From: Micromonospora sp. WMMD882 | GTDB taxonomy: Bacteria > Actinomycetota > Actinomycetes > Mycobacteriales > Micromonosporaceae | NCBI RefSeq assembly: GCF_027497255.1 | Contig: NZ_CP114903.1 | Span: 5,518,001 to 5,582,000, forward strand | Direction of reading: 5' to 3' | Length of the DNA stretch: 64,000 bases | Shown here: piece by piece, positions 1-64,000 of the stretch | How the letters are laid out: every line of letters begins with the position of its first letter | Position numbering within the stretch: position 1 is the first letter of the stretch | Program-made: the position numbers and the translations under genes | Notes under the pieces: model-generated | The model's database searches: none | What the model was told of the DNA's origin: nothing | Seen by the model: the letters and a program-made list of their open reading frames with translations, nothing else

Positions 1-704
1 GCGAGGGCTGGCAGATCAAGCAGACCAAGGGCTGGGGCTGGTTCGCGCTGGTCGTCGCGCTGGTCCTGCTGGTCATCACCGCGGTCGTCTTCATCGAGCA
101 GGCGCAGCGCCGGATCCCGGTGCAGTACGCCAAGCGCATGATCGGCCGGCGGATGTACGGCGGCACCTCGACCTACATCCCGCTGAAGGTCAACCAGGCG
201 GGTGTCATCCCGGTCATCTTCGGTTCGTCGCTGCTCTACCTGCCGCAGCTCGCGCTCCAGTTCTTCGACCAGACCGACCCGGGCAAGACCCAGGCGTGGA
301 TCCAGAACAACCTGGTCGACCCGACCAGCCCGATCTACATCTCGGTGTACTTCCTGCTGATCATCTTCTTCACGTACTTCTACGTCTCGATCACGTTCAA
401 CCCGACCGAGGTCGCGGACAACATGAAGAAGTACGGCGGCTTCGTGCCGGGCATCCGCCCTGGCAAGCCGACCGCCGAGTACCTCGACTTCATCCTCAGC
501 CGGATCACCCTGCCGGGCGCGCTCTACCTCGCGGCCATCTCCGTCCTGCCGAACTTCTTCTTCATCTGGCTCGACAGCCAGGCGTACGTGAACTTCCCGT
601 TCGGCGGCACCGCTGTGCTGATCATGGTCGGCGTCGGTCTGGAGACCGTGAAGCAGATCGAGAGCCAACTCATGCAGCGGAACTACGAAGGGTTCCTGCG
701 GTAG
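1..704 (+). CDS. secY: Preprotein translocase subunit SecY, C-terminal part (5' end outside window)
   Basis: SecY is the pore subunit of the SecYEG protein-export channel in the cytoplasmic membrane. The frame is open from the first bases (codons begin at base 3), so the start lies upstream; about 233 residues remain of a family usually near 440. Visible features are several hydrophobic membrane segments (WFALVVALVLLVITAVVF, VIPVIFGSSLLYLPQLAL, LPGALYLAAISVLPNFFF), the cytoplasmic loop with EVADNMKKYGGFVPGIRPGK that is typical of SecY loop 5, and the C-terminal tail ending MQRNYEGFLR. The TAG stop is followed directly by the ATG of adk, so the two are almost certainly co-transcribed and translationally coupled. 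secY-adk-map-infA is a classical bacterial gene order. Confidence 0.98.
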   Translation, partial: EGWQIKQTKGWGWFALVVALVLLVITAVVFIEQAQRRIPVQYAKRMIGRRMYGGTSTYIPLKVNQAGVIPVIFGSSLLYLPQLALQFFDQTDPGKTQAWIQNNLVDPTSPIYISVYFLLIIFFTYFYVSITFNPTEVADNMKKYGGFVPGIRPGKPTAEYLDFILSRITLPGALYLAAISVLPNFFFIWLDSQAYVNFPFGGTAVLIMVGVGLETVKQIESQLMQRNYEGFLR

Positions 705-1358
705 ATGCGACTCGTTCTGGTTGGACCGCCGGGGGCGGGCAAGGGCACACAGGCGGAGTTCATCGCCGCGCACCTGTCCGTCCCGAAGATCTCGACCGGC
801 GACATCTTCCGGTCGAACGTCTCGCAGGGCACCCCGCTGGGGGTCGAGGCCAAGCGCTACATGGACGCCGGCGAGCTGGTGCCCGACGAGGTCACCATCA
901 ACATGGTCCGGGACCGGCTCGCCGAGCCGGACGCCGGTGAGGGGTTCCTGCTCGACGGCTTCCCGCGCACCACGCCGCAGGCCGCCGCGCTGGACAAACT
1001 CCTCGCCGACCTCGGTACCGCGCTGGACCTCGTCCTGGAGCTGGTCGTCGACGACGACGAGGTGATCCGGCGGCTCTCCGGCCGCCGGACCTGCCGGGGC
1101 TGCGGCAAGATCTGGCACGTCGAGTTCGACGCCACCACCCGGGACGGTGTCTGCGACCGGTGCGGCGCCGAGCTGTTCCAGCGCGACGACGACCGGCCGG
1201 AGACCATCGCGACCCGGCTGCGCGAGTACGCGGACAAGACCGCGCCGCTGGTGGACTACTACGGCGCCCAGGGCAAGCTGGTCGGCATCGACGCGACCGG
1301 CCCGGTCGAGGACGTCACCGTCCGGGCGATCGACGCCCTGCGCTCGTACGGCGGCTGA
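705..1358 (+). CDS. adk: Adenylate kinase
   Basis: Cytoplasmic enzyme interconverting ATP + AMP and 2 ADP. The 217-residue protein has the P-loop GPPGAGKGT at residues 7-15, the AMP-binding stretch around residues 31-36 (TGDIFR) and 84-88 (DGFPR), and a LID domain with four cysteines (C130, C133, C150, C153) in CxxC pairs, the zinc-binding form. The start is the ATG immediately after the secY stop; there is no separate ribosome site, which fits coupling to secY. Length is normal for the long bacterial adenylate kinase. Confidence 0.98.
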
Positions 1359-1453
1359 CGTTTCGCCGTCCGCACGCTGGATAGAGTGCGGGGAGCGGAG
1401 CGCGCAGCTTCCGGCGTGCCCCCGCCTCCCCGTCGACGAAAGGTGATCGCGTC

Positions 1454-2305
1454 ATGCGCCGCCAGCAGCTGGACATCCAGCTGAAGACTCCCGAGCAGAT
1501 CGAGAAGATGCGGGCCGCCGGTCTGGTGGTGGCCGCCGCGTTGCAGCGGATGCGCGAGGCGGTGACGCCCGGCGTGAGCACCGCCGACCTCGACGCGATC
1601 GCCGAGTCGGTGATCCGGGAGGCGGGCGCGGTGCCCTCCTTCAAGGGCTACCACGGCTTCCCGGCGTCGATCTGCTCCTCGGTGAACGAGCAGGTCGTGC
1701 ACGCCATCCCCGCGGCGGACCAGGTGCTCCGCGCGGGTGACCTGATCTCCATCGACTGCGGCGCGGTGCTGGACGGCTGGCACGGCGACGCCGCGATCAC
1801 GGTCGGGGTCGGCGAGGTCGACCCGGCGCTGCTGCGGATGGCCGAGGTGGCCGAGGACGCGATGTGGGCCGGGATCGCGGCGGCGGCCCGGGGCGCGGCG
1901 AACGGTCGGGGTCGGCTCACCGACATCTCGCACGCGGTGGAGACGGCGGTCCGCCGGGGCGGCCGGTACGGGATCGTCGACGGCTACGGCGGGCACGGCA
2001 TCGGCACCGAGATGCACCAGGACCCGCACGTGCTCAACCACGGCCGGCCGGGCAAGGGGCCCCGGCTGGTGCCCGGGATGGCGCTGGCCATCGAGCCGAT
2101 GATCACGATGGGCTCGCCGCGGACGGTGGAGCTCGCCGACGGCTGGACGGTGGCGACCCGGGACGGGTCGGTCGCGGCGCACGTCGAGCACTCGATGGCG
2201 TTGCTGGAGGACGGGGTCTGGGTGCTCACCGCCGTGGACGGCGGCCGGGCCCGCCTGGGCGACCTGGTGACCGCCCGCCAGCCCGCCGGCACGCCGGCTT
2301 CCTGA
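1454..2305 (+). CDS. map: Type I methionine aminopeptidase
   Basis: Removes the N-terminal methionine from nascent proteins. All five metal ligands of the pita-bread fold are present: D101 ([13 protein letters not shown]), D112, H181 ([10 protein letters not shown]), E214 (AIEPMI) and E245 (HVEHS). The 283-residue length fits type I. The chosen ATG has an upstream AAAGGTGATC ribosome-binding sequence. It lies 95 bp after adk, in the standard secY-adk-map order; that gap shows no clear terminator. Confidence 0.97.
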
Positions 2306-2380
2306 GCGCTTCCGGCGGCCTGCCCGGTCCCCGTTGCTCGGCGGCAGGGGGCCTGGTGACCGGCTGGCATGCTTGGTGGC

Positions 2381-2995
2381 ATGGAGCGACGTGACGGGAT
2401 GCGGGCCGCCGACCCGGATCGGGAGGCGGTGGCCGGCCGGTTGCGGGTGGCGCTCGACGAGGGCCGACTGGATCTGCACGAGTACGACGACCGGCTGCGG
2501 CGGACGTACCTGGCCCGGACGTACGGCGAGCTGGACGCCCTGGTGGCCGACCTGCCCAGCCCGGCGGGCGGCGTGGCGACCGGCGCGGACCGGGGCGGGT
2601 TGGCGTCCCGCGAGGAGGCCGCGACCCGCTCGGTGACGGCGCGGTGGCTGGCGGAGACCTGGGAGTCGTACCTGACGGTGGTGGCGGTCACCGTGTCGGT
2701 CTGGGCGATGGTCTGCCTGCTCGACGGTCGACTGCTCTACTTCTGGCCGGCCTGGGTGGCCGGACCGTGGGGCGCGGTCCTGTTGGTGCGGACGGGGCTC
2801 GGCCTGTCCCGGGGCGAGCCGCGGCGGTGGGCGGTCGAGCAGGAGGGCAAGCGACGGCGGCGGGCCGAGAAGCGGCAGCGGAAGCGGGAGCTCCGGGCGG
2901 ACGGACGGGGCCGGGACATCACCGCCGGCGGGGTCACGGATCCGCCGGGAGGGGTCGCCGATCCGCCGGGCGGGGTCGTCCGGGGCGACGACTGA
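2381..2995 (+). CDS. DUF1707 domain membrane protein
   Basis: The N-terminal 60 residues match the actinobacterial DUF1707 pattern (DPDREAVAGRLRVALDEGRL, then HEYDDRLRRTYLARTYGELD and ALVADLP). The middle carries two hydrophobic segments (YLTVVAVTVSVWAMVCLL and LYFWPAWVAGPWGAVLLV) resembling the 2TM module often fused to DUF1707. The tail is very basic (KRRRRAEKRQRKREL) and ends in repeats of DPPGGV. Function of the family is unknown; it sits in the membrane with a cytoplasmic N-terminus by inference. The start could be ATG 2369, 2381 or 2399; 2381 is preferred because DUF1707 begins shortly after it. It separates map from infA, an insertion into the usual ribosomal order. Confidence 0.85.
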   Translation: MERRDGMRAADPDREAVAGRLRVALDEGRLDLHEYDDRLRRTYLARTYGELDALVADLPSPAGGVATGADRGGLASREEAATRSVTARWLAETWESYLTVVAVTVSVWAMVCLLDGRLLYFWPAWVAGPWGAVLLVRTGLGLSRGEPRRWAVEQEGKRRRRAEKRQRKRELRADGRGRDITAGGVTDPPGGVADPPGGVVRGDD

Positions 2996-3039
2996 CCTGT
3001 CATCGTTCGTCCGGTTTCCGGGTGACCGGGGTGGCCGGT

Positions 3040-3069
3040 TTGGCGAGCGCCGGACGCCCGGCGTACACT
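3040..3069 (+). promoter_or_regulatory. Predicted sigma-A-type promoter for infA/ribosomal genes
   Basis: TTGGCG at 3040-3045 and TACACT at 3064-3069 are separated by 18 bp and lie about 155 bp upstream of the infA start, after the DUF1707 gene ends. The match is reasonable but not experimentally supported; a long 5' leader would follow. Confidence 0.5.
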
Positions 3070-3223
3070 TTCAGATCGGCGCACAGCGTCCACTCCGGCA
3101 TGCCCATCCTGCGCTTCGGTGGGGCCGGAGCCGCGGCTGGTCCGGACAATCTGATCATGGTCAGTGGTTCGGGTAAGACGTTGTGGGCCGTCCGGAGGAA
3201 CCGACGTCAGGACAGCGGAGGAC

Positions 3224-3445
3224 ATGCCGAAAAAAGACGGAGCCATCGAGATCGAGGGTCGAGTCATCGAGCCCCTACCGAACGCCATGTTCCGGGTGGA
3301 GCTCGCGAACGGTCACAAGGTGCTGGCTCACATCAGCGGCAAGATGCGGCAGCACTACATCCGCATCCTGCCGGAGGACCGGGTCGTCGTCGAACTCTCG
3401 CCGTACGACCTGACTCGCGGCCGCATCGTCTACCGCTACAAGTAA
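3224..3445 (+). CDS. infA: Translation initiation factor IF-1
   Basis: 73-residue OB-fold protein that binds the 30S A site during initiation. The sequence [20 protein letters not shown] through [11 protein letters not shown] covers the family from end to end. The start was placed at ATG 3224 because IF-1 begins MPKK or MAKK; the reading frame stays open upstream but that part is not conserved. A GGAGGAC ribosome-binding sequence lies just before it. It leads the infA-rpmJ-rpsM-rpsK-rpsD-rpoA-rplQ group. Confidence 0.97.
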
Positions 3446-3539
3446 CCGCCTGACGGCGGCCGGGTCGTCCCGTGTCCGTCCTCGACGTCCGGTGTCGCGC
3501 CTCGTCGCGTCGTCGGGCCAGATGGGAAGTAAGGCAACC

Positions 3540-3653
3540 GTGAAGGTCAAGCCGAGCGTCAAGAGGATCTGCAACAAGTGCCGGGTGATCCGCCGGCACG
3601 GCCGGGTCATGGTCATCTGCACCGACCCGCGCCACAAGCAGCGCCAGGGCTGA
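3540..3653 (+). CDS. rpmJ: 50S ribosomal protein L36 (bL36)
   Basis: 37 codons starting with [23 protein letters not shown] and ending [10 protein letters not shown]. It has the zinc-type L36 ligands C11, C14, C27 and H32. It lies between infA and rpsM as in nearly all bacteria. A GGGAAGTAAGG ribosome-binding stretch precedes the GTG. Confidence 0.96.
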
Positions 3654-3919
3654 TCCGGCGTCGCCCGACCGCACGCCGGTCGGTCGTGGTCGGTTCGGGC
3701 CGCAGGTCCTGACAGCACATCATCAGCTCGTCCCAGCCGCGGGCGGTGCGCGTCGCGTACCGGATCGTGGCTGACCCCCGGTCGGAGGCCGGGGCCCGCT
3801 CGGGCAGCGACCGATCCCGGTCGCCGGCGCGGCAAGCGCCGGAAGGACAGGGACGGCCGGTAGCGGGGCGGGACGGGTCCACACCTCCGCCAAGAAAACC
3901 AGAGGGAGTACGCCCGCAC

Positions 3920-4300
3920 ATGGCACGTCTAGTCGGCGTCGACCTTCCCCGCGAGAAGCGGATGGAGATCGCGCTCACCTACATCTTCGGCGTGGGCCGC
4001 ACCCGCGCCCTGGAGACGCTCGCCGCCACCGGCATCTCGCCGGACAAGCGCGCCCGGGACCTCACGGACGAGGAGCTGGTCCAGCTCCGCGACCACATCG
4101 AGGGCAACTACAAGGTAGAAGGCGACCTGCGCCGCGAGGTCGCCGCTGACATCCGTCGCAAGGTCGAGATCGGCTGCTACGCGGGTATCCGGCACCGCCG
4201 GGGCCTGCCGGTGCGCGGCCAGCGGACGCGGACCAACGCCCGCACCCGCAAGGGCCCGAAGCGGACCGTCGCCGGCAAGAAGAAGCCCGGCAAGAAGTAA
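3920..4300 (+). CDS. rpsM: 30S ribosomal protein S13 (uS13)
   Basis: 126 residues, starting [20 protein letters not shown] and ending with a basic tail ([15 protein letters not shown]) that reaches the tRNAs in the 30S head. The conserved [15 protein letters not shown] segment is present. The ATG at 3920 is preceded by AGAGGGAG. A 266-bp gap separates it from rpmJ; that gap holds GC-rich inverted sequence (for example GCCGGCGCGG with CCGGC neighbours) that could be a structured leader, but nothing specific is recognised. Confidence 0.97.
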
Positions 4301-4388
4301 GACGTGAACCGGGATCCGGGTCGGCGCCCGCCGAGGTAGGCCGGACTCCAACCCGAACCGGTAAGTCAACTAGGAGCGCAGAAGACTT

Positions 4389-4796
4389 ATGCCACCGAAG
4401 GCTCGTGCCGGAGCCGCCGTCAAGAAGGTCCGGCGCAAGGAACGCAAGAACGTCGCCCACGGGCAGGCGCACATCAAGAGCACCTTCAACAACACGATCG
4501 TGTCCATCACGGACCCGACCGGCGCGGTCATCTCGTGGGCCTCCGCCGGTCAGGTCGGCTTCAAGGGCTCGCGCAAGTCGACCCCGTTCGCCGCGCAGCT
4601 CGCCGCCGAGGCGGCCGCGCGTCGGGCGATGGAGCACGGCATGCGCAAGGTCGACGTCTTTGTGAAGGGCCCCGGCTCCGGCCGGGAGACCGCGATCCGT
4701 TCGCTGCAGGCCGTCGGGCTGGAGGTCGGCCAGATCGCCGACGTCACCCCGCAGCCGCACAACGGGTGCCGTCCGCCGAAGCGTCGCCGGGTCTGA
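4389..4796 (+). CDS. rpsK: 30S ribosomal protein S11 (uS11)
   Basis: 135 residues of the 30S platform protein, with the typical [16 protein letters not shown] and [14 protein letters not shown] stretches and the C-terminal [14 protein letters not shown] lysine/arginine-rich N-terminal extension is normal for actinobacteria. The upstream AGGAGCGCAGAAG gives a good ribosome site. It is followed after 14 bp by rpsD. Confidence 0.97.
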
Positions 4797-4810
4797 GAGG
4801 TTAGAGAGAG

Positions 4811-5437
4811 ATGGCTCGTTACACCGGTGCTGACTGCCGCCGTTGCCGGCGGGAGAAGATGAAGCTGTTCCTCAAGGGCAGCAAGTGCGATGGCCCGAAG
4901 TGCCCGTTCGAGTCCCGGCCGTTCCCGCCCGGGCAGCACGGCCGCGGCCGGACCAAGGAGACGGAGTACCTGCTCCAGCTCCGCGAGAAGCAGAAGGCCC
5001 GCCGGGTGTACGGCGTGCTGGAGAAGCAGTTCCGCGGTTACTACGAGGAGGCCGTGGCCAAGCAGGCCAAGACCGGCGAGATCCTCCTCCAGATCCTGGA
5101 GTCGCGGCTCGACAACGTGGTCTACCGGGCCGGCTACGCCAAGTCCCGGGACATGGCCCGCCAGCTCGTCAAGCACGGGCACTTCACGGTCAACGGGAAG
5201 AAGACCGACATCCCGTCGTTCCGCGTGAAGGAGCACGACATCATCGAGGTCCGGGGCAAGAGCAAGGAGCTCACCCCGTTCATCGTGGCCCAGGCCGAGG
5301 CCGGCTCGAAGTCCGTGCCGGCGTGGCTGGAGGCCATCCCCAGCCAGATGAAGATCCTGGTGCACTCGCTCCCGGCCCGGCAGGTCATCGACACGCAGGT
5401 CCAGGAGCAGCTGATCGTCGAGCTCTACTCCAAGTAG
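4811..5437 (+). CDS. rpsD: 30S ribosomal protein S4 (uS4), zinc-binding form
   Basis: 208-residue assembly-initiating protein of the 30S subunit. The N-terminus has four cysteines (C9, C12, C26, C31), the C+ zinc-binding form, followed by the S4 RNA-binding domain ([20 protein letters not shown] and the downstream [10 protein letters not shown] loop). In many bacteria S4 regulates this operon; no known S4 leader was identified here. It starts at ATG 4811 after GAGAGGTTAGAGAGAG. Confidence 0.97.
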
Positions 5438-5538
5438 TCGGAGCTCGTTGCGGTGGTCCGTCCCGGTCGCGGGGCGGACCACCGGAACACTTTGTCGTGG
5501 GCGTCATATGGCGGGCGCCCCGGAAGAGAAGAGACACC

Positions 5539-6561
5539 ATGCTCATCAGTCAGCGACCGACCCTCTCCGAAGAGTCGATCAACGAGACCCGGTCCCGGTT
5601 CACCATCGAGCCGCTGGAGCCCGGCTTCGGCTACACCCTCGGCAACTCGCTGCGGCGTACGCTGCTGTCGTCCATCCCGGGCGCGGCGGTGACCTCGATC
5701 AAGATCGACGGGGTGCTGCACGAGTTCACCACGATCCCCGGCGTCAAGGAGGACGTGGTCGAGCTCGTCATGAACATCAAGGAGCTGTGCGTCAGCTCCG
5801 AGCACGACGAGCCGGTCAGCATGTACCTGCGCAAGCAGGGTCCGGGCGACGTGACCGCGGGCGACATCCAGCCCCCGGCCGGCGTCTCGGTGCACAACCC
5901 GGACCTCAAGCTCGCCACCCTCAACGGCAAGGGCCGGCTCGACATGGAGCTGACCGTCGAGCGGGGTCGCGGCTACGTCACCGCCGCGCAGAACAAGCAG
6001 GCCGGCGCCGAGATCGGCCGGATCCCGGTCGACTCGATCTACTCGCCGGTGCTGAAGGTGACGTACCGCGTCGAGGCGACCCGGGTCGAGCAGCGGACCG
6101 ACTTCGACCGGCTGATCATCGACGTCGAGACCAAGCCGTCGATGGGCCCGCGTACCGCGCTGGCCTCCGCCGGCTCGACGCTGGTGGAGCTGTTCGGGCT
6201 GGCCCGGGAGCTGGACGAGACCGCCGAGGGCATCGACATCGGGCCGTCCCCGCAGGACGCCCAGCTCGCGGCGGACCTGGCGCTGCCGATCGAGGAGCTG
6301 GACCTGACCGTCCGCTCCTACAACTGCCTCAAGCGCGAGGGCATCAACACCGTGGGTGAGCTGATCGGGCGCACCGAGGCCGACCTCCTCGACATCCGCA
6401 ATTTCGGTCAGAAGTCGATCGACGAGGTCAAGATGAAGCTCGCCGGGATGGGGCTGGGTCTGAAGGACTCCGCGCCCAACTTCGACCCGGCACACGTCGT
6501 GGACACCTTCGGCGAGGCTGACTACGACACCGACGACTACCGCGAGACCGAGCAGCTGTAA
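5539..6561 (+). CDS. rpoA: RNA polymerase alpha subunit
   Basis: 340 residues. The N-terminal assembly domain (about 1-230) has [20 protein letters not shown], the dimerisation signature; the C-terminal domain (about 250-315) contains [16 protein letters not shown] and [12 protein letters not shown], the helix-hairpin-helix that contacts UP elements and activators. The frame is open far upstream, but the start is set at ATG 5539 because alpha subunits start MLI(S/A)QRP and a GAAGAGAAGAG ribosome-binding stretch lies just ahead. An acidic tail ends the protein. Confidence 0.98.
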
Positions 6562-6595
6562 GCCCGGCTGAGCATCTAAACGAGGAGCACCAACC

Positions 6596-7156
6596 ATGCC
6601 CACGCCCACGAAGGGCGCCCGCCTCGGCGGCAGCCCCGCGCACGAGCGGCTGATGCTGGCCAACCTGGCCATGTCGCTGTTCCAGCACGGCAAGATCAAG
6701 ACCACCGAGACGAGGGCCCGGCGGCTGCGTCCGCTCGCGGAGCAGCTCATCACCAAGGCCAAGCGTGGTGACCTGGCCTCCCGTCGGCGGGTGCTCGCCG
6801 TCGTCAAGGACAAGGACGTGGTCTACACCCTGTTCGACCAGATCGCGCCCCGGTACGCCAACCGTCCCGGTGGCTACACCCGGATCGTGAAGACCGGTCC
6901 GCGCAAGGGTGACGCCGCGCCGATGGCGATCATCGAGCTGGTCGAGGAGCTTCAGGTCGCCGAGCCGAAGGCGAACAAGAAGACCGCCGCCCGCAAGGCC
7001 GCGCAGCAGGACAAGGTCGAGGCGCTCGCGCCGACCGAGGAGGCCCCGCAGGCCAAGGCCGACGACCAGGACGCCGAGGCGCCCGTCTCGGCCTCGGGGG
7101 ACACCCCGGCCGCCCGTGAGGACAGCGACGAGGCCGGCGAGAACGACAAGGCCTGA
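6596..7156 (+). CDS. rplQ: 50S ribosomal protein L17 (bL17) with acidic tail
   Basis: The first 120 residues are the canonical L17 core ([20 protein letters not shown] and the following LANLA, then [20 protein letters not shown]). Residues from about 125 to 186 form an alanine- and glutamate-rich tail, as in many actinobacterial L17 proteins; its role is not known. It follows rpoA by 34 bp and closes the alpha operon, with a strong hairpin right behind it. Confidence 0.97.
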
Positions 7157-7169
7157 GTTCGTGGCACCA

Positions 7170-7204
7170 TCGGGCCCGACATCCCATCCGGATGTCGGGC
7201 CCGA
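7170..7204 (+). terminator. Hairpin after rplQ
   Basis: A perfect 15-bp inverted repeat (TCGGGCCCGACATCC at 7170-7184, its complement at 7190-7204) with a 5-nt loop begins 13 bp after the rplQ stop. There is no T-run, common for GC-rich actinobacterial terminators. It lies just upstream of truA and covers an in-frame ATG at 7192, which argues against that ATG as the truA start. Confidence 0.75.
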
Positions 7205-7227
7205 CGCATGAGCGGAAGAGGTACGAG

Positions 7228-8058
7228 GTGGACGAACGGATCCGGCTGCGGCTGGACGTCGCGTACGACGGCACGGGGTTCTCCGGGTGGGCCGCGCAGC
7301 CGCAGCGGCGCACGGCGGCCGGGGTGCTCGTCGCGACGCTGGACCAGATCCTCGGCGCGGGCGTCGCGACCGGCCTGACCGTGGCCGGGCGGACCGACGC
7401 CGGGGTGCACGCCTCCGGCCAGGTCTGCCACCTCGACCTGCCCGCGCAGGTGTGGCGGGCGTATGCCGGCTCGCTGCTGCGCCGGCTGGCCCGGGTGCTC
7501 CCGACGGACCTGCGGGTCCGGGCGCTGACCGAGGCGCCGGCCGACTTCGACGCCCGGTTCTCGGCGACCTTCCGCCGGTACGAGTACCGGGTCACCGACG
7601 CCCCGTGGGGGGCCGAGCCGCTGCGCCGGCACGAGGTGCTGGCCTGGCCCCGGCCGTTGGACCTGACCGCGCTGGAGCAGGCGGCGGCCGGGCTGGTCGG
7701 CGAGCACGACTTCGCGGCGTACTGCAAACGCAAGGAGCACGCGACCACGCTGCGCGAGGTGACCCGGCTGGACTGGCGACGCGACCCGGACGGCCTGCTG
7801 GTGGCCACGGTGCAGGCCGACGCGTTCTGCCAGGCGATGGTCCGGAGTCTGGTCGGTGCGATGCTGTCCGCCGGGGACGGCCGGCGGCCCGTCGACTGGC
7901 CGGCGGGCCTGCTGACCCGGCGGGAACGGTCCAGCGAGGTGACCGTCGCGCCCGCGCACGGGCTGACCCTGGTCGCCGTGGGCTACCCGGACGACCCGGC
8001 CGAGTACGCCCGCCGCGCCGACCTGACCCGGCGGCTGCGCGTACCGGCCGCGTCCTGA
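7228..8058 (+). CDS. truA: tRNA pseudouridine(38-40) synthase TruA
   Basis: Converts uridines 38-40 of the tRNA anticodon arm to pseudouridine. The motif AGRTDAGVHA places the catalytic aspartate at residue 57; RLDVAYDGTGFSGW near the N-terminus and FCQAMVRSLVGAML near the C-terminus are also family hallmarks. I chose the GTG at 7228 (276 residues), which has GGAAGAGG 7 bp upstream, over the ATG at 7192 that lies inside the rplQ terminator. rplQ-truA adjacency is widespread. The 3' end lies in a 30-bp tandem duplication. Confidence 0.95.
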   Translation: MDERIRLRLDVAYDGTGFSGWAAQPQRRTAAGVLVATLDQILGAGVATGLTVAGRTDAGVHASGQVCHLDLPAQVWRAYAGSLLRRLARVLPTDLRVRALTEAPADFDARFSATFRRYEYRVTDAPWGAEPLRRHEVLAWPRPLDLTALEQAAAGLVGEHDFAAYCKRKEHATTLREVTRLDWRRDPDGLLVATVQADAFCQAMVRSLVGAMLSAGDGRRPVDWPAGLLTRRERSSEVTVAPAHGLTLVAVGYPDDPAEYARRADLTRRLRVPAAS

Positions 8059-8100
8059 CCGGTCCCGGCGGTACCGGCCGCGTCCTGACCGGTCCCGGCG
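8041..8100 (+). repeat. Exact 30-bp tandem duplication over the truA stop codon
   Basis: Bases 8041-8070 are repeated exactly at 8071-8100 (each begins GTACCGGCCGCGTCC). The first copy encodes the last residues and stop of truA; the second is untranslated. Looks like a recent slippage duplication. Confidence 0.95.
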
Positions 8101-8186
8101 GCGCCTGAGCCGGCCCCGGGGAACGCCGGCGCGGGTCTGCTGGATCCCGGGCGCCGGGCAGGGTTCGTCACGTGCCCCGCGGCGCG

Positions 8187-9233
8187 TCAGTCGTTGGGGT
8201 CGGGGCGGTGGGTGGGGCCGTCCTGCGTCAGGTCGGGGTCGGGGGCGGCCCGGCGGCCCAGCACCGTCTTGTCGAGGTGGGTCTGGACCAGGTCGGCGAG
8301 CACCTGTCGGGCGTTCTGGTCGGCCGGATCGAGCGCCTCGCCGTCGGCCCGCACCACCATGCAGTACGCGACGTAGTGGCCGCGCGCCTGCCAGGACACC
8401 CGGGCCGGGGCGGCGCCCAGGGCCTCGGTGTCCTCGTCCTCGTCCTCGCTCACCAGGCCGTTGAACCGGCCCCGCTGCTGTTGGAGGATCTCCCGGATCC
8501 GTTCCTGGACCCGGTCGGCGGTGGCCCGGTCGGTGACGTTGAACAGCCCGGCGGTGGCCAGGTACTTCTCGTCGGAGGTACGCAGGGTGCCGCGTACCAC
8601 CTGGTTGCAGCCGAGCCGGACGAGCAGGTCGGCGATGTCGTCGGTGGCCGCGACGGCGCAGCTTCCGCTGGACTGGGTACGCAGCACCTGGTAGGCCGGT
8701 CGTCCCCGGTCGACGACGAGTTGGCTGCCGGGGAAGACCTCCTTGGCGGTCAGCGGCAGCGGATCCGTGTCGCGGGAGTCCAGGTCGGTCTCGTCGGGGG
8801 CGTCGGTGCGGGCGGCTGCCGGCGGCGCGCTCGGCTCGGCGGGTCCCGGCGTGTTGTCACGTTCCGCCAGGTACACGGCGGTGCCGAGGCCGCCGAGGCC
8901 CAGCAGCATCAGGACGGCGGCGGCGCCGAGGAGCGCCTGCCAGAGCCGGCCGCCGGAGCCCCGGGGCCGGGGCGGTCGGCGCGCCGTCCGGGCCGGGTCG
9001 TCGTAGCGGACGGGTTCGGTGGCGAAGCGTCCCGCCGGTTCCGTTCCGCCCACCGGGGGGCCGCCGAAGCCCGGCGCCGGGTCGGGGGTCCGGGGGAGGG
9101 CCGGGGGTGGGAAGCGGGAGGGCGAAGGGCCGGTGGGCGCCGGCGCGCGTCGGGCATCGGGGGCCTCCGGGTCGGCCTCGTGGCCGGGGAAGCCTGCTGT
9201 CGCGTCCTCATCGGACTCGTACCGGTACACCAT
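8187..9233 (-). CDS. Single-pass membrane protein of unknown function
   Basis: 348 residues with no family I recognise. Residues 1-95 are disordered and rich in proline, acidic and basic residues (for example DPEAPDARRAPAPTG), one membrane helix covers about 100-122 (ALLGAAAVLMLLGLGGLGTA), and residues 123-348 form a predicted outside domain with a few cysteines (SCAVAAT, LGCNQVVRG, VAYCMVV). Charge pattern puts the N-terminus in the cytoplasm. The start ATG has a TAATCT box 7 nt upstream, suggesting a leaderless transcript. It converges on truA and diverges from the methyltransferase. Role unknown. Confidence 0.8.
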   Translation of the reverse strand: MVYRYESDEDATAGFPGHEADPEAPDARRAPAPTGPSPSRFPPPALPRTPDPAPGFGGPPVGGTEPAGRFATEPVRYDDPARTARRPPRPRGSGGRLWQALLGAAAVLMLLGLGGLGTAVYLAERDNTPGPAEPSAPPAAARTDAPDETDLDSRDTDPLPLTAKEVFPGSQLVVDRGRPAYQVLRTQSSGSCAVAATDDIADLLVRLGCNQVVRGTLRTSDEKYLATAGLFNVTDRATADRVQERIREILQQQRGRFNGLVSEDEDEDTEALGAAPARVSWQARGHYVAYCMVVRADGEALDPADQNARQVLADLVQTHLDKTVLGRRAAPDPDLTQDGPTHRPDPND

Positions 9234-9240
9234 GACCCCT

Positions 9241-9246
9241 AGATTA
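9241..9246 (-). promoter_or_regulatory. -10 box of a likely leaderless promoter
   Basis: On the minus strand TAATCT ends 7 nt before the ATG at 9233, the spacing expected when transcription begins at the start codon. The surrounding 9240-9290 stretch is unusually AT-rich for this window. An AGGGG between box and ATG could alternatively act as a ribosome site. Confidence 0.45.
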
Positions 9247-9345
9247 GGCTCATTGCCTCTTTAAGGGATAAAAACCAAAAAAACCGGCGTACTTCGTTCC
9301 CGGTCCCCGATCCGCCCTGGCCGGGCCGTGGGAGAGAATGCGGGC

Positions 9346-9951
9346 GTGACCGCCGACCACTACTTCAGCCCGCATCCCGGCAGCCCGTCCCCACCGCGTG
9401 CGGTCGAGTTCAACGTCGCCGGTCGGGACTACACACTGGACTCGGCGGGCGGGGTCTTCTCCGCCGACCGGCTCGACCCCGGCACCGCCGTCCTGCTGCG
9501 CAAGGCCGACCTGCCCGACGCGGGCACCGCCGGGGCGCTGCTCGACCTCGGGTGCGGCTTCGGGCCGATCACCTGCGTGCTGACCACCCACGCGCCGACG
9601 GCCACCGTCTGGGCGGTCGACGTCAACGAACGCGCCCGGCGGCTGACCACGGACAACGCCGCCCGGGTCGGCGCCGCCGACCGGGTCCGGGTGGTCGAGC
9701 CGGACGACGTGCCGGACGGGCTGACGTTCGCGCAGCTCTGGTCCAACCCGCCGATCCGGATCGGCAAGGACGAGCTGCACGCCCTGCTGCGCCGGTGGCT
9801 GCCCCGGCTCGCCCCGGACGGGGTCGGCTGGCTGGTGGTGGCCCGCCACCTCGGCGGCGACTCGCTGCACCGCTGGCTCACCGAGCAGGGCTGGCAGGTC
9901 CACCGGCACGCCAGCCAGAAGGGCTACCGGGTGCTGCGGGTCACCCGGTAA
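9346..9951 (+). CDS. Class I SAM-dependent methyltransferase (MTS / RsmC-like)
   Basis: 201 residues. The SAM-binding motif LLDLGCGFGPIT is at about 66-76, the acidic end of strand 2 is AVDVNERA (about 90-97), and SNPPIRIGK (about 133-141) is the NPP(Y/F)-type catalytic motif of N-methyltransferases acting on exocyclic amines. This is the single-domain 'methyltransferase small' type, related to the 16S rRNA G1207 enzyme RsmC, but the substrate is not shown. Start GTG 9346 is preferred over GTG 9328: a GAGAAT box lies 6 nt before it, a pattern of leaderless actinobacterial genes. The ABC-F gene follows within about 40 bp, hinting at a ribosome-related role for both. Confidence 0.88.
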   Translation: MTADHYFSPHPGSPSPPRAVEFNVAGRDYTLDSAGGVFSADRLDPGTAVLLRKADLPDAGTAGALLDLGCGFGPITCVLTTHAPTATVWAVDVNERARRLTTDNAARVGAADRVRVVEPDDVPDGLTFAQLWSNPPIRIGKDELHALLRRWLPRLAPDGVGWLVVARHLGGDSLHRWLTEQGWQVHRHASQKGYRVLRVTR

Positions 9952-9991
9952 ATCGATGTCCCGGCCCGGGCCGGTCGGGCAGGATGCCGGC

Positions 9992-11665
9992 GTGGGATAC
10001 GTGGACGTGGCCGGGGTGGCGCACACCCTGCCGGACGGTCGGGAACTCTTCGCCGAGGTGTCCTTCCGGGTCGGCGAGGGAGCGAAGGTGGCCCTGGTCG
10101 GCCCGAACGGGGCGGGCAAGACCACCCTGCTCCGGATGGTCGCCGGTGACCTGCCGGTCCGGGTCGGCGGCATCGCCCGGGCCGGCGGGCTCGGCGTGAT
10201 GCGCCAGTTCATCGGCATGATCGGCGACGACTCCACGCTCGCCGACCTGGCGTTGAGTCTCGCCCCGCCCGCGCTGCGCGACGCCGGCCGCCGACTGGCC
10301 GAGACCGAGGCGGCGATGGGGGCCGCCGAACTGCGCGGCAAGTACGGCGCCGCCGCCGCGAAAGCCCAGATGGCGTACGCGGACGCGCTCGCCGCCTGGG
10401 GCGAGGCCGGCGGGTACGACGCCGAGGTGCTCTTCGACACCGTCGCCACCATCGTGCTCGCCCTGCCCTGGGAGACCGCCCGGTCCCGGCCGGTCCGGAC
10501 CCTCTCCGGCGGGCAGCAGAAGCGCTTCGCCCTGGAGCTGCTGCTGCGTGGCCCGGACGAGGTGCTGCTGCTCGACGAGCCGGACAACTTCCTCGACGTG
10601 CCGGGCAAACGCTGGCTGGAGACGCGGCTGCGCGAGTCGGCCAAGTCGGTGCTCTACGTCTCGCACGACCGGGAGCTGCTGGCCCGCAGCGCCGACCGGG
10701 TGGTCGCGGTGGAGGGCGGCAGCGCCTGGGTGCACCCCGGCGGCTTCGGGACCTGGTACGAGGCGCGGGTGGCCCGGCACGCCCGCCTCGACGAGCAGCG
10801 CCGCCGGTGGGACGAGGAGCACCAGAAGCTGCGCGAGCTGATGCTGATGTACAAGCAGAAGGCCGCGTACAACGACGGGCTGGCGTCGCGGTACCAGGCC
10901 GCGCAGACCCGGTTGCGCAAGTTCGAGGAGGCCGGGCCGCCGCCCGTACCGCCGAAGGAGCAGGACATCCGGATGCGGCTGACCGGCGGACGCACCGGCA
11001 AGCGCGCGGTGATCGCCGAGCAGCTTGAGATCGACGGCCTGACCTACCCCTTCGACCTGGAGATCTGGTACGGCGACCGGGTGGCCGTCCTCGGCGCGAA
11101 CGGCACCGGCAAGTCGCACTTCCTGCGGTTGCTGGCCCGGGGCGGCACCGACCCGGACCCGGCGAACGGTCCGGTCGACGGGGCCGCCGCGCTGGCCCCG
11201 GTCGCCCACGACGGGGTGGTGCGGCTCGGCGCGCGGGTCCGCCCCGGGCACTTCTCGCAGACCCACGACCGGCCGGAGCTGACGGCGCGGACCCTGGTCG
11301 AGATCCTGTGGCGGGGCGACGAGCACCGCGCCGGCATGGACCGGCACGCGGCGATGGCGGCGCTCGGCCGGTACGAGCTGGCCGGCCAGGGCGACCAGCG
11401 CTTCGGCACCCTCTCCGGCGGCCAGCAGGCGCGTTTCCTGGTGCTGCTGCTGGAGCTGTCCGGGGCGACCCTGCTGCTGCTCGACGAGCCCACCGACAAC
11501 CTGGACCTGGCCAGCGCGGAGGCGCTGGAGGAGGGGCTGAAGGCGTTCGCCGGCACGGTGGTGGCGGTGACCCACGACCGCTGGTTCACCCGGTCCTTCG
11601 ACCGGTTCCTCCTGTTCGCCGGTGACGGCGAGGTCCGCGAGACCCCCGAGCCGGTGTGGGGCTGA
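9992..11665 (+). CDS. ABC-F family ATPase
   Basis: Two ATP-binding cassettes in one chain without membrane segments, the mark of ABC-F proteins that act on the ribosome. Cassette 1 has Walker A GPNGAGKTT (about residues 37-45), signature LSGGQQKR and Walker B LLLDEPDNF; cassette 2 has GANGTGKS, LSGGQQAR and LLLDEPTDN. A charged linker between them (EEHQKLRELMLMYKQKAAYN) corresponds to the P-site tRNA interaction motif region. Members are either housekeeping translation factors or antibiotic-protection proteins; the sequence does not decide. Start GTG 9992 was chosen (CAGGAT 6 nt upstream); ATG 9956 is an alternative adding 12 residues. Confidence 0.92.
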   Translation: MGYVDVAGVAHTLPDGRELFAEVSFRVGEGAKVALVGPNGAGKTTLLRMVAGDLPVRVGGIARAGGLGVMRQFIGMIGDDSTLADLALSLAPPALRDAGRRLAETEAAMGAAELRGKYGAAAAKAQMAYADALAAWGEAGGYDAEVLFDTVATIVLALPWETARSRPVRTLSGGQQKRFALELLLRGPDEVLLLDEPDNFLDVPGKRWLETRLRESAKSVLYVSHDRELLARSADRVVAVEGGSAWVHPGGFGTWYEARVARHARLDEQRRRWDEEHQKLRELMLMYKQKAAYNDGLASRYQAAQTRLRKFEEAGPPPVPPKEQDIRMRLTGGRTGKRAVIAEQLEIDGLTYPFDLEIWYGDRVAVLGANGTGKSHFLRLLARGGTDPDPANGPVDGAAALAPVAHDGVVRLGARVRPGHFSQTHDRPELTARTLVEILWRGDEHRAGMDRHAAMAALGRYELAGQGDQRFGTLSGGQQARFLVLLLELSGATLLLLDEPTDNLDLASAEALEEGLKAFAGTVVAVTHDRWFTRSFDRFLLFAGDGEVRETPEPVWG

Positions 11666-11670
11666 GCACC

Positions 11671-11760
11671 GACCCCGGACGCGCCGACCCCGGACGCGCC
11701 GACCCCGGACGCGCCGACCCCGGACGCGCCGCCCTCGGACGCGTTGCCCCCGGACGCGGG
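11671..11760 (+). repeat. 15-bp tandem repeat, six units
   Basis: Four exact copies of GACCCCGGACGCGCC (11671-11730) followed by two degenerate copies (to 11760), directly after the ABC-F stop. The unit length is a multiple of three but no gene runs through it. Confidence 0.95.
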
Positions 11761-11835
11761 ATGCCGGGGTGTCCGCCCGCCGCGAAGGCCCCTTTTCCAG
11801 GAAGTGGATCCGGGCCGGCGGGGGCGCGATGGGCA

Positions 11836-11841
11836 TAGGGT
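11836..11841 (+). promoter_or_regulatory. -10 box of a likely leaderless promoter
   Basis: TAGGGT lies 6 nt before the GTG start of the aldo/keto reductase, the spacing expected for a leaderless mRNA. No convincing -35 box is visible. Confidence 0.4.
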
Positions 11842-11847
11842 CGGGGC

Positions 11848-12801
11848 GTGACTGAGATGACCTATCGCCGGCTGGGCGACTCCGGGCTCGTGGTGTCCGT
11901 GGTCGGGGTCGGCTGCAACAACTTCGGCCGCAAACTCGACCTGGACGGCACCCGGGCGGTGGTGGACGCCGCCCTGGACGCCGGCATCAACCTCTTCGAC
12001 ACCGCCGACATCTACGGCGAGCCGCACGGCGGGTCCGAGGAGCTGCTCGGCGCGGCGCTGCGCGGGCGGCGGGACGACGTGGTGGTGGCCACCAAGTTCG
12101 GCATGGACATGGCGGGCATGAACGGCCCCGACCACGGGGCGCGGGGCGCCCGCCGCTACGTCGCCCGGGCGGTGGAGGCGTCGCTGCGTCGCCTCGGCAC
12201 CGACCACATCGACCTGTACCAGATGCACGAGCCCGACCCGGGCACCCCGATCGAGGAGACCCTCGCCGCCCTCGACGACCTGGTCCGCGCCGGCAAGGTG
12301 CGGTACCTGGGCAACTCCAACTTCACCGGCTGGCAGATCGCCGACGCCGACTGGACCGCCCGGACGGCCGGCACCAGCCGGTTCGTCAGCGCCCAGAACC
12401 ACTACAGCCTGCTGGAGCGCGCCGTCGAGGCCGAGGTGACGCCGGCCTGCGAACGCTTCGGGCTGGGGCTGCTGCCGTTCTTCCCGCTCGCCAACGGGCT
12501 GCTCACCGGGAAGTACCGGCGGGACGAGCAGCCGCCGGCCGGCAGCCGGCTCGCCGGCGGCGGGCGGTACGCGGCCCGGTTCGCCGCCGCCGACTGGGAC
12601 ACCATCGAGGCGATCGAGGCGTACGCCGGGCAGCGGGGGCTGAGCCTGCTCCAGGTGGCGATCGGCGGGCTGGCCGCCCAGCCGGCGGTGACCTCGGTGA
12701 TCGCCGGGGCCACCACGCCGGAGCAGGTACGCGCCAACGCCGCCGCCGGGGTCTGGCAGCCGGACGCCGACGACCTCGCCGCCCTGCCGACCCCCGGCTG
12801 A
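11848..12801 (+). CDS. Aldo/keto reductase
   Basis: 317-residue NADPH-dependent (beta/alpha)8-barrel oxidoreductase. The catalytic tetrad is visible: D51 and Y56 in FDTADIYG, K83 in ATKFGM, and H127 in YQMHEPD. The C-terminal [20 protein letters not shown] is the cofactor-phosphate loop. It resembles the general-stress / YajO-like aldo-keto reductases; the substrate cannot be told. GTG 11848 and ATG 11857 are both possible starts; the TAGGGT box 6 nt upstream favours the GTG. Confidence 0.93.
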
Positions 12802-12956
12802 GCCGCCGGGGCTTCCCACAGCCGGACTGAGCCGCCGTGCCGGCCTCCGGCTGAGCCGAGAGCCGGCAGGGGGCGGCAGCCGACCGCCCACGGCCGGCGG
12901 GGCGGCCGGCGACAGCGACGGGTCGGCCGGCGACAACCGACCGCCCGGCCGGCGGG

Positions 12957-13877
12957 TCAGTGGGGGCTGGCCGCCCGGGGGTTGGGGCGCACCCGGAGCG
13001 CGCCGGCCACCATCCGCGCCGTCCGGGCCGGATGCCGGAGCACGTCGTCGGCGGTGCACCGGACCACCCGCCAGCCCGCCGCCCGCAACGCCTGGAACCG
13101 GGACGCCTCCTGGCGGACCTGGGCCGGCTCCCGGGACGGCGTGCCCTCGTACTCGACGGCGACCCGGCGGGCCGGGTAGGCGAGATCCACCCGGCAGACG
13201 AACCGGCCGGCGGCGTCGTGCACGTCGTGCTGGGTGGCCGGCGGCGGCAGCCCGGCGTCCAGCAGCAGCAGGCGCAGCCGGGACTCCATCGGCGACCCGG
13301 CGAGCGGGTCGGCGAGGGCGAGCACCTCACGTAACTGGGGCAGGCCGGGCCAGCCGGAGCGCGCGGCAGCGTACTCCCGCAGGGTGGGCAGGTCGACCAC
13401 CCGGCGGCGCAGCAACGCGTCGACGGCGACCACCGCGTCCGTGCGCGGCGGCCGGCGGGCCAGGTCGAAGGCGGTGCGGACCGTGGTGGTCACCGGCAGC
13501 CCGGCCTGGGTGGTGAGGTCGTCGTCGGCGAGGACGGACCGGGTGACCGACACCCGGGCGTGCGGTCGCATCCGGGCCGCGCGGGGCAGCACCACCGTCA
13601 CCGGCGCGCCCGCCGGGAGCCCGCCGGCCCCCCACAGGTACGCGGCGCTCAGCCCGGCGATCGCCGCGCCGGGCGGCAGCACCAGCGCCACCGCCTCGCA
13701 CCAGAGGCGGTGGTCGTCGGACTGGTGGCCGGCGCGGTGGACGTACACGTCGGGCAGCAGGCGCTGCCAGGCCCGTCCGCGCAGCATCGTCCAGGTGAGA
13801 AGCCCGTCGGCCACGGCTGTGCTGCCCCGGAAGGGGCGAGAGGCCAATGTGGACGGTACCTGGGGAGATCGCGGCAT
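12957..13877 (-). CDS. DUF559 domain protein with AbiEi-like N-terminus
   Basis: 306 residues. The C-terminal half (about 200-295) shows DUF559 features: ESRLRLLLLDAGLP, then CRVDLAYPARRVAVEYEG and GWRVVRCTADDVL, a fold related to very-short-patch-repair-type endonucleases; the D..E..E-like positions in VDLAYP and AVEYEG could bind metal. The N-terminal half (LLTWTMLRGRAWQRLLPDVY, DHRLWCEAVALVLPPGAAIA) resembles the domain found in actinobacterial relatives annotated near AbiEi antitoxins. Such single-gene copies are common in Micromonosporaceae and their role is unknown. No toxin partner is adjacent. ATG 13877 begins MPRSPQ; upstream extension is not conserved in character. Confidence 0.8.
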   Translation of the reverse strand: MPRSPQVPSTLASRPFRGSTAVADGLLTWTMLRGRAWQRLLPDVYVHRAGHQSDDHRLWCEAVALVLPPGAAIAGLSAAYLWGAGGLPAGAPVTVVLPRAARMRPHARVSVTRSVLADDDLTTQAGLPVTTTVRTAFDLARRPPRTDAVVAVDALLRRRVVDLPTLREYAAARSGWPGLPQLREVLALADPLAGSPMESRLRLLLLDAGLPPPATQHDVHDAAGRFVCRVDLAYPARRVAVEYEGTPSREPAQVRQEASRFQALRAAGWRVVRCTADDVLRHPARTARMVAGALRVRPNPRAASPH

Positions 13878-13963
13878 CAGGACAGCATGCCGTGACCGGA
13901 CGGTCACGCGCTGCCCCGTAGTAAGGATTGTGAGATTTTCTCTTCCCGCGCCGGGGCGGCGGC

Positions 13964-14527
13964 TCAGCTCCGGCGGCGTCGGCCGGTGAGCACGGTGACC
14001 GCGCCGGCCACCACCAGCAGCGCCACCGCGCCGATACCGACCGGGAACCACCAGGCCCGCTCGTCGGCGCGTCCGTCGGCCCGGATCCGGGTGACGTCGG
14101 GGGCGCCGGCGAGCGCCCGCGCGGTCGGCGGCGGCGGGACCGGCTCCGCCGCGGTGGCCTCGACGGTGGCGGTGGCCGTGCCGCCCGGCGGGTTGGGGGC
14201 GGCGACCGTCACCTTCCACCGGCCCGGGGTGAGCAGTGGGCCGGTGGCGTAGAAGCCCCGTCCCTCGCCGGCCGGTTCGAGTGGCCGCGGGCCGAGTTTG
14301 CGGCCGTCCGGCCCGGTGGCGGTGAGCACCAGCCGGATCGGGAGGTCCGGCCGGCGACCGTCGGCGTGCACCGCCTGGACGGTGACCCCGTCGGCGCCGT
14401 CACCGGCCACGGTGAGCTTCAGCGTGCCGGGGTCCGCCGCGACCGGAGCCGCCGGCAGGAGGGCCAGGGTCGGGACGACGAGCGCGGCGAGGGCGACCCG
14501 GGCGCGCCGGGAGGTGCGGGTACGCAT
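13964..14527 (-). CDS. Secreted, C-terminally membrane-anchored protein
   Basis: 187 residues: a signal peptide (RARVALAALVVPTLALLPAA, cleavage near AADPG), a beta-rich outside domain of about 90 residues (TLKLTVAGDGADGVTVQAVH and onward, then PGRWKVTVAAPNPPGG), a proline/alanine linker, and a final membrane helix (GIGAVALLVVAGAVTVL) followed by RRRRS. The layout resembles CopC/YtkA-like or FixH-like immunoglobulin-fold anchors, but I do not recognise the family. It lies 79 bp downstream of the giant ThuA protein on the same strand and may be co-transcribed with it. Confidence 0.8.
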   Translation of the reverse strand: MRTRTSRRARVALAALVVPTLALLPAAPVAADPGTLKLTVAGDGADGVTVQAVHADGRRPDLPIRLVLTATGPDGRKLGPRPLEPAGEGRGFYATGPLLTPGRWKVTVAAPNPPGGTATATVEATAAEPVPPPPTARALAGAPDVTRIRADGRADERAWWFPVGIGAVALLVVAGAVTVLTGRRRRS

Positions 14528-14606
14528 GGGGCAGGTCTCCTGGAGGTGGCGGGACGGAAGGGGCCCCTTCCCGACGCGTCAGCGCCGGAAAGGGGCCCCG
14601 GGGGAA

Positions 14607-17600
14607 CTACAGGCCGCGACCGCGGGCGAGCCGGGTCGGGTCCTCGCCCAACCGGCCGGCGCCCTTGACCGATTCGCCGTCGTTCGCCTTGACGCCGGCC
14701 TTGCTGGCCGTGCCGCCCAGGCGGACGATCATCGCGTCGGCGTCCCGGACCAGCACGTCCCGGACCTCCGCCTCACCCACGAGCGAGGTGGTGCCGGCGA
14801 GCGTGCGGAACTCGGTGAGCTGCTTGATCGCCTTGGTGTCGTTGCCGTTCGCCTCGGCCTTGCGGGCCGCGTCGAGCTTGGCGGTGAGCTTCTTGTGCGC
14901 GTCGGCGGACAACCGCCCGGTCGCCTTGAACCGGTCCAGCAGGTTCTGCATGTCCCGGAACGAGGTGGTGACGAAGAACCGGACGTTCGCGGTGGTCCGG
15001 TTCCCGGCCTTGTCGGTGGCGGTCACGGTCAGCTCGTGCAGGCCGAGCGACAGCTCGTACATGGCCTGCAGGGTGCCGCTGTCGTACCGCTCGCCGTCCA
15101 GCCGGCCGACCACGCTCTGCAGGCCGGACGTCGGGTCGACCGCCTGCCAGGACACCCGGACGTCCTGGCTGTCGCCGTAGAGCTGACCGTCGGCCAGCCC
15201 GGAGACCAGCAGCGTCGGCTTCGTACCGTCGATCTTGATGATCGCGGACTTCAGCGTCTCTTCGTTGCCGACCTTGTCGGTGGCCCGGTAGAGCAGCTCG
15301 TGGCTGCCGTCCCCGGTCACCGCCACCGGCTCGGTGTACGCCGTCCAGTCGCCACCGTCGAGCGACCACTGGAGGGCCTTCACCCCGGAGCCGGCGTCGG
15401 TGGCCGTGAGGACCACCGGCACCGTCCCGGCGTGCCAGCCCTCGTCGTTGGCCGGGGCGAAGGTCGCGGTGCTGACCGGCGCGGTGGCGTCGATCCTCAC
15501 CGGGACGGACTTCGTCTCCTCCACGTTGCCGGCTTCGTCGGTCGAGCGGAACCGCAGCTCGTGCTCGCCGTCACCGGAGACCGCCACCGGGGCCGTGTAG
15601 TCGGTCCAGGTGGTCGCGTCGTCCAGTTGGTACTGGGTGCCGGCGACCCCGCTGCCACCGTCCTCGTCGGTCGCGGCCAGGGTGACCGTGACCGGACCCG
15701 GGTACCAGCCCTCGACGGCGGTGCCGGAGACCGTGGCGGTGGTCACCGGCGCGGTCTCGTCCGTCTCGCCCTGCCCGGCGGTGAGCCGGAAGTAGTCGAA
15801 CGTTACGGGCTTCGACGCGGTCTGGTTCCCGCTGAGGGCGAACACCCCGACCTTCGGGGTCTCGCCGACGACGGCGCTGGTCAGCGTGCCCAGCTCGGTC
15901 CACTCTTCACCGTCGGCCGAGTAGGACGCGGTGAAGTCGTCGCCGGACCGGGCCAGCCGCAGGTGCCACACCCCCTGGGTCAGCGCGGTGACCCCCGGCT
16001 GCGGGTCCTGGATCACGCCGGCGATCTCGCTGAGGAACTCGATCCGCCGGCTGACCGTCGAACCCGGGGAGTTGTCGACGACGTAGTCGAACTTGAGGTA
16101 GTTGTCGTCGTCGGCGTACACCAGCAGACCGCCCTGCTGGTACTGCTCGTTCAGGGCGCTGCCGTCGACCTTCGTCTCCATCGTCCAGTCGCCGCTCGGC
16201 GCGGTCTGCAGGATGAAGTTCGTCGGCCCGGTGTTGTCGGTGCCGTAGATGTCACCGTTCGGCACGTCGATCCGGAGGGCGCCACCGGTCACCTGGTACT
16301 TCGTGGCGTCCTCGCGGAGGATCGCGTTCCACCGGCACTTGTCCAGCGTGGCGCCGTCGAACTCGTCCGACGGGTCCACCGACCCGGCCGGCTCGTCCGG
16401 CGTCACCTGGAACCAGTCGAAGACCGCGTCCACCACCGGGGCCTCGGTGCCGCCGTTGAGGGCGAACACCCCGATCCGCGGGTTGGTGATGCCGGCCAGC
16501 GCGGCGGACCGGCCGACCGGGGTGAAGGTCTGCCCGTCGGCGGAGAACGCCGCGGTCAGGTTCGTCCCGTCGCTGATCAGTCGCAGGTGGACGGTGTCAC
16601 CGGCCGGCGCGGCGGCGCTGTCGCCGCTCTCGTTGCGCGGCGTGCCGTCGGTCTCCCGGATGAACTCGACCACGCGGCTGCCGTTGTACAGCAGGTCGAC
16701 CTTGGCGTAGTTGTCGTCGTCGCCGTAGACGATCAGACCGGCCTGCTGGTACGTGGCGGTCACCGGCACGGTGACCTTGGTGGTGGCCTGCCAGGCCCCG
16801 CCCGGCGCGGGCTGGAGGACCAGGTTGGTGGCGTCGTTGCGGGCGCCGTAGAGGTCACCCACCGCGGTGGGCAGCCGCAGCGCGCCGTCGGCCACCGAGT
16901 AGAGCTGGTTCTCCCGGACCACCGTCCAGCGGTCCTTGTCCAGGCCGGAGCCGAGGAAGTCGTCCGAACGCGCCCCGAAGCAGGACGTGCTCGGCGCCTC
17001 GACCTTCACCGGCACCGTGGCGTACGCCTTCGCGCCCTTGGCGTCGGTGACGGTCAGGGTGGCGGTGAAGTTGCCCGGGGCGGTGTACGTGTGGCTGGCG
17101 TCCAGGGTGGTCGCCGTGCCGCCGTCACCGAAGTCCCAGGCGTACGTCAGCGGGGTGTCGCCCTCGGCGTCGGTGGCCGTGCCGTCGAACGCCACGGTCA
17201 GCGGCGCGGTGCCGCTGGTCGGGGTGGCCGTGGCGCTGACCTGCGGCGGCGCGTTCTCCGTGACGCCGCGACCGAGGAAGTCCATCCAGTTGACGTTGAA
17301 CAGCGAGTCCGTGCCGCCGGTCGGGTCCTCGGCCACGAAGTACAGCGTGCCCGAGGTCAGCTCACCGGTGATCTCCGCGGTGACGTCGACGTACGTCTGC
17401 CACGCCCCGGTGCCCGGCACGTCCACCGAGCCGACCAGCGGGCCGTCGGCGGCGTTCGCGCGGATCTCGATCCGGCCGCCGGCGTTGGCCGAGGCCACCC
17501 GGAAGCGGATCGAGTCGATGTTGGTCAGGCTGGCCGGGTCGACCGACCACCAGTCGCCGTCCTCGATGAAGCCGATGTTCTGGCCGCCACCGGCGGTGTC

Positions 17601-20459
17601 GCTGCCGGTCTCCTTCTGCACGCCCGGGTCGCCGCCGCCGGTGCCGCCGTCGACGCGGCCGGTGGCGGTGAAGTACTCGGCCTGCTTGCGCTTGGGCTGG
17701 AGCACCTCGATGGCCCGGCCGGTCAGCGGGCTGGCCCCGCCGGCCCCGCCGTCGTCGGTGTAGGTCGCCTCGAAGACCGCGAACACGTTCGCCTCGGCGC
17801 CGTGCCCGGAGGCCAGCGACGTCTGCACCAGGCCGGTGCAGCCGGTGTGCTGCTCCAGCGGGTGGGCGTGCTCGTCGTGGCCGAGCAGCACCTGGAGCTG
17901 CACCCGGTCACAGTCGATCTCGCCGTCCTCGGGGTCGGTCACCTTGATCGTGTAACGGACCTGGTCGCCCCACTCGAAGAACCCGCCGGCCGGCGGGAAC
18001 TCGATGGTCACCGTGGGCGCGGTGTTGCCGACCGTCACCGGCACGTTCGCCACCGCGGTACGACCCTTGGGGTTGGTCACGGTGAGCTGCGCGGTGTAGT
18101 CGCCGGCCTCGGCGTACGTGTGGGTCGGGTTCGCCTCGGTGGAGGTGCCGCCGTCGCCGAACGCCCAGGCGTAGGTCAGTTCGCCGCCGTCCGGGTCCCG
18201 GGAGCCCTCGCTGGAGAAGCTCACCGTCAGCGGGGCCGCCCCGGAGGTCGGGTCGGCCTTGGCCACGGCGATCGGGGCCCGCTCACCGGCGATGTAGTCG
18301 ATCCGGTAGACGCCGGAGTTGTCGTTGTTGCCGCCGAAGCCGGTGCCCCACTCGATCATGTAGAGGGCGCCGTCCGGGCCGAACTCGAAGTCCATCGGCC
18401 GCAGGAAGCTCATGCCGGTCAGCAACTGGTTGATGTCGACCAGCTCCTTGCCGTCCGCGCTGACCTGCATGGTGTACATCTTGTTCTGGTTCCACTCGCC
18501 GAGCAGCGCCTTGCCGTCGTAGTAGGCCGGCCACTTGCGGGTCGAGTTCAGGTCCGCGTCGTACCGGTAGACCGGGCCGCCCATCGGCGCGCCGCCGCCG
18601 CCGATCTCCGGGAAGAGCGGGTTCGCGGCGTAGCCGTACCAGACGGTGGCCGGGACGGCCGGCGGGAGCTGGGTCAGACCGGTGTTGTTGGGCGAGTTGT
18701 TGACCGGGGCGGCGCAGTCGAACTTCGCGCCGCTCGGGCCGGACGGGAACTGGTAGTCGTTGTACGCCGAGTTCGCCCCGGTGCAGTACGGCCAGCCGTA
18801 GTTGCCGGGCGCGCCGACGATGTTCCACTCGACCAGGCCCTCCGGGCCACGGTTCGGGTTCGCCGAGTTGGCGTCCGGTCCGTAGTCGGCCACGTACAGG
18901 GTGTCGGTGAGCGGGTCGATGCCGAGCCGGAACGGGTTACGGAAGCCCATCGCGTAGATCTCGGGACGGGTCTTCTCGGTGCCGGCCGGGAAGAGGTTGC
19001 CCTCCGGGACGGTGTACGTGCCGTCGTCCTCCGGGTGGATCCGGATCACCTTGCCGCGCAGGTCGTTGGTGTTGCCCGAGGTGCGCTGGGCGTCGTAGTC
19101 CTGCCGACCCGGCCGCTCGTCGATCGGGGTGTACGCGCTCGACTCGAACGGGTTGGTGTTGTCCCCGGTGGCCAGGTACAGGTTGCCGGCCGAGTCGAAG
19201 GTCATCGTGCCGCCCGCGTGGCAGCAGGTGTTGCGCTGGGTGTCGACCTGCAGGACCCGCTTCTCGCTGGACGCCGCGATGGTGTCCCCGGTGACGGTGA
19301 ACCGGGCCAGCACGTTGCGCGGCGCCCCGTCGTTGGGCGCGTAGTAGAGGTACACCCAGTTGTTGGTGGCGAAGTCCGGGTCGAGGCGGATGCCGATCAG
19401 GCCGTCCTCGTTGCCGGTGAAGACGTCCAGGTCGATCGCGGTGACCGTGTTGCCGGTGTCCGGCTTGACGATCTGCACCCGGCCGTCGCGCTCGATGTAG
19501 AAGACCCGCCCGTCGGGAGCGACGTCCAACTCCATCGGGTTGCTGGTGTTGCTGTCCAGGGTGACCTTCTCGAAGTTGCCGGTCTTCGAGGCGCCGCAGT
19601 CGGCGTCCAGCACCCCGGCCGCGGTCTGGATGCCGCCGAGCAGGTGGGCGAGGAAGTCGGGCTCGGCGTACGACTCGTTGGTGTGGCCGCCGCCGGTGTA
19701 CCAGGCCCGGCCGCCGTCGTAGTCCTGGCACCAGGCGATCGGGTGGTCCGCGCCCATCGCGCCGGAGCCCGGGGTGTACGACTTCTCGTCCAGACTGGCC
19801 AGGACGTGCACGTCGCCCCGGGGGTTGGTGCGGTAGTTGTACCACTCGTCGTACCGGCTCCACCGGTCCGGCAGGTCCGCCGTGGACGGGTGCGCCGGGT
19901 CCTCGACCTTGACCGTGGCGGTCTGGTTGGCCGGGTGGCTGTTGAAGTACGCGCCGACCAGCTCGCCGTACCACGGCCAGTCGTACTCGGTGTCGGAGGC
20001 GGCGTGGATGCCGGCGTAGCCGCCGCCGGCCTGGACGTACCGCTCGAACGCCGCCTGCTGGTCGGCGTTGAGCACGTCACCGGTGGTGGAGAGCCAGACC
20101 ACCGCCTGGTACTTGGCGAGGTTGGCGTCGGTGAACGCGGCGCCGTCCTCGGTGGTGTCGACGGTGAAGTCGTTGGCCGCGCCGAGTTGCTTGATGGCGG
20201 TGATGCCGGCCGGGATGGAGCCGTGCCGGAAGCCTGCGGTCTTCGAGAAGACCAGCACCGAGAACGGGTCGGTCTCGGCCGCCACGGAGGGCGCGGTCGG
20301 CGCGGCCACCGTGTCGTTCGCGCCGGGCCGGGCGACCGGCCCCTTCGGCGCGGCCTGCGCGGCCGGGACGCTGAGCAGGGCGGTGGTGGTGAGGGTGAGG
20401 GACAGCAGAGCAGCGGTCAGCGGGGCACGTGGTGTGCGTCCCCGGTGGAGTCGGGACAC
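14607..20459 (-). CDS. Giant secreted protein: ThuA + sorbosone-dehydrogenase propeller + PKD + CBM6-like + DUF1349 + Ig-like
   Basis: 1950 residues. In order: signal peptide (1-36, ...VPAAQAAP); ThuA-like glutamine-amidotransferase fold (about 66-280, VLVFSKTAGFRHGSIPAGI, YVQAGGGYAGIHAASDTEYD); glucose/sorbosone dehydrogenase beta-propeller (about 290-725, ELDVAPDGRVFYIERDGRV, YAMGFRNPFRLGIDPLTDTL); PKD (about 725-805, AWAFGDGGTSTEANPTHTY); a beta domain; CBM6-like module (about 955-1095, QNIGFIEDGDWWSVD); second PKD (about 1100-1185); two DUF1349-type concanavalin-like modules (about 1190-1590); Ig-like/OmpL47-type repeats (about 1600-1850); and a helical C-terminus (about 1860-1950). It probably acts outside the cell on glycans or sugars; the propeller would be a PQQ-type oxidoreductase by family. 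Enzymatic activity is not proven. Start ATG at 20459; the leader peptide fixes it well. Confidence 0.93.
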   Translation of the reverse strand: MSRLHRGRTPRAPLTAALLSLTLTTTALLSVPAAQAAPKGPVARPGANDTVAAPTAPSVAAETDPFSVLVFSKTAGFRHGSIPAGITAIKQLGAANDFTVDTTEDGAAFTDANLAKYQAVVWLSTTGDVLNADQQAAFERYVQAGGGYAGIHAASDTEYDWPWYGELVGAYFNSHPANQTATVKVEDPAHPSTADLPDRWSRYDEWYNYRTNPRGDVHVLASLDEKSYTPGSGAMGADHPIAWCQDYDGGRAWYTGGGHTNESYAEPDFLAHLLGGIQTAAGVLDADCGASKTGNFEKVTLDSNTSNPMELDVAPDGRVFYIERDGRVQIVKPDTGNTVTAIDLDVFTGNEDGLIGIRLDPDFATNNWVYLYYAPNDGAPRNVLARFTVTGDTIAASSEKRVLQVDTQRNTCCHAGGTMTFDSAGNLYLATGDNTNPFESSAYTPIDERPGRQDYDAQRTSGNTNDLRGKVIRIHPEDDGTYTVPEGNLFPAGTEKTRPEIYAMGFRNPFRLGIDPLTDTLYVADYGPDANSANPNRGPEGLVEWNIVGAPGNYGWPYCTGANSAYNDYQFPSGPSGAKFDCAAPVNNSPNNTGLTQLPPAVPATVWYGYAANPLFPEIGGGGAPMGGPVYRYDADLNSTRKWPAYYDGKALLGEWNQNKMYTMQVSADGKELVDINQLLTGMSFLRPMDFEFGPDGALYMIEWGTGFGGNNDNSGVYRIDYIAGERAPIAVAKADPTSGAAPLTVSFSSEGSRDPDGGELTYAWAFGDGGTSTEANPTHTYAEAGDYTAQLTVTNPKGRTAVANVPVTVGNTAPTVTIEFPPAGGFFEWGDQVRYTIKVTDPEDGEIDCDRVQLQVLLGHDEHAHPLEQHTGCTGLVQTSLASGHGAEANVFAVFEATYTDDGGAGGASPLTGRAIEVLQPKRKQAEYFTATGRVDGGTGGGDPGVQKETGSDTAGGGQNIGFIEDGDWWSVDPASLTNIDSIRFRVASANAGGRIEIRANAADGPLVGSVDVPGTGAWQTYVDVTAEITGELTSGTLYFVAEDPTGGTDSLFNVNWMDFLGRGVTENAPPQVSATATPTSGTAPLTVAFDGTATDAEGDTPLTYAWDFGDGGTATTLDASHTYTAPGNFTATLTVTDAKGAKAYATVPVKVEAPSTSCFGARSDDFLGSGLDKDRWTVVRENQLYSVADGALRLPTAVGDLYGARNDATNLVLQPAPGGAWQATTKVTVPVTATYQQAGLIVYGDDDNYAKVDLLYNGSRVVEFIRETDGTPRNESGDSAAAPAGDTVHLRLISDGTNLTAAFSADGQTFTPVGRSAALAGITNPRIGVFALNGGTEAPVVDAVFDWFQVTPDEPAGSVDPSDEFDGATLDKCRWNAILREDATKYQVTGGALRIDVPNGDIYGTDNTGPTNFILQTAPSGDWTMETKVDGSALNEQYQQGGLLVYADDDNYLKFDYVVDNSPGSTVSRRIEFLSEIAGVIQDPQPGVTALTQGVWHLRLARSGDDFTASYSADGEEWTELGTLTSAVVGETPKVGVFALSGNQTASKPVTFDYFRLTAGQGETDETAPVTTATVSGTAVEGWYPGPVTVTLAATDEDGGSGVAGTQYQLDDATTWTDYTAPVAVSGDGEHELRFRSTDEAGNVEETKSVPVRIDATAPVSTATFAPANDEGWHAGTVPVVLTATDAGSGVKALQWSLDGGDWTAYTEPVAVTGDGSHELLYRATDKVGNEETLKSAIIKIDGTKPTLLVSGLADGQLYGDSQDVRVSWQAVDPTSGLQSVVGRLDGERYDSGTLQAMYELSLGLHELTVTATDKAGNRTTANVRFFVTTSFRDMQNLLDRFKATGRLSADAHKKLTAKLDAARKAEANGNDTKAIKQLTEFRTLAGTTSLVGEAEVRDVLVRDADAMIVRLGGTASKAGVKANDGESVKGAGRLGEDPTRLARGRGL

Positions 20460-20998
20460 TAAGGTCTCCTTTGTCCTGATGGACAGGGCGTACGCGAGGG
20501 CCGGTTCGCCGAAGACCGCCCCGGTGGCCGGTACGGGCGCCGTGCCAGGGCGTTCGTACCGGATTTTGCTTATTCGATGAACAAATTAGCGTTGCTCGAA
20601 GTGTGTCGGGCAAGGCGTGGCTGTGTAACGTTTGCGTAACGGGCGGGCGCAATGTGCCGCAAAAGCGGACGGAAGCCTGCCGGGCCGCTGCACAGTGACC
20701 GGTCCGGGCCCTGCCGGCAGTCGCGGCCGGAGAGCGGCCGGCAGGTCGTGGCCGGACAGGCGGCCGGGGCAGGTGGTGGCTGGGGCAGGTGGTGGCCGGT
20801 GCCGGCCAGCCACCGTGACCACCTTCACGGTTATCCGGAAAACCGGACCCGGCCCCTTGGCGGACACCGCGGACCCGACCTATGGTGGCAGCCAAGTGAC
20901 CCACGGGAGCCCGGTGGACCGGGCTGAGAGGGGGGCTGCGAGCCCCCGACCGTCGAACCTGATCCGGGTAATGCCGGCGCAGGGAGGAGAGAGCTGCC
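20460..20998. other. 539-bp divergent intergenic region
   Basis: Separates the giant secreted protein (minus) from the thi operon (plus). The part near 20560-20640 is relatively AT-rich (ATTTTGCTTATTCGATGAAC) and probably holds the promoter of the secreted protein. 20641-20890 is GC-rich with short repeats of GGCAGGTGGTGGC and no gene. The right end is the TPP riboswitch. No clear -35/-10 pair for the thi operon could be fixed. Confidence 0.6.
20902..20988 (+). promoter_or_regulatory. TPP riboswitch (THI element)
   Basis: The conserved thi-box parts are present in order: ACGGGAGCCC with GGGCTGAGAGG (stem and the CUGAGA motif), then a GC stem (GGGGGCT / AGCCCCC), then ACCGTCGAACCTGATC, CCGGGTAATGCCGGCG and AGGGA. 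It ends about 10 bp before the thiE start, so it most likely blocks ribosome access (AGGAGAG) when thiamine pyrophosphate is bound. It would control the whole seven-gene operon downstream. Confidence 0.97.
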
Positions 20999-21618
20999 GT
21001 GCCGTCCCTCGGACGACTGCATCTGATCACCGACACCCGACCCGGGCGCGGCCCGCTCACCGTGGTCCGCGCCGCCCTCGGCGTCGCCGGCCCCGAACTG
21101 GTCGTGCAGGTCCGGGTCGCCGACGACGCCACCGACCGCGAGGCGTACGAGCTGGCCCTGCGGATCCGCGAGCTGTGCGCGGCGGCCGACGCCACCTGCC
21201 TGGTCAACGACCGGCTGCACGTGGCGCTCGCGGTCGGCGCGGCCGGCGGCCACGTCGGCGCGGACGACCTGCCGGTGGCCGCCGCCCGCCGGGTCCTCGG
21301 CCCGCAGGCGGTGCTCGGCGCGACCGCCCGGGAACCGGTCACCGCCGCCCGCGCCGTCGACGCCGGCGCGAGCTACCTCGGCGTCGGACCCTGCCACGCC
21401 ACCACCACCAAGGACGGACTGCCCCCGCCGATCGGCCCGGACGGGGTCCGGGCGGTCGCCGAGGCCGTACCCGTGCCGGTCGTCGCCATCGGCGGCGTCA
21501 CCGCGGCGACCGTGCCGGCGCTGCGCGCCGCCGGGGCGTACGGGGTGGCGGTGGTCGGCGCGCTCTCCGCCGCCGCCGACCCGGCCCGCGCCACCGCCGA
21601 CCTGCTCGCCGCCCTCCG

Positions 21619-21622
<4 letters not shown>
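20999..21622 (+). CDS. thiE: Thiamine-phosphate synthase
   Basis: 207-residue TIM barrel that joins HMP-PP and thiazole phosphate into thiamine phosphate. Diagnostic segments: LHLITDTR at the start, CLVNDRLHVAL with the conserved aspartate, GGHVGADDLP, and GVGPCHATTTKDG, the pyrophosphate-binding loop. One family position differs: the usual QxRxK motif reads VQVRVAD. Start is GTG 20999 with AGGAGAGAGC upstream, immediately behind the TPP riboswitch. It overlaps thiO by 4 bp (ATGA). Confidence 0.94.
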
Positions 21623-26826
<5,204 letters not shown>

Positions 26827-26833
26827 CCCGTCG

Positions 26834-26863
26834 CCCCGTTCGGCGGGACCGGGCGGAACGGGG
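26834..26863. terminator. Hairpin between convergent thiC and membrane-protein gene
   Basis: CCCCGTTC at 26834-26841 pairs with GAACGGGG at 26856-26863, and the loop side contains further G/C pairing. It fills the 37-bp gap between the two stop codons and could end transcription from both sides. Confidence 0.55.
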
Positions 26864-28663
26864 TCAGTCGGGTCGGTGGTGCCGGCCGCCGGACCGCAGG
26901 CTGCGCCGCTCGTCGGGGTCCGGTCCGGGTCTCGGCTCGGGTACGGGCTGACTCAGTCCGGTGACCCAGTCGACGTACTCGGCGTCGTCGGCCGGCACGG
27001 TCGGCTGACCCCGGCCGTCGTCCCCGTCGTCGGGGGCGGCGGTCCCGCCGCGCCGGTTCCGCCGGAACAGGCCCCGCCGGCCTCGACCGGCCCGGCTGCG
27101 GTCGTCCCCGGCGGTGGTCTCCTCCGGGTCGACCCCGGCGGTCTCGTCCTGGCTGACCTCGGCGGTCCCGTCCCGGTCGACCTCGGTGGCGCGGGTCTCG
27201 GCGGGACCGGCCTGGGTGGCGCCGGCCTCGGTGGGACCGGCCCCGGTGGCGCGGGCCTCGGTGGGACTGGTCGGGACGGTGCCGGCCCCGGCGGGGACGG
27301 GCGGAGCGACACCGCTCGCGGGTGGGGCGCCGGATTCGTCGTCGGGGTCGGAGCTGGCGTGCCGGCCCCGGCTCGGCATCGACCAGTCCAGCGTGCCGAG
27401 GTCGACGGTCGGGCCCCGGCTGCCGCCGGGCCGCGTCGGCCGGTCGGCGACCGGCCCCGGCTCCGGCCAGTCGAAATGGACCGGGAACACCGACGGCCGG
27501 GCCGGGCCGCCGCCACCGGTCCGGTCGTCGTCACCGGTCCGGTCGTCGTCACCGGTCCGGTCGCCGCCGGCGATCGGGTCGGCGGGGCTCCGTTCCTGGT
27601 CGCTCCGTTCGACGCTGAGCAGGGCTCCGGTGGCCTGGTCCCCGGTGGGCTGCGGGGTGGTCGCGCCCGGCGTGTCGGGGGAGCCGGGCGGACCGGCGAG
27701 GGGCGGGAGCGGACGAAGGATGTCGGTGGGCTCGATGGCGTCGCTCGCCGACCGGCGTCGCCGCGACAGCGCCCCCGGCAGCAGGGCCCCCGGCAGCAGC
27801 GAGCCTGACCGCAACGAGCTCGGCAGCAGCGGCCACCGCAGATAGGCGGCGGCGGCCGAGCCGAGCGCGCCGGTGCCGACGGCGGCCAGCGCCGCCCGGT
27901 ACGGCGTCGACTGGTGCCCGCCGTCACCGGGCCCGGCGGCGAGGTACGCGCCCAGCACCAGCAGCGGCCCGGCCAGTCCGCTCAACGCGCCGACCAGCGG
28001 CGGCCGGGCGAGCCACCGGGCCACGCCGGCTGCCGCCGCCCCGACGAGCAGCGCCAGGACCGGCAGGACCAGCATCGCCAGCCGGTCGGCCAGGGCCGGG
28101 TCGATCGACGCCGGGTCGACCGCGCCGAGTCGCACGGCGGGCGGCGGGTCGACCACGTCCAGCGACGGCGTCACGGAGAGCAGCGCGAGCAGCCAGAGGA
28201 CCGCGACGTGCGCCGCGACGTTCCACCGCACGGGCGCGTACCGGAACGCCAGCACGGCGGCGACCGCCCCGGTGAGCGCGCCGCACGACGCGACGAGCAC
28301 GACGGAGAGCGCCGGGTCACCGGCGGCGGCCTGGGCGTCGCGGGCGGGGAGCAGGCACAGTGGGGCGACCACCAGCGCGCCCAGCGCGGCGGCGACCGCT
28401 AGACCCGCCTGCACGGCGGCGCTGACCGGGCCGTCGTCGCGGCGGGCGTAGCGTCCGGCGAGCAGCGCGCCGACGAACGCGGCTACGGCGGCGGACCAGC
28501 CCACCCAGACGAGCTGCGCGGGCCACTGGTCGGGGGTGGGGCCGAAGGACCGGGCGAGCCGGAGGACGCCGAGCCCGTACCCGATGCCGAGCTGACCGGC
28601 CCCGGCCAGCAGGCTCGACCCGAGCGCCAGCGGCAGCCATCTACCCCAGGTCCGATTGGCCAT
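26864..28663 (-). CDS. Multi-pass membrane protein with long low-complexity tail
   Basis: 599 residues, family not recognised. The N-terminal half has about eight hydrophobic helices (for example LPLALGSSLLAGAGQLGIG, AAVAAFVGALLAG, LVLPVLALLVGAAAAGVA). The C-terminal half (from about residue 300) is disordered, rich in Pro, Asp, Thr and Gly with degenerate repeats such as DDDRTGDDDRTG and TEAGATQAGPAETRA. ATG 28663 is chosen because a TAACGT box lies 7 nt upstream; GTG 28684 is an alternative. The gene stands alone between the thi operon and the cupin gene. Role unknown. Confidence 0.8.
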   Translation of the reverse strand: MANRTWGRWLPLALGSSLLAGAGQLGIGYGLGVLRLARSFGPTPDQWPAQLVWVGWSAAVAAFVGALLAGRYARRDDGPVSAAVQAGLAVAAALGALVVAPLCLLPARDAQAAAGDPALSVVLVASCGALTGAVAAVLAFRYAPVRWNVAAHVAVLWLLALLSVTPSLDVVDPPPAVRLGAVDPASIDPALADRLAMLVLPVLALLVGAAAAGVARWLARPPLVGALSGLAGPLLVLGAYLAAGPGDGGHQSTPYRAALAAVGTGALGSAAAAYLRWPLLPSSLRSGSLLPGALLPGALSRRRRSASDAIEPTDILRPLPPLAGPPGSPDTPGATTPQPTGDQATGALLSVERSDQERSPADPIAGGDRTGDDDRTGDDDRTGGGGPARPSVFPVHFDWPEPGPVADRPTRPGGSRGPTVDLGTLDWSMPSRGRHASSDPDDESGAPPASGVAPPVPAGAGTVPTSPTEARATGAGPTEAGATQAGPAETRATEVDRDGTAEVSQDETAGVDPEETTAGDDRSRAGRGRRGLFRRNRRGGTAAPDDGDDGRGQPTVPADDAEYVDWVTGLSQPVPEPRPGPDPDERRSLRSGGRHHRPD

Positions 28664-28670
28664 GTGCGGA

Positions 28671-28676
28671 ACGTTA
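28671..28676 (-). promoter_or_regulatory. -10 box of a likely leaderless promoter
   Basis: Minus-strand TAACGT ends 7 nt before ATG 28663, the leaderless spacing also seen at glmS and the aminotransferase. Confidence 0.4.
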
Positions 28677-28750
28677 CGGCTCACGGACCCCGATCGCCAC
28701 CTTGACCAGGCGGGGCGCGTCCGGCGTGCCGCGCCGGGCGGCCGGCCACC

Positions 28751-29071
28751 TCACAGCAGCTCGACCAGCCGGGCCAGGTACGTGGTGTCGCCCACGTTGG
28801 TGAGCATGTGGACCGCGCCCGGATCCCGGTAGACCACCCCGCCGGTCGGCTCGTCGGCGTCGATCCGGACGCCGTCGACGGTCTGGATGACGTTCTTCGC
28901 GCCCTGCACCGCGACCACCAGGTAGGGGTGGTCGTGGCGGTGCAGCGGCTGCCGCTCACCCGGTTCGAGCCGGATGTGCCAGACCCGTATCCGGTCGTTC
29001 TCCAGGACGATCTCCTGCCCGACCGGCGCGAGGGGGCCGTGGTCCGCCGGCGGGGCGGCTGGCGCGCTCAC
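28751..29071 (-). CDS. Small cupin-domain protein
   Basis: 106 residues forming a single cupin barrel. Motif 1 is EPGERQPLHRHDHPYLVV with metal-ligand candidates H44, H46 and H48; motif 2 GAVHMLTNVGDTTY supplies H89. Such one-domain cupins may bind a small ligand, isomerise, or act as dioxygenases; the substrate is unknown. The ATG overlaps the stop of the F420-type oxidoreductase (ATGA), so it is the third gene of the ABC-ATPase/oxidoreductase/cupin operon. Confidence 0.85.
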   Translation of the reverse strand: MSAPAAPPADHGPLAPVGQEIVLENDRIRVWHIRLEPGERQPLHRHDHPYLVVAVQGAKNVIQTVDGVRIDADEPTGGVVYRDPGAVHMLTNVGDTTYLARLVELL

Positions 29072-30024
29072 CGGGCGCCGCCCAGTTGCGGTAGCACCTC
29101 GGTGGCGATCAGTTCGAGGTGGTCCAGGTCGTCGAGGTCGATCAGCCGCAGGTGGACGCGGGTGGCGCCGATCGCGGCGAACTCGCCGAGCCGGTCGACG
29201 AGCTGGGCGGGCGAGCCGACCACCGGGTCCTCCGGCGGCAGCGCGCTCTTGACGTGCAGGGGCGCGGCCCGACGTCGGGCCTCGGCGTCGGTGCGTCCGA
29301 CGGCCACCACGATCCCGGCGGAGAGCACCAGCGGGGCCCGGTCGGACTCGGTCCGGCCGTGCCGGTCACACGCCTCGCGTACCCGCTCGTACGCCGCCGC
29401 GGTCTCGGTGACGCTCTTGAACGGCATGTTGAACTCGTCGGCGTACCGGGCGGCGAGCTCGGGGGTGCGCTTCGGCCCCTTGCCGCCGACGATGACCGGC
29501 GGGCCGGGCGTCTGCACCGGCTTCGGCAGGGCCGGCGCGTCCCGCAACCGGTAGTGCTCGCCGAGGTGGGTGAAGTTCTCGCCGGGCGGGGTGCGCCAGA
29601 GGCCGGTGACCACCGCCAACTGCTCGGCGAGCCGGTCGAAGCGCTCCACGACGGGCGGGAACGGGATGCCGTACGAGACGTGCTCGCGCTCGTACCAGCC
29701 GGCCCCGATGCCCAGCTCGACCCGGCCGCCGCTCATCTGGTCGACCTGCGCCACCATCACGGCCAGCGGGCCGGGCAGCCGGAAGGTGGCCGAGCTGACC
29801 AGGGTGCCGAGCCGGATCCGGGTGGTCTCCCGGGCCAGCGCGGCCAGGGTCAGCCAGGCGTCGGTGGGGCCGGGCAGGCCGGGGTCGGCGCCCATCGACT
29901 GGTAGTGGTCGGCGCGGAAGAACCCCTCGAAGCCGCCCGCCTCGACGAGCCGGGCGAAGCGGAGCTGGTCGTCGTAGCTGGCGCCCCGGTGCGGTTCGGT
30001 GAAGACGCACACCCGCATGGTCAT
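29068..30024 (-). CDS. LLM-class (F420-type) oxidoreductase
   Basis: 318-residue luciferase-like TIM-barrel protein. Family features: FRADHYQSMG near the N-terminus, LGTLVSSATFRLPGPLAVM, GRVELGIGAGWYEREH, and VIVGGKGPKRTPELAARYAD. This group in actinobacteria usually uses coenzyme F420 rather than FMN. Start ATG 30024 overlaps the ATPase stop (ATGA). Encoded with an ABC importer ATPase and a cupin, it may process the imported compound; that is inference from context. Confidence 0.9.
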   Translation of the reverse strand: MTMRVCVFTEPHRGASYDDQLRFARLVEAGGFEGFFRADHYQSMGADPGLPGPTDAWLTLAALARETTRIRLGTLVSSATFRLPGPLAVMVAQVDQMSGGRVELGIGAGWYEREHVSYGIPFPPVVERFDRLAEQLAVVTGLWRTPPGENFTHLGEHYRLRDAPALPKPVQTPGPPVIVGGKGPKRTPELAARYADEFNMPFKSVTETAAAYERVREACDRHGRTESDRAPLVLSAGIVVAVGRTDAEARRRAAPLHVKSALPPEDPVVGSPAQLVDRLGEFAAIGATRVHLRLIDLDDLDHLELIATEVLPQLGGAR

Positions 30025-30809
30025 CGTCCCGCCGTCCCGGCCGCGACCGGCGTCGGGTCGCGTTCCATCAGCAGCTCGTGCAGCTCCGCGCTGACCCGGG
30101 CGACGTCGGCCAGGTGGTCGTTGCGGCCGAGGCTGCGGGGCCGGGGAATGTCCACGTCGACCACCTTGCGGATCCGGCCGGGGCGCGGGCTGAGCACGAC
30201 CACCCGGTCGGCCAGCAGCACCGCCTCGTCGATGGAGTGGGTGACGAACACGATGGTGGCCCGGTTGTCCATGTGGACCCGTTGCAACTCGACGGAGAGC
30301 TCCTCGCGGGTGAGCGCGTCCAGAGCGGAGAACGGCTCGTCCATCAGCAACACCCGGGGCTCGGCGATCAGCGACCGGCAGAGCGAGACCCGCTGCTGCA
30401 TGCCGCCGGACAGCTCGTGCGGCAGGCGTTTCTCGAACCCGGCGAGCCCGGCCATCTCCAGCAGCTTGCGGGCACGTTCGCGGTGCGCGGCGCGACGCCA
30501 GCCGAACATCTCCACCGGCAGCAGGACGTTGTCGAGCACGCTGCGCCAGGGCAGCAGCGCCGGCCGTTGGAAGAGCATGGCGATGTCCGGCCGGGGTCGG
30601 GTGATCGGCGTGCCGGCCACCTCGATCAGCCCACCGGTGGGCGGCAGCAGCCCGGCGATCAGCCGGAGCAGAGTGGACTTTCCGCAACCGGAACGTCCCA
30701 CCACCGCGACGAACTCACCGTCGGTGACGTCGAGGTCGATTCCGCGTAACGCCTCGACCTCACCGGAGCGTCCACTGAAGGTGCGGGACACTCCCGACAG
30801 TCGGATCAT
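30021..30809 (-). CDS. ABC importer ATPase (nitrate/sulfonate/pyrimidine type)
   Basis: 262 residues. Walker A GRSGCGKST, Q-loop LFQRPALLPW, signature LSGGMQQR, Walker B VLLMDEPFSALD and the H-loop VTHSIDEAVLLADR are all intact; the subfamily matches SsuB/TauB/ThiZ ATPases. Start ATG 30809 has GGGAGAG 6 nt upstream; ATG 30824 is possible. It is transcribed away from the binding protein and permease genes (31080-33048), with which it most likely forms one transporter. Confidence 0.93.
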   Translation of the reverse strand: MIRLSGVSRTFSGRSGEVEALRGIDLDVTDGEFVAVVGRSGCGKSTLLRLIAGLLPPTGGLIEVAGTPITRPRPDIAMLFQRPALLPWRSVLDNVLLPVEMFGWRRAAHRERARKLLEMAGLAGFEKRLPHELSGGMQQRVSLCRSLIAEPRVLLMDEPFSALDALTREELSVELQRVHMDNRATIVFVTHSIDEAVLLADRVVVLSPRPGRIRKVVDVDIPRPRSLGRNDHLADVARVSAELHELLMERDPTPVAAGTAGR

Positions 30810-30869
30810 CCGACGCTCTCCCATCCCTGGTCATCCCGAGCCTCGCAAGGCTAACGGGAACCCAAGGTA

Positions 30870-30898
30870 TTGACACCGTCCGGAATGGACAACAATCT
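30870..30898 (+). promoter_or_regulatory. Predicted sigma-A promoter for the NMT1-type binding-protein gene
   Basis: TTGACA at 30870-30875 and CAATCT at 30893-30898 with 17-bp spacing: the best promoter match in the window. It would give a 5' leader of about 175 nt before the binding-protein ATG. Confidence 0.65.
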
Positions 30899-30904
30899 GT
30901 TGTC
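30888..30904. promoter_or_regulatory. 17-bp palindrome over the -10 box (candidate operator)
   Basis: GACAACAATCTGTTGTC: perfect 7-bp arms around ATC, overlapping the -10 element. A dimeric repressor bound here would block transcription. No regulator gene is adjacent, and no TPP riboswitch is present in this leader. Confidence 0.55.
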
Positions 30905-31079
30905 GTTCCGTAACCGGATCCACCTGGTGTCGCAAAGGTGACTCTCTCGTACGCTGTGCCGGCGAAGAGTCCCCCGCGACGGTGACGCCGGTCCCCACCC
31001 CCTCTCACCACGGCGTCGTCGGGTTCGACAACTCCTCCGGTGGCCGTCGCTACCGGTCTGGAAAGGACATGGTGCACAA

Positions 31080-32114
31080 ATGAGAAGGTTGACCCGTACT
31101 GCTGCCGCGGCTGCCCTCGCCGCGGCGCTGGCTCTGGTCTCCGCCTGCAGTAGTGGCTCCGACTCCTCCGACGCCGCCAGCGGCGACGGCTCGTCGCTGC
31201 GCAAAGTGACGTATCTCACCTCTTTCGGTAACTTCGGCCGGGACTCCTACGCCTGGGTGGCGAAGGAGAAGGGCTTCTTCAAGGAGGCCGGCTTCGACGT
31301 CGACATCAAGCCGGGCCAGGGCACCGGTGGCGTGATCACCACCATCGTCGGCGGCCAGGCCGACTTCGGCCCGATCGACCTGACCGGCGGCATCCTCCAG
31401 CTCGGCGGCGACGACCCGAAGAACAAGGAGTTCGTCGCGGTCGCGGCCATCCAGCAGCGCACCATGGCGGCCATCGTGACCACCCAGGACAAGGGCATCG
31501 CGTCCCCGAAGGACCTGGAGGGAAAGACCCTCGCCGACACCCCGGTGTCCGTCGTGCGCAACCTCTTCCCGACGTACGCGAAGCTGGCCGGCATCGACGC
31601 CAGCAAGGTGACCTGGGTCAACGGCCAGGCGCAGGAGCTGATCGGCACGCTCGCCGCCGGCAAGGTCGACGGCATCGGCCAGTTCGTCGTCGGCGCCCCC
31701 ACCGTCAAGGCGGTGGCCAAGAAGGAGCCGGTGCTGCTCCCGTACAGCAACGTGATGACCGACCTCTACGGCAACGCGCTGATCACCTCCAAGAAGCTCG
31801 CCAAGGAGGAGCCGGAGATGGTCAAGCGGTTCACCGCCGCGCTGCTCAAGGGCCTGGAGTACAGCCTGGCCAACCCGAAGGAGGCCGGCGAGATCCTGAA
31901 GAAGAACGTCGAGGCCGCCAACCCGCTGGCCGCCGCCGCCGAGCTGGAGCTGATGGCCGCGTACGTGCGGTCCAGCAACTCCGGCACCGCGATCGGCGCG
32001 CTGGACAGCGGCCGGGTCGCCAAGAGCATCGCGATCCTGCAGGGCGCCGGGGCGCTCAAGCAGAACATCACCCCGGACCAGGTCGTCGACTTCAACCTGG
32101 CCCCGAAGGCCTGA
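31080..32114 (+). CDS. NMT1/THI5-like ABC substrate-binding lipoprotein
   Basis: 344 residues. Signal peptide with lipobox ALVSAC, lipidated Cys23, followed by a Ser/Asp linker. The mature part has the NMT1/THI5-like layout: VTYLTSFGNFGRDSYAWVAK, KEKGFFKEAGFDVDIKPGQG, GGQADFGPIDLTGG, then LTWVNGQ-type second lobe (VTWVNGQAQELIGTLAAGKV). Relatives bind pyrimidines (ThiY), sulfonates, nitrate or aromatic acids. The thi operon 4 kb away makes a thiamine-pyrimidine precursor attractive but unproven. Promoter and operator-like palindrome lie upstream. Confidence 0.9.
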   Translation: MRRLTRTAAAAALAAALALVSACSSGSDSSDAASGDGSSLRKVTYLTSFGNFGRDSYAWVAKEKGFFKEAGFDVDIKPGQGTGGVITTIVGGQADFGPIDLTGGILQLGGDDPKNKEFVAVAAIQQRTMAAIVTTQDKGIASPKDLEGKTLADTPVSVVRNLFPTYAKLAGIDASKVTWVNGQAQELIGTLAAGKVDGIGQFVVGAPTVKAVAKKEPVLLPYSNVMTDLYGNALITSKKLAKEEPEMVKRFTAALLKGLEYSLANPKEAGEILKKNVEAANPLAAAAELELMAAYVRSSNSGTAIGALDSGRVAKSIAILQGAGALKQNITPDQVVDFNLAPKA

Positions 32115-32125
32115 TCGATCCGTAC

Positions 32126-32161
32126 GGGGGCGCGTCCGCCGCAGGTGGCGGACGCGCCCCC
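32126..32161 (+). terminator. Strong hairpin between binding-protein and permease genes
   Basis: Perfect 15-bp stem (GGGGGCGCGTCCGCC at 32126-32140, complement at 32147-32161) with loop GCAGGT. As the genes are co-directional, it probably lowers permease mRNA relative to binding-protein mRNA, or stabilises the upstream 3' end. Confidence 0.7.
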
Positions 32162-32202
32162 GGTTCGGCGTCGCGCCGACGGACCGACGAGGAGAAGGAG
32201 AC

Positions 32203-33048
32203 ATGACGGAGTTACGGGCACAGGCCGTCGATCCGCCCACAATCAGGCCGACCCTCGTCCGGGCGGCGTCCCGCCGGCTCGGCGCGGGGTCGGCGACCGT
32301 CGGCCTGCCGCTGCTCGGCGTGGTCGTCGCGCTCACCGTGTGGTGGCTGGTCACCTCGGTGTTCCAGCTCATCCACCCCGCGTCGCTCCCCCCGCCGCAG
32401 GACGTGTTCCGGTCCCTGACCGAGTACTGGCCGCTGCTGCTGCGCTCCACCGGAGCGACCACCCTGTCCACGGTCGTGGGCTTCCTGCTGTCCACGGTCG
32501 CGGGCGTCCTGATCGGGTTGGCGCTGGCCGCCTCCCGGCGGGTGGAACGGATGTTCTCGCCGCTGCTGGTGGCGATCAACGCGGTGCCGAAGATCGCCCT
32601 CGGGCCGCTGCTGGTGGTCTCCCTCGGCTGGGGGCAGAAACCCATCCTGACCATGGTGTTCCTGCTCTGCTTCTTCCCGATCGTGCTCTCCACCGTGACC
32701 GGGTTGACCACCACGCCGGCGGACCTCGCGGAGCTGGCCCGCTCGCTCAACGCGTCCTGGTGGCAGGCGTTCCGCAAGGTGCGGTTCCCCGCCGCGCTGC
32801 CGCAGATCTTCGTGGGGCTCAAGGTGGCCATGCCGCTGGCCGCGATCGGCGCGGTGATCGGGGAGTTCCAGGCCGGTGAGGCCGGCCTCGGGTACCAGAT
32901 CCTCCAGTTCAACGGGGTGGGCGACTACCCCACCTCGTGGGCCGCGATCGTGCTGATCGCCGCCATGAGCATCGGCCTGTACTTCGCGCTGGTGCTGGTG
33001 GAGCGGCTGGCGTTGCCCTGGGTCCGGGCCACCACGTCCAGCCGCTGA
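32203..33048 (+). CDS. ABC importer permease
   Basis: 281 residues with about six membrane helices (LPLLGVVVALTVWWLV, TTLSTVVGFLLSTVAGVLIG, LTMVFLLCFFPIVLSTVTGL and others) and the EAA loop ELARSLNASWWQAFRKVRFP that docks the ATPase. It belongs to the SsuC/TauC/ThiX-type permeases. The binding protein precedes it; its ATPase partner is the divergent gene at 30021-30809. ATG 32203 follows GAGGAGAAGGAG. Confidence 0.93.
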   Translation: MTELRAQAVDPPTIRPTLVRAASRRLGAGSATVGLPLLGVVVALTVWWLVTSVFQLIHPASLPPPQDVFRSLTEYWPLLLRSTGATTLSTVVGFLLSTVAGVLIGLALAASRRVERMFSPLLVAINAVPKIALGPLLVVSLGWGQKPILTMVFLLCFFPIVLSTVTGLTTTPADLAELARSLNASWWQAFRKVRFPAALPQIFVGLKVAMPLAAIGAVIGEFQAGEAGLGYQILQFNGVGDYPTSWAAIVLIAAMSIGLYFALVLVERLALPWVRATTSSR

Positions 33049-33070
33049 GCGGCCCCCGGACGTGAACGCG

Positions 33071-33102
33071 GGTGGGGCGGGGAGGCGGCTCCCCGCCCCA
33101 CC
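33071..33102. terminator. Bidirectional terminator hairpin between convergent genes
   Basis: GGTGGGGCGGGGAG (33071-33084) pairs perfectly with CTCCCCGCCCCACC (33089-33102) around loop GCGG. It sits between the permease stop and the stop of the minus-strand binding protein. Confidence 0.75.
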
Positions 33103-33109
33103 ACGCGGG

Positions 33110-34294
33110 TCAGCCGGCCAGCCGCCACCGGCCGCCCTGGGCGACCAGGGTGGTCAGGGCCTGCGGCATCAGCCCGGAGTGGTTGTCCGGGGTCATCCGG
33201 ATCGGGCCGGAGAGGCCGTCCATCTGGGAGGTCTCCAGCACGTCGCGGATGCCGTCGCGGTCCACCCGGCCGGTCTGGCCGCCGGCCCGCAGCTCGGCGT
33301 CCGCGATGAGCTGAACGGCGTCCGCGGCGAACGAGGAGAAGCCGTTGTACCCGCCGAAGCGGGCGGTGTAGTCACGGAACCACTGGCGGCGGGCGGCCTT
33401 CGCCGGGGTGGTCGCGATAACGTCGTCGATGACCATGGTCTGGGTGAAGACCAGGGTCGCCTGCTCGGCGGAGCGGGCCGCCGCGCCGAGGAACAGCTCG
33501 CCGGCCGCCGCCGCGTCGAAGTAGAGCTGGCCCTTGAAGTTGGCCTCCCGGGACGCGGTCGCGGCGAGCATCGCCTGCTCCGGCTGGGTCCACAGGATCA
33601 CCGCGTCGGGCTTGCGGCTGGTCAGCGCCCGGACGGGCTGGTTCACGTCCGTGTCGGTGGTCTTGACCGCCTGCTGCGCGAGCAGCCGGATGTCGGCCTT
33701 GGCGAGCTCGGCCCGCAGCGCCTCCGACCCCTCCCGCCCGTACTCGTCGTCGCTGTGCAGCAGGGTGGCCTTCTTGACGTTGCGTCGGGTCAGCTCGCCG
33801 ACCAGGGCGGCGGCGCTGTCGGCGGCGTTGGGGGCGAGCTTGAACACGTACCGCCGGTCGGCGACCGGGTTGGCGACCGCGCCCGACGGGGCGAGGGCGA
33901 CGGTCGGCACCTTCTTCTCGTTGATGGTGCGGACGGCGCCGACCGCGCACTCGTTGCAGCCGCCCATGATGATCGCGCTGACCGAGGAGTCGTTGCCGAA
34001 GTCGCCGATGTTGCGCTGGGACTCGGCCGCGTCGGAGCGGTTGTCCTTGACCCGCAGCTCGACCTTGCGCGCGCCGAGGGCGCCGGAGGCGTTGAGCTGC
34101 TGCACCTTGAGTTCGAGAGCGCGCTGGTACGCCTTGCCGACGGTGGCCTGCGAGCCGGAGAGCTCCAGGTCGGCGCCGATGACGATGGGGCTGGTGTCCT
34201 GGGGCTCCTCGCCGAGCTGGCAGCCGGTGAGCGTGACGGCCAGCACCGCCGACGCGAGCGCCGCGGTGGTCACGGAGCGAAAGGGGCTCAACAC
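33110..34294 (-). CDS. Branched-chain-amino-acid-type ABC substrate-binding lipoprotein
   Basis: 394 residues. Lipobox LTGC at Cys25 after a hydrophobic signal (AALASAVLAVTLTG). The mature part is a type I periplasmic-binding fold of the LivJ/Peripla_BP_6 family: IVIGADLELSGSQATVGKAY at the start, AIIMGGCNECAVGAVR, then LFTQTMVIDD- and GFSSFAADAVQLIADA-type segments. No LivHMGF transporter genes are near, so it is an orphan binding protein or a sensor partner. Start GTG 34294 (or TTG 34291) follows GGAGGAC. It is divergent from the conservon, whose kinase-like protein has a NIT sensor domain. Confidence 0.88.
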   Translation of the reverse strand: MLSPFRSVTTAALASAVLAVTLTGCQLGEEPQDTSPIVIGADLELSGSQATVGKAYQRALELKVQQLNASGALGARKVELRVKDNRSDAAESQRNIGDFGNDSSVSAIIMGGCNECAVGAVRTINEKKVPTVALAPSGAVANPVADRRYVFKLAPNAADSAAALVGELTRRNVKKATLLHSDDEYGREGSEALRAELAKADIRLLAQQAVKTTDTDVNQPVRALTSRKPDAVILWTQPEQAMLAATASREANFKGQLYFDAAAAGELFLGAAARSAEQATLVFTQTMVIDDVIATTPAKAARRQWFRDYTARFGGYNGFSSFAADAVQLIADAELRAGGQTGRVDRDGIRDVLETSQMDGLSGPIRMTPDNHSGLMPQALTTLVAQGGRWRLAG

Positions 34295-34737
34295 TTGTCC
34301 TCCAGATGCGGGTGGGTGGATGGCCCGATCCCCGCTATTACCGTCCTCAGTAGAGGCACGGGATGGGTCTGCCGTACGGTATGCGCGAAGCCTGCAAAAC
34401 CTTGCCAATGCCGGGCCCCCGTGGTCAAGCTGCGGAGGGCCGAGGCGTTTCGGGATACTCGTCCCACATGCTGGCGGCAACCGGGGTTTGCAAATGCTCA
34501 CTCAGCAGAAGCGGACGAACACTGTGGATCATCAGCCCTGATCAGGGCCTTGTGGAAATGAAGGTAATCGTTGACCACTTCAGCGGTTGAGTGCCGTCTT
34601 ACCGTTTCCTGTCTCACTGCGGCTTCCCAAATCAGATCTTCTCTGATGAAATCGCGGCCGTGCCGCGCGTGGCGCTGTCCGCTGCACCAGGCGCGGGTCG
34701 GCGGGTCAAGCGTGGAAGAAACGACGGAGGCGATGTC
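34295..34737. other. 443-bp divergent intergenic region upstream of the conservon
   Basis: Less GC-rich than its surroundings from about 34480 to 34650. It contains a 14-bp perfect palindrome GCCCTGATCAGGGC (34535-34548), a TTGACC (34572-34577) that might be a -35 box, and an inverted repeat ATCAGA-TCTTC-TCTGAT (34632-34648). The promoters of the binding lipoprotein and the conservon should both lie here, but no complete pair is convincing. Open frames in it are not coding-like. Confidence 0.5.
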
Positions 34738-37700
34738 GTGAGCACCGCACCTACGACCCTGCCCGAGAGCGGTCAGTCAAACCCGGACAAGCGCCGGCGC
34801 CGGCTCCCCCGGCTGCGCGACGCGCGAATCCGGTCCAAACTCGCGCTGATCCTCGTCGTGCCGGTCGCCGCGGTCCTCGCGCTGGCCACCGTCCGGCTCA
34901 TCGCCGTCGGCGAGGGAGCCTACGAGGCCAACCAGGCCCGGTCGTTGACCGCGCTCTCGGTCGACCTCTCCGCGCTCACCCAGGACCTGCACCGGGAGCG
35001 GATGGCGGCGGCCACCTACCTGGCCGCACCGGACGCCAAGCCGGAGCCGTACAACCTGCACGTGCGCCGCACCGACCAGCGGGTCGCGCAGTACACCGCG
35101 CGGCGCGGCGAGATCGGCGAGGTCCCCTCGGCGGTCCGGGACCGGCTGCGGATCATCGATGAGCACCTGGCCACCCTGAACACCACCCGGCAGGAGGTGC
35201 TGGACCGCCGGCAGATGCCGGTCTCCGCGGTGGTGCTGCGCTACGGCGTGGTCCTGGCCGACCTGGTCGGTTACGGCGACGCGCTGGCCCAGCTCCCCGG
35301 TGACGGCGCGCTGGCCGACAGCCGCCGCGCGGTGGCCGCCTTCAGCCGCGCCAAGTCGTCGGTGGCCGAGGAGGAGGCGGTCGCCTTCACCGCGCTCGCC
35401 GCCGGCCGGGTCGACCAGGAGCAGTTCTCCTCCTTCGTCGCCACCCTGACCAGCCAGCAGGAGGCCCTGCTCGCCTTCTCCCTCGCCGCCGCCCCCGACC
35501 AGCGGTCCCTCGTCGACGGCACCGTCACCGGCGACGCCGTGGTGCTCGCCGACCGGGTGGCCGCCGACGTCAGCCGCTCCGTCGGGCTGAACCGCCCGCT
35601 GGTCGCCGCGGACGACGCCACCTTCGCCATCGGCGCGGTCAACGACCTGATGCGCTGGACCGAGGTGGAGCTCCAGGACCGCCTGTACGCCCAGACCGAC
35701 CAGGCCCGGACGAACGTCATCCGGCAGGCCGTCATCGAGTCGCTGCTGGTGCTGCTCACCCTCATCGCCGCCATCACGCTCGCCGTGGTGCTGGCCCGGT
35801 CGCTCAACCACTCGCTTCGCCGACTGCGCGAGGGCGCGCTGTCGGTGGCCAACCACGACCTGCCCGAGGCCGTCAAGCGGCTGCAGAACATGGGCAACGC
35901 CGGGGACGGTGGCGTCGACGAGGTCGTCAAGGAGGTGCGCGACCCGATCAAGCTGACCAACAAGGACGAGGTCGGCCAGGTCGCGCAGGCGTTCAACGTG
36001 GTCCACCGGGAGGCCGTCCGGATCGCCGCCGAGCAGGCCGCACTCCGTAACAGCGTGTCGGCGATGTTCCTCAACCTGGCCCGCCGGTCGCAGACCCTGG
36101 TCGACCGGATGATCGGCGAGCTGGACGCGATCGAGCGCGGCGAGGAGGACCCGAAGCGGCTCGCCCAGCTCTTCGAGCTGGACCACCTGGCCACCCGGAT
36201 GCGCCGCAACGACGAGAACCTGCTGGTGCTCGCCGGCGCGGACTCGGCGGTGCCGCGCCGCGACGACGCGCTCCTGGTCGACGTGCTCCGCGCCGCGCAG
36301 TCCGAGGTCGAGCTGTACAACCGGATCGAGTTCGGCACCGTGGACACCGACATCTCGGTGGCCGCGCACGCCGTCAACGACGTGGTCCGGCTGGTCGCCG
36401 AGCTGCTCGACAACGCCACCCGGTTCTCCCCGCCGACCACCACCGTGGTCGCCGACGGCCGGCGCATCCGCGACTACGTCCTCATCCAGATCGAGGACCG
36501 TGGCCTCGGGCTGACCGACGACCAGCTCGACTCGCTGAACCGGCGGCTGGCCGCCCCGTCGACCGTGGACGTGGCCGCGTTCCGGTTGATGGGTCTGGCC
36601 GTGGTCAGCCGGCTGGCGTCCCGCTACAACATCCGCGTCGAGCTGCGTCGCAACGTCGAGGGCGGCACCGTCGCCCAGGTCACCCTGCCGAACTCCACCG
36701 TGGTGCTGCCGCAGACCCGGGGCCGCGACCAGGCGCTGCCGCCCCGGCAGCGTCAGCCGCTCGCCGTCGAGCAGGCGCCGCTCACCCCGTCGGTGTCCCC
36801 GTTCGGCGAGCCGTCGACCGGTCTGGGCCGTACCTCGACGGCGACCCTCGCCAACGACCAGTGGGGCGTCAAGACGCCCACCTCGGCGCAGTGGCCGGCG
36901 AGCAACGACGCCCGGGACACCGGGCCGACGGTGAACGTGGGCGGCCCGACGACCGCCTCGCCGAGCCTCGGCGGGTCGCTGTTCACCCCGGTGCCACCGT
37001 CGAGCAACACCAACGGCGCGCTGGCCGGCACGCCGACCACCGCGTTCCCCACCCTCAACCCGCTGCCGCAGCGCAGCCCGGGAACGGGCGGTGACCTGGG
37101 GACGCCGACCTCGTCGTTGCCCGCCGGCCCGGTGGCCGGACCGACCACCCCGCTGGCCGGACCGACGACTCCGCTGGCCGGGCCGACCTCGCCGCTCGTG
37201 ACGCCGTCCGGCACGCCGGGTGTCCCGGCGGTGCGCCGGCCCGACGAGCCGGCCGAGGCGGCGCCGATCTTCCGGGAGATGGAGACCGCCTGGTTCCGGT
37301 CGCACGGCAACGACGCGACCGCCATCTTCACCCGTCCGCAGTTCGAGCAGGAGGCGGCGCCGACCAGTGGCCCGACCATGGCGAACAGCGGCCCGGCCCT
37401 GGCCGCCCCGACGGCGCAGCCACCCCGACTGCCCGGCCGTACCCCGGGGGCCACGGTGACGCAGCCGCCGCCCCCGTCGTACACCCCGCCGCCCCCGGCG
37501 GTGACCCCGGACCCGGTGGTGACGCCCGCGCCGACCCCGGCCCCCGAACCGGTCCCGACCCCGGTGGCCCACACCATGCCGCCCGCCCCGACCGCGCCAC
37601 CCCAGCCGGTCGCCACGCCCACCACCCCCACGCCGCAGGCGGTCCCCACCCCCCAGCCGACCGCCACGACCGGGGCGGACGCCTGGCGGACGGCGGCGGA

Positions 37701-37956
37701 CGAGGGCTGGTCCCGCGCCGTCAAGGCGGCCGAGCCGGCCGCCGGCGGCCAGACCCGGTCCGGGCTGCCCAAGCGCGTCCCGCAGGCCCAACTGGTCCCC
37801 GGTGGCGTCGAGCCCACCGGCGGCCGGGACCGCAGCCGGCGTACCCCCGACGAGGTACGTGGTCTGCTGTCGGCCTACCACCGCGGCGTGCAGCGCGGCC
37901 GGACGGCCGGCGCCACGGACCTGAACAGCAATTCGACCAAGGAGACGAGCCGATGA
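34738..37956 (+). CDS. Conservon histidine-kinase-like membrane protein (CvnA type)
   Basis: 1072 residues. Membrane helix 1 at about 34-55, extracellular nitrate/nitrite-sensing-like (NIT) domain about 60-320, helix 2 about 330-352 (LLVLLTLIAAITLAVVLA), HAMP about 352-425, then a helical region and an HATPase domain with N-box LVAELLDNATRFSPP (about 550) and G-box EDRGLGL (about 585). A classical H-box with phospho-accepting His is not evident (LFELDHLATRMRRNDENL stands in its place), typical of CvnA proteins. From about 655 to the end is a 400-residue Pro/Thr-rich tail. GTG 34738 follows GGAGG by 7 bp. CvnA assembles with the roadblock, DUF742 and GTPase proteins encoded next. Confidence 0.92.
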   Translation: MSTAPTTLPESGQSNPDKRRRRLPRLRDARIRSKLALILVVPVAAVLALATVRLIAVGEGAYEANQARSLTALSVDLSALTQDLHRERMAAATYLAAPDAKPEPYNLHVRRTDQRVAQYTARRGEIGEVPSAVRDRLRIIDEHLATLNTTRQEVLDRRQMPVSAVVLRYGVVLADLVGYGDALAQLPGDGALADSRRAVAAFSRAKSSVAEEEAVAFTALAAGRVDQEQFSSFVATLTSQQEALLAFSLAAAPDQRSLVDGTVTGDAVVLADRVAADVSRSVGLNRPLVAADDATFAIGAVNDLMRWTEVELQDRLYAQTDQARTNVIRQAVIESLLVLLTLIAAITLAVVLARSLNHSLRRLREGALSVANHDLPEAVKRLQNMGNAGDGGVDEVVKEVRDPIKLTNKDEVGQVAQAFNVVHREAVRIAAEQAALRNSVSAMFLNLARRSQTLVDRMIGELDAIERGEEDPKRLAQLFELDHLATRMRRNDENLLVLAGADSAVPRRDDALLVDVLRAAQSEVELYNRIEFGTVDTDISVAAHAVNDVVRLVAELLDNATRFSPPTTTVVADGRRIRDYVLIQIEDRGLGLTDDQLDSLNRRLAAPSTVDVAAFRLMGLAVVSRLASRYNIRVELRRNVEGGTVAQVTLPNSTVVLPQTRGRDQALPPRQRQPLAVEQAPLTPSVSPFGEPSTGLGRTSTATLANDQWGVKTPTSAQWPASNDARDTGPTVNVGGPTTASPSLGGSLFTPVPPSSNTNGALAGTPTTAFPTLNPLPQRSPGTGGDLGTPTSSLPAGPVAGPTTPLAGPTTPLAGPTSPLVTPSGTPGVPAVRRPDEPAEAAPIFREMETAWFRSHGNDATAIFTRPQFEQEAAPTSGPTMANSGPALAAPTAQPPRLPGRTPGATVTQPPPPSYTPPPPAVTPDPVVTPAPTPAPEPVPTPVAHTMPPAPTAPPQPVATPTTPTPQAVPTPQPTATTGADAWRTAADEGWSRAVKAAEPAAGGQTRSGLPKRVPQAQLVPGGVEPTGGRDRSRRTPDEVRGLLSAYHRGVQRGRTAGATDLNSNSTKETSR

Positions 37957-38360
37957 ACAGGCCAGCGGCTATGCAGGACATGGGTTGGCTGCTCACCAAC
38001 TTCGCCGACAGCGTGGCGGGCATCGCCCACGTGGTCGCGGTGTCCGCGGACGGGCTGCTGCTCGCCTCCTCCCGGGACCTGCCGGCGGACCGCGCCGACC
38101 AGTTGGCCGCGATCACCTCCGGCGTGGTCAGCCTGACCGAGGGCGCGGCCCGGATGTTCAGCGCGGGCGGCGTGCTCCAGACCGTCATCGAGATGGACAG
38201 CGGCTACCTGTTCCTGATGTCCATCAGCGACGGCTCGTCGATGGCGGTGCTCGCCGCCCGGAGCTGCGACGTCGGCCAGGTCGGTTACGAGATGGCGCTG
38301 CTGGTCGAACGGGTCGGGGCGGCGCTGGTGCCGCTGCCCCGGGAGGCCGTGGTCCGGTAG
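37953..38360 (+). CDS. Roadblock/LC7 domain protein (CvnB type)
   Basis: 135 residues of the roadblock/LC7 fold (WLLTNFADSVAGIAHVVAVS, SADGLLLASSRDLP, GYLFLMSISDGSSMAVLAAR). In conservons this protein probably acts as a scaffold or GTPase-activating partner for the small GTPase. Its ATG overlaps the CvnA-type stop by 4 bp (ATGA), so translation is coupled. Confidence 0.95.
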   Translation: MNRPAAMQDMGWLLTNFADSVAGIAHVVAVSADGLLLASSRDLPADRADQLAAITSGVVSLTEGAARMFSAGGVLQTVIEMDSGYLFLMSISDGSSMAVLAARSCDVGQVGYEMALLVERVGAALVPLPREAVVR

Positions 38361-38417
38361 CGGCCGCAGACGAGCCCGGTGCCGACGGTCGGCGCCGGTG
38401 GAAGGAGGTGATCGCGA

Positions 38418-38783
38418 ATGGACCGTAGGCGAGAGGACCCGCGCGGCGCGTTGGTGCGTCCGTACGCGGTCACCCGGGGCCGAACAGAGCCCCGGCGGGA
38501 GATCGCCCTGGAGGCGGTGATGACGGCCAGCCCCACCGCCGTCGCGGAATCCCGTTTCGCCGGCCACGACAAGCACCGCATCGCGACGATCTGCGAGGGA
38601 CGCGCGCAGTCCCTCGCAGAGATCGCCGCGTACACCCGGATGCCGTTGGGGGTGGCCCGGGTGCTGGTCGCCGACATGGTGGCCGAGGGCCTGCTGACGC
38701 TACACACTGCCGCTCCCGCCGAGGCGTACGAGGAGCGGATGGAACTGCTTGAGAGGGTGCTAAGTGGACTTCGCAGGCTATGA
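38418..38783 (+). CDS. DUF742 protein (CvnC type)
   Basis: 121 residues, with RGALVRPYAVTRGRTEPRRE and HDKHRIATICEGRAQSLAEI, then MPLGVARVLVADMVAEGLL, a winged-helix-like DUF742 domain. The ribosome site AAGGAGGTGATC just upstream is a full match to the 16S 3' end, so this gene may be translated at higher level than its neighbours. It overlaps the GTPase gene by 20 bp. Third conservon component; exact function unknown. Confidence 0.95.
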   Translation: MDRRREDPRGALVRPYAVTRGRTEPRREIALEAVMTASPTAVAESRFAGHDKHRIATICEGRAQSLAEIAAYTRMPLGVARVLVADMVAEGLLTLHTAAPAEAYEERMELLERVLSGLRRL

Positions 38784-39387
38784 CCCCGCCGGGGCACGCC
38801 GTAACCGGGGTATCACCTCCGCGAAGATCGTGGTCGCGGGCGGGTTCGGCGTGGGCAAGACAACCCTGGTCGGCGCGGTCTCCGAGATCACCCCGCTGAC
38901 CACCGAGGCCGTGATGACGGCGGCGGGCGTCGGTATCGACGACCCGTCCAAGGTGCCGGGTAAGCAGACCACCACGGTCGCCATGGACTTCGGCCGGATC
39001 ACCATGGCCGAGGACCTGATCCTCTACCTGTTCGGCACCCCGGGCCAGACCCGCTTCTGGTTCATGTGGGACGAGATCATCAAGGGGGCGGTGGGCGCGG
39101 CCGTGCTGGTCGACACCCGCCGGATCACCGACGCGTTCGCGCCGCTGGACTACTTCGAGAACCGGAACCTGCCGTACGTGGTGGCGCTCAACCACTTCGA
39201 CGGCGCGCCCCGCTACGACCTCGAAGAGGTACGCGAGGCGCTGGCGATCTCGCCCCAGGTGCCGCTGATCCTGACCGACGCCCGGCACCGGGAGGCGGTC
39301 AAGCAGGTGTTGGTGACCGTGGTCGAGCACGCCATGCTCCGGCTCCAGGCCGAGCACGGCCGGGGCTTCCCGACCCCCGTCGGCTGA
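38764..39387 (+). CDS. Conservon small GTPase (CvnD / MglA-like)
   Basis: 207 residues. P-loop GGFGVGKTT (about 26-34), switch region with TTVAMDFGRI, Walker B/G3 FGTPGQTRFWFMW, and NHFD in place of the Ras NKxD (G4). It belongs to the ATP/GTP-binding proteins of Streptomyces conservons, related to Ras-like MglA. Start GTG 38764 lies inside the DUF742 gene. It closes the four-gene operon; a strong hairpin follows. Confidence 0.95.
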   Translation: MDFAGYDPAGARRNRGITSAKIVVAGGFGVGKTTLVGAVSEITPLTTEAVMTAAGVGIDDPSKVPGKQTTTVAMDFGRITMAEDLILYLFGTPGQTRFWFMWDEIIKGAVGAAVLVDTRRITDAFAPLDYFENRNLPYVVALNHFDGAPRYDLEEVREALAISPQVPLILTDARHREAVKQVLVTVVEHAMLRLQAEHGRGFPTPVG

Positions 39388-39403
39388 CCTCCGGACGCCG
39401 GGA

Positions 39404-39444
39404 AGGGCGCCTCCCCGACGCCGTGTGCGTGGGGGAGGCGCCCT
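39404..39444 (+). terminator. Hairpin after the conservon
   Basis: AGGGCGCCTCCCC (39404-39416) pairs with GGGGAGGCGCCCT (39432-39444) around a 15-nt loop, 17 bp after the GTPase stop. No T-run follows. Confidence 0.65.
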
Positions 39445-39551
39445 CCCTGCGCCTCGGACACGCGGGAGGCGTGCCCAATACAACCCTGCTGAGCAGGGAA
39501 AACATAAGCTCCCTCGAAGGGTTGTCACGCAACGTGATCGAGGGAGCGCGG

Positions 39552-40514
39552 ATGAGAGTTGTCGGTGGGATCTCCGCCGTGGCGGCGGGCATGGTGCTGG
39601 GGGCCGGCCTGGCCGTCCCGGCGCAGGCGGTGGAAGCGCCCCAGGAGAAGCCGGCGGCGAAGCTGGCCCCGGGAACCCGGGCGGACGCGCTCGCCGCCAT
39701 GCAGGACGAGGCGTACGCGTACGCCAGCTACCAGGCGTACGCCCAGGAGGCGGCCCGGCGCGGCCAGGCGGCGGTCGCCCGGCTGTTCCGGCAGACGGCC
39801 CGCGAGGAGTTCGACGACCACTTCGTGGCCGAGGCCCGGCTGATCGGGTTCGTCGACGGCAACCAGGCCAACCTGCGCGACTCGATCGACGGGGAGACCG
39901 AGGAGGCGACCAGGACGTACCCGTCCTTCGCCGAGCAGGCGACCGACGACGGCTGCCCGAGGGTGGCCGCACACTGGGTCGAGCTGGCCGGGGACGAGCT
40001 GGTGCACGCCGGCCGGTTCACCACCGCGCTGACCGCGCTGCGCTACCCGTCCGCCGGCATCGAGGCGCCCACCGGCGAGCCGGTGCCGCCGGTGCCGATC
40101 GAGCCGTCCGAGCCGCGCTGCGGCGGCCGGACCCTGGCGAACCTGCGGGCCACCCTGCACGGCGAGGCGTTCGCCTGGGCGACGTACACCCTCTACGCCC
40201 GGCACGCCGCGCGGACCGGCCAGGACCGGCTGGCCCGGCTCTGGACCAACACCGGCGGCCAGGAGCTGGGCGAGCACTTCGCCGAGACCGCGAATCTCGC
40301 CGGCCTGGTCGGCGCCACCACCGAGAACCTGCGGACCGCCATCGCCGCCGAGGACGAGGCCGCCGCGACCTACCAGCGGTACGCCCGCCGCGCGCTCGCC
40401 GCCGGGGACGTCGCGGCGGCGAAACTCTTCGTGGAGATCCGCCTGGACGAGCTAGGACACGCCGCCGCCTTCCGCCGCGCCCTGACCGACCTGGAGAGCA
40501 GGCGGGCCGGGTAG
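39552..40514 (+). CDS. Exported tandem ferritin-like protein
   Basis: 320 residues. Signal peptide (VVGGISAVAAGMVLGAGLAV, cleavage near AQAVE) followed by two ferritin-like (rubrerythrin-type) halves, about 48-175 and 190-315. Each half has a helix with Glu (DEAYAYASYQAYAQEA; HGEAFAWATYTLYARHA) and Glu/His motifs (EEFDDHF, DELVHAGRF; QELGEHF, DELGHAAAF), which could form two di-iron sites. No rubredoxin iron motif is present. The location outside the membrane is unusual for ferritin-like proteins; an oxidative-stress or metal role is possible but not shown. ATG 39552 follows GGGAGCGCG. Confidence 0.85.
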   Translation: MRVVGGISAVAAGMVLGAGLAVPAQAVEAPQEKPAAKLAPGTRADALAAMQDEAYAYASYQAYAQEAARRGQAAVARLFRQTAREEFDDHFVAEARLIGFVDGNQANLRDSIDGETEEATRTYPSFAEQATDDGCPRVAAHWVELAGDELVHAGRFTTALTALRYPSAGIEAPTGEPVPPVPIEPSEPRCGGRTLANLRATLHGEAFAWATYTLYARHAARTGQDRLARLWTNTGGQELGEHFAETANLAGLVGATTENLRTAIAAEDEAAATYQRYARRALAAGDVAAAKLFVEIRLDELGHAAAFRRALTDLESRRAG

Positions 40515-40648
40515 CCCGCGCCGCCACGCCGCTCGGGGCGGTGGACCGGACGCCGGCCCGCCGCCCCGCTCCGTCGACCACCCTGGCCGCCCGCGTGAGC
40601 TGGCCGAACACCGCGACCAACAACCCGGCGGTACGGGCGACCGAGCAG

Positions 40649-40714
40649 CCCTTCCGCGCCGGGGAGGTACCACTTCGCGAAGGCTGTCGAGCTGCCCCGG
40701 ATATGGGGCACGCC
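40649..40714 (+). repeat. Dispersed hairpin repeat, copy 1
   Basis: About 66 bp ending in CTGTCGAGCTGCCCCGGATA and TGGGGCACGCC. The core TGCCCC-GGATAT-GGGGCA folds as a 6-bp stem. It is between convergent genes, 10 bp from the stop of the minus-strand lipoprotein. Related copies are at 41514, 44001, 44086 and 57583/57902. Confidence 0.85.
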
Positions 40715-40724
40715 CGATGGCCGG

Positions 40725-41372
40725 TCAGATCTCGGAGGCGCAGGCGGTCTGACCCCCGGAGGAGCCCGGTCGCGTGATCACGAAACTCAGGTCAGTGCCG
40801 GACGGACAGATCACGCCCTTACCGATCTTCGTGACCTCGTAGGTCGGCGGATCGACGTCAGCCTTGGCGCAGCGGATCTCGATGATCCGCTGTGTCTCCA
40901 GGGGACCGGTGCTGAACGAGCCGTTCGGCTTGACGCAGTCGCCGACCGTGATGGGAAGGTTGCCGCCTCCGGGCTCCTGCCCGCGTGGCCCCTTCGTGAT
41001 CTCCATGCACGCGAACTGTCGGCCTGACCCGTAGAGGCTACGCTCGGTCGGCGGCTCGGCATCCAGATCGAGGATGAAGTCGACGTCGTCGAGCCTGCAA
41101 TCGTATTGATACAGGTCGTCGGCGTTCCGGTGCTCGGCGAAATTGATCTGCACGACCTTCGCCTCGGCGGCCGGGTCGGTGCACTCCACCTTGCGGTAGG
41201 TGTCGGCGGGCTTGCGATTGTGCGCATAGCACCAGCCGGCCCGCGCCTTGAGGTGCGGCATGGACGTGGTAGCCGCAGGCGACGGCGTGGGGTCGGGCGA
41301 CGACGTATCCGAGGCGCAGGCGGAGACGGAGACTACCAACGCGGCCATCACCGCGATCGATGCACGACGCAT
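40725..41372 (-). CDS. Putative lipoprotein of unknown function
   Basis: 215 residues. Lipobox VSVSAC (Cys near 18) after a short signal, then a Ser/Pro/Thr linker. The mature domain has several cysteines (GWCYAHNRKP, RKVECTDPAAE, YDCRLDDVDF, FACMEITKGP, GDCVKPNG, IRCAKAD, VICPSG, QTACASEI) that would form disulfides, a pattern of actinobacterial secreted septum-formation-like or DUF4333-like proteins. I do not recognise the family. The start MRRASIAVMAAL is fixed by the signal peptide. Flanked on both sides by copies of the dispersed hairpin repeat. Confidence 0.82.
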   Translation of the reverse strand: MRRASIAVMAALVVSVSACASDTSSPDPTPSPAATTSMPHLKARAGWCYAHNRKPADTYRKVECTDPAAEAKVVQINFAEHRNADDLYQYDCRLDDVDFILDLDAEPPTERSLYGSGRQFACMEITKGPRGQEPGGGNLPITVGDCVKPNGSFSTGPLETQRIIEIRCAKADVDPPTYEVTKIGKGVICPSGTDLSFVITRPGSSGGQTACASEI

Positions 41373-41513
41373 GACCTCATGATGCGCTGACGACGCTCGT
41401 GGAAGCCCGGCGGGGCCGAGCTGTCTGCCCGTACCGGCGTGGTCGTTTCCCCGTCCGAACGTAGCCCACGACGATCCGCCGGAAAACCGCGAGCTACCCT
41501 CCGCTGCCGGCAC

Positions 41514-41577
41514 CCCTTCCACGCGGGGGAGATACCACCTCTCCGAGGCTGTCGAGCTGCCCCGAATCTGGGGCCGC
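41514..41577 (+). repeat. Dispersed hairpin repeat, copy 2
   Basis: Aligns over about 64 bp with copy 1 (CTGTCGAGCTGCCCCGAATC then TGGGGC). It lies 20 bp beyond the stop of the minus-strand NLR-like gene. Confidence 0.85.
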
Positions 41578-41597
41578 CACATCCAGGCACCCGGGTC

Positions 41598-43361
41598 TCA
41601 CGATTCCAGCTCATCGAGGAGCGTGCGGATCAGTGTGGCGGCGTGCGTGTCGCCGGTCTCGGCGAAGGCCGCCACCGCCTGCTCCCAGCAGACACGCGCC
41701 TCGTCAAGCCGGCCTGCCTCGGCCAGGGCGAGGCCGAGGTTGTTCAATGCCTGGCCTTCGCCGTGGCGGTCGCCGAGTTGGTGGAAGATGTCGCGGGCGT
41801 TGGTGTGGGCGGTGATGGCGTCGTCGAATCGGCGTACCTGCCGCAGGGCGAGACCGAGACTGTTCCACGCCCGGCCTTCGCCATGGCGGTCGCCGAGCTG
41901 TTGGAAGATCTCGCGGGCGAGGGTGGCGATGGTGATCCAGTCGGTGAAGTGGCGGCGGAAGCTCAGGAAGCGGGCGAGCGCGAACACGAGGCTGGTGGTG
42001 ATGTGTGGCAGGTCGTGGGTGGGGGCGTTGGCGCAGACGCTGACGAGGTTGGCGTGTTCGGCGTCGAGCCAGCGCAGGGCGTCCTGCCGGCTGGGGAACC
42101 GGGTGGTGTCGGTCGGGCCGGTCGGCACCAGGTGGGTGTTCGCGGTGCTGGTGGTGTCGAGGTAGTGGGTGAACAGCCGCTGTCGGGCGGTGGGGGTTTC
42201 GTCGGGGCTGGCGACGGGTTGGGTGGCGGCGTGCAGGCGGATGAGGTCGTGCATGCGCCACCGGTCGGCGGCGGGCTCGTCGACCAGGTGCGCGCGGTGC
42301 AGATCCTCCAGCAGCACCGCGACCCGCGCGGCGGGTAGGCCGGTCAGGGCGGCGGCGCCGTCCGTAGCGACGTCGGGGCCGGGGTTGACCGGCAGCAGCC
42401 GGTACAGCAGGGCCTGCTCGCCGGCAAGATTCCGGTACGACAGGTCGAATGCGGCCCGCACGGCGACCTGCTGGCGGGACAGTCCGTCGAGGCGGGCCTG
42501 GTCGTCGCGGAGCCGGTCGGCCAGGGCCGCTGGTCGCAGAAGGGAACGGTCGGCCAGCAGCGCGGCGACGACCCGCAGCGCCAGGGGCAGGCCCGCGCAC
42601 AACCCGGCCAGGTCGGTCATCGCCTGCTGCTGGTCCGGCGCGTGCAGGCGCGGATCGTCAGCGCCACGGCGCTGAGCGATGACCTCGCGGATCAGGTGGA
42701 CGGCGGGCCCGGTGTCGAGGACGTTGAGGTCGTGCAGGCTGGCGTCGATGTCCAGGGTGTGCCGGGAGGTGACCAGCACCGGAATCTCGGGGTCGGTCGG
42801 CAGCAGCGGGGTGACCTGGTCCTCGGTCGCGGCGTTGTCGACGATCAGCAGCAGCCGGCGGTCCTGGCTGGTGTAGGCGTCCAGGACGCTGCGCCACAAC
42901 CGGGCCCGGTCCTGCACGCTGGCGGGAATGTGCTCACCGGGGATGCCGATGGCCTGCAACCAGCCCAACAGCGCGTCGGCGGCGGAGAGTCGTCGGGCGG
43001 CGTCGTAGCCGAACATGTCCACGAACAGCACCCCGCCCGGGAACCAGCCCGGCTTCCGCAGGGCCCGATGCGCGGTCTGGACCACCAGCTCGGTCTTGCC
43101 GACCCCGGCCATCCCCGCCACCGCCGACACCAGCACCGGCCCGCCCGCGCCCTCCGGGGACAAACCAGCCAGCAGGGCGTCGACCTGAACGTCGCGGCCG
43201 GTGAAGACCGCCGCCGGGCGGGGCAGCCCGGTCAACGCGGGACGGATCTGCGCGGGCAGGGTCACCTGGATGTCCCGTCCCATCACCACCGCGTGGAAGA
43301 ACACCCCGTCGCTGATCCGGTTCGACACGCCCACCGGCTCGTCGGCCGGCGTCCCGCTCAC
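41598..43361 (-). CDS. NLR-like STAND ATPase (NB-ARC + TPR) with N-terminal amyloid-like motif
   Basis: 587 residues. Residues 13-31 hold SNRISDGVFFHAVVMGRDI, resembling bacterial amyloid-signalling motifs. Next is an NB-ARC ATPase: Walker A GMAGVGKT at 83-90, Walker B LLLIVDNA, sensor VLVTSRH, GLPLALRVVAALL, and a winged-helix MHDLIRLHA. The C-terminus (from about 480) has TPR units (GRAWNSLGLALRQVRRFDDA, GQALNNLGLALAEAGRLDEA). No SARP DNA-binding domain is present, so it is a signalling ATPase, probably an immune or developmental switch. GTG 43361 overlaps the stop of the preceding membrane-protein gene (GTGA), giving a coupled two-gene operon. Confidence 0.88.
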   Translation of the reverse strand: MSGTPADEPVGVSNRISDGVFFHAVVMGRDIQVTLPAQIRPALTGLPRPAAVFTGRDVQVDALLAGLSPEGAGGPVLVSAVAGMAGVGKTELVVQTAHRALRKPGWFPGGVLFVDMFGYDAARRLSAADALLGWLQAIGIPGEHIPASVQDRARLWRSVLDAYTSQDRRLLLIVDNAATEDQVTPLLPTDPEIPVLVTSRHTLDIDASLHDLNVLDTGPAVHLIREVIAQRRGADDPRLHAPDQQQAMTDLAGLCAGLPLALRVVAALLADRSLLRPAALADRLRDDQARLDGLSRQQVAVRAAFDLSYRNLAGEQALLYRLLPVNPGPDVATDGAAALTGLPAARVAVLLEDLHRAHLVDEPAADRWRMHDLIRLHAATQPVASPDETPTARQRLFTHYLDTTSTANTHLVPTGPTDTTRFPSRQDALRWLDAEHANLVSVCANAPTHDLPHITTSLVFALARFLSFRRHFTDWITIATLAREIFQQLGDRHGEGRAWNSLGLALRQVRRFDDAITAHTNARDIFHQLGDRHGEGQALNNLGLALAEAGRLDEARVCWEQAVAAFAETGDTHAATLIRTLLDELES

Positions 43362-43882
43362 CGGGCCGACCCGTCCGCGTCGCCGGCCGGGGCGCCGCCA
43401 GACGGGGGCAGGACAATGCCCCGGATGTCCCGACCCATGATCACCGGCCCGCCGAAGCTGCCGTCGTCGATCCTGTTGGAGACGCCGCCCGACCGGGAGG
43501 CACCCGTGAGCGGCGACCGACCCGCGGCCGGATCCGGAGCTGGTCCACCGGTGGCGGACACCTGCTCCACGTCCCGACCCATCACCACCGCGTCGGTGAA
43601 CTGACCCTTGGTGATCCGGTTGTCGACGTCCCCACCCACCACCGGAGGCGGGGCGGGCAGGGTAGCGGCGCGGCGGGCCTGCACCGCGCTGTAGCCGGCC
43701 ACGACCACCCCGGCGAGGTTCAGGAACACCCCGAGCACGCTGGCCCACCGGTCGGCGTCCGCCAACCCCGCCCGCGCCAGCAACACGCCCAGGGCGCACA
43801 CCGCCAGCCCGACCGGTACGCCCACCAGCCACCAGCCCCTGCCACGTACCCTCATCAGTCCATTGTCGACCGACCAGGCCAC
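43358..43882 (-). CDS. Small two-helix membrane protein with two amyloid-like motifs, NLR partner
   Basis: 174 residues. Two hydrophobic helices at about 17-36 (WWLVGVPVGLAVCALGVLLA) and 46-66 (WASVLGVFLNLAGVVVAGY), then a flexible C-terminal half with two copies of the motif found at the NLR N-terminus: DNRITKGQFTDAVVMGRDV (87-105) and SNRIDDGSFGGPVIMGRDI (135-153). The gene ends inside the NLR start codon. By analogy with amyloid-signalling pairs it could be the receptor or membrane effector templated by the NLR; no enzymatic effector domain is visible. Start GTG 43882 has TGAGGA 8 bp upstream; ATG 43855 is possible. Confidence 0.8.
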   Translation of the reverse strand: MAWSVDNGLMRVRGRGWWLVGVPVGLAVCALGVLLARAGLADADRWASVLGVFLNLAGVVVAGYSAVQARRAATLPAPPPVVGGDVDNRITKGQFTDAVVMGRDVEQVSATGGPAPDPAAGRSPLTGASRSGGVSNRIDDGSFGGPVIMGRDIRGIVLPPSGGAPAGDADGSAR

Positions 43883-44184
43883 CTGACGGTTCCTCAACCG
43901 CCCAACGCCGAAGCCGCAACGGCCATCGACAGTCCGGCCACCCTTGACTCCCCGGTCGCCGTTACGGCCTGTCGCGCTCGGCCTGTCGCCGCAGCCAGCG
44001 CTCCTTCCGCGCTCGGTGAGGGTGTCGCCTCTCCGAGCCTGTCGAGCTGCCCCGAATATGGGGCACGCGGTTCCGGCCTCGGTGTCCCAGATATGGGGCA
44101 GCTCGACAGGCTCCGACCACCCATGTCCTGGTCTCCCCGGTTACTATGAGTGACGAACTCTCGCGAGCGTGTAGCCGCGACGGG
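43883..44184. other. 302-bp gap holding repeat copies 3 and 4
   Basis: Upstream of the NLR operon and downstream of the GntR gene. Apart from the paired repeats at 44001-44114, only short GC-rich sequence is seen; the NLR operon promoter should lie in 43885-44000, but no clear boxes are visible. Confidence 0.5.
44001..44114. repeat. Dispersed hairpin repeat, copies 3 and 4 in inverted orientation
   Basis: Copy 3 (44001-44069, plus) and copy 4 (44086-44114, minus) face each other. Their shared 19-bp arm (GAGCCTGTCGAGCTGCCCC at 44035-44053 and its complement at 44095-44113) makes a perfect inverted repeat with a 41-bp spacer. Each also carries the smaller CCCC-GGGG hairpin. Confidence 0.85.
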
Positions 44185-44424
44185 TCAGGGCTCGCGTAGC
44201 CAGAGGGCGGGGTCGTTGACGAAGACGCCCTTGCCCTGTTGACGCCTGATCACCCGCATCGCTTCCAAGCGAACGTAGGCCAACTGCACGGTGCCGTAGC
44301 TGACGTCATAGGTCGCTCGTGTGTCGGCGACGGACGGCAGTTGATCACCAGGTTTCAGCTTCCCGGACCTGACGTCGGCAATCACCCGGTCGGCAATTTG
44401 GAGGTATGAGGCTGATTCGGGCAT
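44185..44424 (-). CDS. Short GntR-family regulator (winged-helix domain only)
   Basis: 79 residues. The GntR DNA-binding domain fills the chain: YLQIADRVIADVRSGKLKPG, QLPSVADTRATYDVSYGTVQ, then LAYVRLEAMRVIRRQQGKG and VFV. There is no effector domain, so ligand sensing is unlikely; such mini-GntR proteins are common in actinomycetes beside mobile or accessory loci. ATG 44424 follows GAGGAGCGAC. It sits between the NLR operon and the DivIVA-like pair, and its target may be its own upstream region. Confidence 0.88.
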   Translation of the reverse strand: MPESASYLQIADRVIADVRSGKLKPGDQLPSVADTRATYDVSYGTVQLAYVRLEAMRVIRRQQGKGVFVNDPALWLREP

Positions 44425-44763
44425 GTCGCTCCTCGTGTGGCAACCCGAATTCGACCACACCTCAAACACTTGAACAATGTGCTTTGACTTCCCTGTGTTC
44501 ACTAGTTAAGTTGAATCGGAGCCGTTCCTCGTGTGGCAACGGGATCGGCTCACTCCCCGGTCGGGGTGGGTCACGCGTGCCTGCCCCGACCCTCGGGCCG
44601 GCTCGGCCTCCGTACCGCTGAAGGAAAGGCTGCGGGGGGCGGGCCTGGCGGGTCGCCGCGTGCCGGCGTGCGGCGGCCCGCCCTCCACCCCGCGCGCCGC
44701 AGCGCCGCGCGGCAAAAGCGCTACCGCACCACCGCACGGACCTCCGCACCGGAAAGGACCGAC
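44425..44763. other. 339-bp divergent region with 15-bp direct repeats
   Basis: TCCTCGTGTGGCAAC occurs at 44430-44444 and 44526-44540, 96 bp apart, on either side of a distinctly AT-richer patch (44445-44520) that includes the palindrome ACTAGT within GTTCACTAGTTAAG. The patch probably holds the promoter of the GntR gene and the repeats could be operator sites. 44541-44760 is GC-rich and appears non-coding; the ribosome site GGAAAGGA for the next gene ends it. Confidence 0.55.
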
Positions 44764-45039
44764 GTGGCTCAGGTGTACCGCTCCGGGCAGCCCTACGGGA
44801 CCGGGCTGCCGTACCGGAAGACCCCGCACGAGGTGCGGACCCGCGAGTTCAGTCCGCGTCGGCGTGGCGTCGACGCGGGGGAGGTGCGCGCGTTCCTCGA
44901 CGAGCTGGCCGACGAGTTGGCCGACCTGTACCGCCGGTTGGGAATGCTCGACCAGGAGAACGAGCGGCTCAAGCGGGCGCTGCGCGACTGGCAGACCCGG
45001 CACGCCCGGGAGTCCCGGCCCAACCGGGGGCGCTGGTGA
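44764..45039 (+). CDS. DivIVA-domain protein
   Basis: 91 residues. RTREFSPRRRGVDAGEVRAF, then LDELADELADLYRRL and a coiled coil (GMLDQENERLKRALRDWQ) match the N-terminal membrane-curvature-binding part of DivIVA. It is much shorter than the polar-growth DivIVA (Wag31) and lacks its long C-terminal coil. It could localise to septa or poles. GTG 44764 is preceded by GGAAAGGACCGAC; a longer frame upstream is not family-like. It overlaps the next gene by 4 bp. Confidence 0.85.
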   Translation: MAQVYRSGQPYGTGLPYRKTPHEVRTREFSPRRRGVDAGEVRAFLDELADELADLYRRLGMLDQENERLKRALRDWQTRHARESRPNRGRW

Positions 45040-45311
45040 GCGCGCCGCTGAAGCCGGGTGACCTGGTGCGGGTGGACGGGTGCGCGTCGGTGCAGTTCGG
45101 CGGGGACTGCGCCCTGACGCTGCGGGTGGTGGCGGTGCTGCGGGACCGCCCCACCTTCGACGGGTGGATCTGGCTGGCCGGGTACGCGCTGGACGACGAC
45201 GGCCTGGCCACCGCCAAGCGGGAACTGTTCGTCCAGGTCGCCGGCCTGCACCCGGTACGACACGTGCTCGCGCCCGCCCCGTGCGCTACGGCGCAGCCGG
45301 TCCACCCGTGA
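45036..45311 (+). CDS. Small conserved-looking protein of unknown function
   Basis: 91 residues, starting at a GTG overlapping the DivIVA-like stop (GTGA). It is beta-rich: LKPGDLVRVDGCASVQFGG, LTLRVVAVLRDRPTFDGWIW, LAGYALDDDGLATAKRELFV. No membrane helix, signal or known motif. Overlap with the DivIVA-like gene suggests joint function. It converges on the uroporphyrinogen-III synthase-like gene, 15 bp away. Confidence 0.75.
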   Translation: MSAPLKPGDLVRVDGCASVQFGGDCALTLRVVAVLRDRPTFDGWIWLAGYALDDDGLATAKRELFVQVAGLHPVRHVLAPAPCATAQPVHP

Positions 45312-45326
45312 CGAGCGCGCGGGGGA

Positions 45327-46415
45327 TCAGTCGACGCGTAGGCGGTAGCCGCGTTTCACCACCGTCTGCACGATGCTGGGGGCCTCCAGGCCGGCGCGGA
45401 TGCGGGCCACCGCCATCTCCACGGCGTGCTCGTCCGCGCCGCGCGGCAGGGTCCGCAGCAGCGCGGTACGGGAGAACACCCGGCCGGGGGAGCGGGCCAG
45501 CGCCCGCAGCACCGCCATCGGCGCGGGCGCGAGCGGGCGCAGCTCGCCGTCGATCACCGCCGCGTGGCCGCGCAGGGTCAGCAGGTGACCGGCGGCCTTC
45601 AGGGTGACGGTACGGCCGGGCAGCTCGTCGACGATGTGCCGGACCAGCGCGCCGAGCCGGGCCCGGTTGGGCATGCTGACCGGTATTCCCCTCCGGTGCA
45701 GCGGTTCGGCGGTGACCGCCCCGACACAGCTCGCCATCACGTCGCTGCGGAACGCCCCGATCACCGCCTCGGCGCGGTCTCCGGCGGCCCGCAGCATCGC
45801 CTCGGCGGCCGGCGCGGAGGTGAAGGTGACCGCGTCGACCAGCCGGGAGGCGACCAGGTCGACCAGCCGGTGCAGCGGCGCGGAGTCGGTCGGCGGGGCC
45901 CACCGGTAGACCGGCACCTCGATCACCGTGGCGCCGGCCGCCTCCAGCGCCTCGGTGCACTCCGGTTGCCGGTCGCCGTGCAACTGCATGGCGATGACCT
46001 GGCCGGCGACGCCGCGTCGGCGCAGGTGCTCGACGACCTCGTCGCAGCTCTCCGAGTCCGGGGACCACTGGTCGTGCAGGCCGGCGGCCCGGATCGCGCC
46101 CCGGGCCTTGGGACCCCGGGCCACCACGTACGTGTCGGCCAGCACCGACCGCAGCGACTCGGCCAGCCCCCAGCCCTCGGCCGCCTCCAGCCAGCCACGC
46201 ATGCCGATGCCGGTGTTCGCCATCAGGATGTCCGGCGGGCGGGCCAGGCAGGCCCGGGTGGCGTCCCGCAGGTCGGTGTCGTCGGCGAGCGGCACGATCC
46301 GCAGCGCGGGCGCGAGCACCACCCGCGCGCCACGCCGTTCCAGCATCGCGGCGAGCTCGTCGCGCCGCCGGTCGGCGGTCACCCCGATGGTGAAGCCGGC
46401 CAGCTCGTCAGCCAT
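45327..46415 (-). CDS. Uroporphyrinogen-III synthase domain fused to OmpR-type winged helix
   Basis: 362 residues. About 1-265 is a HemD-like two-lobe domain (GFTIGVTADRRRDELAAML, TYVVARGPKARGAIRA, VDAVTFTSAPAAEAMLRAAG); about 275-362 is a winged-helix DNA-binding domain of the response-regulator C-terminal type (PMAVLRALARSPGRVFSRTA, then VEMAVARIRAGL and VVKRGYRLRVD). Actinobacterial relatives sit next to nirBD. It may make the siroheme precursor, regulate the nitrite genes, or both; the sequence does not decide. ATG 46415 follows GGGAGTCACG and overlaps nirD by 8 bp. Confidence 0.88.
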   Translation of the reverse strand: MADELAGFTIGVTADRRRDELAAMLERRGARVVLAPALRIVPLADDTDLRDATRACLARPPDILMANTGIGMRGWLEAAEGWGLAESLRSVLADTYVVARGPKARGAIRAAGLHDQWSPDSESCDEVVEHLRRRGVAGQVIAMQLHGDRQPECTEALEAAGATVIEVPVYRWAPPTDSAPLHRLVDLVASRLVDAVTFTSAPAAEAMLRAAGDRAEAVIGAFRSDVMASCVGAVTAEPLHRRGIPVSMPNRARLGALVRHIVDELPGRTVTLKAAGHLLTLRGHAAVIDGELRPLAPAPMAVLRALARSPGRVFSRTALLRTLPRGADEHAVEMAVARIRAGLEAPSIVQTVVKRGYRLRVD

Positions 46416-46797
46416 CGTGACTCCCGTGCAGCGGTTCCGGACCACCGGGGACAGCGTTGGCCCCGGTGGTCAGCCTTATCTCCACCACGCCGTCGCGGCA
46501 GCGCACCCCGTGGGCGGTCACCGCCGCGCCCGGCCGGTCCAGGCACTCGCCGGTACGCAGGTCGTACACCTGCTTGTGCAGCGGGGAGGCGACGGTGGGC
46601 GCCCCGCCCCGGCTGCCCACGATGCCCCGGGACAGCACGTACGCCCCGGAGACCGGATCCCGGTTGTCCAACGCGAACAGCCCGTCGAGGGTACGGAACA
46701 GGGCCACCTGCGCCCCGTCGACCAGGGCGGCGACGCCCCGGTCCAGCTCCAGCCGGTCGTGCCCGCAGACCGGCGTCCAGCCGTCCGTCGTGCTCAT
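46408..46797 (-). CDS. nirD: Nitrite reductase small subunit
   Basis: 129 residues, Rieske-like fold of NirD (WTPVCGHDRLELDRGVAALV, VALFRTLDGLFALDNRDPVS, PLHKQVYDLRTGECL). As in other NirD proteins the Rieske iron ligands are incomplete. Overlaps nirB (ATGA) upstream and the HemD-like gene downstream. With NirB it reduces nitrite to ammonium using NADH/NADPH. Confidence 0.95.
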   Translation of the reverse strand: MSTTDGWTPVCGHDRLELDRGVAALVDGAQVALFRTLDGLFALDNRDPVSGAYVLSRGIVGSRGGAPTVASPLHKQVYDLRTGECLDRPGAAVTAHGVRCRDGVVEIRLTTGANAVPGGPEPLHGSHDG

Positions 46798-49340
46798 CGC
46801 CGTACCTCCGGCAGGCCCAGGGTGACCGGCTGCCGGCCGGTGACGGCGGGGACCGGCTGGCCCCGTTCCTCGGTGAAGGTGATGGACGGGTCGGGCACGT
46901 CCGGCGCGTTGACGAACGACGAGAAGCGGCGCAGCCGTTCCGGGTCGGCGAGGGTGTCCCGCCACTCGTCCGAGTACGACCCGACGTGCCGGGCCATGGC
47001 CGCGTCGAGTTCGGCGGCCAGCCCGAGCGAGTCGTCCACGATCACCGCGCGCAGGTGGTCGAGGCCGCCGTCCATCGCCTCGATCCAGGCGGCGGTGCGT
47101 TGCAGCCGGTCGGCGGTGCGGATGTAGAACATCAGGAACCGGTCGACGTAGGTGACGAGCTGCTCGGTGGTCAGGTCGGTGGCGAACAGGTCGGCGTGCC
47201 GGGGCCGGAAGCCGCCGTTGCCGCCGACGTAGAGGTTCCAGCCGTTGTCGGTGGCGATGACGCCGAAGTCCTTGCTGCGCGCCTCGGCGCACTCCCGGGC
47301 GCAGCCGGACACCGCCGACTTGATCTTGTGTGGGGCGCGCAGACCCCGGTAGCGCAGCTCCAGGGCGACGGCCAGCCCGACCGAGTCCTGCACCCCGTAC
47401 CGGCACCAGGTCTCGCCGACGCACGACTTGATGGTGCGCAACGCCTTGCCGTACGCGTGACCGGACTCGAAACCGGCGTCGACCAGCCGTCGCCAGATCG
47501 CCGGCAACTGGTCCACCCGGGCCCCGAACAGGTCGATCCGCTGCCCGCCGGTGATCTTCGTGTAGAGGTGGAAGTCCCGGGCCACCTCACCGATCACGAT
47601 GAGCTTCTCCGGGGTGATCTCGCCACCGGGGATCCGGGGCACCACCGAGTAACTGCCGTCGCGTTGCAGGTTCGCCAGGAAATGGTCGTTGGTGTCCTGC
47701 AACGACGCCTGTTCGCCGTCGAGCACGTACCCGCTGCCCAGCGAGGCCAGGATCGAGGCGACCACCGGCTTGCAGATGTCGCAGCCCCGACCCCGCCCGT
47801 GCTCGGCGATGAGCTGCGAGAACGTCCTGATCCCCCGGACCCGGGCGATCTCGAACAACTCCTTGCGGCTGACGTCGAAGTGCTCGCAGAGCGCCGTCGA
47901 CTGCGCCACCCCGGCGGCGTCCAGCAGTTGCTTCAGCAGCGGCACGCAGGAGCCGCAGCTCGTCCCGGCCCGGGTGCACGCCTTCACCGCCGGCACGTCG
48001 GCGCAGCCGTCGGCGATGGCCGCGTCCACCTGCCCCCGGGTGACCGCGTTGCAGGAGCAGACCTGCGCGGACGCCGGCAGCGTGGCCGCCCCACCGCCGC
48101 CCTCGCCGCCGGCCGGCGCGAGCAGCGCCAACGGCGGACCGGGCAGCTCGCCGCCGACGCTGGCCCGCAACGTCGGGTACGCGCTGGCGTCCCCGACCAG
48201 CACCCCACCGAGCAGGGTGCGCGCGTCGTCGGAGAGGACCAGTTTCGCGTAGACCCGGGTCGCCGGGTCGGTGAACGTCACGTCCAGGCAGCCCTCGGTG
48301 ACGCCGTGCGCGTCACCGAACGACGCCACGTCCACCCCGAGCAGCTTCAGTTTCGTCGCGGTGTCCGCGCCCGGGAAGACCGCCGCCCCGCCGAGCAGCC
48401 GGTCCGCCACCACCTCCGCCATCGCGTAGCCGGGCGCGACCAGCCCGAAACAGACCCCGTCGACCGCCGCGCACTCGCCGACCGCCCACACCCGGTCGTC
48501 GTCGGCGCTGCGGCAGGTCGCGTCGACCAGCACCCCGCCGCGCGGCCCCACCGGCAGTCCGGTCGCGCGGGCCAGCTCGTCCCGCGGGCGGATGCCGGCG
48601 GCCACCACCACCAGGTCCGCGTCGACCGTCGCGCCGTCGGAGAGGACCAGCCCGGCGACCGTGCCGTCGGCGCCGGCCCGCAGCGCGGTGGTGCCGACCC
48701 CCAGGTGGGTACGTACCCCCAGCTCCTCGACGTAGCGGCGGAGCATCGCCCCGCCCGCCTCGTCCACCTGCACCGGCATCAGCCGGGGCGCGAACTCCAC
48801 CACGTGCGTGTCCAGGCCGAGCAGCCGCAGCGCGTTCGCCGCCTCCAGGCCGAGCAGCCCGCCGCCGATCACCGCGCCGACCCGCCGGCCCCGGGCGTGC
48901 GCCCGGATCGCCTCCAGGTCGTCCAACGTCCGGTAGACGAACACCCCGGGCAGGTCCGTGCCGGCCACCGGCGGCACGAACGGGTACGAGCCGGTGGCCA
49001 GCACCAACGCGTCGTACGGGTACTCGCCGGCCGGCGTGCCCACCACCCGCCGCTCCCGGTCGAGCGCCGTGACCGGCTCGCCCAGCCGCAGGTCGACCCC
49101 GTCGTCCGGGGTGTGCAGGTTCAGCTCGTCGGCGTCCGCGCCGTCGAAGAACGCCGACAGCCGCACCCGGTCGTACGCCGGGCGGCGCTCCTCGGCGAGC
49201 ACCGTGACCCGCCAGCGGCGGTCGACGTCGCGGGACCGCAACGCCTCCACGAGCCGCTGGCCGACCATGCCGTTGCCGACCACCACCAGGTTCCCGCCGG
49301 TCAGCGTGCCCCCGGCGTCCCCTCGGTCCGTTCCACTCAT
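46794..49340 (-). CDS. nirB: Assimilatory nitrite reductase large subunit
   Basis: 848 residues. N-terminal FAD/NAD(P)H flavoprotein (LVVVGNGMVGQRLVEAL; VLATGSYPFVPPV; AVIGGGLLGLEAANAL), then a BFD-like [2Fe-2S] domain with CSCNAVTRGQVDAA and CTRAGTSCGSC, then the siroheme/[4Fe-4S] nitrite reductase domain with CVGETWCRYGVQDS and SGCARECAEARS. It makes ammonium from nitrite in six electrons. ATG 49340 overlaps the upstream flavoprotein gene by 4 bp (ATGA); an upstream in-frame extension is not NirB-like. Confidence 0.96.
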   Translation of the reverse strand: MSGTDRGDAGGTLTGGNLVVVGNGMVGQRLVEALRSRDVDRRWRVTVLAEERRPAYDRVRLSAFFDGADADELNLHTPDDGVDLRLGEPVTALDRERRVVGTPAGEYPYDALVLATGSYPFVPPVAGTDLPGVFVYRTLDDLEAIRAHARGRRVGAVIGGGLLGLEAANALRLLGLDTHVVEFAPRLMPVQVDEAGGAMLRRYVEELGVRTHLGVGTTALRAGADGTVAGLVLSDGATVDADLVVVAAGIRPRDELARATGLPVGPRGGVLVDATCRSADDDRVWAVGECAAVDGVCFGLVAPGYAMAEVVADRLLGGAAVFPGADTATKLKLLGVDVASFGDAHGVTEGCLDVTFTDPATRVYAKLVLSDDARTLLGGVLVGDASAYPTLRASVGGELPGPPLALLAPAGGEGGGGAATLPASAQVCSCNAVTRGQVDAAIADGCADVPAVKACTRAGTSCGSCVPLLKQLLDAAGVAQSTALCEHFDVSRKELFEIARVRGIRTFSQLIAEHGRGRGCDICKPVVASILASLGSGYVLDGEQASLQDTNDHFLANLQRDGSYSVVPRIPGGEITPEKLIVIGEVARDFHLYTKITGGQRIDLFGARVDQLPAIWRRLVDAGFESGHAYGKALRTIKSCVGETWCRYGVQDSVGLAVALELRYRGLRAPHKIKSAVSGCARECAEARSKDFGVIATDNGWNLYVGGNGGFRPRHADLFATDLTTEQLVTYVDRFLMFYIRTADRLQRTAAWIEAMDGGLDHLRAVIVDDSLGLAAELDAAMARHVGSYSDEWRDTLADPERLRRFSSFVNAPDVPDPSITFTEERGQPVPAVTGRQPVTLGLPEVRR

Positions 49341-50818
49341 CGCGTCACCTCCACCGAGTCCACCTCGGACAGCCATTCGACGATGCCGGTGACCGCGTCC
49401 CGGCACGATCCGCACCCGGTGCCGGCCCGGGTCGCGGTGACCACTTCCGGCACCGAACGCGCCCCGGACCGCCAGCACCGGACCAGGTCGGCCTTGCTGA
49501 CCGCGTTGCACCGGCAGATCGTCGCGCTGTCCGGCACCAGCGCCGGGGACGTCGCCTCCGGCACGGCGGTCGCCCCGCCCAGCGCCCGGCCCAGCAGCAG
49601 CGCGCGCCGGTCGGCGGGCACCGGGCCGCCCCGGTCGAAGAGCTGGATCACCGTGCCGACGCTCGGGTTGTCGCCCAGCAGGATCGCGCCGGTCAACCGC
49701 TCGCCGGTGATCAGCAGCCGGGCGTACGTGCCCCGGGACGGGTCGGCGAAGGTCAACTCCTCGCGCCGGTCCCCGCCCGCGACGCCCGGGTCGCCGGCGC
49801 CCGGCGCGGCCGGCGGGGCCAGCTCGCCCATCGCGGCCAGGTCGATGCCGGCCGCCTTGAGCCGGGTCACCCCCGGCTGCGGCCGGTACCGGTCGTGCCC
49901 GTCGTCACCGGTCAACAGCCGGGCCACCACCCGGGCCTGCGCCCAGGCCGGCGCGACCAGCCCGGTCACCACCCCGTCGTACTGGGCGCAGTCGCCGATC
50001 GCCGAGATGTGCGGGTCGCTGGTGCGCAGCCGGTCGTCGACCACCACGCCCCGCTCCACGGTCAGCCCGGCCGCGGCGGCCAGCCCGGTCTCCGGCCGCA
50101 CCCCGCAGGAGAGCACCAGCAGGTCCGCGTCGAGCGTCCGGCCGTCGGCCAGCTCCAGGCTCACGCCGTCCGGGCCGGCGGTCACCCCGGTCGCCCCCAC
50201 CCCGAGCCGGGTACGCACCCCGAGACCGGCCAGGGTGTCCGCGAGCACCGCCCCGGCGGCCGGGTCGAGCTGGCGTTCCATCAGGTGCCCCACCGGGTGC
50301 ACCACCTGCACGTCCAGTCCCCGGGCGGCGAGCCCGCGGGCCGCCTCCAGCCCGAGCAGCCCGCCACCGAGCACCAGCACGCTGCGCGCGTCCCGGACGG
50401 CGGCGAGGATCCGCCGGCAGTCGTCCAGGGTGCGGAACGGGACCACCCGGTCGGGCAGCCGGCGCACGTCCAGCCCGGCCAGCGGCGGCACCGCGGCGCG
50501 GCTGCCGGTGGCGAGCACCAGGTGGTCGTACCCGACCTCCTCGCCGGCGTCGGTGCGGACCGTGCGGGTGGCCCGGTCGATCGCGGTGACCGCCACCCCG
50601 GACCGCACGTCCACGCCCTGCCCGGCCAGCTCGGTCAGCTCCACGTCGGACTCGTCGACCTTCCCGGCGAGCAGCGTGGAGAGCATGATCCGGTTGTACG
50701 CGCGGTGCGGCTCCGCCCCGAACACGGTGACCTTCCGGTCGCCGGGGCGGGCGTGCAGCTCGGTGGCGAGCCGGGAACCGGCCATGCCGTACCCGACGAC
50801 GACGATGCGCTGGCTCAC
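49337..50818 (-). CDS. NAD(P)H flavoprotein with BFD [2Fe-2S] domain (nitrate reductase electron-transfer subunit, NasB-like)
   Basis: 493 residues. FAD motif IVVVGYGMAGSRLATEL, NAD motif LVLGGGLLGLEAARGL, FAD-binding AIGDCAQYDG, and a C-terminal BFD-like cluster with four cysteines (ICRCNAVSKADLVRCW and AGTGCGSC). It resembles the N-terminal part of NirB without the siroheme domain. Lying between nitrate reductase and nirB with 4-bp overlaps on both sides, it most likely passes electrons from NAD(P)H to the nitrate reductase catalytic subunit. Confidence 0.9.
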   Translation of the reverse strand: MSQRIVVVGYGMAGSRLATELHARPGDRKVTVFGAEPHRAYNRIMLSTLLAGKVDESDVELTELAGQGVDVRSGVAVTAIDRATRTVRTDAGEEVGYDHLVLATGSRAAVPPLAGLDVRRLPDRVVPFRTLDDCRRILAAVRDARSVLVLGGGLLGLEAARGLAARGLDVQVVHPVGHLMERQLDPAAGAVLADTLAGLGVRTRLGVGATGVTAGPDGVSLELADGRTLDADLLVLSCGVRPETGLAAAAGLTVERGVVVDDRLRTSDPHISAIGDCAQYDGVVTGLVAPAWAQARVVARLLTGDDGHDRYRPQPGVTRLKAAGIDLAAMGELAPPAAPGAGDPGVAGGDRREELTFADPSRGTYARLLITGERLTGAILLGDNPSVGTVIQLFDRGGPVPADRRALLLGRALGGATAVPEATSPALVPDSATICRCNAVSKADLVRCWRSGARSVPEVVTATRAGTGCGSCRDAVTGIVEWLSEVDSVEVTR

Positions 50819-52938
50819 GGCGTCACCTTCTCCACCCGGACCGCGCAGACCTTGAACTCCGGCATCCGGGAGACCGGGTCGAGGGCGTCGTTGGTGACGG
50901 AGTTCGCCCGACCCGCGCCGCCCCAGTGGAACGGCGCGAAGACCGTGTCCGGGCGGATGGTCGGGGTGATCCGGGCCGGCGCGCGCAGCTCACCCCGGCG
51001 GGAGGTGACCCGCAGCTCGTCGCCCTCGGCCACGTCCAGCCGGGCGGCCAGGTCGGGGTGCAGCTCGACGAAGGGCTCCGGCGCGGCCCGGCGCAGCGCC
51101 GCCACCCGCCGGGTCTGGGCGCCCGACTGGTACTGGGCCAGCACCCGACCGGTGGTGAAGTACAGCGGGTAGTCGGCGCAGACCTCCTCGGCCGCCGGCC
51201 GGTGCTCCACCGGGTGGAACCGGGCCCGCCCGTCGGGCGTGGCGAACCGCTCGGTGAACAGGCGCGGGGTGTCCGGGGCGTCCTCGTCCGGGCAGGGCCA
51301 GAAGACCCCGTCGGCGGCGTCGATCCGCTCCCAGGTCACCCCGGCGTAGTCGGCCGACCCGCCCGCCGACGCCCGCCGCAGCTCCGCGAACACCACCCGC
51401 GGATCGCCCTGGTCGGGTGCGAGGAAGGGCGCCGGCCCGCGCAGCAACGCGGTCAGGTCGGCCAGGACCCGCAGGTCGGTGCGGACGCCGGGCGGCGGCT
51501 CGCGCAGCGCGCGACGCCGCAGCACCCGGCCTTCGAGATTGGTCATCGTGCCGTCCTCCTCGGCCCACTGGGCGGTGGGCAGCACCACGTCGGCGATGGC
51601 GGCCGTCTCGGAGAGCAGGAAGTCCGCGACGACCAGCAGGTCCAGCGAGCGCAGCCGGGCCTCGACCCGGGCCGCCCGGGGCGCGGAGACCACCGGGTTC
51701 GAGCCGAAGACCAGCAGCGCCTTCGGGCCGCCCCCGGCGCCCAGGGCATCCAGCAGCTCGTACGCGGAGACCCCCGGGCCGGGCAGGTCGGCCGGGTCCA
51801 CCCCCCACACGTCGGCCACGTGCGCGCGGGCCGCCGGGTCGTCGATCTTCCGGTACCCGGGCAGTTGGTCGGCCTTCTGCCCGTGCTCGCGGCCACCCTG
51901 GCCGTTGCCCTGACCGGTCAGGCAGCCGTACCCGGAGCCGGGTCGGCCGGGCAGCCCCAGGGCGAGCGCCAGGTTCACGAAGGCGCTGACCGTGTCGACC
52001 CCCTTGGCGTGCTGCTCCGCGCCCCGGGCGGTCAGGATGATCGCGTTGTCGACGGTGGCCAGCGCCCGCGCCGCCGCCTCCAGGTCGGCCACCGGCACGC
52101 CGGAGAGCCGCTCGGCGCGCGCCGGCCACCAGCCCGCCGCGACCCGCCGGACCGCGTCGAAGCCCTCGGTACGCTCCGCGACGTACCCCCGGTCCACCCA
52201 GCCCTCGGTCAGCGCGACGTGCAGCAGCGCGTTCGCCACCGCCAGGTCGGTGCCGGGCAGCGGTTGCAGGTGCAGGTCGGCCAGCCGGGCGGTGGCGGTG
52301 ACGCGGGGGTCGACCACGATCAGTTTCCCGCCGCGTTCCCGCAGCTCGGTGAGGTAGCGGGCGAGCGGCGGCATGGTCTCCGCCGGGTTCGCCCCGACCA
52401 GCAGCAGGGTGTCCGCCCGGCCCAGGTCGGCCAGCGGGAACGGCAGCCCCCGGTCGAGGCCGAAGGCACGCATCCCGGCCGCCGCCGCCGAGGACATGCA
52501 GAACCGGCCGTTGTAGTCGATGTTGCGGGTGCGCAGCGCGACCCGGGCGAACCGGCCCAGCGCGTACGCCTTCTCGTTGGTCAGGCCGCCGCCGCCGAAG
52601 ACCGCCACCGCGTCCCGGCCGTACGCGGTCTGGGTGTCGCGGACCCGGGAGACGATCCGGTGGTACGCCTCGGCCCAGGTCGCCGGGCGCAGCTCGCCGG
52701 TCGGGGCGCGCAGCAGCGGGGTGGTCAACCGGTCCGGGTGGTCGAGCAGGTCGGTCGCGGTCCAGCCCTTCTGGCAGAGCCCGCCCCGGTTGGTCGGGAA
52801 GTCGCGGGACCGGACCTCGATCCGTCCGTCCTCGTCACGCAGGATCATTCCACACTGGAGGGCGCAGTACGGGCAGTGGGTGGCCGCCTCGCGGGGCGCC
52901 CGCCCCGGTCGGGTCGCGGCTCGTGCACCGTCTGTCAT
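50815..52938 (-). CDS. nasC: Assimilatory nitrate reductase catalytic subunit
   Basis: 707-residue molybdopterin enzyme reducing nitrate to nitrite in the cytoplasm. The N-terminal [4Fe-4S] ligands are C22, C25, C29 and C55 (HCPYCALQCG and GGLCQKGW). Molybdopterin-binding stretches include FCMSSAAAAGMRAFGLDRG, LLLVGANPAETMPPLARYL and the C-terminal molydopterin dinucleotide domain (LYFTTGRVLAQYQSGAQTRR). No twin-arginine signal, as expected for an assimilatory enzyme. First gene of the nas-nir operon; a GlnR-like site lies 25 bp upstream of its ATG. Confidence 0.95.
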   Translation of the reverse strand: MTDGARAATRPGRAPREAATHCPYCALQCGMILRDEDGRIEVRSRDFPTNRGGLCQKGWTATDLLDHPDRLTTPLLRAPTGELRPATWAEAYHRIVSRVRDTQTAYGRDAVAVFGGGGLTNEKAYALGRFARVALRTRNIDYNGRFCMSSAAAAGMRAFGLDRGLPFPLADLGRADTLLLVGANPAETMPPLARYLTELRERGGKLIVVDPRVTATARLADLHLQPLPGTDLAVANALLHVALTEGWVDRGYVAERTEGFDAVRRVAAGWWPARAERLSGVPVADLEAAARALATVDNAIILTARGAEQHAKGVDTVSAFVNLALALGLPGRPGSGYGCLTGQGNGQGGREHGQKADQLPGYRKIDDPAARAHVADVWGVDPADLPGPGVSAYELLDALGAGGGPKALLVFGSNPVVSAPRAARVEARLRSLDLLVVADFLLSETAAIADVVLPTAQWAEEDGTMTNLEGRVLRRRALREPPPGVRTDLRVLADLTALLRGPAPFLAPDQGDPRVVFAELRRASAGGSADYAGVTWERIDAADGVFWPCPDEDAPDTPRLFTERFATPDGRARFHPVEHRPAAEEVCADYPLYFTTGRVLAQYQSGAQTRRVAALRRAAPEPFVELHPDLAARLDVAEGDELRVTSRRGELRAPARITPTIRPDTVFAPFHWGGAGRANSVTNDALDPVSRMPEFKVCAVRVEKVTP

Positions 52939-52962
52939 GTCGGCAAAGCGTGCCGGTGGGCG

Positions 52963-53000
52963 GTTTCCGCGCCGGGTCCCGTTTGTTTCGGCCCTGTCAA
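52963..53000. promoter_or_regulatory. Candidate GlnR box between nasC and the nitrate transporter
   Basis: Four 5-bp blocks spaced by exactly 6 bp: GTTTC (52963), GGGTC (52974), GTTTC (52985), GTCAA (52996). Read on the other strand this approximates the actinobacterial GlnR pattern of alternating GTnAC and GaAAC sites at 11-bp steps; the two GAAAC blocks are exact. It lies in the divergent promoter region of nitrate assimilation genes, which GlnR controls in Streptomyces and Amycolatopsis. Confidence 0.55.
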
Positions 53001-53179
53001 GAGCCGCTCACTTCCTCCCGGGGCAGCGGATCGGCGGGGATCGACGCCTCATCCGTCTCACCACTGGTCGGGCGGGTTCGTGCGGCGCATGTTTCCGCGG
53101 CGACGCGAAAGCGCGCACTCCCGGGTAACCGCCGCGCCCTAGCGTCCCTGCCCATCCCGCAGACCGAGGAGGAGCCGCC

Positions 53180-54562
53180 GTGAGCACCCTCGCCACCACC
53201 CCGCCCCGCACCGACACCCCGTCGCCCCCGGCCCGCCGGCACCAGTTGACCGACTGGCGACCCGAGGATCCCGGGTTCTGGCGCACCACCGGGGCGTCCA
53301 TCGCCCGCCGTAACCTGTGGGTGTCGATCTTCGCCGAACACGTCGGCTTCTCGGTGTGGAGCCTCTGGTCGGTGACCGTGCTCTTCCTCGGCCCCGCCTA
53401 CGGCATCGACCCGGCCGGGAAGTTCCTGCTGACCGCCGTGCCGGCCGCGCTGGGCGCGGTGCTGCGCCTGCCGTACACCCTGGCGGTCGCCCGGTTCGGC
53501 GGCCGGAACTGGACCATCGTCAGCGCGCTGATGCTGCTGCTGCCGGCGGTGCCGATGACGATCCTGCTGGAGCCCGGGGTGTCGTACCCCACCCTGATGG
53601 TGCTGGCCTGCCTGACCGGCGTCGGCGGCGGCAACTTCGCCTCGTCGATGGCGAACATCAACCTGTTCTACCCGGAGCGGCTCAAGGGCCGGGCGCTCGG
53701 CCTCAACGCCGGCGGCGGCAACCTGGGCGTGCCGGCGGTGCAACTGGTGGGCCTGGCGGTGCTGGCCACCGCCGGAGCCGCGCACCCCCGGCTGGTGCCG
53801 GCGGTGTACCTGCCGCTGATCGTGCTCGCGGCGCTGGCCGCCGCCCGCTGGCTGGACAACATCCCCGCCGCCCGCAACGAGCCCGGCGCGCTGCGGGAGA
53901 CCGCCCGGGACGGGCACACCTGGGTGATGGCGCTGCTGTACATCGGCACGTTCGGCTCGTTCATCGGCTTCGGCTTCGCCTTCGGCCAGGTGCTCCAGAT
54001 CGAGTTCGCCGACCGGTTCGCCACCCCGATCGACGCGGCCGGGCTGACCTTCCTCGGCCCGCTGGTCGGCTCGCTGATCCGGCCGGTCGGCGGTCAGCTC
54101 GCCGACCGCTTCGGCGGGGCGAAGGTGACGTTCTGGAACTTCGCCGCGATGGCCGGTGGCGCCTCGCTGGTGCTGTACGCCGCCGGCCAGAAGTCCCTGC
54201 CGCTGTACCTGACCGGGTTCATGGCCCTCTTCGTGACCAGCGGGATCGGCAACGGGTCGACGTACAAGATGATCCCGGCGATCTTCCGGGCCCGGGTCGC
54301 CGACGAGGTGGCCGAGGGGCGGCTCGACCCGGCGGACACCGAGCGGCGGGCCCGACGGCTCACCGGGGCGCTGATCGGCATCGCCGGCGCGGTGGGGGCC
54401 TTCGGCGGGGTGCTGGTGAACATCGCCTTCCGGCAGTCCTTCCTGACCTGGCACAGCGCCGACGCGGCGTACCTGGCGTTCATCGGCTACTACGCGCTGT
54501 GCCTGGCCCTCACCTGGGTGGTGTACCTCCGGCCGGGCCGGCGTACGCTGGCCGGCGTGTGA
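53180..54562 (+). CDS. MFS nitrate/nitrite transporter (NarK/NasA family)
   Basis: 460 residues with about 12 membrane helices. The NNP-family signatures [19 protein letters not shown] and a second at [15 protein letters not shown] are present, with the two membrane arginines in the expected regions ([27 protein letters not shown]). It imports nitrate and possibly exports nitrite. Start GTG 53180 follows GAGGAGGAG. It is transcribed divergently from nasC and probably co-regulated through the shared region. Confidence 0.94.
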
Positions 54563-54664
54563 GAACTCTCACCTGGTACGCCGCCCCGCGCGTCGGGCGG
54601 ACCCCGTTTTGACCGGCGCGTCGGGCGGCGGGTATCGTTGCCTGCTGTTGTACGACATTCAGCG

Positions 54665-54684
54665 GCGTACCGCTTCAGGTACGC
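54665..54684 (+). promoter_or_regulatory. Stem-loop in the rplM upstream region
   Basis: GCGTACC at 54665-54671 pairs with GGTACGC at 54678-54684 (loop GCTTCA), about 105 bp before rplM. It may be part of a ribosomal-protein leader or an attenuator; no known L13 leader model can be tested here. Confidence 0.35.
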
Positions 54685-54788
54685 TTGGTCGTTCGTGCGC
54701 GCTGGTCCGGCCTGGTTCCCTGGTCACCTCGGGTTATCTGGTCACCTCGACGCGCGACCCCAGACCGACGACGAGACAAGGTAGACCT

Positions 54789-55232
54789 GTGCGTACGTAC
54801 AGCCCGAAGCCGGGTGAGATCGAGCGTCAGTGGCACGTCATCGACGCCTCTGATGTCGTGCTGGGCCGCCTGGCCACCCACGCCGCCACGTTGCTGCGTG
54901 GTAAGCACAAGCCGACTTTCGCGCCGCACGTCGACACGGGCGACTTCGTCGTCATCGTGAACGCGGGCAAGGTCGCGCTGACCGGCAACAAGCGGCAGCA
55001 GAAGATCGCCTACCGGCACTCCGGCTACCCCGGTGGCCTCAAGCGGGTCGGCTACGACGAGCTGCTGACCAAGCGTCCGGAGCGCGCCATCGAGCTGGCC
55101 GTCAAGGGCATGCTGCCGCACAACAAGCTCGGCCGTCAGCTCCTCAAGAAGCTGAAGGTCTACGCCGGCGCCGAGCACCCGCACGCCGCGCAGCAGCCGG
55201 CGCCGTTCGAGATCAAGCAGATCGCGCAGTGA
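54789..55232 (+). CDS. rplM: 50S ribosomal protein L13 (uL13)
   Basis: 147 residues beginning [20 protein letters not shown], with [20 protein letters not shown] and [19 protein letters not shown], the full family length. GTG 54789 is the start; an open frame upstream is not conserved. It starts the rplM-rpsI pair and is 20 bp ahead of rpsI. Confidence 0.97.
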
Positions 55233-55252
55233 GCGCGGGCGAAGGAAGCAGC

Positions 55253-55717
55253 ATGACCGACATCACCGAGACCGAGGTCGCCCCCGAGGCCACCGAGGCG
55301 CCGGCGCCCGTCGCGCGCGCGCCCCGCGGAGACCGCCCGATCCAGACCGTGGGCCGCCGCAAGGAGGCCATCGTCCGGGTGCGGATCATCCCCGGCAGCG
55401 GCAAGATCACCTGCAACGGCCGTGACCTCGAGGCCTACTTCCCGAGCAAGGTGCACCAGCAGCTCATCAAGGACCCGCTGGTCACCGCCGAGAAGCCCGA
55501 GGCGTTCGACGTGATCGCCAACCTGCGTGGCGGCGGCACCACCGGCCAGGCCGGCGCGCTGCGGCTGGCCATCGCCCGGGCGCTGATCGTCAGCGAGCCC
55601 GACGACCGGCCCGCGCTCAAGAAGGCCGGCTTCCTCACCCGGGACGCCCGGGTCAAGGAGAGCAAGAAGTACGGCCTCAAGAAGGCCCGCAAGGCCCCGC
55701 AGTACTCGAAGCGCTGA
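55253..55717 (+). CDS. rpsI: 30S ribosomal protein S9 (uS9)
   Basis: 154 residues; an acidic Ala/Glu/Pro N-terminal extension (about 35 residues, typical of actinobacteria) precedes the core [20 protein letters not shown] and the C-terminal [17 protein letters not shown] that contacts the P-site tRNA. ATG 55253 has GAAGGAAGC upstream and is preferred over GTG 55229. Confidence 0.97.
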
Positions 55718-55746
55718 TCAGCGTCAGCACCTTGTACTCCTGACGG

Positions 55747-55793
55747 ACGGCCGGTCCGCCTCCCGCGAATTCCCGGGGAGGTGGCCCGGCCGT
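55747..55793 (+). terminator. Rho-independent terminator after rpsI
   Basis: An 18-bp stem with one mismatch and one G-U pair (ACGGCCGGTCCGCCTCCC at 55747-55764 against 55776-55793), 11-nt loop, followed by a T-rich stretch CGCTTTTCC. It ends the rplM-rpsI unit ahead of glmM. Confidence 0.75.
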
Positions 55794-55869
55794 TCCGCTT
55801 TTCCTGGTATCACCGTTCTCCCTGGTGTCACCCTCTGCGTGGCATCACCGTTTCTGGAGGTTGGCGGGT

Positions 55870-57225
55870 ATGGGTCGGTTGTTCGGCACGGACGGCGTAC
55901 GCGGGCGGGCGAACGTCGACCTGACACCCGAGCTCGCGTTGGCGGTGGCGGTGGCCGCCGCGCACACCCTCGCCGAGTCGGACCGCAGCCACCCGCCGCT
56001 GGCCGTGGTGGGGCGGGACCCGCGGGCCAGCGGCGAGATGCTGGAAGCCGCCGTGGTGGCCGGGCTGACCAGCGCCGGCGCCAACGTCGTCCGGGTCGGT
56101 GTGCTGCCCACCCCGGCGGTCGCCTTCCTGACCGCCGAGGCCAAGGCCGACCTGGGCGTGATGCTCTCCGCGTCGCACAACCCGATGCCGGACAACGGCG
56201 TCAAGCTCTTCGCCGCCGGTGGACACAAACTGCCCGACGACCTTGAGATCCGGATCGAGGACGCGGTCGAGGCGAACGCCACCACCGCCTGGGAACGCCC
56301 CACCGGGGCCGGCATCGGCCGGGTGCACGACCTGCTCGACGGGGCCGACCACTACGTCCAGCACCTGATCGGCACGGTCCCGCACCGGCTGGAAGGCATC
56401 AAGGTCGTGGTGGACTGCGCCAACGGCGCCGCCGCCGAGGTCGCCCCGGTCGCCTACCGGGAAGCCGGCGCCGAGGTCGTGGCGATCAACGCCGACCCGG
56501 ACGGGCTCAACATCAACGACGCCTGCGGCTCCAACCACATCGAGGCGCTGCGCGAGGCCGTGGTGGCGCACGGCGCGCACCTGGGCATCGCCCACGACGG
56601 CGACGCCGACCGTTGCGTGGCGGTCGACGCCAACGGCGACGAGGTGGACGGCGACCAGATCATGGCCATCATCGCGTTGGCCATGCGCGAGGCGGGCACG
56701 CTCACCGGCGACACCCTGGTCGCGACCGTGATGAGCAACCTCGGCCTGCGACTGGCCATGTCTGCCGAGGGCATCCGGCTGGTCGAGACCAAGGTCGGCG
56801 ACCGGTACGTGCTGGAGGAGCTGCGCGCCTCCGGGCTCGCCCTGGGCGGTGAGCAGAGCGGGCACATCGTGCTGCCCGCGTACGCGACCACCGGCGACGG
56901 CGTGCTCACCGGCCTGCACCTGATGGCCCGGATGGCGCAGACCGGCCGGAGCCTGGCCGAGCTGGCCGGGGTGATGACCAAGCTGCCCCAGGTGCTGATC
57001 AACGTGCCGGTCGGGGACCGGACCGTCGGCGCGGGCGCTCCCGACGTCCTGGCCGAGGTCGAGCGGGCCGAGACGGAGCTGGGCGACACCGGCCGGGTGC
57101 TGCTGCGCCCCTCCGGCACCGAGCCTTTGGTCCGGGTGATGGTCGAGGCGGAGACCGAGCAGACCGCCCGCGCGGTCGCCGAACGCATCGCCACCCGGGT
57201 CCGCGCCGCCAGCCCCGCCGCCTGA
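55870..57225 (+). CDS. glmM: Phosphoglucosamine mutase
   Basis: 451 residues. The phosphorylated serine is S102 in [14 protein letters not shown]; the Mg-binding loop is HDGDADRC, and [19 protein letters not shown] and [16 protein letters not shown] are the sugar- and phosphate-binding motifs. Converts glucosamine-6-phosphate to glucosamine-1-phosphate for UDP-GlcNAc and peptidoglycan. ATG 55870 follows TCTGGAGG. rpsI-glmM adjacency is typical for actinobacteria, and glmS lies 2.4 kb downstream. Confidence 0.98.
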
Positions 57226-57268
57226 CCGTACCGTCGGCCGGGCGTCTCCCGCCCGCGCGGAAGGCGCC

Positions 57269-57348
57269 CGCCCGTCGGCTGGTCCGCCCGTCGGCTGGTC
57301 CGCCCGCCGGCTGGTCCGCCCGCCGGCTGGTCCGCCCGCCGGCTGGCT
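57269..57348 (+). repeat. 16-bp tandem repeat, five units
   Basis: Unit CGCCCG(T/C)CGGCTGGTC repeated five times with one or two changes, 44 bp after the glmM stop. Confidence 0.9.
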
Positions 57349-57582
57349 GGCGGGCGCGCCGCCCGCCGCCGTGCCGCTCCTGCGGCCGTGCTGTGGTCGA
57401 CCTGGTCGGCGCGGCCGGTTGTTCGTGCGGCTGTGCTGGTCGTCGCGGCGTGTCGGTCGCTGGGCCCGGTCGGTCGCTGGATCGGGCCGATCGCTGGGCC
57501 TGGTCGGTCCCGCCGAGCGGCTGTCGATCGCCGGCGACCGTCCCTGGGCTGACCGCCGAGCTGCGGGGGTGTGTGCTGTCCG

Positions 57583-57932
57583 GAGCCTTTGGAGCTGCCC
57601 CGGATATGGGGCACGCCGCCCGCGGATTGCCGCCCGCCGGCTGCCTACCGTCGCCCGTCGCCCGTCGCCCGTCGCCCGTCGCCCGTCGCCCGTGGCCGGT
57701 GGCCGGTGGCCCGTTGTCCGTGGTGCGTGGTGCGTGGTGCGTCGTGCGTGGCCGGTGGCCCGTTGTCCGCGGCCGGTGGCCTGGCCGGTGATTCAGCGTC
57801 GACGGGCTGGTGGTCGTTCCTCGGAGGCCGGCGGTACCGAGGGGCCCCGTCGTTCGTTGTCCGTCGGCTGCCGCGCGCGTCGCCCGGCGTCCAGGCGCCA
57901 CTGCCCCATATCCGGGGCAGCTCCAAAGGCTC
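57583..57932. repeat. 350-bp element with perfect 31-bp inverted ends (dispersed repeat copies 5 and 6)
   Basis: The 31 bases at 57583-57613 (GAGCCTTTGGAGCTGCCCCG, then GATATGGGGCA) recur exactly, inverted, at 57902-57932. Each end contains the TGCCCC-GGATAT-GGGGCA hairpin shared with copies 1-4. Between them lies the 7-bp-period array and no gene. No flanking target-site duplication was seen. Confidence 0.9.
57649..57781 (+). repeat. 7-bp-period array, 19 units
   Basis: Six exact CGTCGCC heptads (57649-57690), then variants in strict register (CGTGGCC, GGTGGCC, CGTTGTC, CGTGGTG x3, CGTCGTG and so on) up to 57781. The period is not a multiple of three. Confidence 0.9.
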
Positions 57933-57950
57933 ACTCTCAGAACCCAATGG

Positions 57951-57973
57951 GGGAGTCCGACGACCGGACTCCC
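57951..57973. terminator. Hairpin with short T-tract
   Basis: GGGAGTCCG-ACGAC-CGGACTCCC followed by TTCTTG. A compact terminator-like hairpin just right of the inverted-repeat element; it could end plus-strand read-through or minus-strand transcripts from the aminotransferase. Confidence 0.6.
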
Positions 57974-58224
57974 TTCTTGTCGCACGCGAGCCAGCGCCCC
58001 GGGTCGAGCCGCCCCGGGTCGAGCCGGGGCGGGTCGAGCCGGCCCGGGCCAGGGGGCCTGATCCGGGTCGGTCCTTCCCGGGACGGGCCGGACGGTGCGC
58101 GTACCGCTGGAGTGTTCGGGGGGTGCTGGGCGGCGGCCCGGCGCGGCCCGACCGACGGCGAGCGGCTGCGAGCCGGAGCCGTCGGCGCGCGCCGTGGCGG
58201 GGCGGGCCGTGTGCTGCGGGACGG

Positions 58225-59427
58225 TCAGCGGGGACGGAGGGCGTGCAGCCGGGTCACCGCCTCGGTCAGCACCTCGGGGCGTTTGCAGAAGGCGAACCGG
58301 ACCAGCCGGCGGCCCGCCTCCGGGTCGTCGTAGAAGACCTGGGTCGGAACGGCCACCACGCCGCAGCGTTCCGGCAGGGCGCGGCAGAACTCCACCCCGT
58401 CCGTCCCGCCCAGCGGGGTGACGTCGGCGGTGACGAAGTACGTCCCCTCCGGGACGAGCACGTCGAAACCGGCCTCGGTGAGCCCGTCGACGAGCTGGTC
58501 CCGGCGCTGTCGCATCCCGGTCAGCAGGTCGGTGTAGTAGTCGTCCGGCAGGGCCAGCGCCACGGCGACGGCCGGTTGCAGCGGCGCCGCGTTCACGAAC
58601 GTGAGGAACTGCTTCACCCGCAGCAGCGCCGACACCAGGGCGGCGGGGCCGCTGGCCCAGCCGACCTTCCAGCCGGTGCAGGAGAACGTCTTGCCGGCCG
58701 AGGAGATCCGCAGGGTGCGCTCCCGCATGCCGGGCAGGGTGGCCAGCGGCGCGTGGCCGGCGCCGGCGAAGACCAGGTGCTCGTACACCTCGTCGGTGAC
58801 CGCGTACGCGTCGTGCTCCTGGCACAGTTCGGCGACCAGGCGTAGCTCGTCGGCGGTGAAGACCTTGCCGGTGGGGTTGTGCGGGGAGTTCAGCAGCACC
58901 ACCCTCGTGCGGGGGCCGAACGCGGCGCGCAACGCGTCCGGGTCGAAGGCGTACCGGCCGTCGGGCCCGGGGCGCAGCGTGACCGGGCGGCGGACCGCGC
59001 CGGCCAGGGCGATCGAGGCCGCGTAGGAGTCGTAGTAGGGCTCGAAGCAGACCACTTCGTCGCCGGGCTCGCAGAGGGCGAGGATGGCCGCCGCGACCGC
59101 CTCGGTGGCGCCGGCGGTGACCACGATCTCGCCGTTCGGGTCGTACTCCAGGCCCCAGAAGCGGCGTTGGTGGGCGGCGACCGCCGCCCGCAGGACGGGG
59201 ACGCCCGGACCCGGCGGGTACTGGTTGTGGCCGGCGCGCAGCGCTTCGGCGGCGGCGGCGAGCATCTCGGGCGGGCCGTCGGAGTCGGGGAAACCCTGGC
59301 CGAGGTTGACCGCGCCGGTGCGCACCGCGAGCGCGGACATCTCGGCGAAGATGGTGGTGCCGAACGGACGCATCCGGGCCACCAGCGGATCGGCGCCCGT
59401 CGGCGCGCCGGCCTTCGTCGTCGTCAC
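58225..59427 (-). CDS. PLP-dependent class I aminotransferase (DapC / kynurenine-aminotransferase-like)
   Basis: 400 residues of fold-type I. Substrate region AVNLGQGFPDSDGP, cofactor residues TAGATEAVAAAI, NSPHNPTGKVF and the PLP lysine in SSAGKTFSCTGWKVGWASGP; R at RRLVRFAFCKRPE binds the substrate carboxylate. It resembles the actinobacterial DapC (N-succinyl-diaminopimelate aminotransferase) group and kynurenine aminotransferases; the sequence alone does not choose. GTG 59427 has TAGGCT 7 nt upstream, suggesting a leaderless mRNA. Divergent from glmS. Confidence 0.92.
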   Translation of the reverse strand: MTTTKAGAPTGADPLVARMRPFGTTIFAEMSALAVRTGAVNLGQGFPDSDGPPEMLAAAAEALRAGHNQYPPGPGVPVLRAAVAAHQRRFWGLEYDPNGEIVVTAGATEAVAAAILALCEPGDEVVCFEPYYDSYAASIALAGAVRRPVTLRPGPDGRYAFDPDALRAAFGPRTRVVLLNSPHNPTGKVFTADELRLVAELCQEHDAYAVTDEVYEHLVFAGAGHAPLATLPGMRERTLRISSAGKTFSCTGWKVGWASGPAALVSALLRVKQFLTFVNAAPLQPAVAVALALPDDYYTDLLTGMRQRRDQLVDGLTEAGFDVLVPEGTYFVTADVTPLGGTDGVEFCRALPERCGVVAVPTQVFYDDPEAGRRLVRFAFCKRPEVLTEAVTRLHALRPR

Positions 59428-59434
59428 GTCGGCA

Positions 59435-59440
59435 AGCCTA
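59435..59440 (-). promoter_or_regulatory. -10 box of a likely leaderless promoter (aminotransferase)
   Basis: Minus-strand TAGGCT ends 7 nt before GTG 59427; the same hexamer at the same distance precedes glmS. Confidence 0.5.
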
Positions 59441-59648
59441 CGGCCCGGACCCGGTAGGGCCCGCCCGGGCGGTGGCGCTCGGCGACTGCGGCGTCGGTCG
59501 TCGGCTCACCGACCGAGCGGCGCGAGGTGCTCGACCCCGCTGGTCAGGAAAGCGGTGCCACGGCGGTTTTCGGTCACCTGGCGGTTTTCGCTCATGTGCG
59601 GTGAGCGATAACCCCCCTTCCGCGCAAACGTGGTGAGCGAAACTGGGT

Positions 59649-59654
59649 TAGGCT
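59649..59654 (+). promoter_or_regulatory. -10 box of a likely leaderless promoter (glmS)
   Basis: TAGGCT ends 7 nt before the glmS ATG and no ribosome-binding sequence lies between. No glmS ribozyme is possible in so short a leader. Confidence 0.5.
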
Positions 59655-59661
59655 GCGGGCC

Positions 59662-61569
59662 ATGTGTGGAATCGTGGGTTACGCCGGCGCGCGCCCGGCG
59701 CTCGGCATCGTGCTCGACGGGCTGCGGCGACTGGAATACCGAGGCTACGACTCGGCCGGCGTCGCCATCGTCTGCGACGACGAGCTGCTGACCGAGAAGA
59801 AGGCCGGCAAGCTGGCCAACCTGGAGAAGGCGCTGGGCGAGCGGGCCACCACCGGGTCGGGCGGCGCCGCCGCGACCGGCATCGGCGACGGCCTCACCGG
59901 CATCGGGCACACCCGCTGGGCCACCCACGGCGGCCCGACCGACCGCAACGCCCACCCCCACCTCGCCCCGGACAACGGCGTCGCGGTGATCCACAACGGC
60001 ATCATCGAGAACTTCGCCAAGCTCCGCGCCGAGCTGGAGGACGACGGCGTCACCTTCGCCAGCGACACCGACACCGAGTGCGCCGCCCACCTGCTCTCCG
60101 CCGCGCTGGCCGACCTGCGCGCCGCCGGTCAGCCCGACGGCCCGGCCCTGCTCTCCGCCGCGATGCGGGTGGTGTGCCAGCGGCTGGAGGGAGCGTTCAC
60201 GCTGCTGGCAGTGGACGCCCGGGTGCCCGGCGCGGTGGTCGGCGCGCGCCGCAACTCGCCGCTGGTGGTCGGCCGGGGCGACGGCGAGAACTACCTGGCC
60301 AGCGACGTGGCCGCGTTCATCGAGCACACCCGGGAGGCGGTCGAGCTGGGGCAGGACCAGATCGTCCTGATCACCGCCGACACCATCGAGATCACCGACT
60401 TCGACGGGCAGCCGGCCAGCGGCAAGGACTTCCACATCCACTGGGACGCCTCCGCCGCCGAGAAGGGCGGCTACGACTGGTTCATGCTCAAGGAGATCGA
60501 GGAGCAGCCGCAGGCCGTCGCGGACACCCTGCTCGGACGGCTCACCGACACCGGCGAGATCATGCTCGACGAGGTACGCCTCAGCGACCAGGACCTCCGG
60601 GACGTCGACAAGATCTTCATCGTCGCCTGCGGCACCGCGTACCACTCCGGGATGGTCGCCAAGTACGCCATCGAGCACTGGACCCGGATCCCCTGTGAGG
60701 TGGAGCTGGCCAGCGAGTTCCGGTACCGCGACCCGGTCCTCGACCGGTCCACGCTGATCGTGGTGATCTCGCAGTCCGGCGAGACCATGGACACCCTGAT
60801 GGCGCTGCGGCACGCCAAGGAGCAGAAGGCCCGGGTGCTGGCCATCTGCAACACCAACGGCTCCACCATCCCGCGTGAGTCGGACGCGGTGCTCTACACC
60901 CACGGCGGGCCCGAGATCGCCGTCGCCTCCACCAAGGCGTTCCTCACCCAGCTCGTCGCCTGCTACCTGATCGGCCTGCACCTGGCCCAGGTACGCGGGA
61001 TCAAGTTCGCCGACGAGGTGGCCGCCGTGGTCGACCAGCTCCACCAGATGCCCGGCAAGCTGCGTGAGCTGCTGGACCGCATCGAGCCGGTCCGGGAACT
61101 GGCCCGCGACCTGAAGTCGGAGCCGACCGTGCTGTTCATCGGCCGGCACGTCGGCTACCCGGTGGCGCTGGAGGGCGCGCTGAAGCTCAAGGAGCTGGCG
61201 TACATGCACGCCGAGGGGTTCGCCGCCGGCGAGCTGAAGCACGGCCCGATCGCCCTGATCGACCAGGGCACCCCGGTGATCTGCGTGGTGCCGTCGCCGG
61301 TGGGCCGGGGCATGCTGCACGACAAGGTGGTCTCCAACATCCAGGAGGTACGTGCCCGGGGCGCGCGCACCATCGTGATCGCCGAAGAGGGCGACGAGGC
61401 GGTCGCCCGGTACGCCGATCACCTGATCTACGTGCCGCGCACGCCGACGCTGCTGGCCCCGCTGGTGACCACCGTCCCGTTGCAGGTGCTCGCCGCCGAG
61501 ATCGCCGCCGCCCGGGGGCACGACGTCGACCAGCCGCGCAACCTGGCGAAGTCCGTCACCGTCGAGTGA
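59662..61569 (+). CDS. glmS: Glutamine--fructose-6-phosphate aminotransferase (isomerising)
   Basis: 635 residues. N-terminal glutaminase with catalytic Cys2 (MCGIVGYAG), HTRWATHG and HNGIIENF; two SIS sugar-isomerase domains with CGTAYHSGM, SQSGETMDT and the C-terminal KSVTVE. Makes glucosamine-6-phosphate, the substrate of glmM upstream, for cell-wall UDP-GlcNAc. ATG 59662 is fixed by the catalytic cysteine. Confidence 0.98.
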   Translation: MCGIVGYAGARPALGIVLDGLRRLEYRGYDSAGVAIVCDDELLTEKKAGKLANLEKALGERATTGSGGAAATGIGDGLTGIGHTRWATHGGPTDRNAHPHLAPDNGVAVIHNGIIENFAKLRAELEDDGVTFASDTDTECAAHLLSAALADLRAAGQPDGPALLSAAMRVVCQRLEGAFTLLAVDARVPGAVVGARRNSPLVVGRGDGENYLASDVAAFIEHTREAVELGQDQIVLITADTIEITDFDGQPASGKDFHIHWDASAAEKGGYDWFMLKEIEEQPQAVADTLLGRLTDTGEIMLDEVRLSDQDLRDVDKIFIVACGTAYHSGMVAKYAIEHWTRIPCEVELASEFRYRDPVLDRSTLIVVISQSGETMDTLMALRHAKEQKARVLAICNTNGSTIPRESDAVLYTHGGPEIAVASTKAFLTQLVACYLIGLHLAQVRGIKFADEVAAVVDQLHQMPGKLRELLDRIEPVRELARDLKSEPTVLFIGRHVGYPVALEGALKLKELAYMHAEGFAAGELKHGPIALIDQGTPVICVVPSPVGRGMLHDKVVSNIQEVRARGARTIVIAEEGDEAVARYADHLIYVPRTPTLLAPLVTTVPLQVLAAEIAAARGHDVDQPRNLAKSVTVE

Positions 61570-61571
61570 GC

Positions 61572-61611
61572 CGCCGGCCCCGGCGCGCGCCGCTGCGTGC
61601 CGGGGCCGGCG
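61572..61611. terminator. Hairpin between convergent glmS and hydrolase genes
   Basis: CGCCGGCCCCGGC (61572-61584) pairs perfectly with GCCGGGGCCGGCG (61599-61611) around a 14-nt loop, 2 bp after the glmS stop. Confidence 0.65.
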
Positions 61612-61655
61612 ACCGGCGCACACCGGGCGGCGGCCGGTCCGACCCCGGCGGCCGG

Positions 61656-63485
61656 TCATCGGCCCAGCACGATCCGGGCCATGCCGTCCAGGGCGGGATT
61701 GGCCGGCTCCCAGTAGCCGGTGTGGCCGTACCGGCCGCTCGGGAAGGTGCGCCCGCCGAAGCTCGGGTCGCTCGGATCCCGGCCGAACCAGAGATCGTCG
61801 TCGGGGCGGCCGACCAGGTCACCGGCCAGCCACGGCAGGACCCCGCCGACCGCCGCCCGACCGGCCAGCTCCACCGGCCGGCGGACCACGCCGATCACGT
61901 CGTCGTCGGCGGTGCTCGCCCACACCTGACCGGGCGGCAGACGCAGATCGGCGGCGTGGTCGACGCCCACCCCGGGTGAGCCGACGAAGACCAGCGCGTC
62001 GGCGGCCAGCCCGTGCTCCCGGGCGGCCGTGCCGACCACCAGTGACCCGTAGCTGTGCCCGAGCACGGTCTGCCGGGCCGGCGGCCCCTCGTGGGTGAGC
62101 CGCAGCCCCTCCTGGAACCGGTGCAGCCCGGCCCCGGCGTCCACGGCCTGCCGGTCGCGGTACGCCTCGTGGACGAAATCCGGGGCGTCGTAGTCCAGCC
62201 AGAGCACCGCCGAGGTGGCCCGGGTCGGGTCGAGCGTGGCGCAGCGGGCGGCCACCCGCGCCGCCCGACCCAGCTCGTCGTCGGCGTCGGCCAGGTCGGC
62301 GGTCATCCCCGGCACGTACGTCAACACCCGGTCGGTGCGGTCCGGGTTGCCGACCGCGACCACCGCCCGGCCGTCCCCGGCCACGTCCAGCCCGAGCAGG
62401 TACGCCCGGGGCGCGCCGGCCGAGCCCGGCGTGGCCAACCGGTCGGTGAGCGCGTCCAGCCCGGCCAGCCGGGCGTCGACCCGGGCCACCGCGGCCAGCT
62501 CCACCGGCCCGAACGGCTTCCGGCGCGACAGCTCCCGCCGCTGGGCGAGCAGCCGCTCCCGGAGCTCGGGCAGCAGGAGACGGTTCGCCTGGTCCCGGGC
62601 GGCCACCGGCACGCCGTCGAGGCGTCCGATCCGGGCCGGCTCGTGAGCGACCAGCCAGCGTCGCTGGGCCGGGGTGAGCCCGGTCCACCAGCGTCGGACC
62701 AGCGCCGGATCGGCCCCCGGCGGCGGACGGTACCCGGGCGGCGGCTGCGTCCAGCCGGCGCGCCCGGCGGAGGCCAGCTCGCCTAGCCGGGCCGCCGCCT
62801 CCCGGTCGGCCGCCTCGGCGAGCGCGAGCGCGCCCCCGATCGCGCCGGAGAGCCGAGCGACCTCGGCCGCCTGCCCGGCCCCGAGCGCCTGCCCGGCCCC
62901 GAGCGCCTGCCCGGGCCCCGCCCCGGGCCGGGCCGGCCCCGGCGCGCTCGACCGGCCCGGGGCGGCGGTCGGGGCCGGGCCGGGCGACGGTGGCCGGTAG
63001 GTCGGGCCGGCGCTGACCCGGCCGGCCCGGTCGACCTGGAGACCCGCCGCGTCGATCTGGCGTACCGCCTCGGCCAGGCGGGCCCGGGCCAGCCGCAACC
63101 GGGCGGCGAACTCGGCGAGGGTCTGGTCCACCTCGATCAGGGCCGGCGCGACCGAGGTCAGCTCGGCGCGCAGCGCGGTGAGACGGCCGTCCGCCGTGTC
63201 GGCGGCGACGCCCCGCCAGCCGGCCCGCAGCCGCCCCGCCCCGGCGGCCAGCCCGGCGGCCCGTCGGCCCAGCACGGCGTCCAGTCCCCGCCAGGCCACG
63301 CCGGCCCGATCCCAGACGCCCGGGTCGGTCGCCCACAGCCGGGCGTACCCACCGTCGGCGGACACCCCGGCGGACACCCCGGCGGCCCCTCCCGCCGGGC
63401 CGCCGCCTCCCGCCGGGGTGGTCGTCGGCCGGCTCGTCGGCCCGGCCATCGGCCCGGCCATCGACCCGGTCGGCGGGCGGGTCAT
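61656..63485 (-). CDS. DUF1023 alpha/beta-hydrolase with WXG-like N-terminal helices
   Basis: 609 residues. A proline/glycine N-terminus is followed by a helical region (about 50-170, GVWDRAGVAWRGLDAVLGRR, LARARLAEAVRQIDAAGLQV) that resembles WXG100-type helical hairpins, a low-complexity repeat (GAGQALGAGQALGAGQA), and a DUF1023 alpha/beta-hydrolase domain (about 330-609) with nucleophile elbow TVLGHSYGSLVVG and late acidic and His candidates (STADDDVIG, YGHTGYW). Substrate unknown; related proteins accompany ESX/type VII-associated loci. It is 61 bp behind the WXG100-like gene. ATG 63485 is the first; a somewhat later start is possible. Confidence 0.85.
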   Translation of the reverse strand: MTRPPTGSMAGPMAGPTSRPTTTPAGGGGPAGGAAGVSAGVSADGGYARLWATDPGVWDRAGVAWRGLDAVLGRRAAGLAAGAGRLRAGWRGVAADTADGRLTALRAELTSVAPALIEVDQTLAEFAARLRLARARLAEAVRQIDAAGLQVDRAGRVSAGPTYRPPSPGPAPTAAPGRSSAPGPARPGAGPGQALGAGQALGAGQAAEVARLSGAIGGALALAEAADREAAARLGELASAGRAGWTQPPPGYRPPPGADPALVRRWWTGLTPAQRRWLVAHEPARIGRLDGVPVAARDQANRLLLPELRERLLAQRRELSRRKPFGPVELAAVARVDARLAGLDALTDRLATPGSAGAPRAYLLGLDVAGDGRAVVAVGNPDRTDRVLTYVPGMTADLADADDELGRAARVAARCATLDPTRATSAVLWLDYDAPDFVHEAYRDRQAVDAGAGLHRFQEGLRLTHEGPPARQTVLGHSYGSLVVGTAAREHGLAADALVFVGSPGVGVDHAADLRLPPGQVWASTADDDVIGVVRRPVELAGRAAVGGVLPWLAGDLVGRPDDDLWFGRDPSDPSFGGRTFPSGRYGHTGYWEPANPALDGMARIVLGR

Positions 63486-63546
63486 CGGCCCGGCGGGCGG
63501 GCCGGCGCGGTCGTCGGCCCGGTCGTCTGACCGGTCGTCGGGCGGG

Positions 63547-63858
63547 TCATCGGGCGGTGGGCAGGCGGCGGGCCGCCCGGTCGTCGGCCGCGTGATAGCC
63601 GTCGGCGGCGCCGCGCACCGCCGTGCCGGCCTCCCCGACCCGCCCGCCGAGCGCCCCGAACCAGGCGTGCGCCGCCGACTCCAACCCGGCCAACGCCGCC
63701 GTGCTGCGCCAGGCCGGCGCTGCCGGCACGAGCCCCGGCGTGCCGGCCACCCCCTGCCCCAACGCGTACGCCTCGTCGATGAGGTGGGCGGCAGCGGCGC
63801 GCAGCGCCGGGATGTCGACGCTCAGGGGCGCCCCGCCCACCTCGACTGACCTGGTCAT
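63547..63858 (-). CDS. WXG100-like small helical protein
   Basis: 103 residues with two predicted helices (IPALRAAAAHLIDEAYALGQ; TAALAGLESAAHAWFGALGG) and a W in each half of the protein (AWRSTAA, AWFGALG), reminiscent of ESX-type excreted or adaptor proteins, although the exact W-x-G turn is absent. ATG 63858 has GGAGGAGTGGCG upstream. It precedes the DUF1023 hydrolase on the same strand and likely works with it. No ESX secretion genes are within the window. The 142 bp to the window end holds no gene. Confidence 0.72.
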   Translation of the reverse strand: MTRSVEVGGAPLSVDIPALRAAAAHLIDEAYALGQGVAGTPGLVPAAPAWRSTAALAGLESAAHAWFGALGGRVGEAGTAVRGAADGYHAADDRAARRLPTAR

Positions 63859-64000
63859 CGCCACTCCTCCCACCGGTGGTGCCTCGACCCGCCCGACGCT
63901 AGGCGGCGACGGGCGCGCGCCGCAGCCCCCTGTGGACGACGGGCCGCTGACCGGGTCGCCGGTTGTCCACAGGCATTGCCCACAGTGGTCCCGACCGCTA

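Follow-up and report, generated by a model that had tools for sequence, protein, structure and literature searches.

Our analysis indicates that two overlapping genes of Micromonospora sp. WMMD882 probably encode a signalosome of the bacterial NLR/BASS kind, in which a homotypic motif would connect an NB-ARC/TPR protein with a two-transmembrane (2TM) effector. Several features of the sequences point to this: a motif shared by both proteins, the overlap of their genes, two hydrophobic helices, recurrence of the pair in relatives, matching of motif classes between the partners, and one fusion of a 2TM domain to a STAND NTPase.

Gene layout and domain architecture

The window analyzed here is the whole stretch of 64,000 nucleotides (contig NZ_CP114903.1, positions 5,518,001 to 5,582,000); coordinates are those of the window, and both genes and the features described with them lie on the minus strand. 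The 2TM gene (43358..43855, 165 aa) encodes the candidate membrane effector, with two membrane helices and a double C-terminal motif. The NB-ARC/TPR gene (41598..43361, 587 aa) encodes the candidate sensor, a STAND protein that is AfsR-like according to Pfam and its nearest solved structures. We set the start of the 2TM protein at ATG 43855 because aligned relatives begin there and because at least 29 of 34 relatives have a -10-like box ahead of it. This count is a lower bound, as the starts of L070 and L089 were misplaced in it, and it carries no chance control, the pattern having been picked after looking at the sequences. The initial annotation had rightly placed a membrane gene here, and the start lies slightly inside the interval that it gave. 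The box reads GACAAT in the window (43862..43867, 6 nt before the ATG), and similar boxes stand 5 to 7 nt before the 2TM start in relatives of several motif classes. Its recurrence so close to the start suggests leaderless transcripts with a common 5' end.

The stop of the 2TM gene (TGA) and the start of the NB-ARC gene (GTG) share the 4 nt GTGA (43358..43361), an overlap that may couple the translation of the two genes. By eye, ATGA or GTGA stands at the 2TM stop in 30 of 34 relatives; three of the 30 are divergent loci, where a restart is impossible. The two genes are divergent and not overlapping in Micromonospora echinofusca MPMI6 (L060 and L130). A palindromic REP-like repeat lies on both sides of the cassette (40645-40709, 41510-41574, 44000-44064, and 44082-44116; core TGTCGAGCTGCCCC...ATATGGGGC), and a 106-base query finds 55 matches to it genome-wide at E ≤ 1e-4.

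The 2TM protein consists, in order, of two hydrophobic helices with the short turn LADADRW between them, a pair of arginines, and a tail with two motif copies. Hydropathy places helix 1 at residues 7 to 28 (43772..43837) and helix 2 at residues 37 to 58 (43682..43747); the tail is likely cytosolic, because the arginines follow helix 2. An AlphaFold2 monomer model (47 sequences, mean pLDDT 79.5, pTM 0.49) contains a two-helix hairpin with helices at residues 7 to 28 and 31 to 65, the latter enclosing helix 2. In the tail, the model has one strand-turn-strand per motif (strands 77-86 and 90-94 in copy 1, 125-134 and 138-142 in copy 2), with a block pLDDT of 81 to 93 for both. Hydropathy and the model both agree with the overlapping upstream two-helix membrane protein described at first, and a beta-arch is predicted in the motifs. 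A Foldseek search of the model against the PDB returned nothing significant; rows 1 and 3 of the three obtained were HET-s amyloid (E 3.3 and 7.3), which we regard as a curiosity.

Profile searches recognized no catalytic or toxin domain in the 2TM protein and no Pfam family above its cut-off, and no Pfam family matched more than five of 47 members of the 2TM family at E ≤ 0.01. SLATT proteins, predicted to be pore-forming 2TM effectors of conflict systems, are also small and have two membrane helices, and they differ in that they are described as responsive to nucleotide signals (PMC7159879). The SLATT Pfam model was absent from the matches of the 2TM protein at E ≤ 1 and of the 47 family members at E ≤ 0.01. 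Among the defense-system models of PADLOC, none matched the pair well; a generic TPR model (1e-6) and mad8 (E 0.014) were the only matches, and none was to the 2TM protein.

The NB-ARC/TPR protein carries an NB-ARC domain at residues 60 to 310 (42432..43184; PF00931, E 7e-8, above cut-off) and TPR repeats (41664..41937; PF13424, above cut-off). The TPR units are 120-nt tandem repeats, located at 41698-41937 in the window; TPR_12 stretches number three in the window protein and nine in that of L060, and a repeat number that varies between relatives fits a diversifying sensor. The nearest solved structures are AfsR (8k60 and 8jke, E 1e-51 and 8e-51), with APAF1 at 1e-4. The likeness to AfsR, a STAND regulator of Streptomyces, covers residues 34 to 571, which correspond to its NB-ARC-TPR body, and begins at AfsR residue 279 or 299. 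The N-terminal SARP DNA-binding domain of AfsR has no match in the window protein (Pfam, NCBIfam), which has the short motif at this position instead. No output domain was recognized in the NB-ARC/TPR protein, in which only the motif lies before residue 34.

This likeness raises the question of whether the genes encode an AfsR-type regulator pair, in which the 2TM protein would act as a tether for an NB-ARC/TPR protein that modulates transcription or development, with no cell death. NCBIfam matches to AfsR and to the RiPP protein HaaT, both below their cut-offs, fit such a pair as well. We consider it quite improbable, given that the SARP part is missing, that the class B relatives described below have partners from a dissimilar NTPase family, and that the L092 protein has a NACHT NTPase.

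The shared motif and its core

The three near-identical motifs that the initial annotation had noticed are indeed present. In profile coordinates, copy 1 of the 2TM protein (DNRITKGQFTDAVVMGRDV) spans 43550..43630, copy 2 (SNRIDDGSFGGPVIMGRDI) spans 43403..43486, and the N-terminal motif of the NB-ARC/TPR protein (SNRISDGVFFHAVVMGRDI) spans 43251..43331, where it occupies residues 12 to 30, ahead of the NB-ARC domain and the TPRs. The 2TM tail aligns with the NB-ARC N-terminus at a score of 79, compared with 56 for the best of 20000 shuffles (0/20000 reach it), and the two copies of the tail align with each other at 69, compared with 60 (0/20000). A motif profile made from 24 peptides of the window and related loci, and so built partly from the copies it finds, gives four hits at E ≤ 0.01 across the entire 6.37-Mb genome, namely, the three cassette copies and one remnant.

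The remnant belongs to a second cassette of the same genome (G000:C1:2021114-2021245, L002/L058; profile match at G000:C1:2021132). It matches residues 70 to 113 of the 2TM protein, the region of motif 1, with 73% identity and is without membrane helices, and no NB-ARC gene was found within 6 kb of it. An ORF nearby resembles, by eye, what we take to be a transposase.

When the window and three relatives were compared in four pairs, dN/dS was 0.21 to 0.43 for the effector motifs, 0.34 to 0.58 for the NLR motif, 0.35 to 0.44 for the 2TM domain, and 0.43 to 0.58 for the effector linkers. The motifs are maintained, but the constraint on them is no tighter than on the membrane domain, as their dN/dS is not clearly lower in these four comparisons. 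Similarity by chance, or an artifact of low complexity or repeats, could be suspected from motif copies that are short, glycine-rich, and alike at the DNA level (over 51 nt, the third copy shares 69% and 80% identity with the other two). We attach practically no weight to this explanation in view of the shuffles, of the dN/dS range of the motifs, and of the presence of the motif on both proteins in other genomes, a check that the initial annotation had proposed. Recurrence in relatives and the class-level matching presented below also contradict it.

The cores of the window motifs read AVVMGRD, PVIMGRD, and AVVMGRD. The RHIM core is described as G-(I,V)-Q-(I,V)-G (PMC7885112); the glutamine is missing from all three window motifs, which have methionine instead. 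The same residue sets the window pair apart from NLR/BELL signalosomes with BASS motifs, of which BASS3 is the RHIM-related family. The M-G-R-D for Q-A that had been remarked upon therefore holds for the window, but it is one form among several, the relatives having VVQGRD, VVQARD, VIQGHT, and VVQGNN. When the cores of the NLR motif and the last effector motif were read by eye in 18 pairs of motif class A (defined below), five were M/M, none M/Q, three Q/M, and 10 Q/Q (hypergeometric P = 0.0065 one-sided, with relatedness among the pairs uncorrected). Methionine cores and mixed pairs both occur among these 18, so methionine is a variant that the core tolerates.

Relatives, motif classes, and partner matching

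In the genus, the 2TM protein was matched in 20 of 151 genomes at E ≤ 1e-3, its own genome counted. At the family level, 93 of 300 genomes match a 13-row 2TM profile at E ≤ 1e-4, where many weak rows resemble single helices in long frames, and a limit of E ≤ 1e-15 leaves 36 of the 300 (by eye). At the class level, a nine-row profile has matches in 11 of 296 genomes at E ≤ 1e-4; in two of the 11, only the tail matches. The 2TM domain is a family, mainly of Micromonosporaceae, with several classes of tail motif.

Flanking DNA was taken for 60 2TM hits, a subset of all those listed, and 44 of these loci have a STAND-type P-loop gene next to that of the 2TM protein. The other 16 include the remnant L058, the partnerless class A loci L061 and L072, and L092, which has its NTPase in the same protein, as well as loci such as L096 and L109, whose partner NTPases are missed by the P-loop pattern. 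Among the class A loci, with tails read by eye, an NB-ARC gene stands beside the 2TM gene in 16 of 18, the co-occurrence that had been put forward as a check; no NB-ARC gene was found within about 6 kb at L061 and L072. At L070, the partner NB-ARC gene is broken by a stop.

Some neighbors are of other kinds. About 0.7 kb upstream of the 2TM gene of L072, a 319-aa frame (L072:4298-5254, plus strand) with no Pfam match carries a class A motif (NQITDGTVHGPVIQAGSF) near its N-terminus and is perhaps another type of partner. Beside 2TM relatives with the tail HGIAIGQVGGDVHFG, a second ORF has a near-identical motif at its end (L098:5588-6124, minus strand; L099:5209-5667, plus strand; L096:5660-6358, minus strand), and this motif may be common to more than two proteins.

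The tails of class A follow the pattern NxIxxGxFxxxV(I/V)(Q/M)GRDI, those of class B QSVTGSxxxGxVxQVxxVxGDVxI, and those of class C GRDAYVAGRDQHF; in a small class E, the NTPase bears VVQARDVxGGVHFH. Cognate tails and N-termini score 61.1 on average, compared with 39.7 for noncognate combinations (44 pairs; 0/20000 permutations). When the 2TM tails and the motif-only N-termini of the NTPases were clustered separately, with 42 of the 44 pairs used and L070 and L114 dropped, the adjusted Rand index between them was 1.00 at k = 3, 0.30 at k = 4, 1.00 at k = 5, and 0.91 at k = 6 (0/2000 permutations each), with class sizes of 20, 15, 4, 2, and 1 at k = 5. Clustering of the uncut N-termini of the NTPases, again without L070 and L114, gave 0.18, 0.74, and 1.00 at k = 3, 4, and 5. 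Between the 2TM domain and the NTPase motif, the index is 0.41 at k = 3 and 0.69 at k = 5 (42 pairs), and the partial Mantel correlation of tail and motif, given the similarity of the 2TM domains and of the NTPases, is 0.43 (0/5000).

L114 is an intact pair in which no recognizable motif match was found (score 27, rank 24 of 44). When it is kept, the agreement is 0.23, 0.28, 0.33, 1.00, and 0.92 at k = 3 to 7, the low value of 0.33 at k = 5 arising because L114 occupies one of the clusters alone; when L070 is retained too, the agreement at k = 7 is 0.93.

At k = 5 (1.00) and k = 6 (0.91), the lineage of the NTPase matches the motif no less closely than the tail does, so part of the pattern is coinheritance; at k = 3, the lineage reaches 0.29, compared with 1.00 for the tail. 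Between classes A and B, the NTPases are dissimilar (0.05), those of class A being NB-ARC and AfsR-like, whereas the 2TM domains are related (0.29). One membrane family is thus found with different kinds of sensors, each bearing its own motif. Within the classes, no preference for the true partner was found in class A (68.4 versus 66.0, 3539/20000; motif only, 53.4 versus 50.5, 1237/20000) or class B (64.3 versus 62.2, 3114/20000). Since lineage travels with class and no such preference appears, we claim matching at the level of the class only. At that level, the idea of a two-gene signaling pair with a shared motif is well supported by the relatives, in which the pair recurs and other motif classes also match between both proteins.

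In one locus, the 2TM domain is in one frame with a NACHT NTPase (L092:4244-6379, minus strand; PF05729, E 4e-8, above cut-off). This protein has its P-loop at residue 175 of 689 and further hydrophobic spans near residues 502 to 604, and no motif was seen by eye between the 2TM domain and the NTPase. The fusion is thus a link between the 2TM domain and STAND sensors that does not depend on the motif. It also suggests that contact through paired motifs takes the place of the linkage in L092, which amounts to the pair in one protein.

The fusion would fit a mere membrane anchor equally, and class-level matching would look the same if the motif were a homotypic docking peptide of a nonamyloid nature. 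The 2TM protein would then be an anchor or sensor that pairs beta-strands with the NB-ARC protein, and the latter would signal. Two copies on the membrane side could provide avidity for such docking, and the lack of a recognized catalytic or toxin domain in the 2TM protein is compatible with it. We nevertheless think docking unlikely. The related BASS3 of Streptomyces atratus is described as forming foci in Podospora, whereas two proline mutants are not (PMC9815663), and the NB-ARC protein, which would have to signal, has no recognized output domain of its own.

Proposed mechanism and comparison with known systems

In the signalosome that we favor, the motifs would probably act as an amyloid-like switch, in the manner of a plug and socket. 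The mechanism that we infer comprises oligomerization, templating, a direction of signaling, membrane damage, and a role in defense. The NB-ARC/TPR protein would be the sensor, and a ligand on its TPR side would start the cascade. Assembly through the NB-ARC domain is established for the STAND family, and nucleotide-dependent (ATP) oligomerization would here gather several N-terminal motifs. The clustered motifs would then template both copies of the 2TM tail into the same beta-arch (amyloid-like) stack, as related BASS motifs are described to do (PMC9815663, PMC7889193). By analogy, and given the two helices, stacking might draw the membrane hairpins together and permeabilize the membrane of the affected compartment.

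The initial annotation had named the pair its strongest candidate for an undescribed system. That claim falls, as bacterial NLR/effector pairs with shared amyloid motifs, in adjacent or overlapping genes, are already in print (PMC7889193). In NLR/BELL signalosomes with BASS motifs, the genes are adjacent or overlapping, and the NLR carries the motif N-terminally and the effector C-terminally; such pairs are reported mainly from actinobacteria and cyanobacteria, some with repeated motifs on the effector side (PMC7889193, PMC8086366, PMC9815663). The window pair shows the same arrangement, with similar N- and C-terminal motifs in overlapping genes and a STAND NTPase with repeats, both above cut-off. 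The effectors appear to differ, BELL being an alpha-helical bundle (PMC7889193) and the 2TM protein a predicted two-helix membrane hairpin. CHAT and TIR are further BASS-linked domains (PMC7889193).

The tail class of the window protein occurs with a different N-terminal domain in other genomes (L125/L134, L137, and L140). No stretch of membrane-level hydropathy was found in L137 and L140, and the AlphaFold model of L140, from three sequences, has five helices and an unstructured tail. These proteins fit the printed description of BELL, and we take them to be Bell-like. The 2TM profile showed no similarity to three of them, the only sequences on that side and Bell by this assignment (hhalign probability 0.1 of 100). 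We found no two-transmembrane BASS effector in the portions of the literature searched, which did not extend to the original survey (J Mol Biol 2020, doi 10.1016/j.jmb.2020.10.004). What is new here may be the 2TM effector family and the change from glutamine to methionine in the core.

Among fungi, HET-S/NWD2 and HELLP/PNT1 (PP motif) are likewise clusters of two genes, for an NLR and an effector that have an amyloid motif in common, and PNT1 is described as PP-NB-ARC-TPR (PMC12881547). They differ in that their effector is HeLo or HELL and not 2TM, and they belong to another kingdom and have another motif sequence.

These comparisons lead us to a broader reading, which we offer tentatively and would place somewhat below an even chance. 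The 2TM protein would be an effector class apart from BELL with an interchangeable socket, that is, one hairpin family that has taken up at least four classes of tail motif and dissimilar STAND NTPases, with a matching motif each time and once, in L092, a motifless NACHT fusion. With its double motif, each effector would contribute two units to the stack, as HET-s does, and the core with methionine would be a functional RHIM-related variant whose changes tend to occur in both partners together.

If this is true, a type of membrane effector would be added to prokaryotic amyloid signaling. The family would also represent a natural swap experiment, in which related membrane domains occur with different motif classes, with sensors of the same class, and with one direct fusion. 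Short peptides and small proteins in laboratory hosts would then allow direct tests of how specific the motifs are, of cross-seeding, and of whether the RHIM glutamine is needed.
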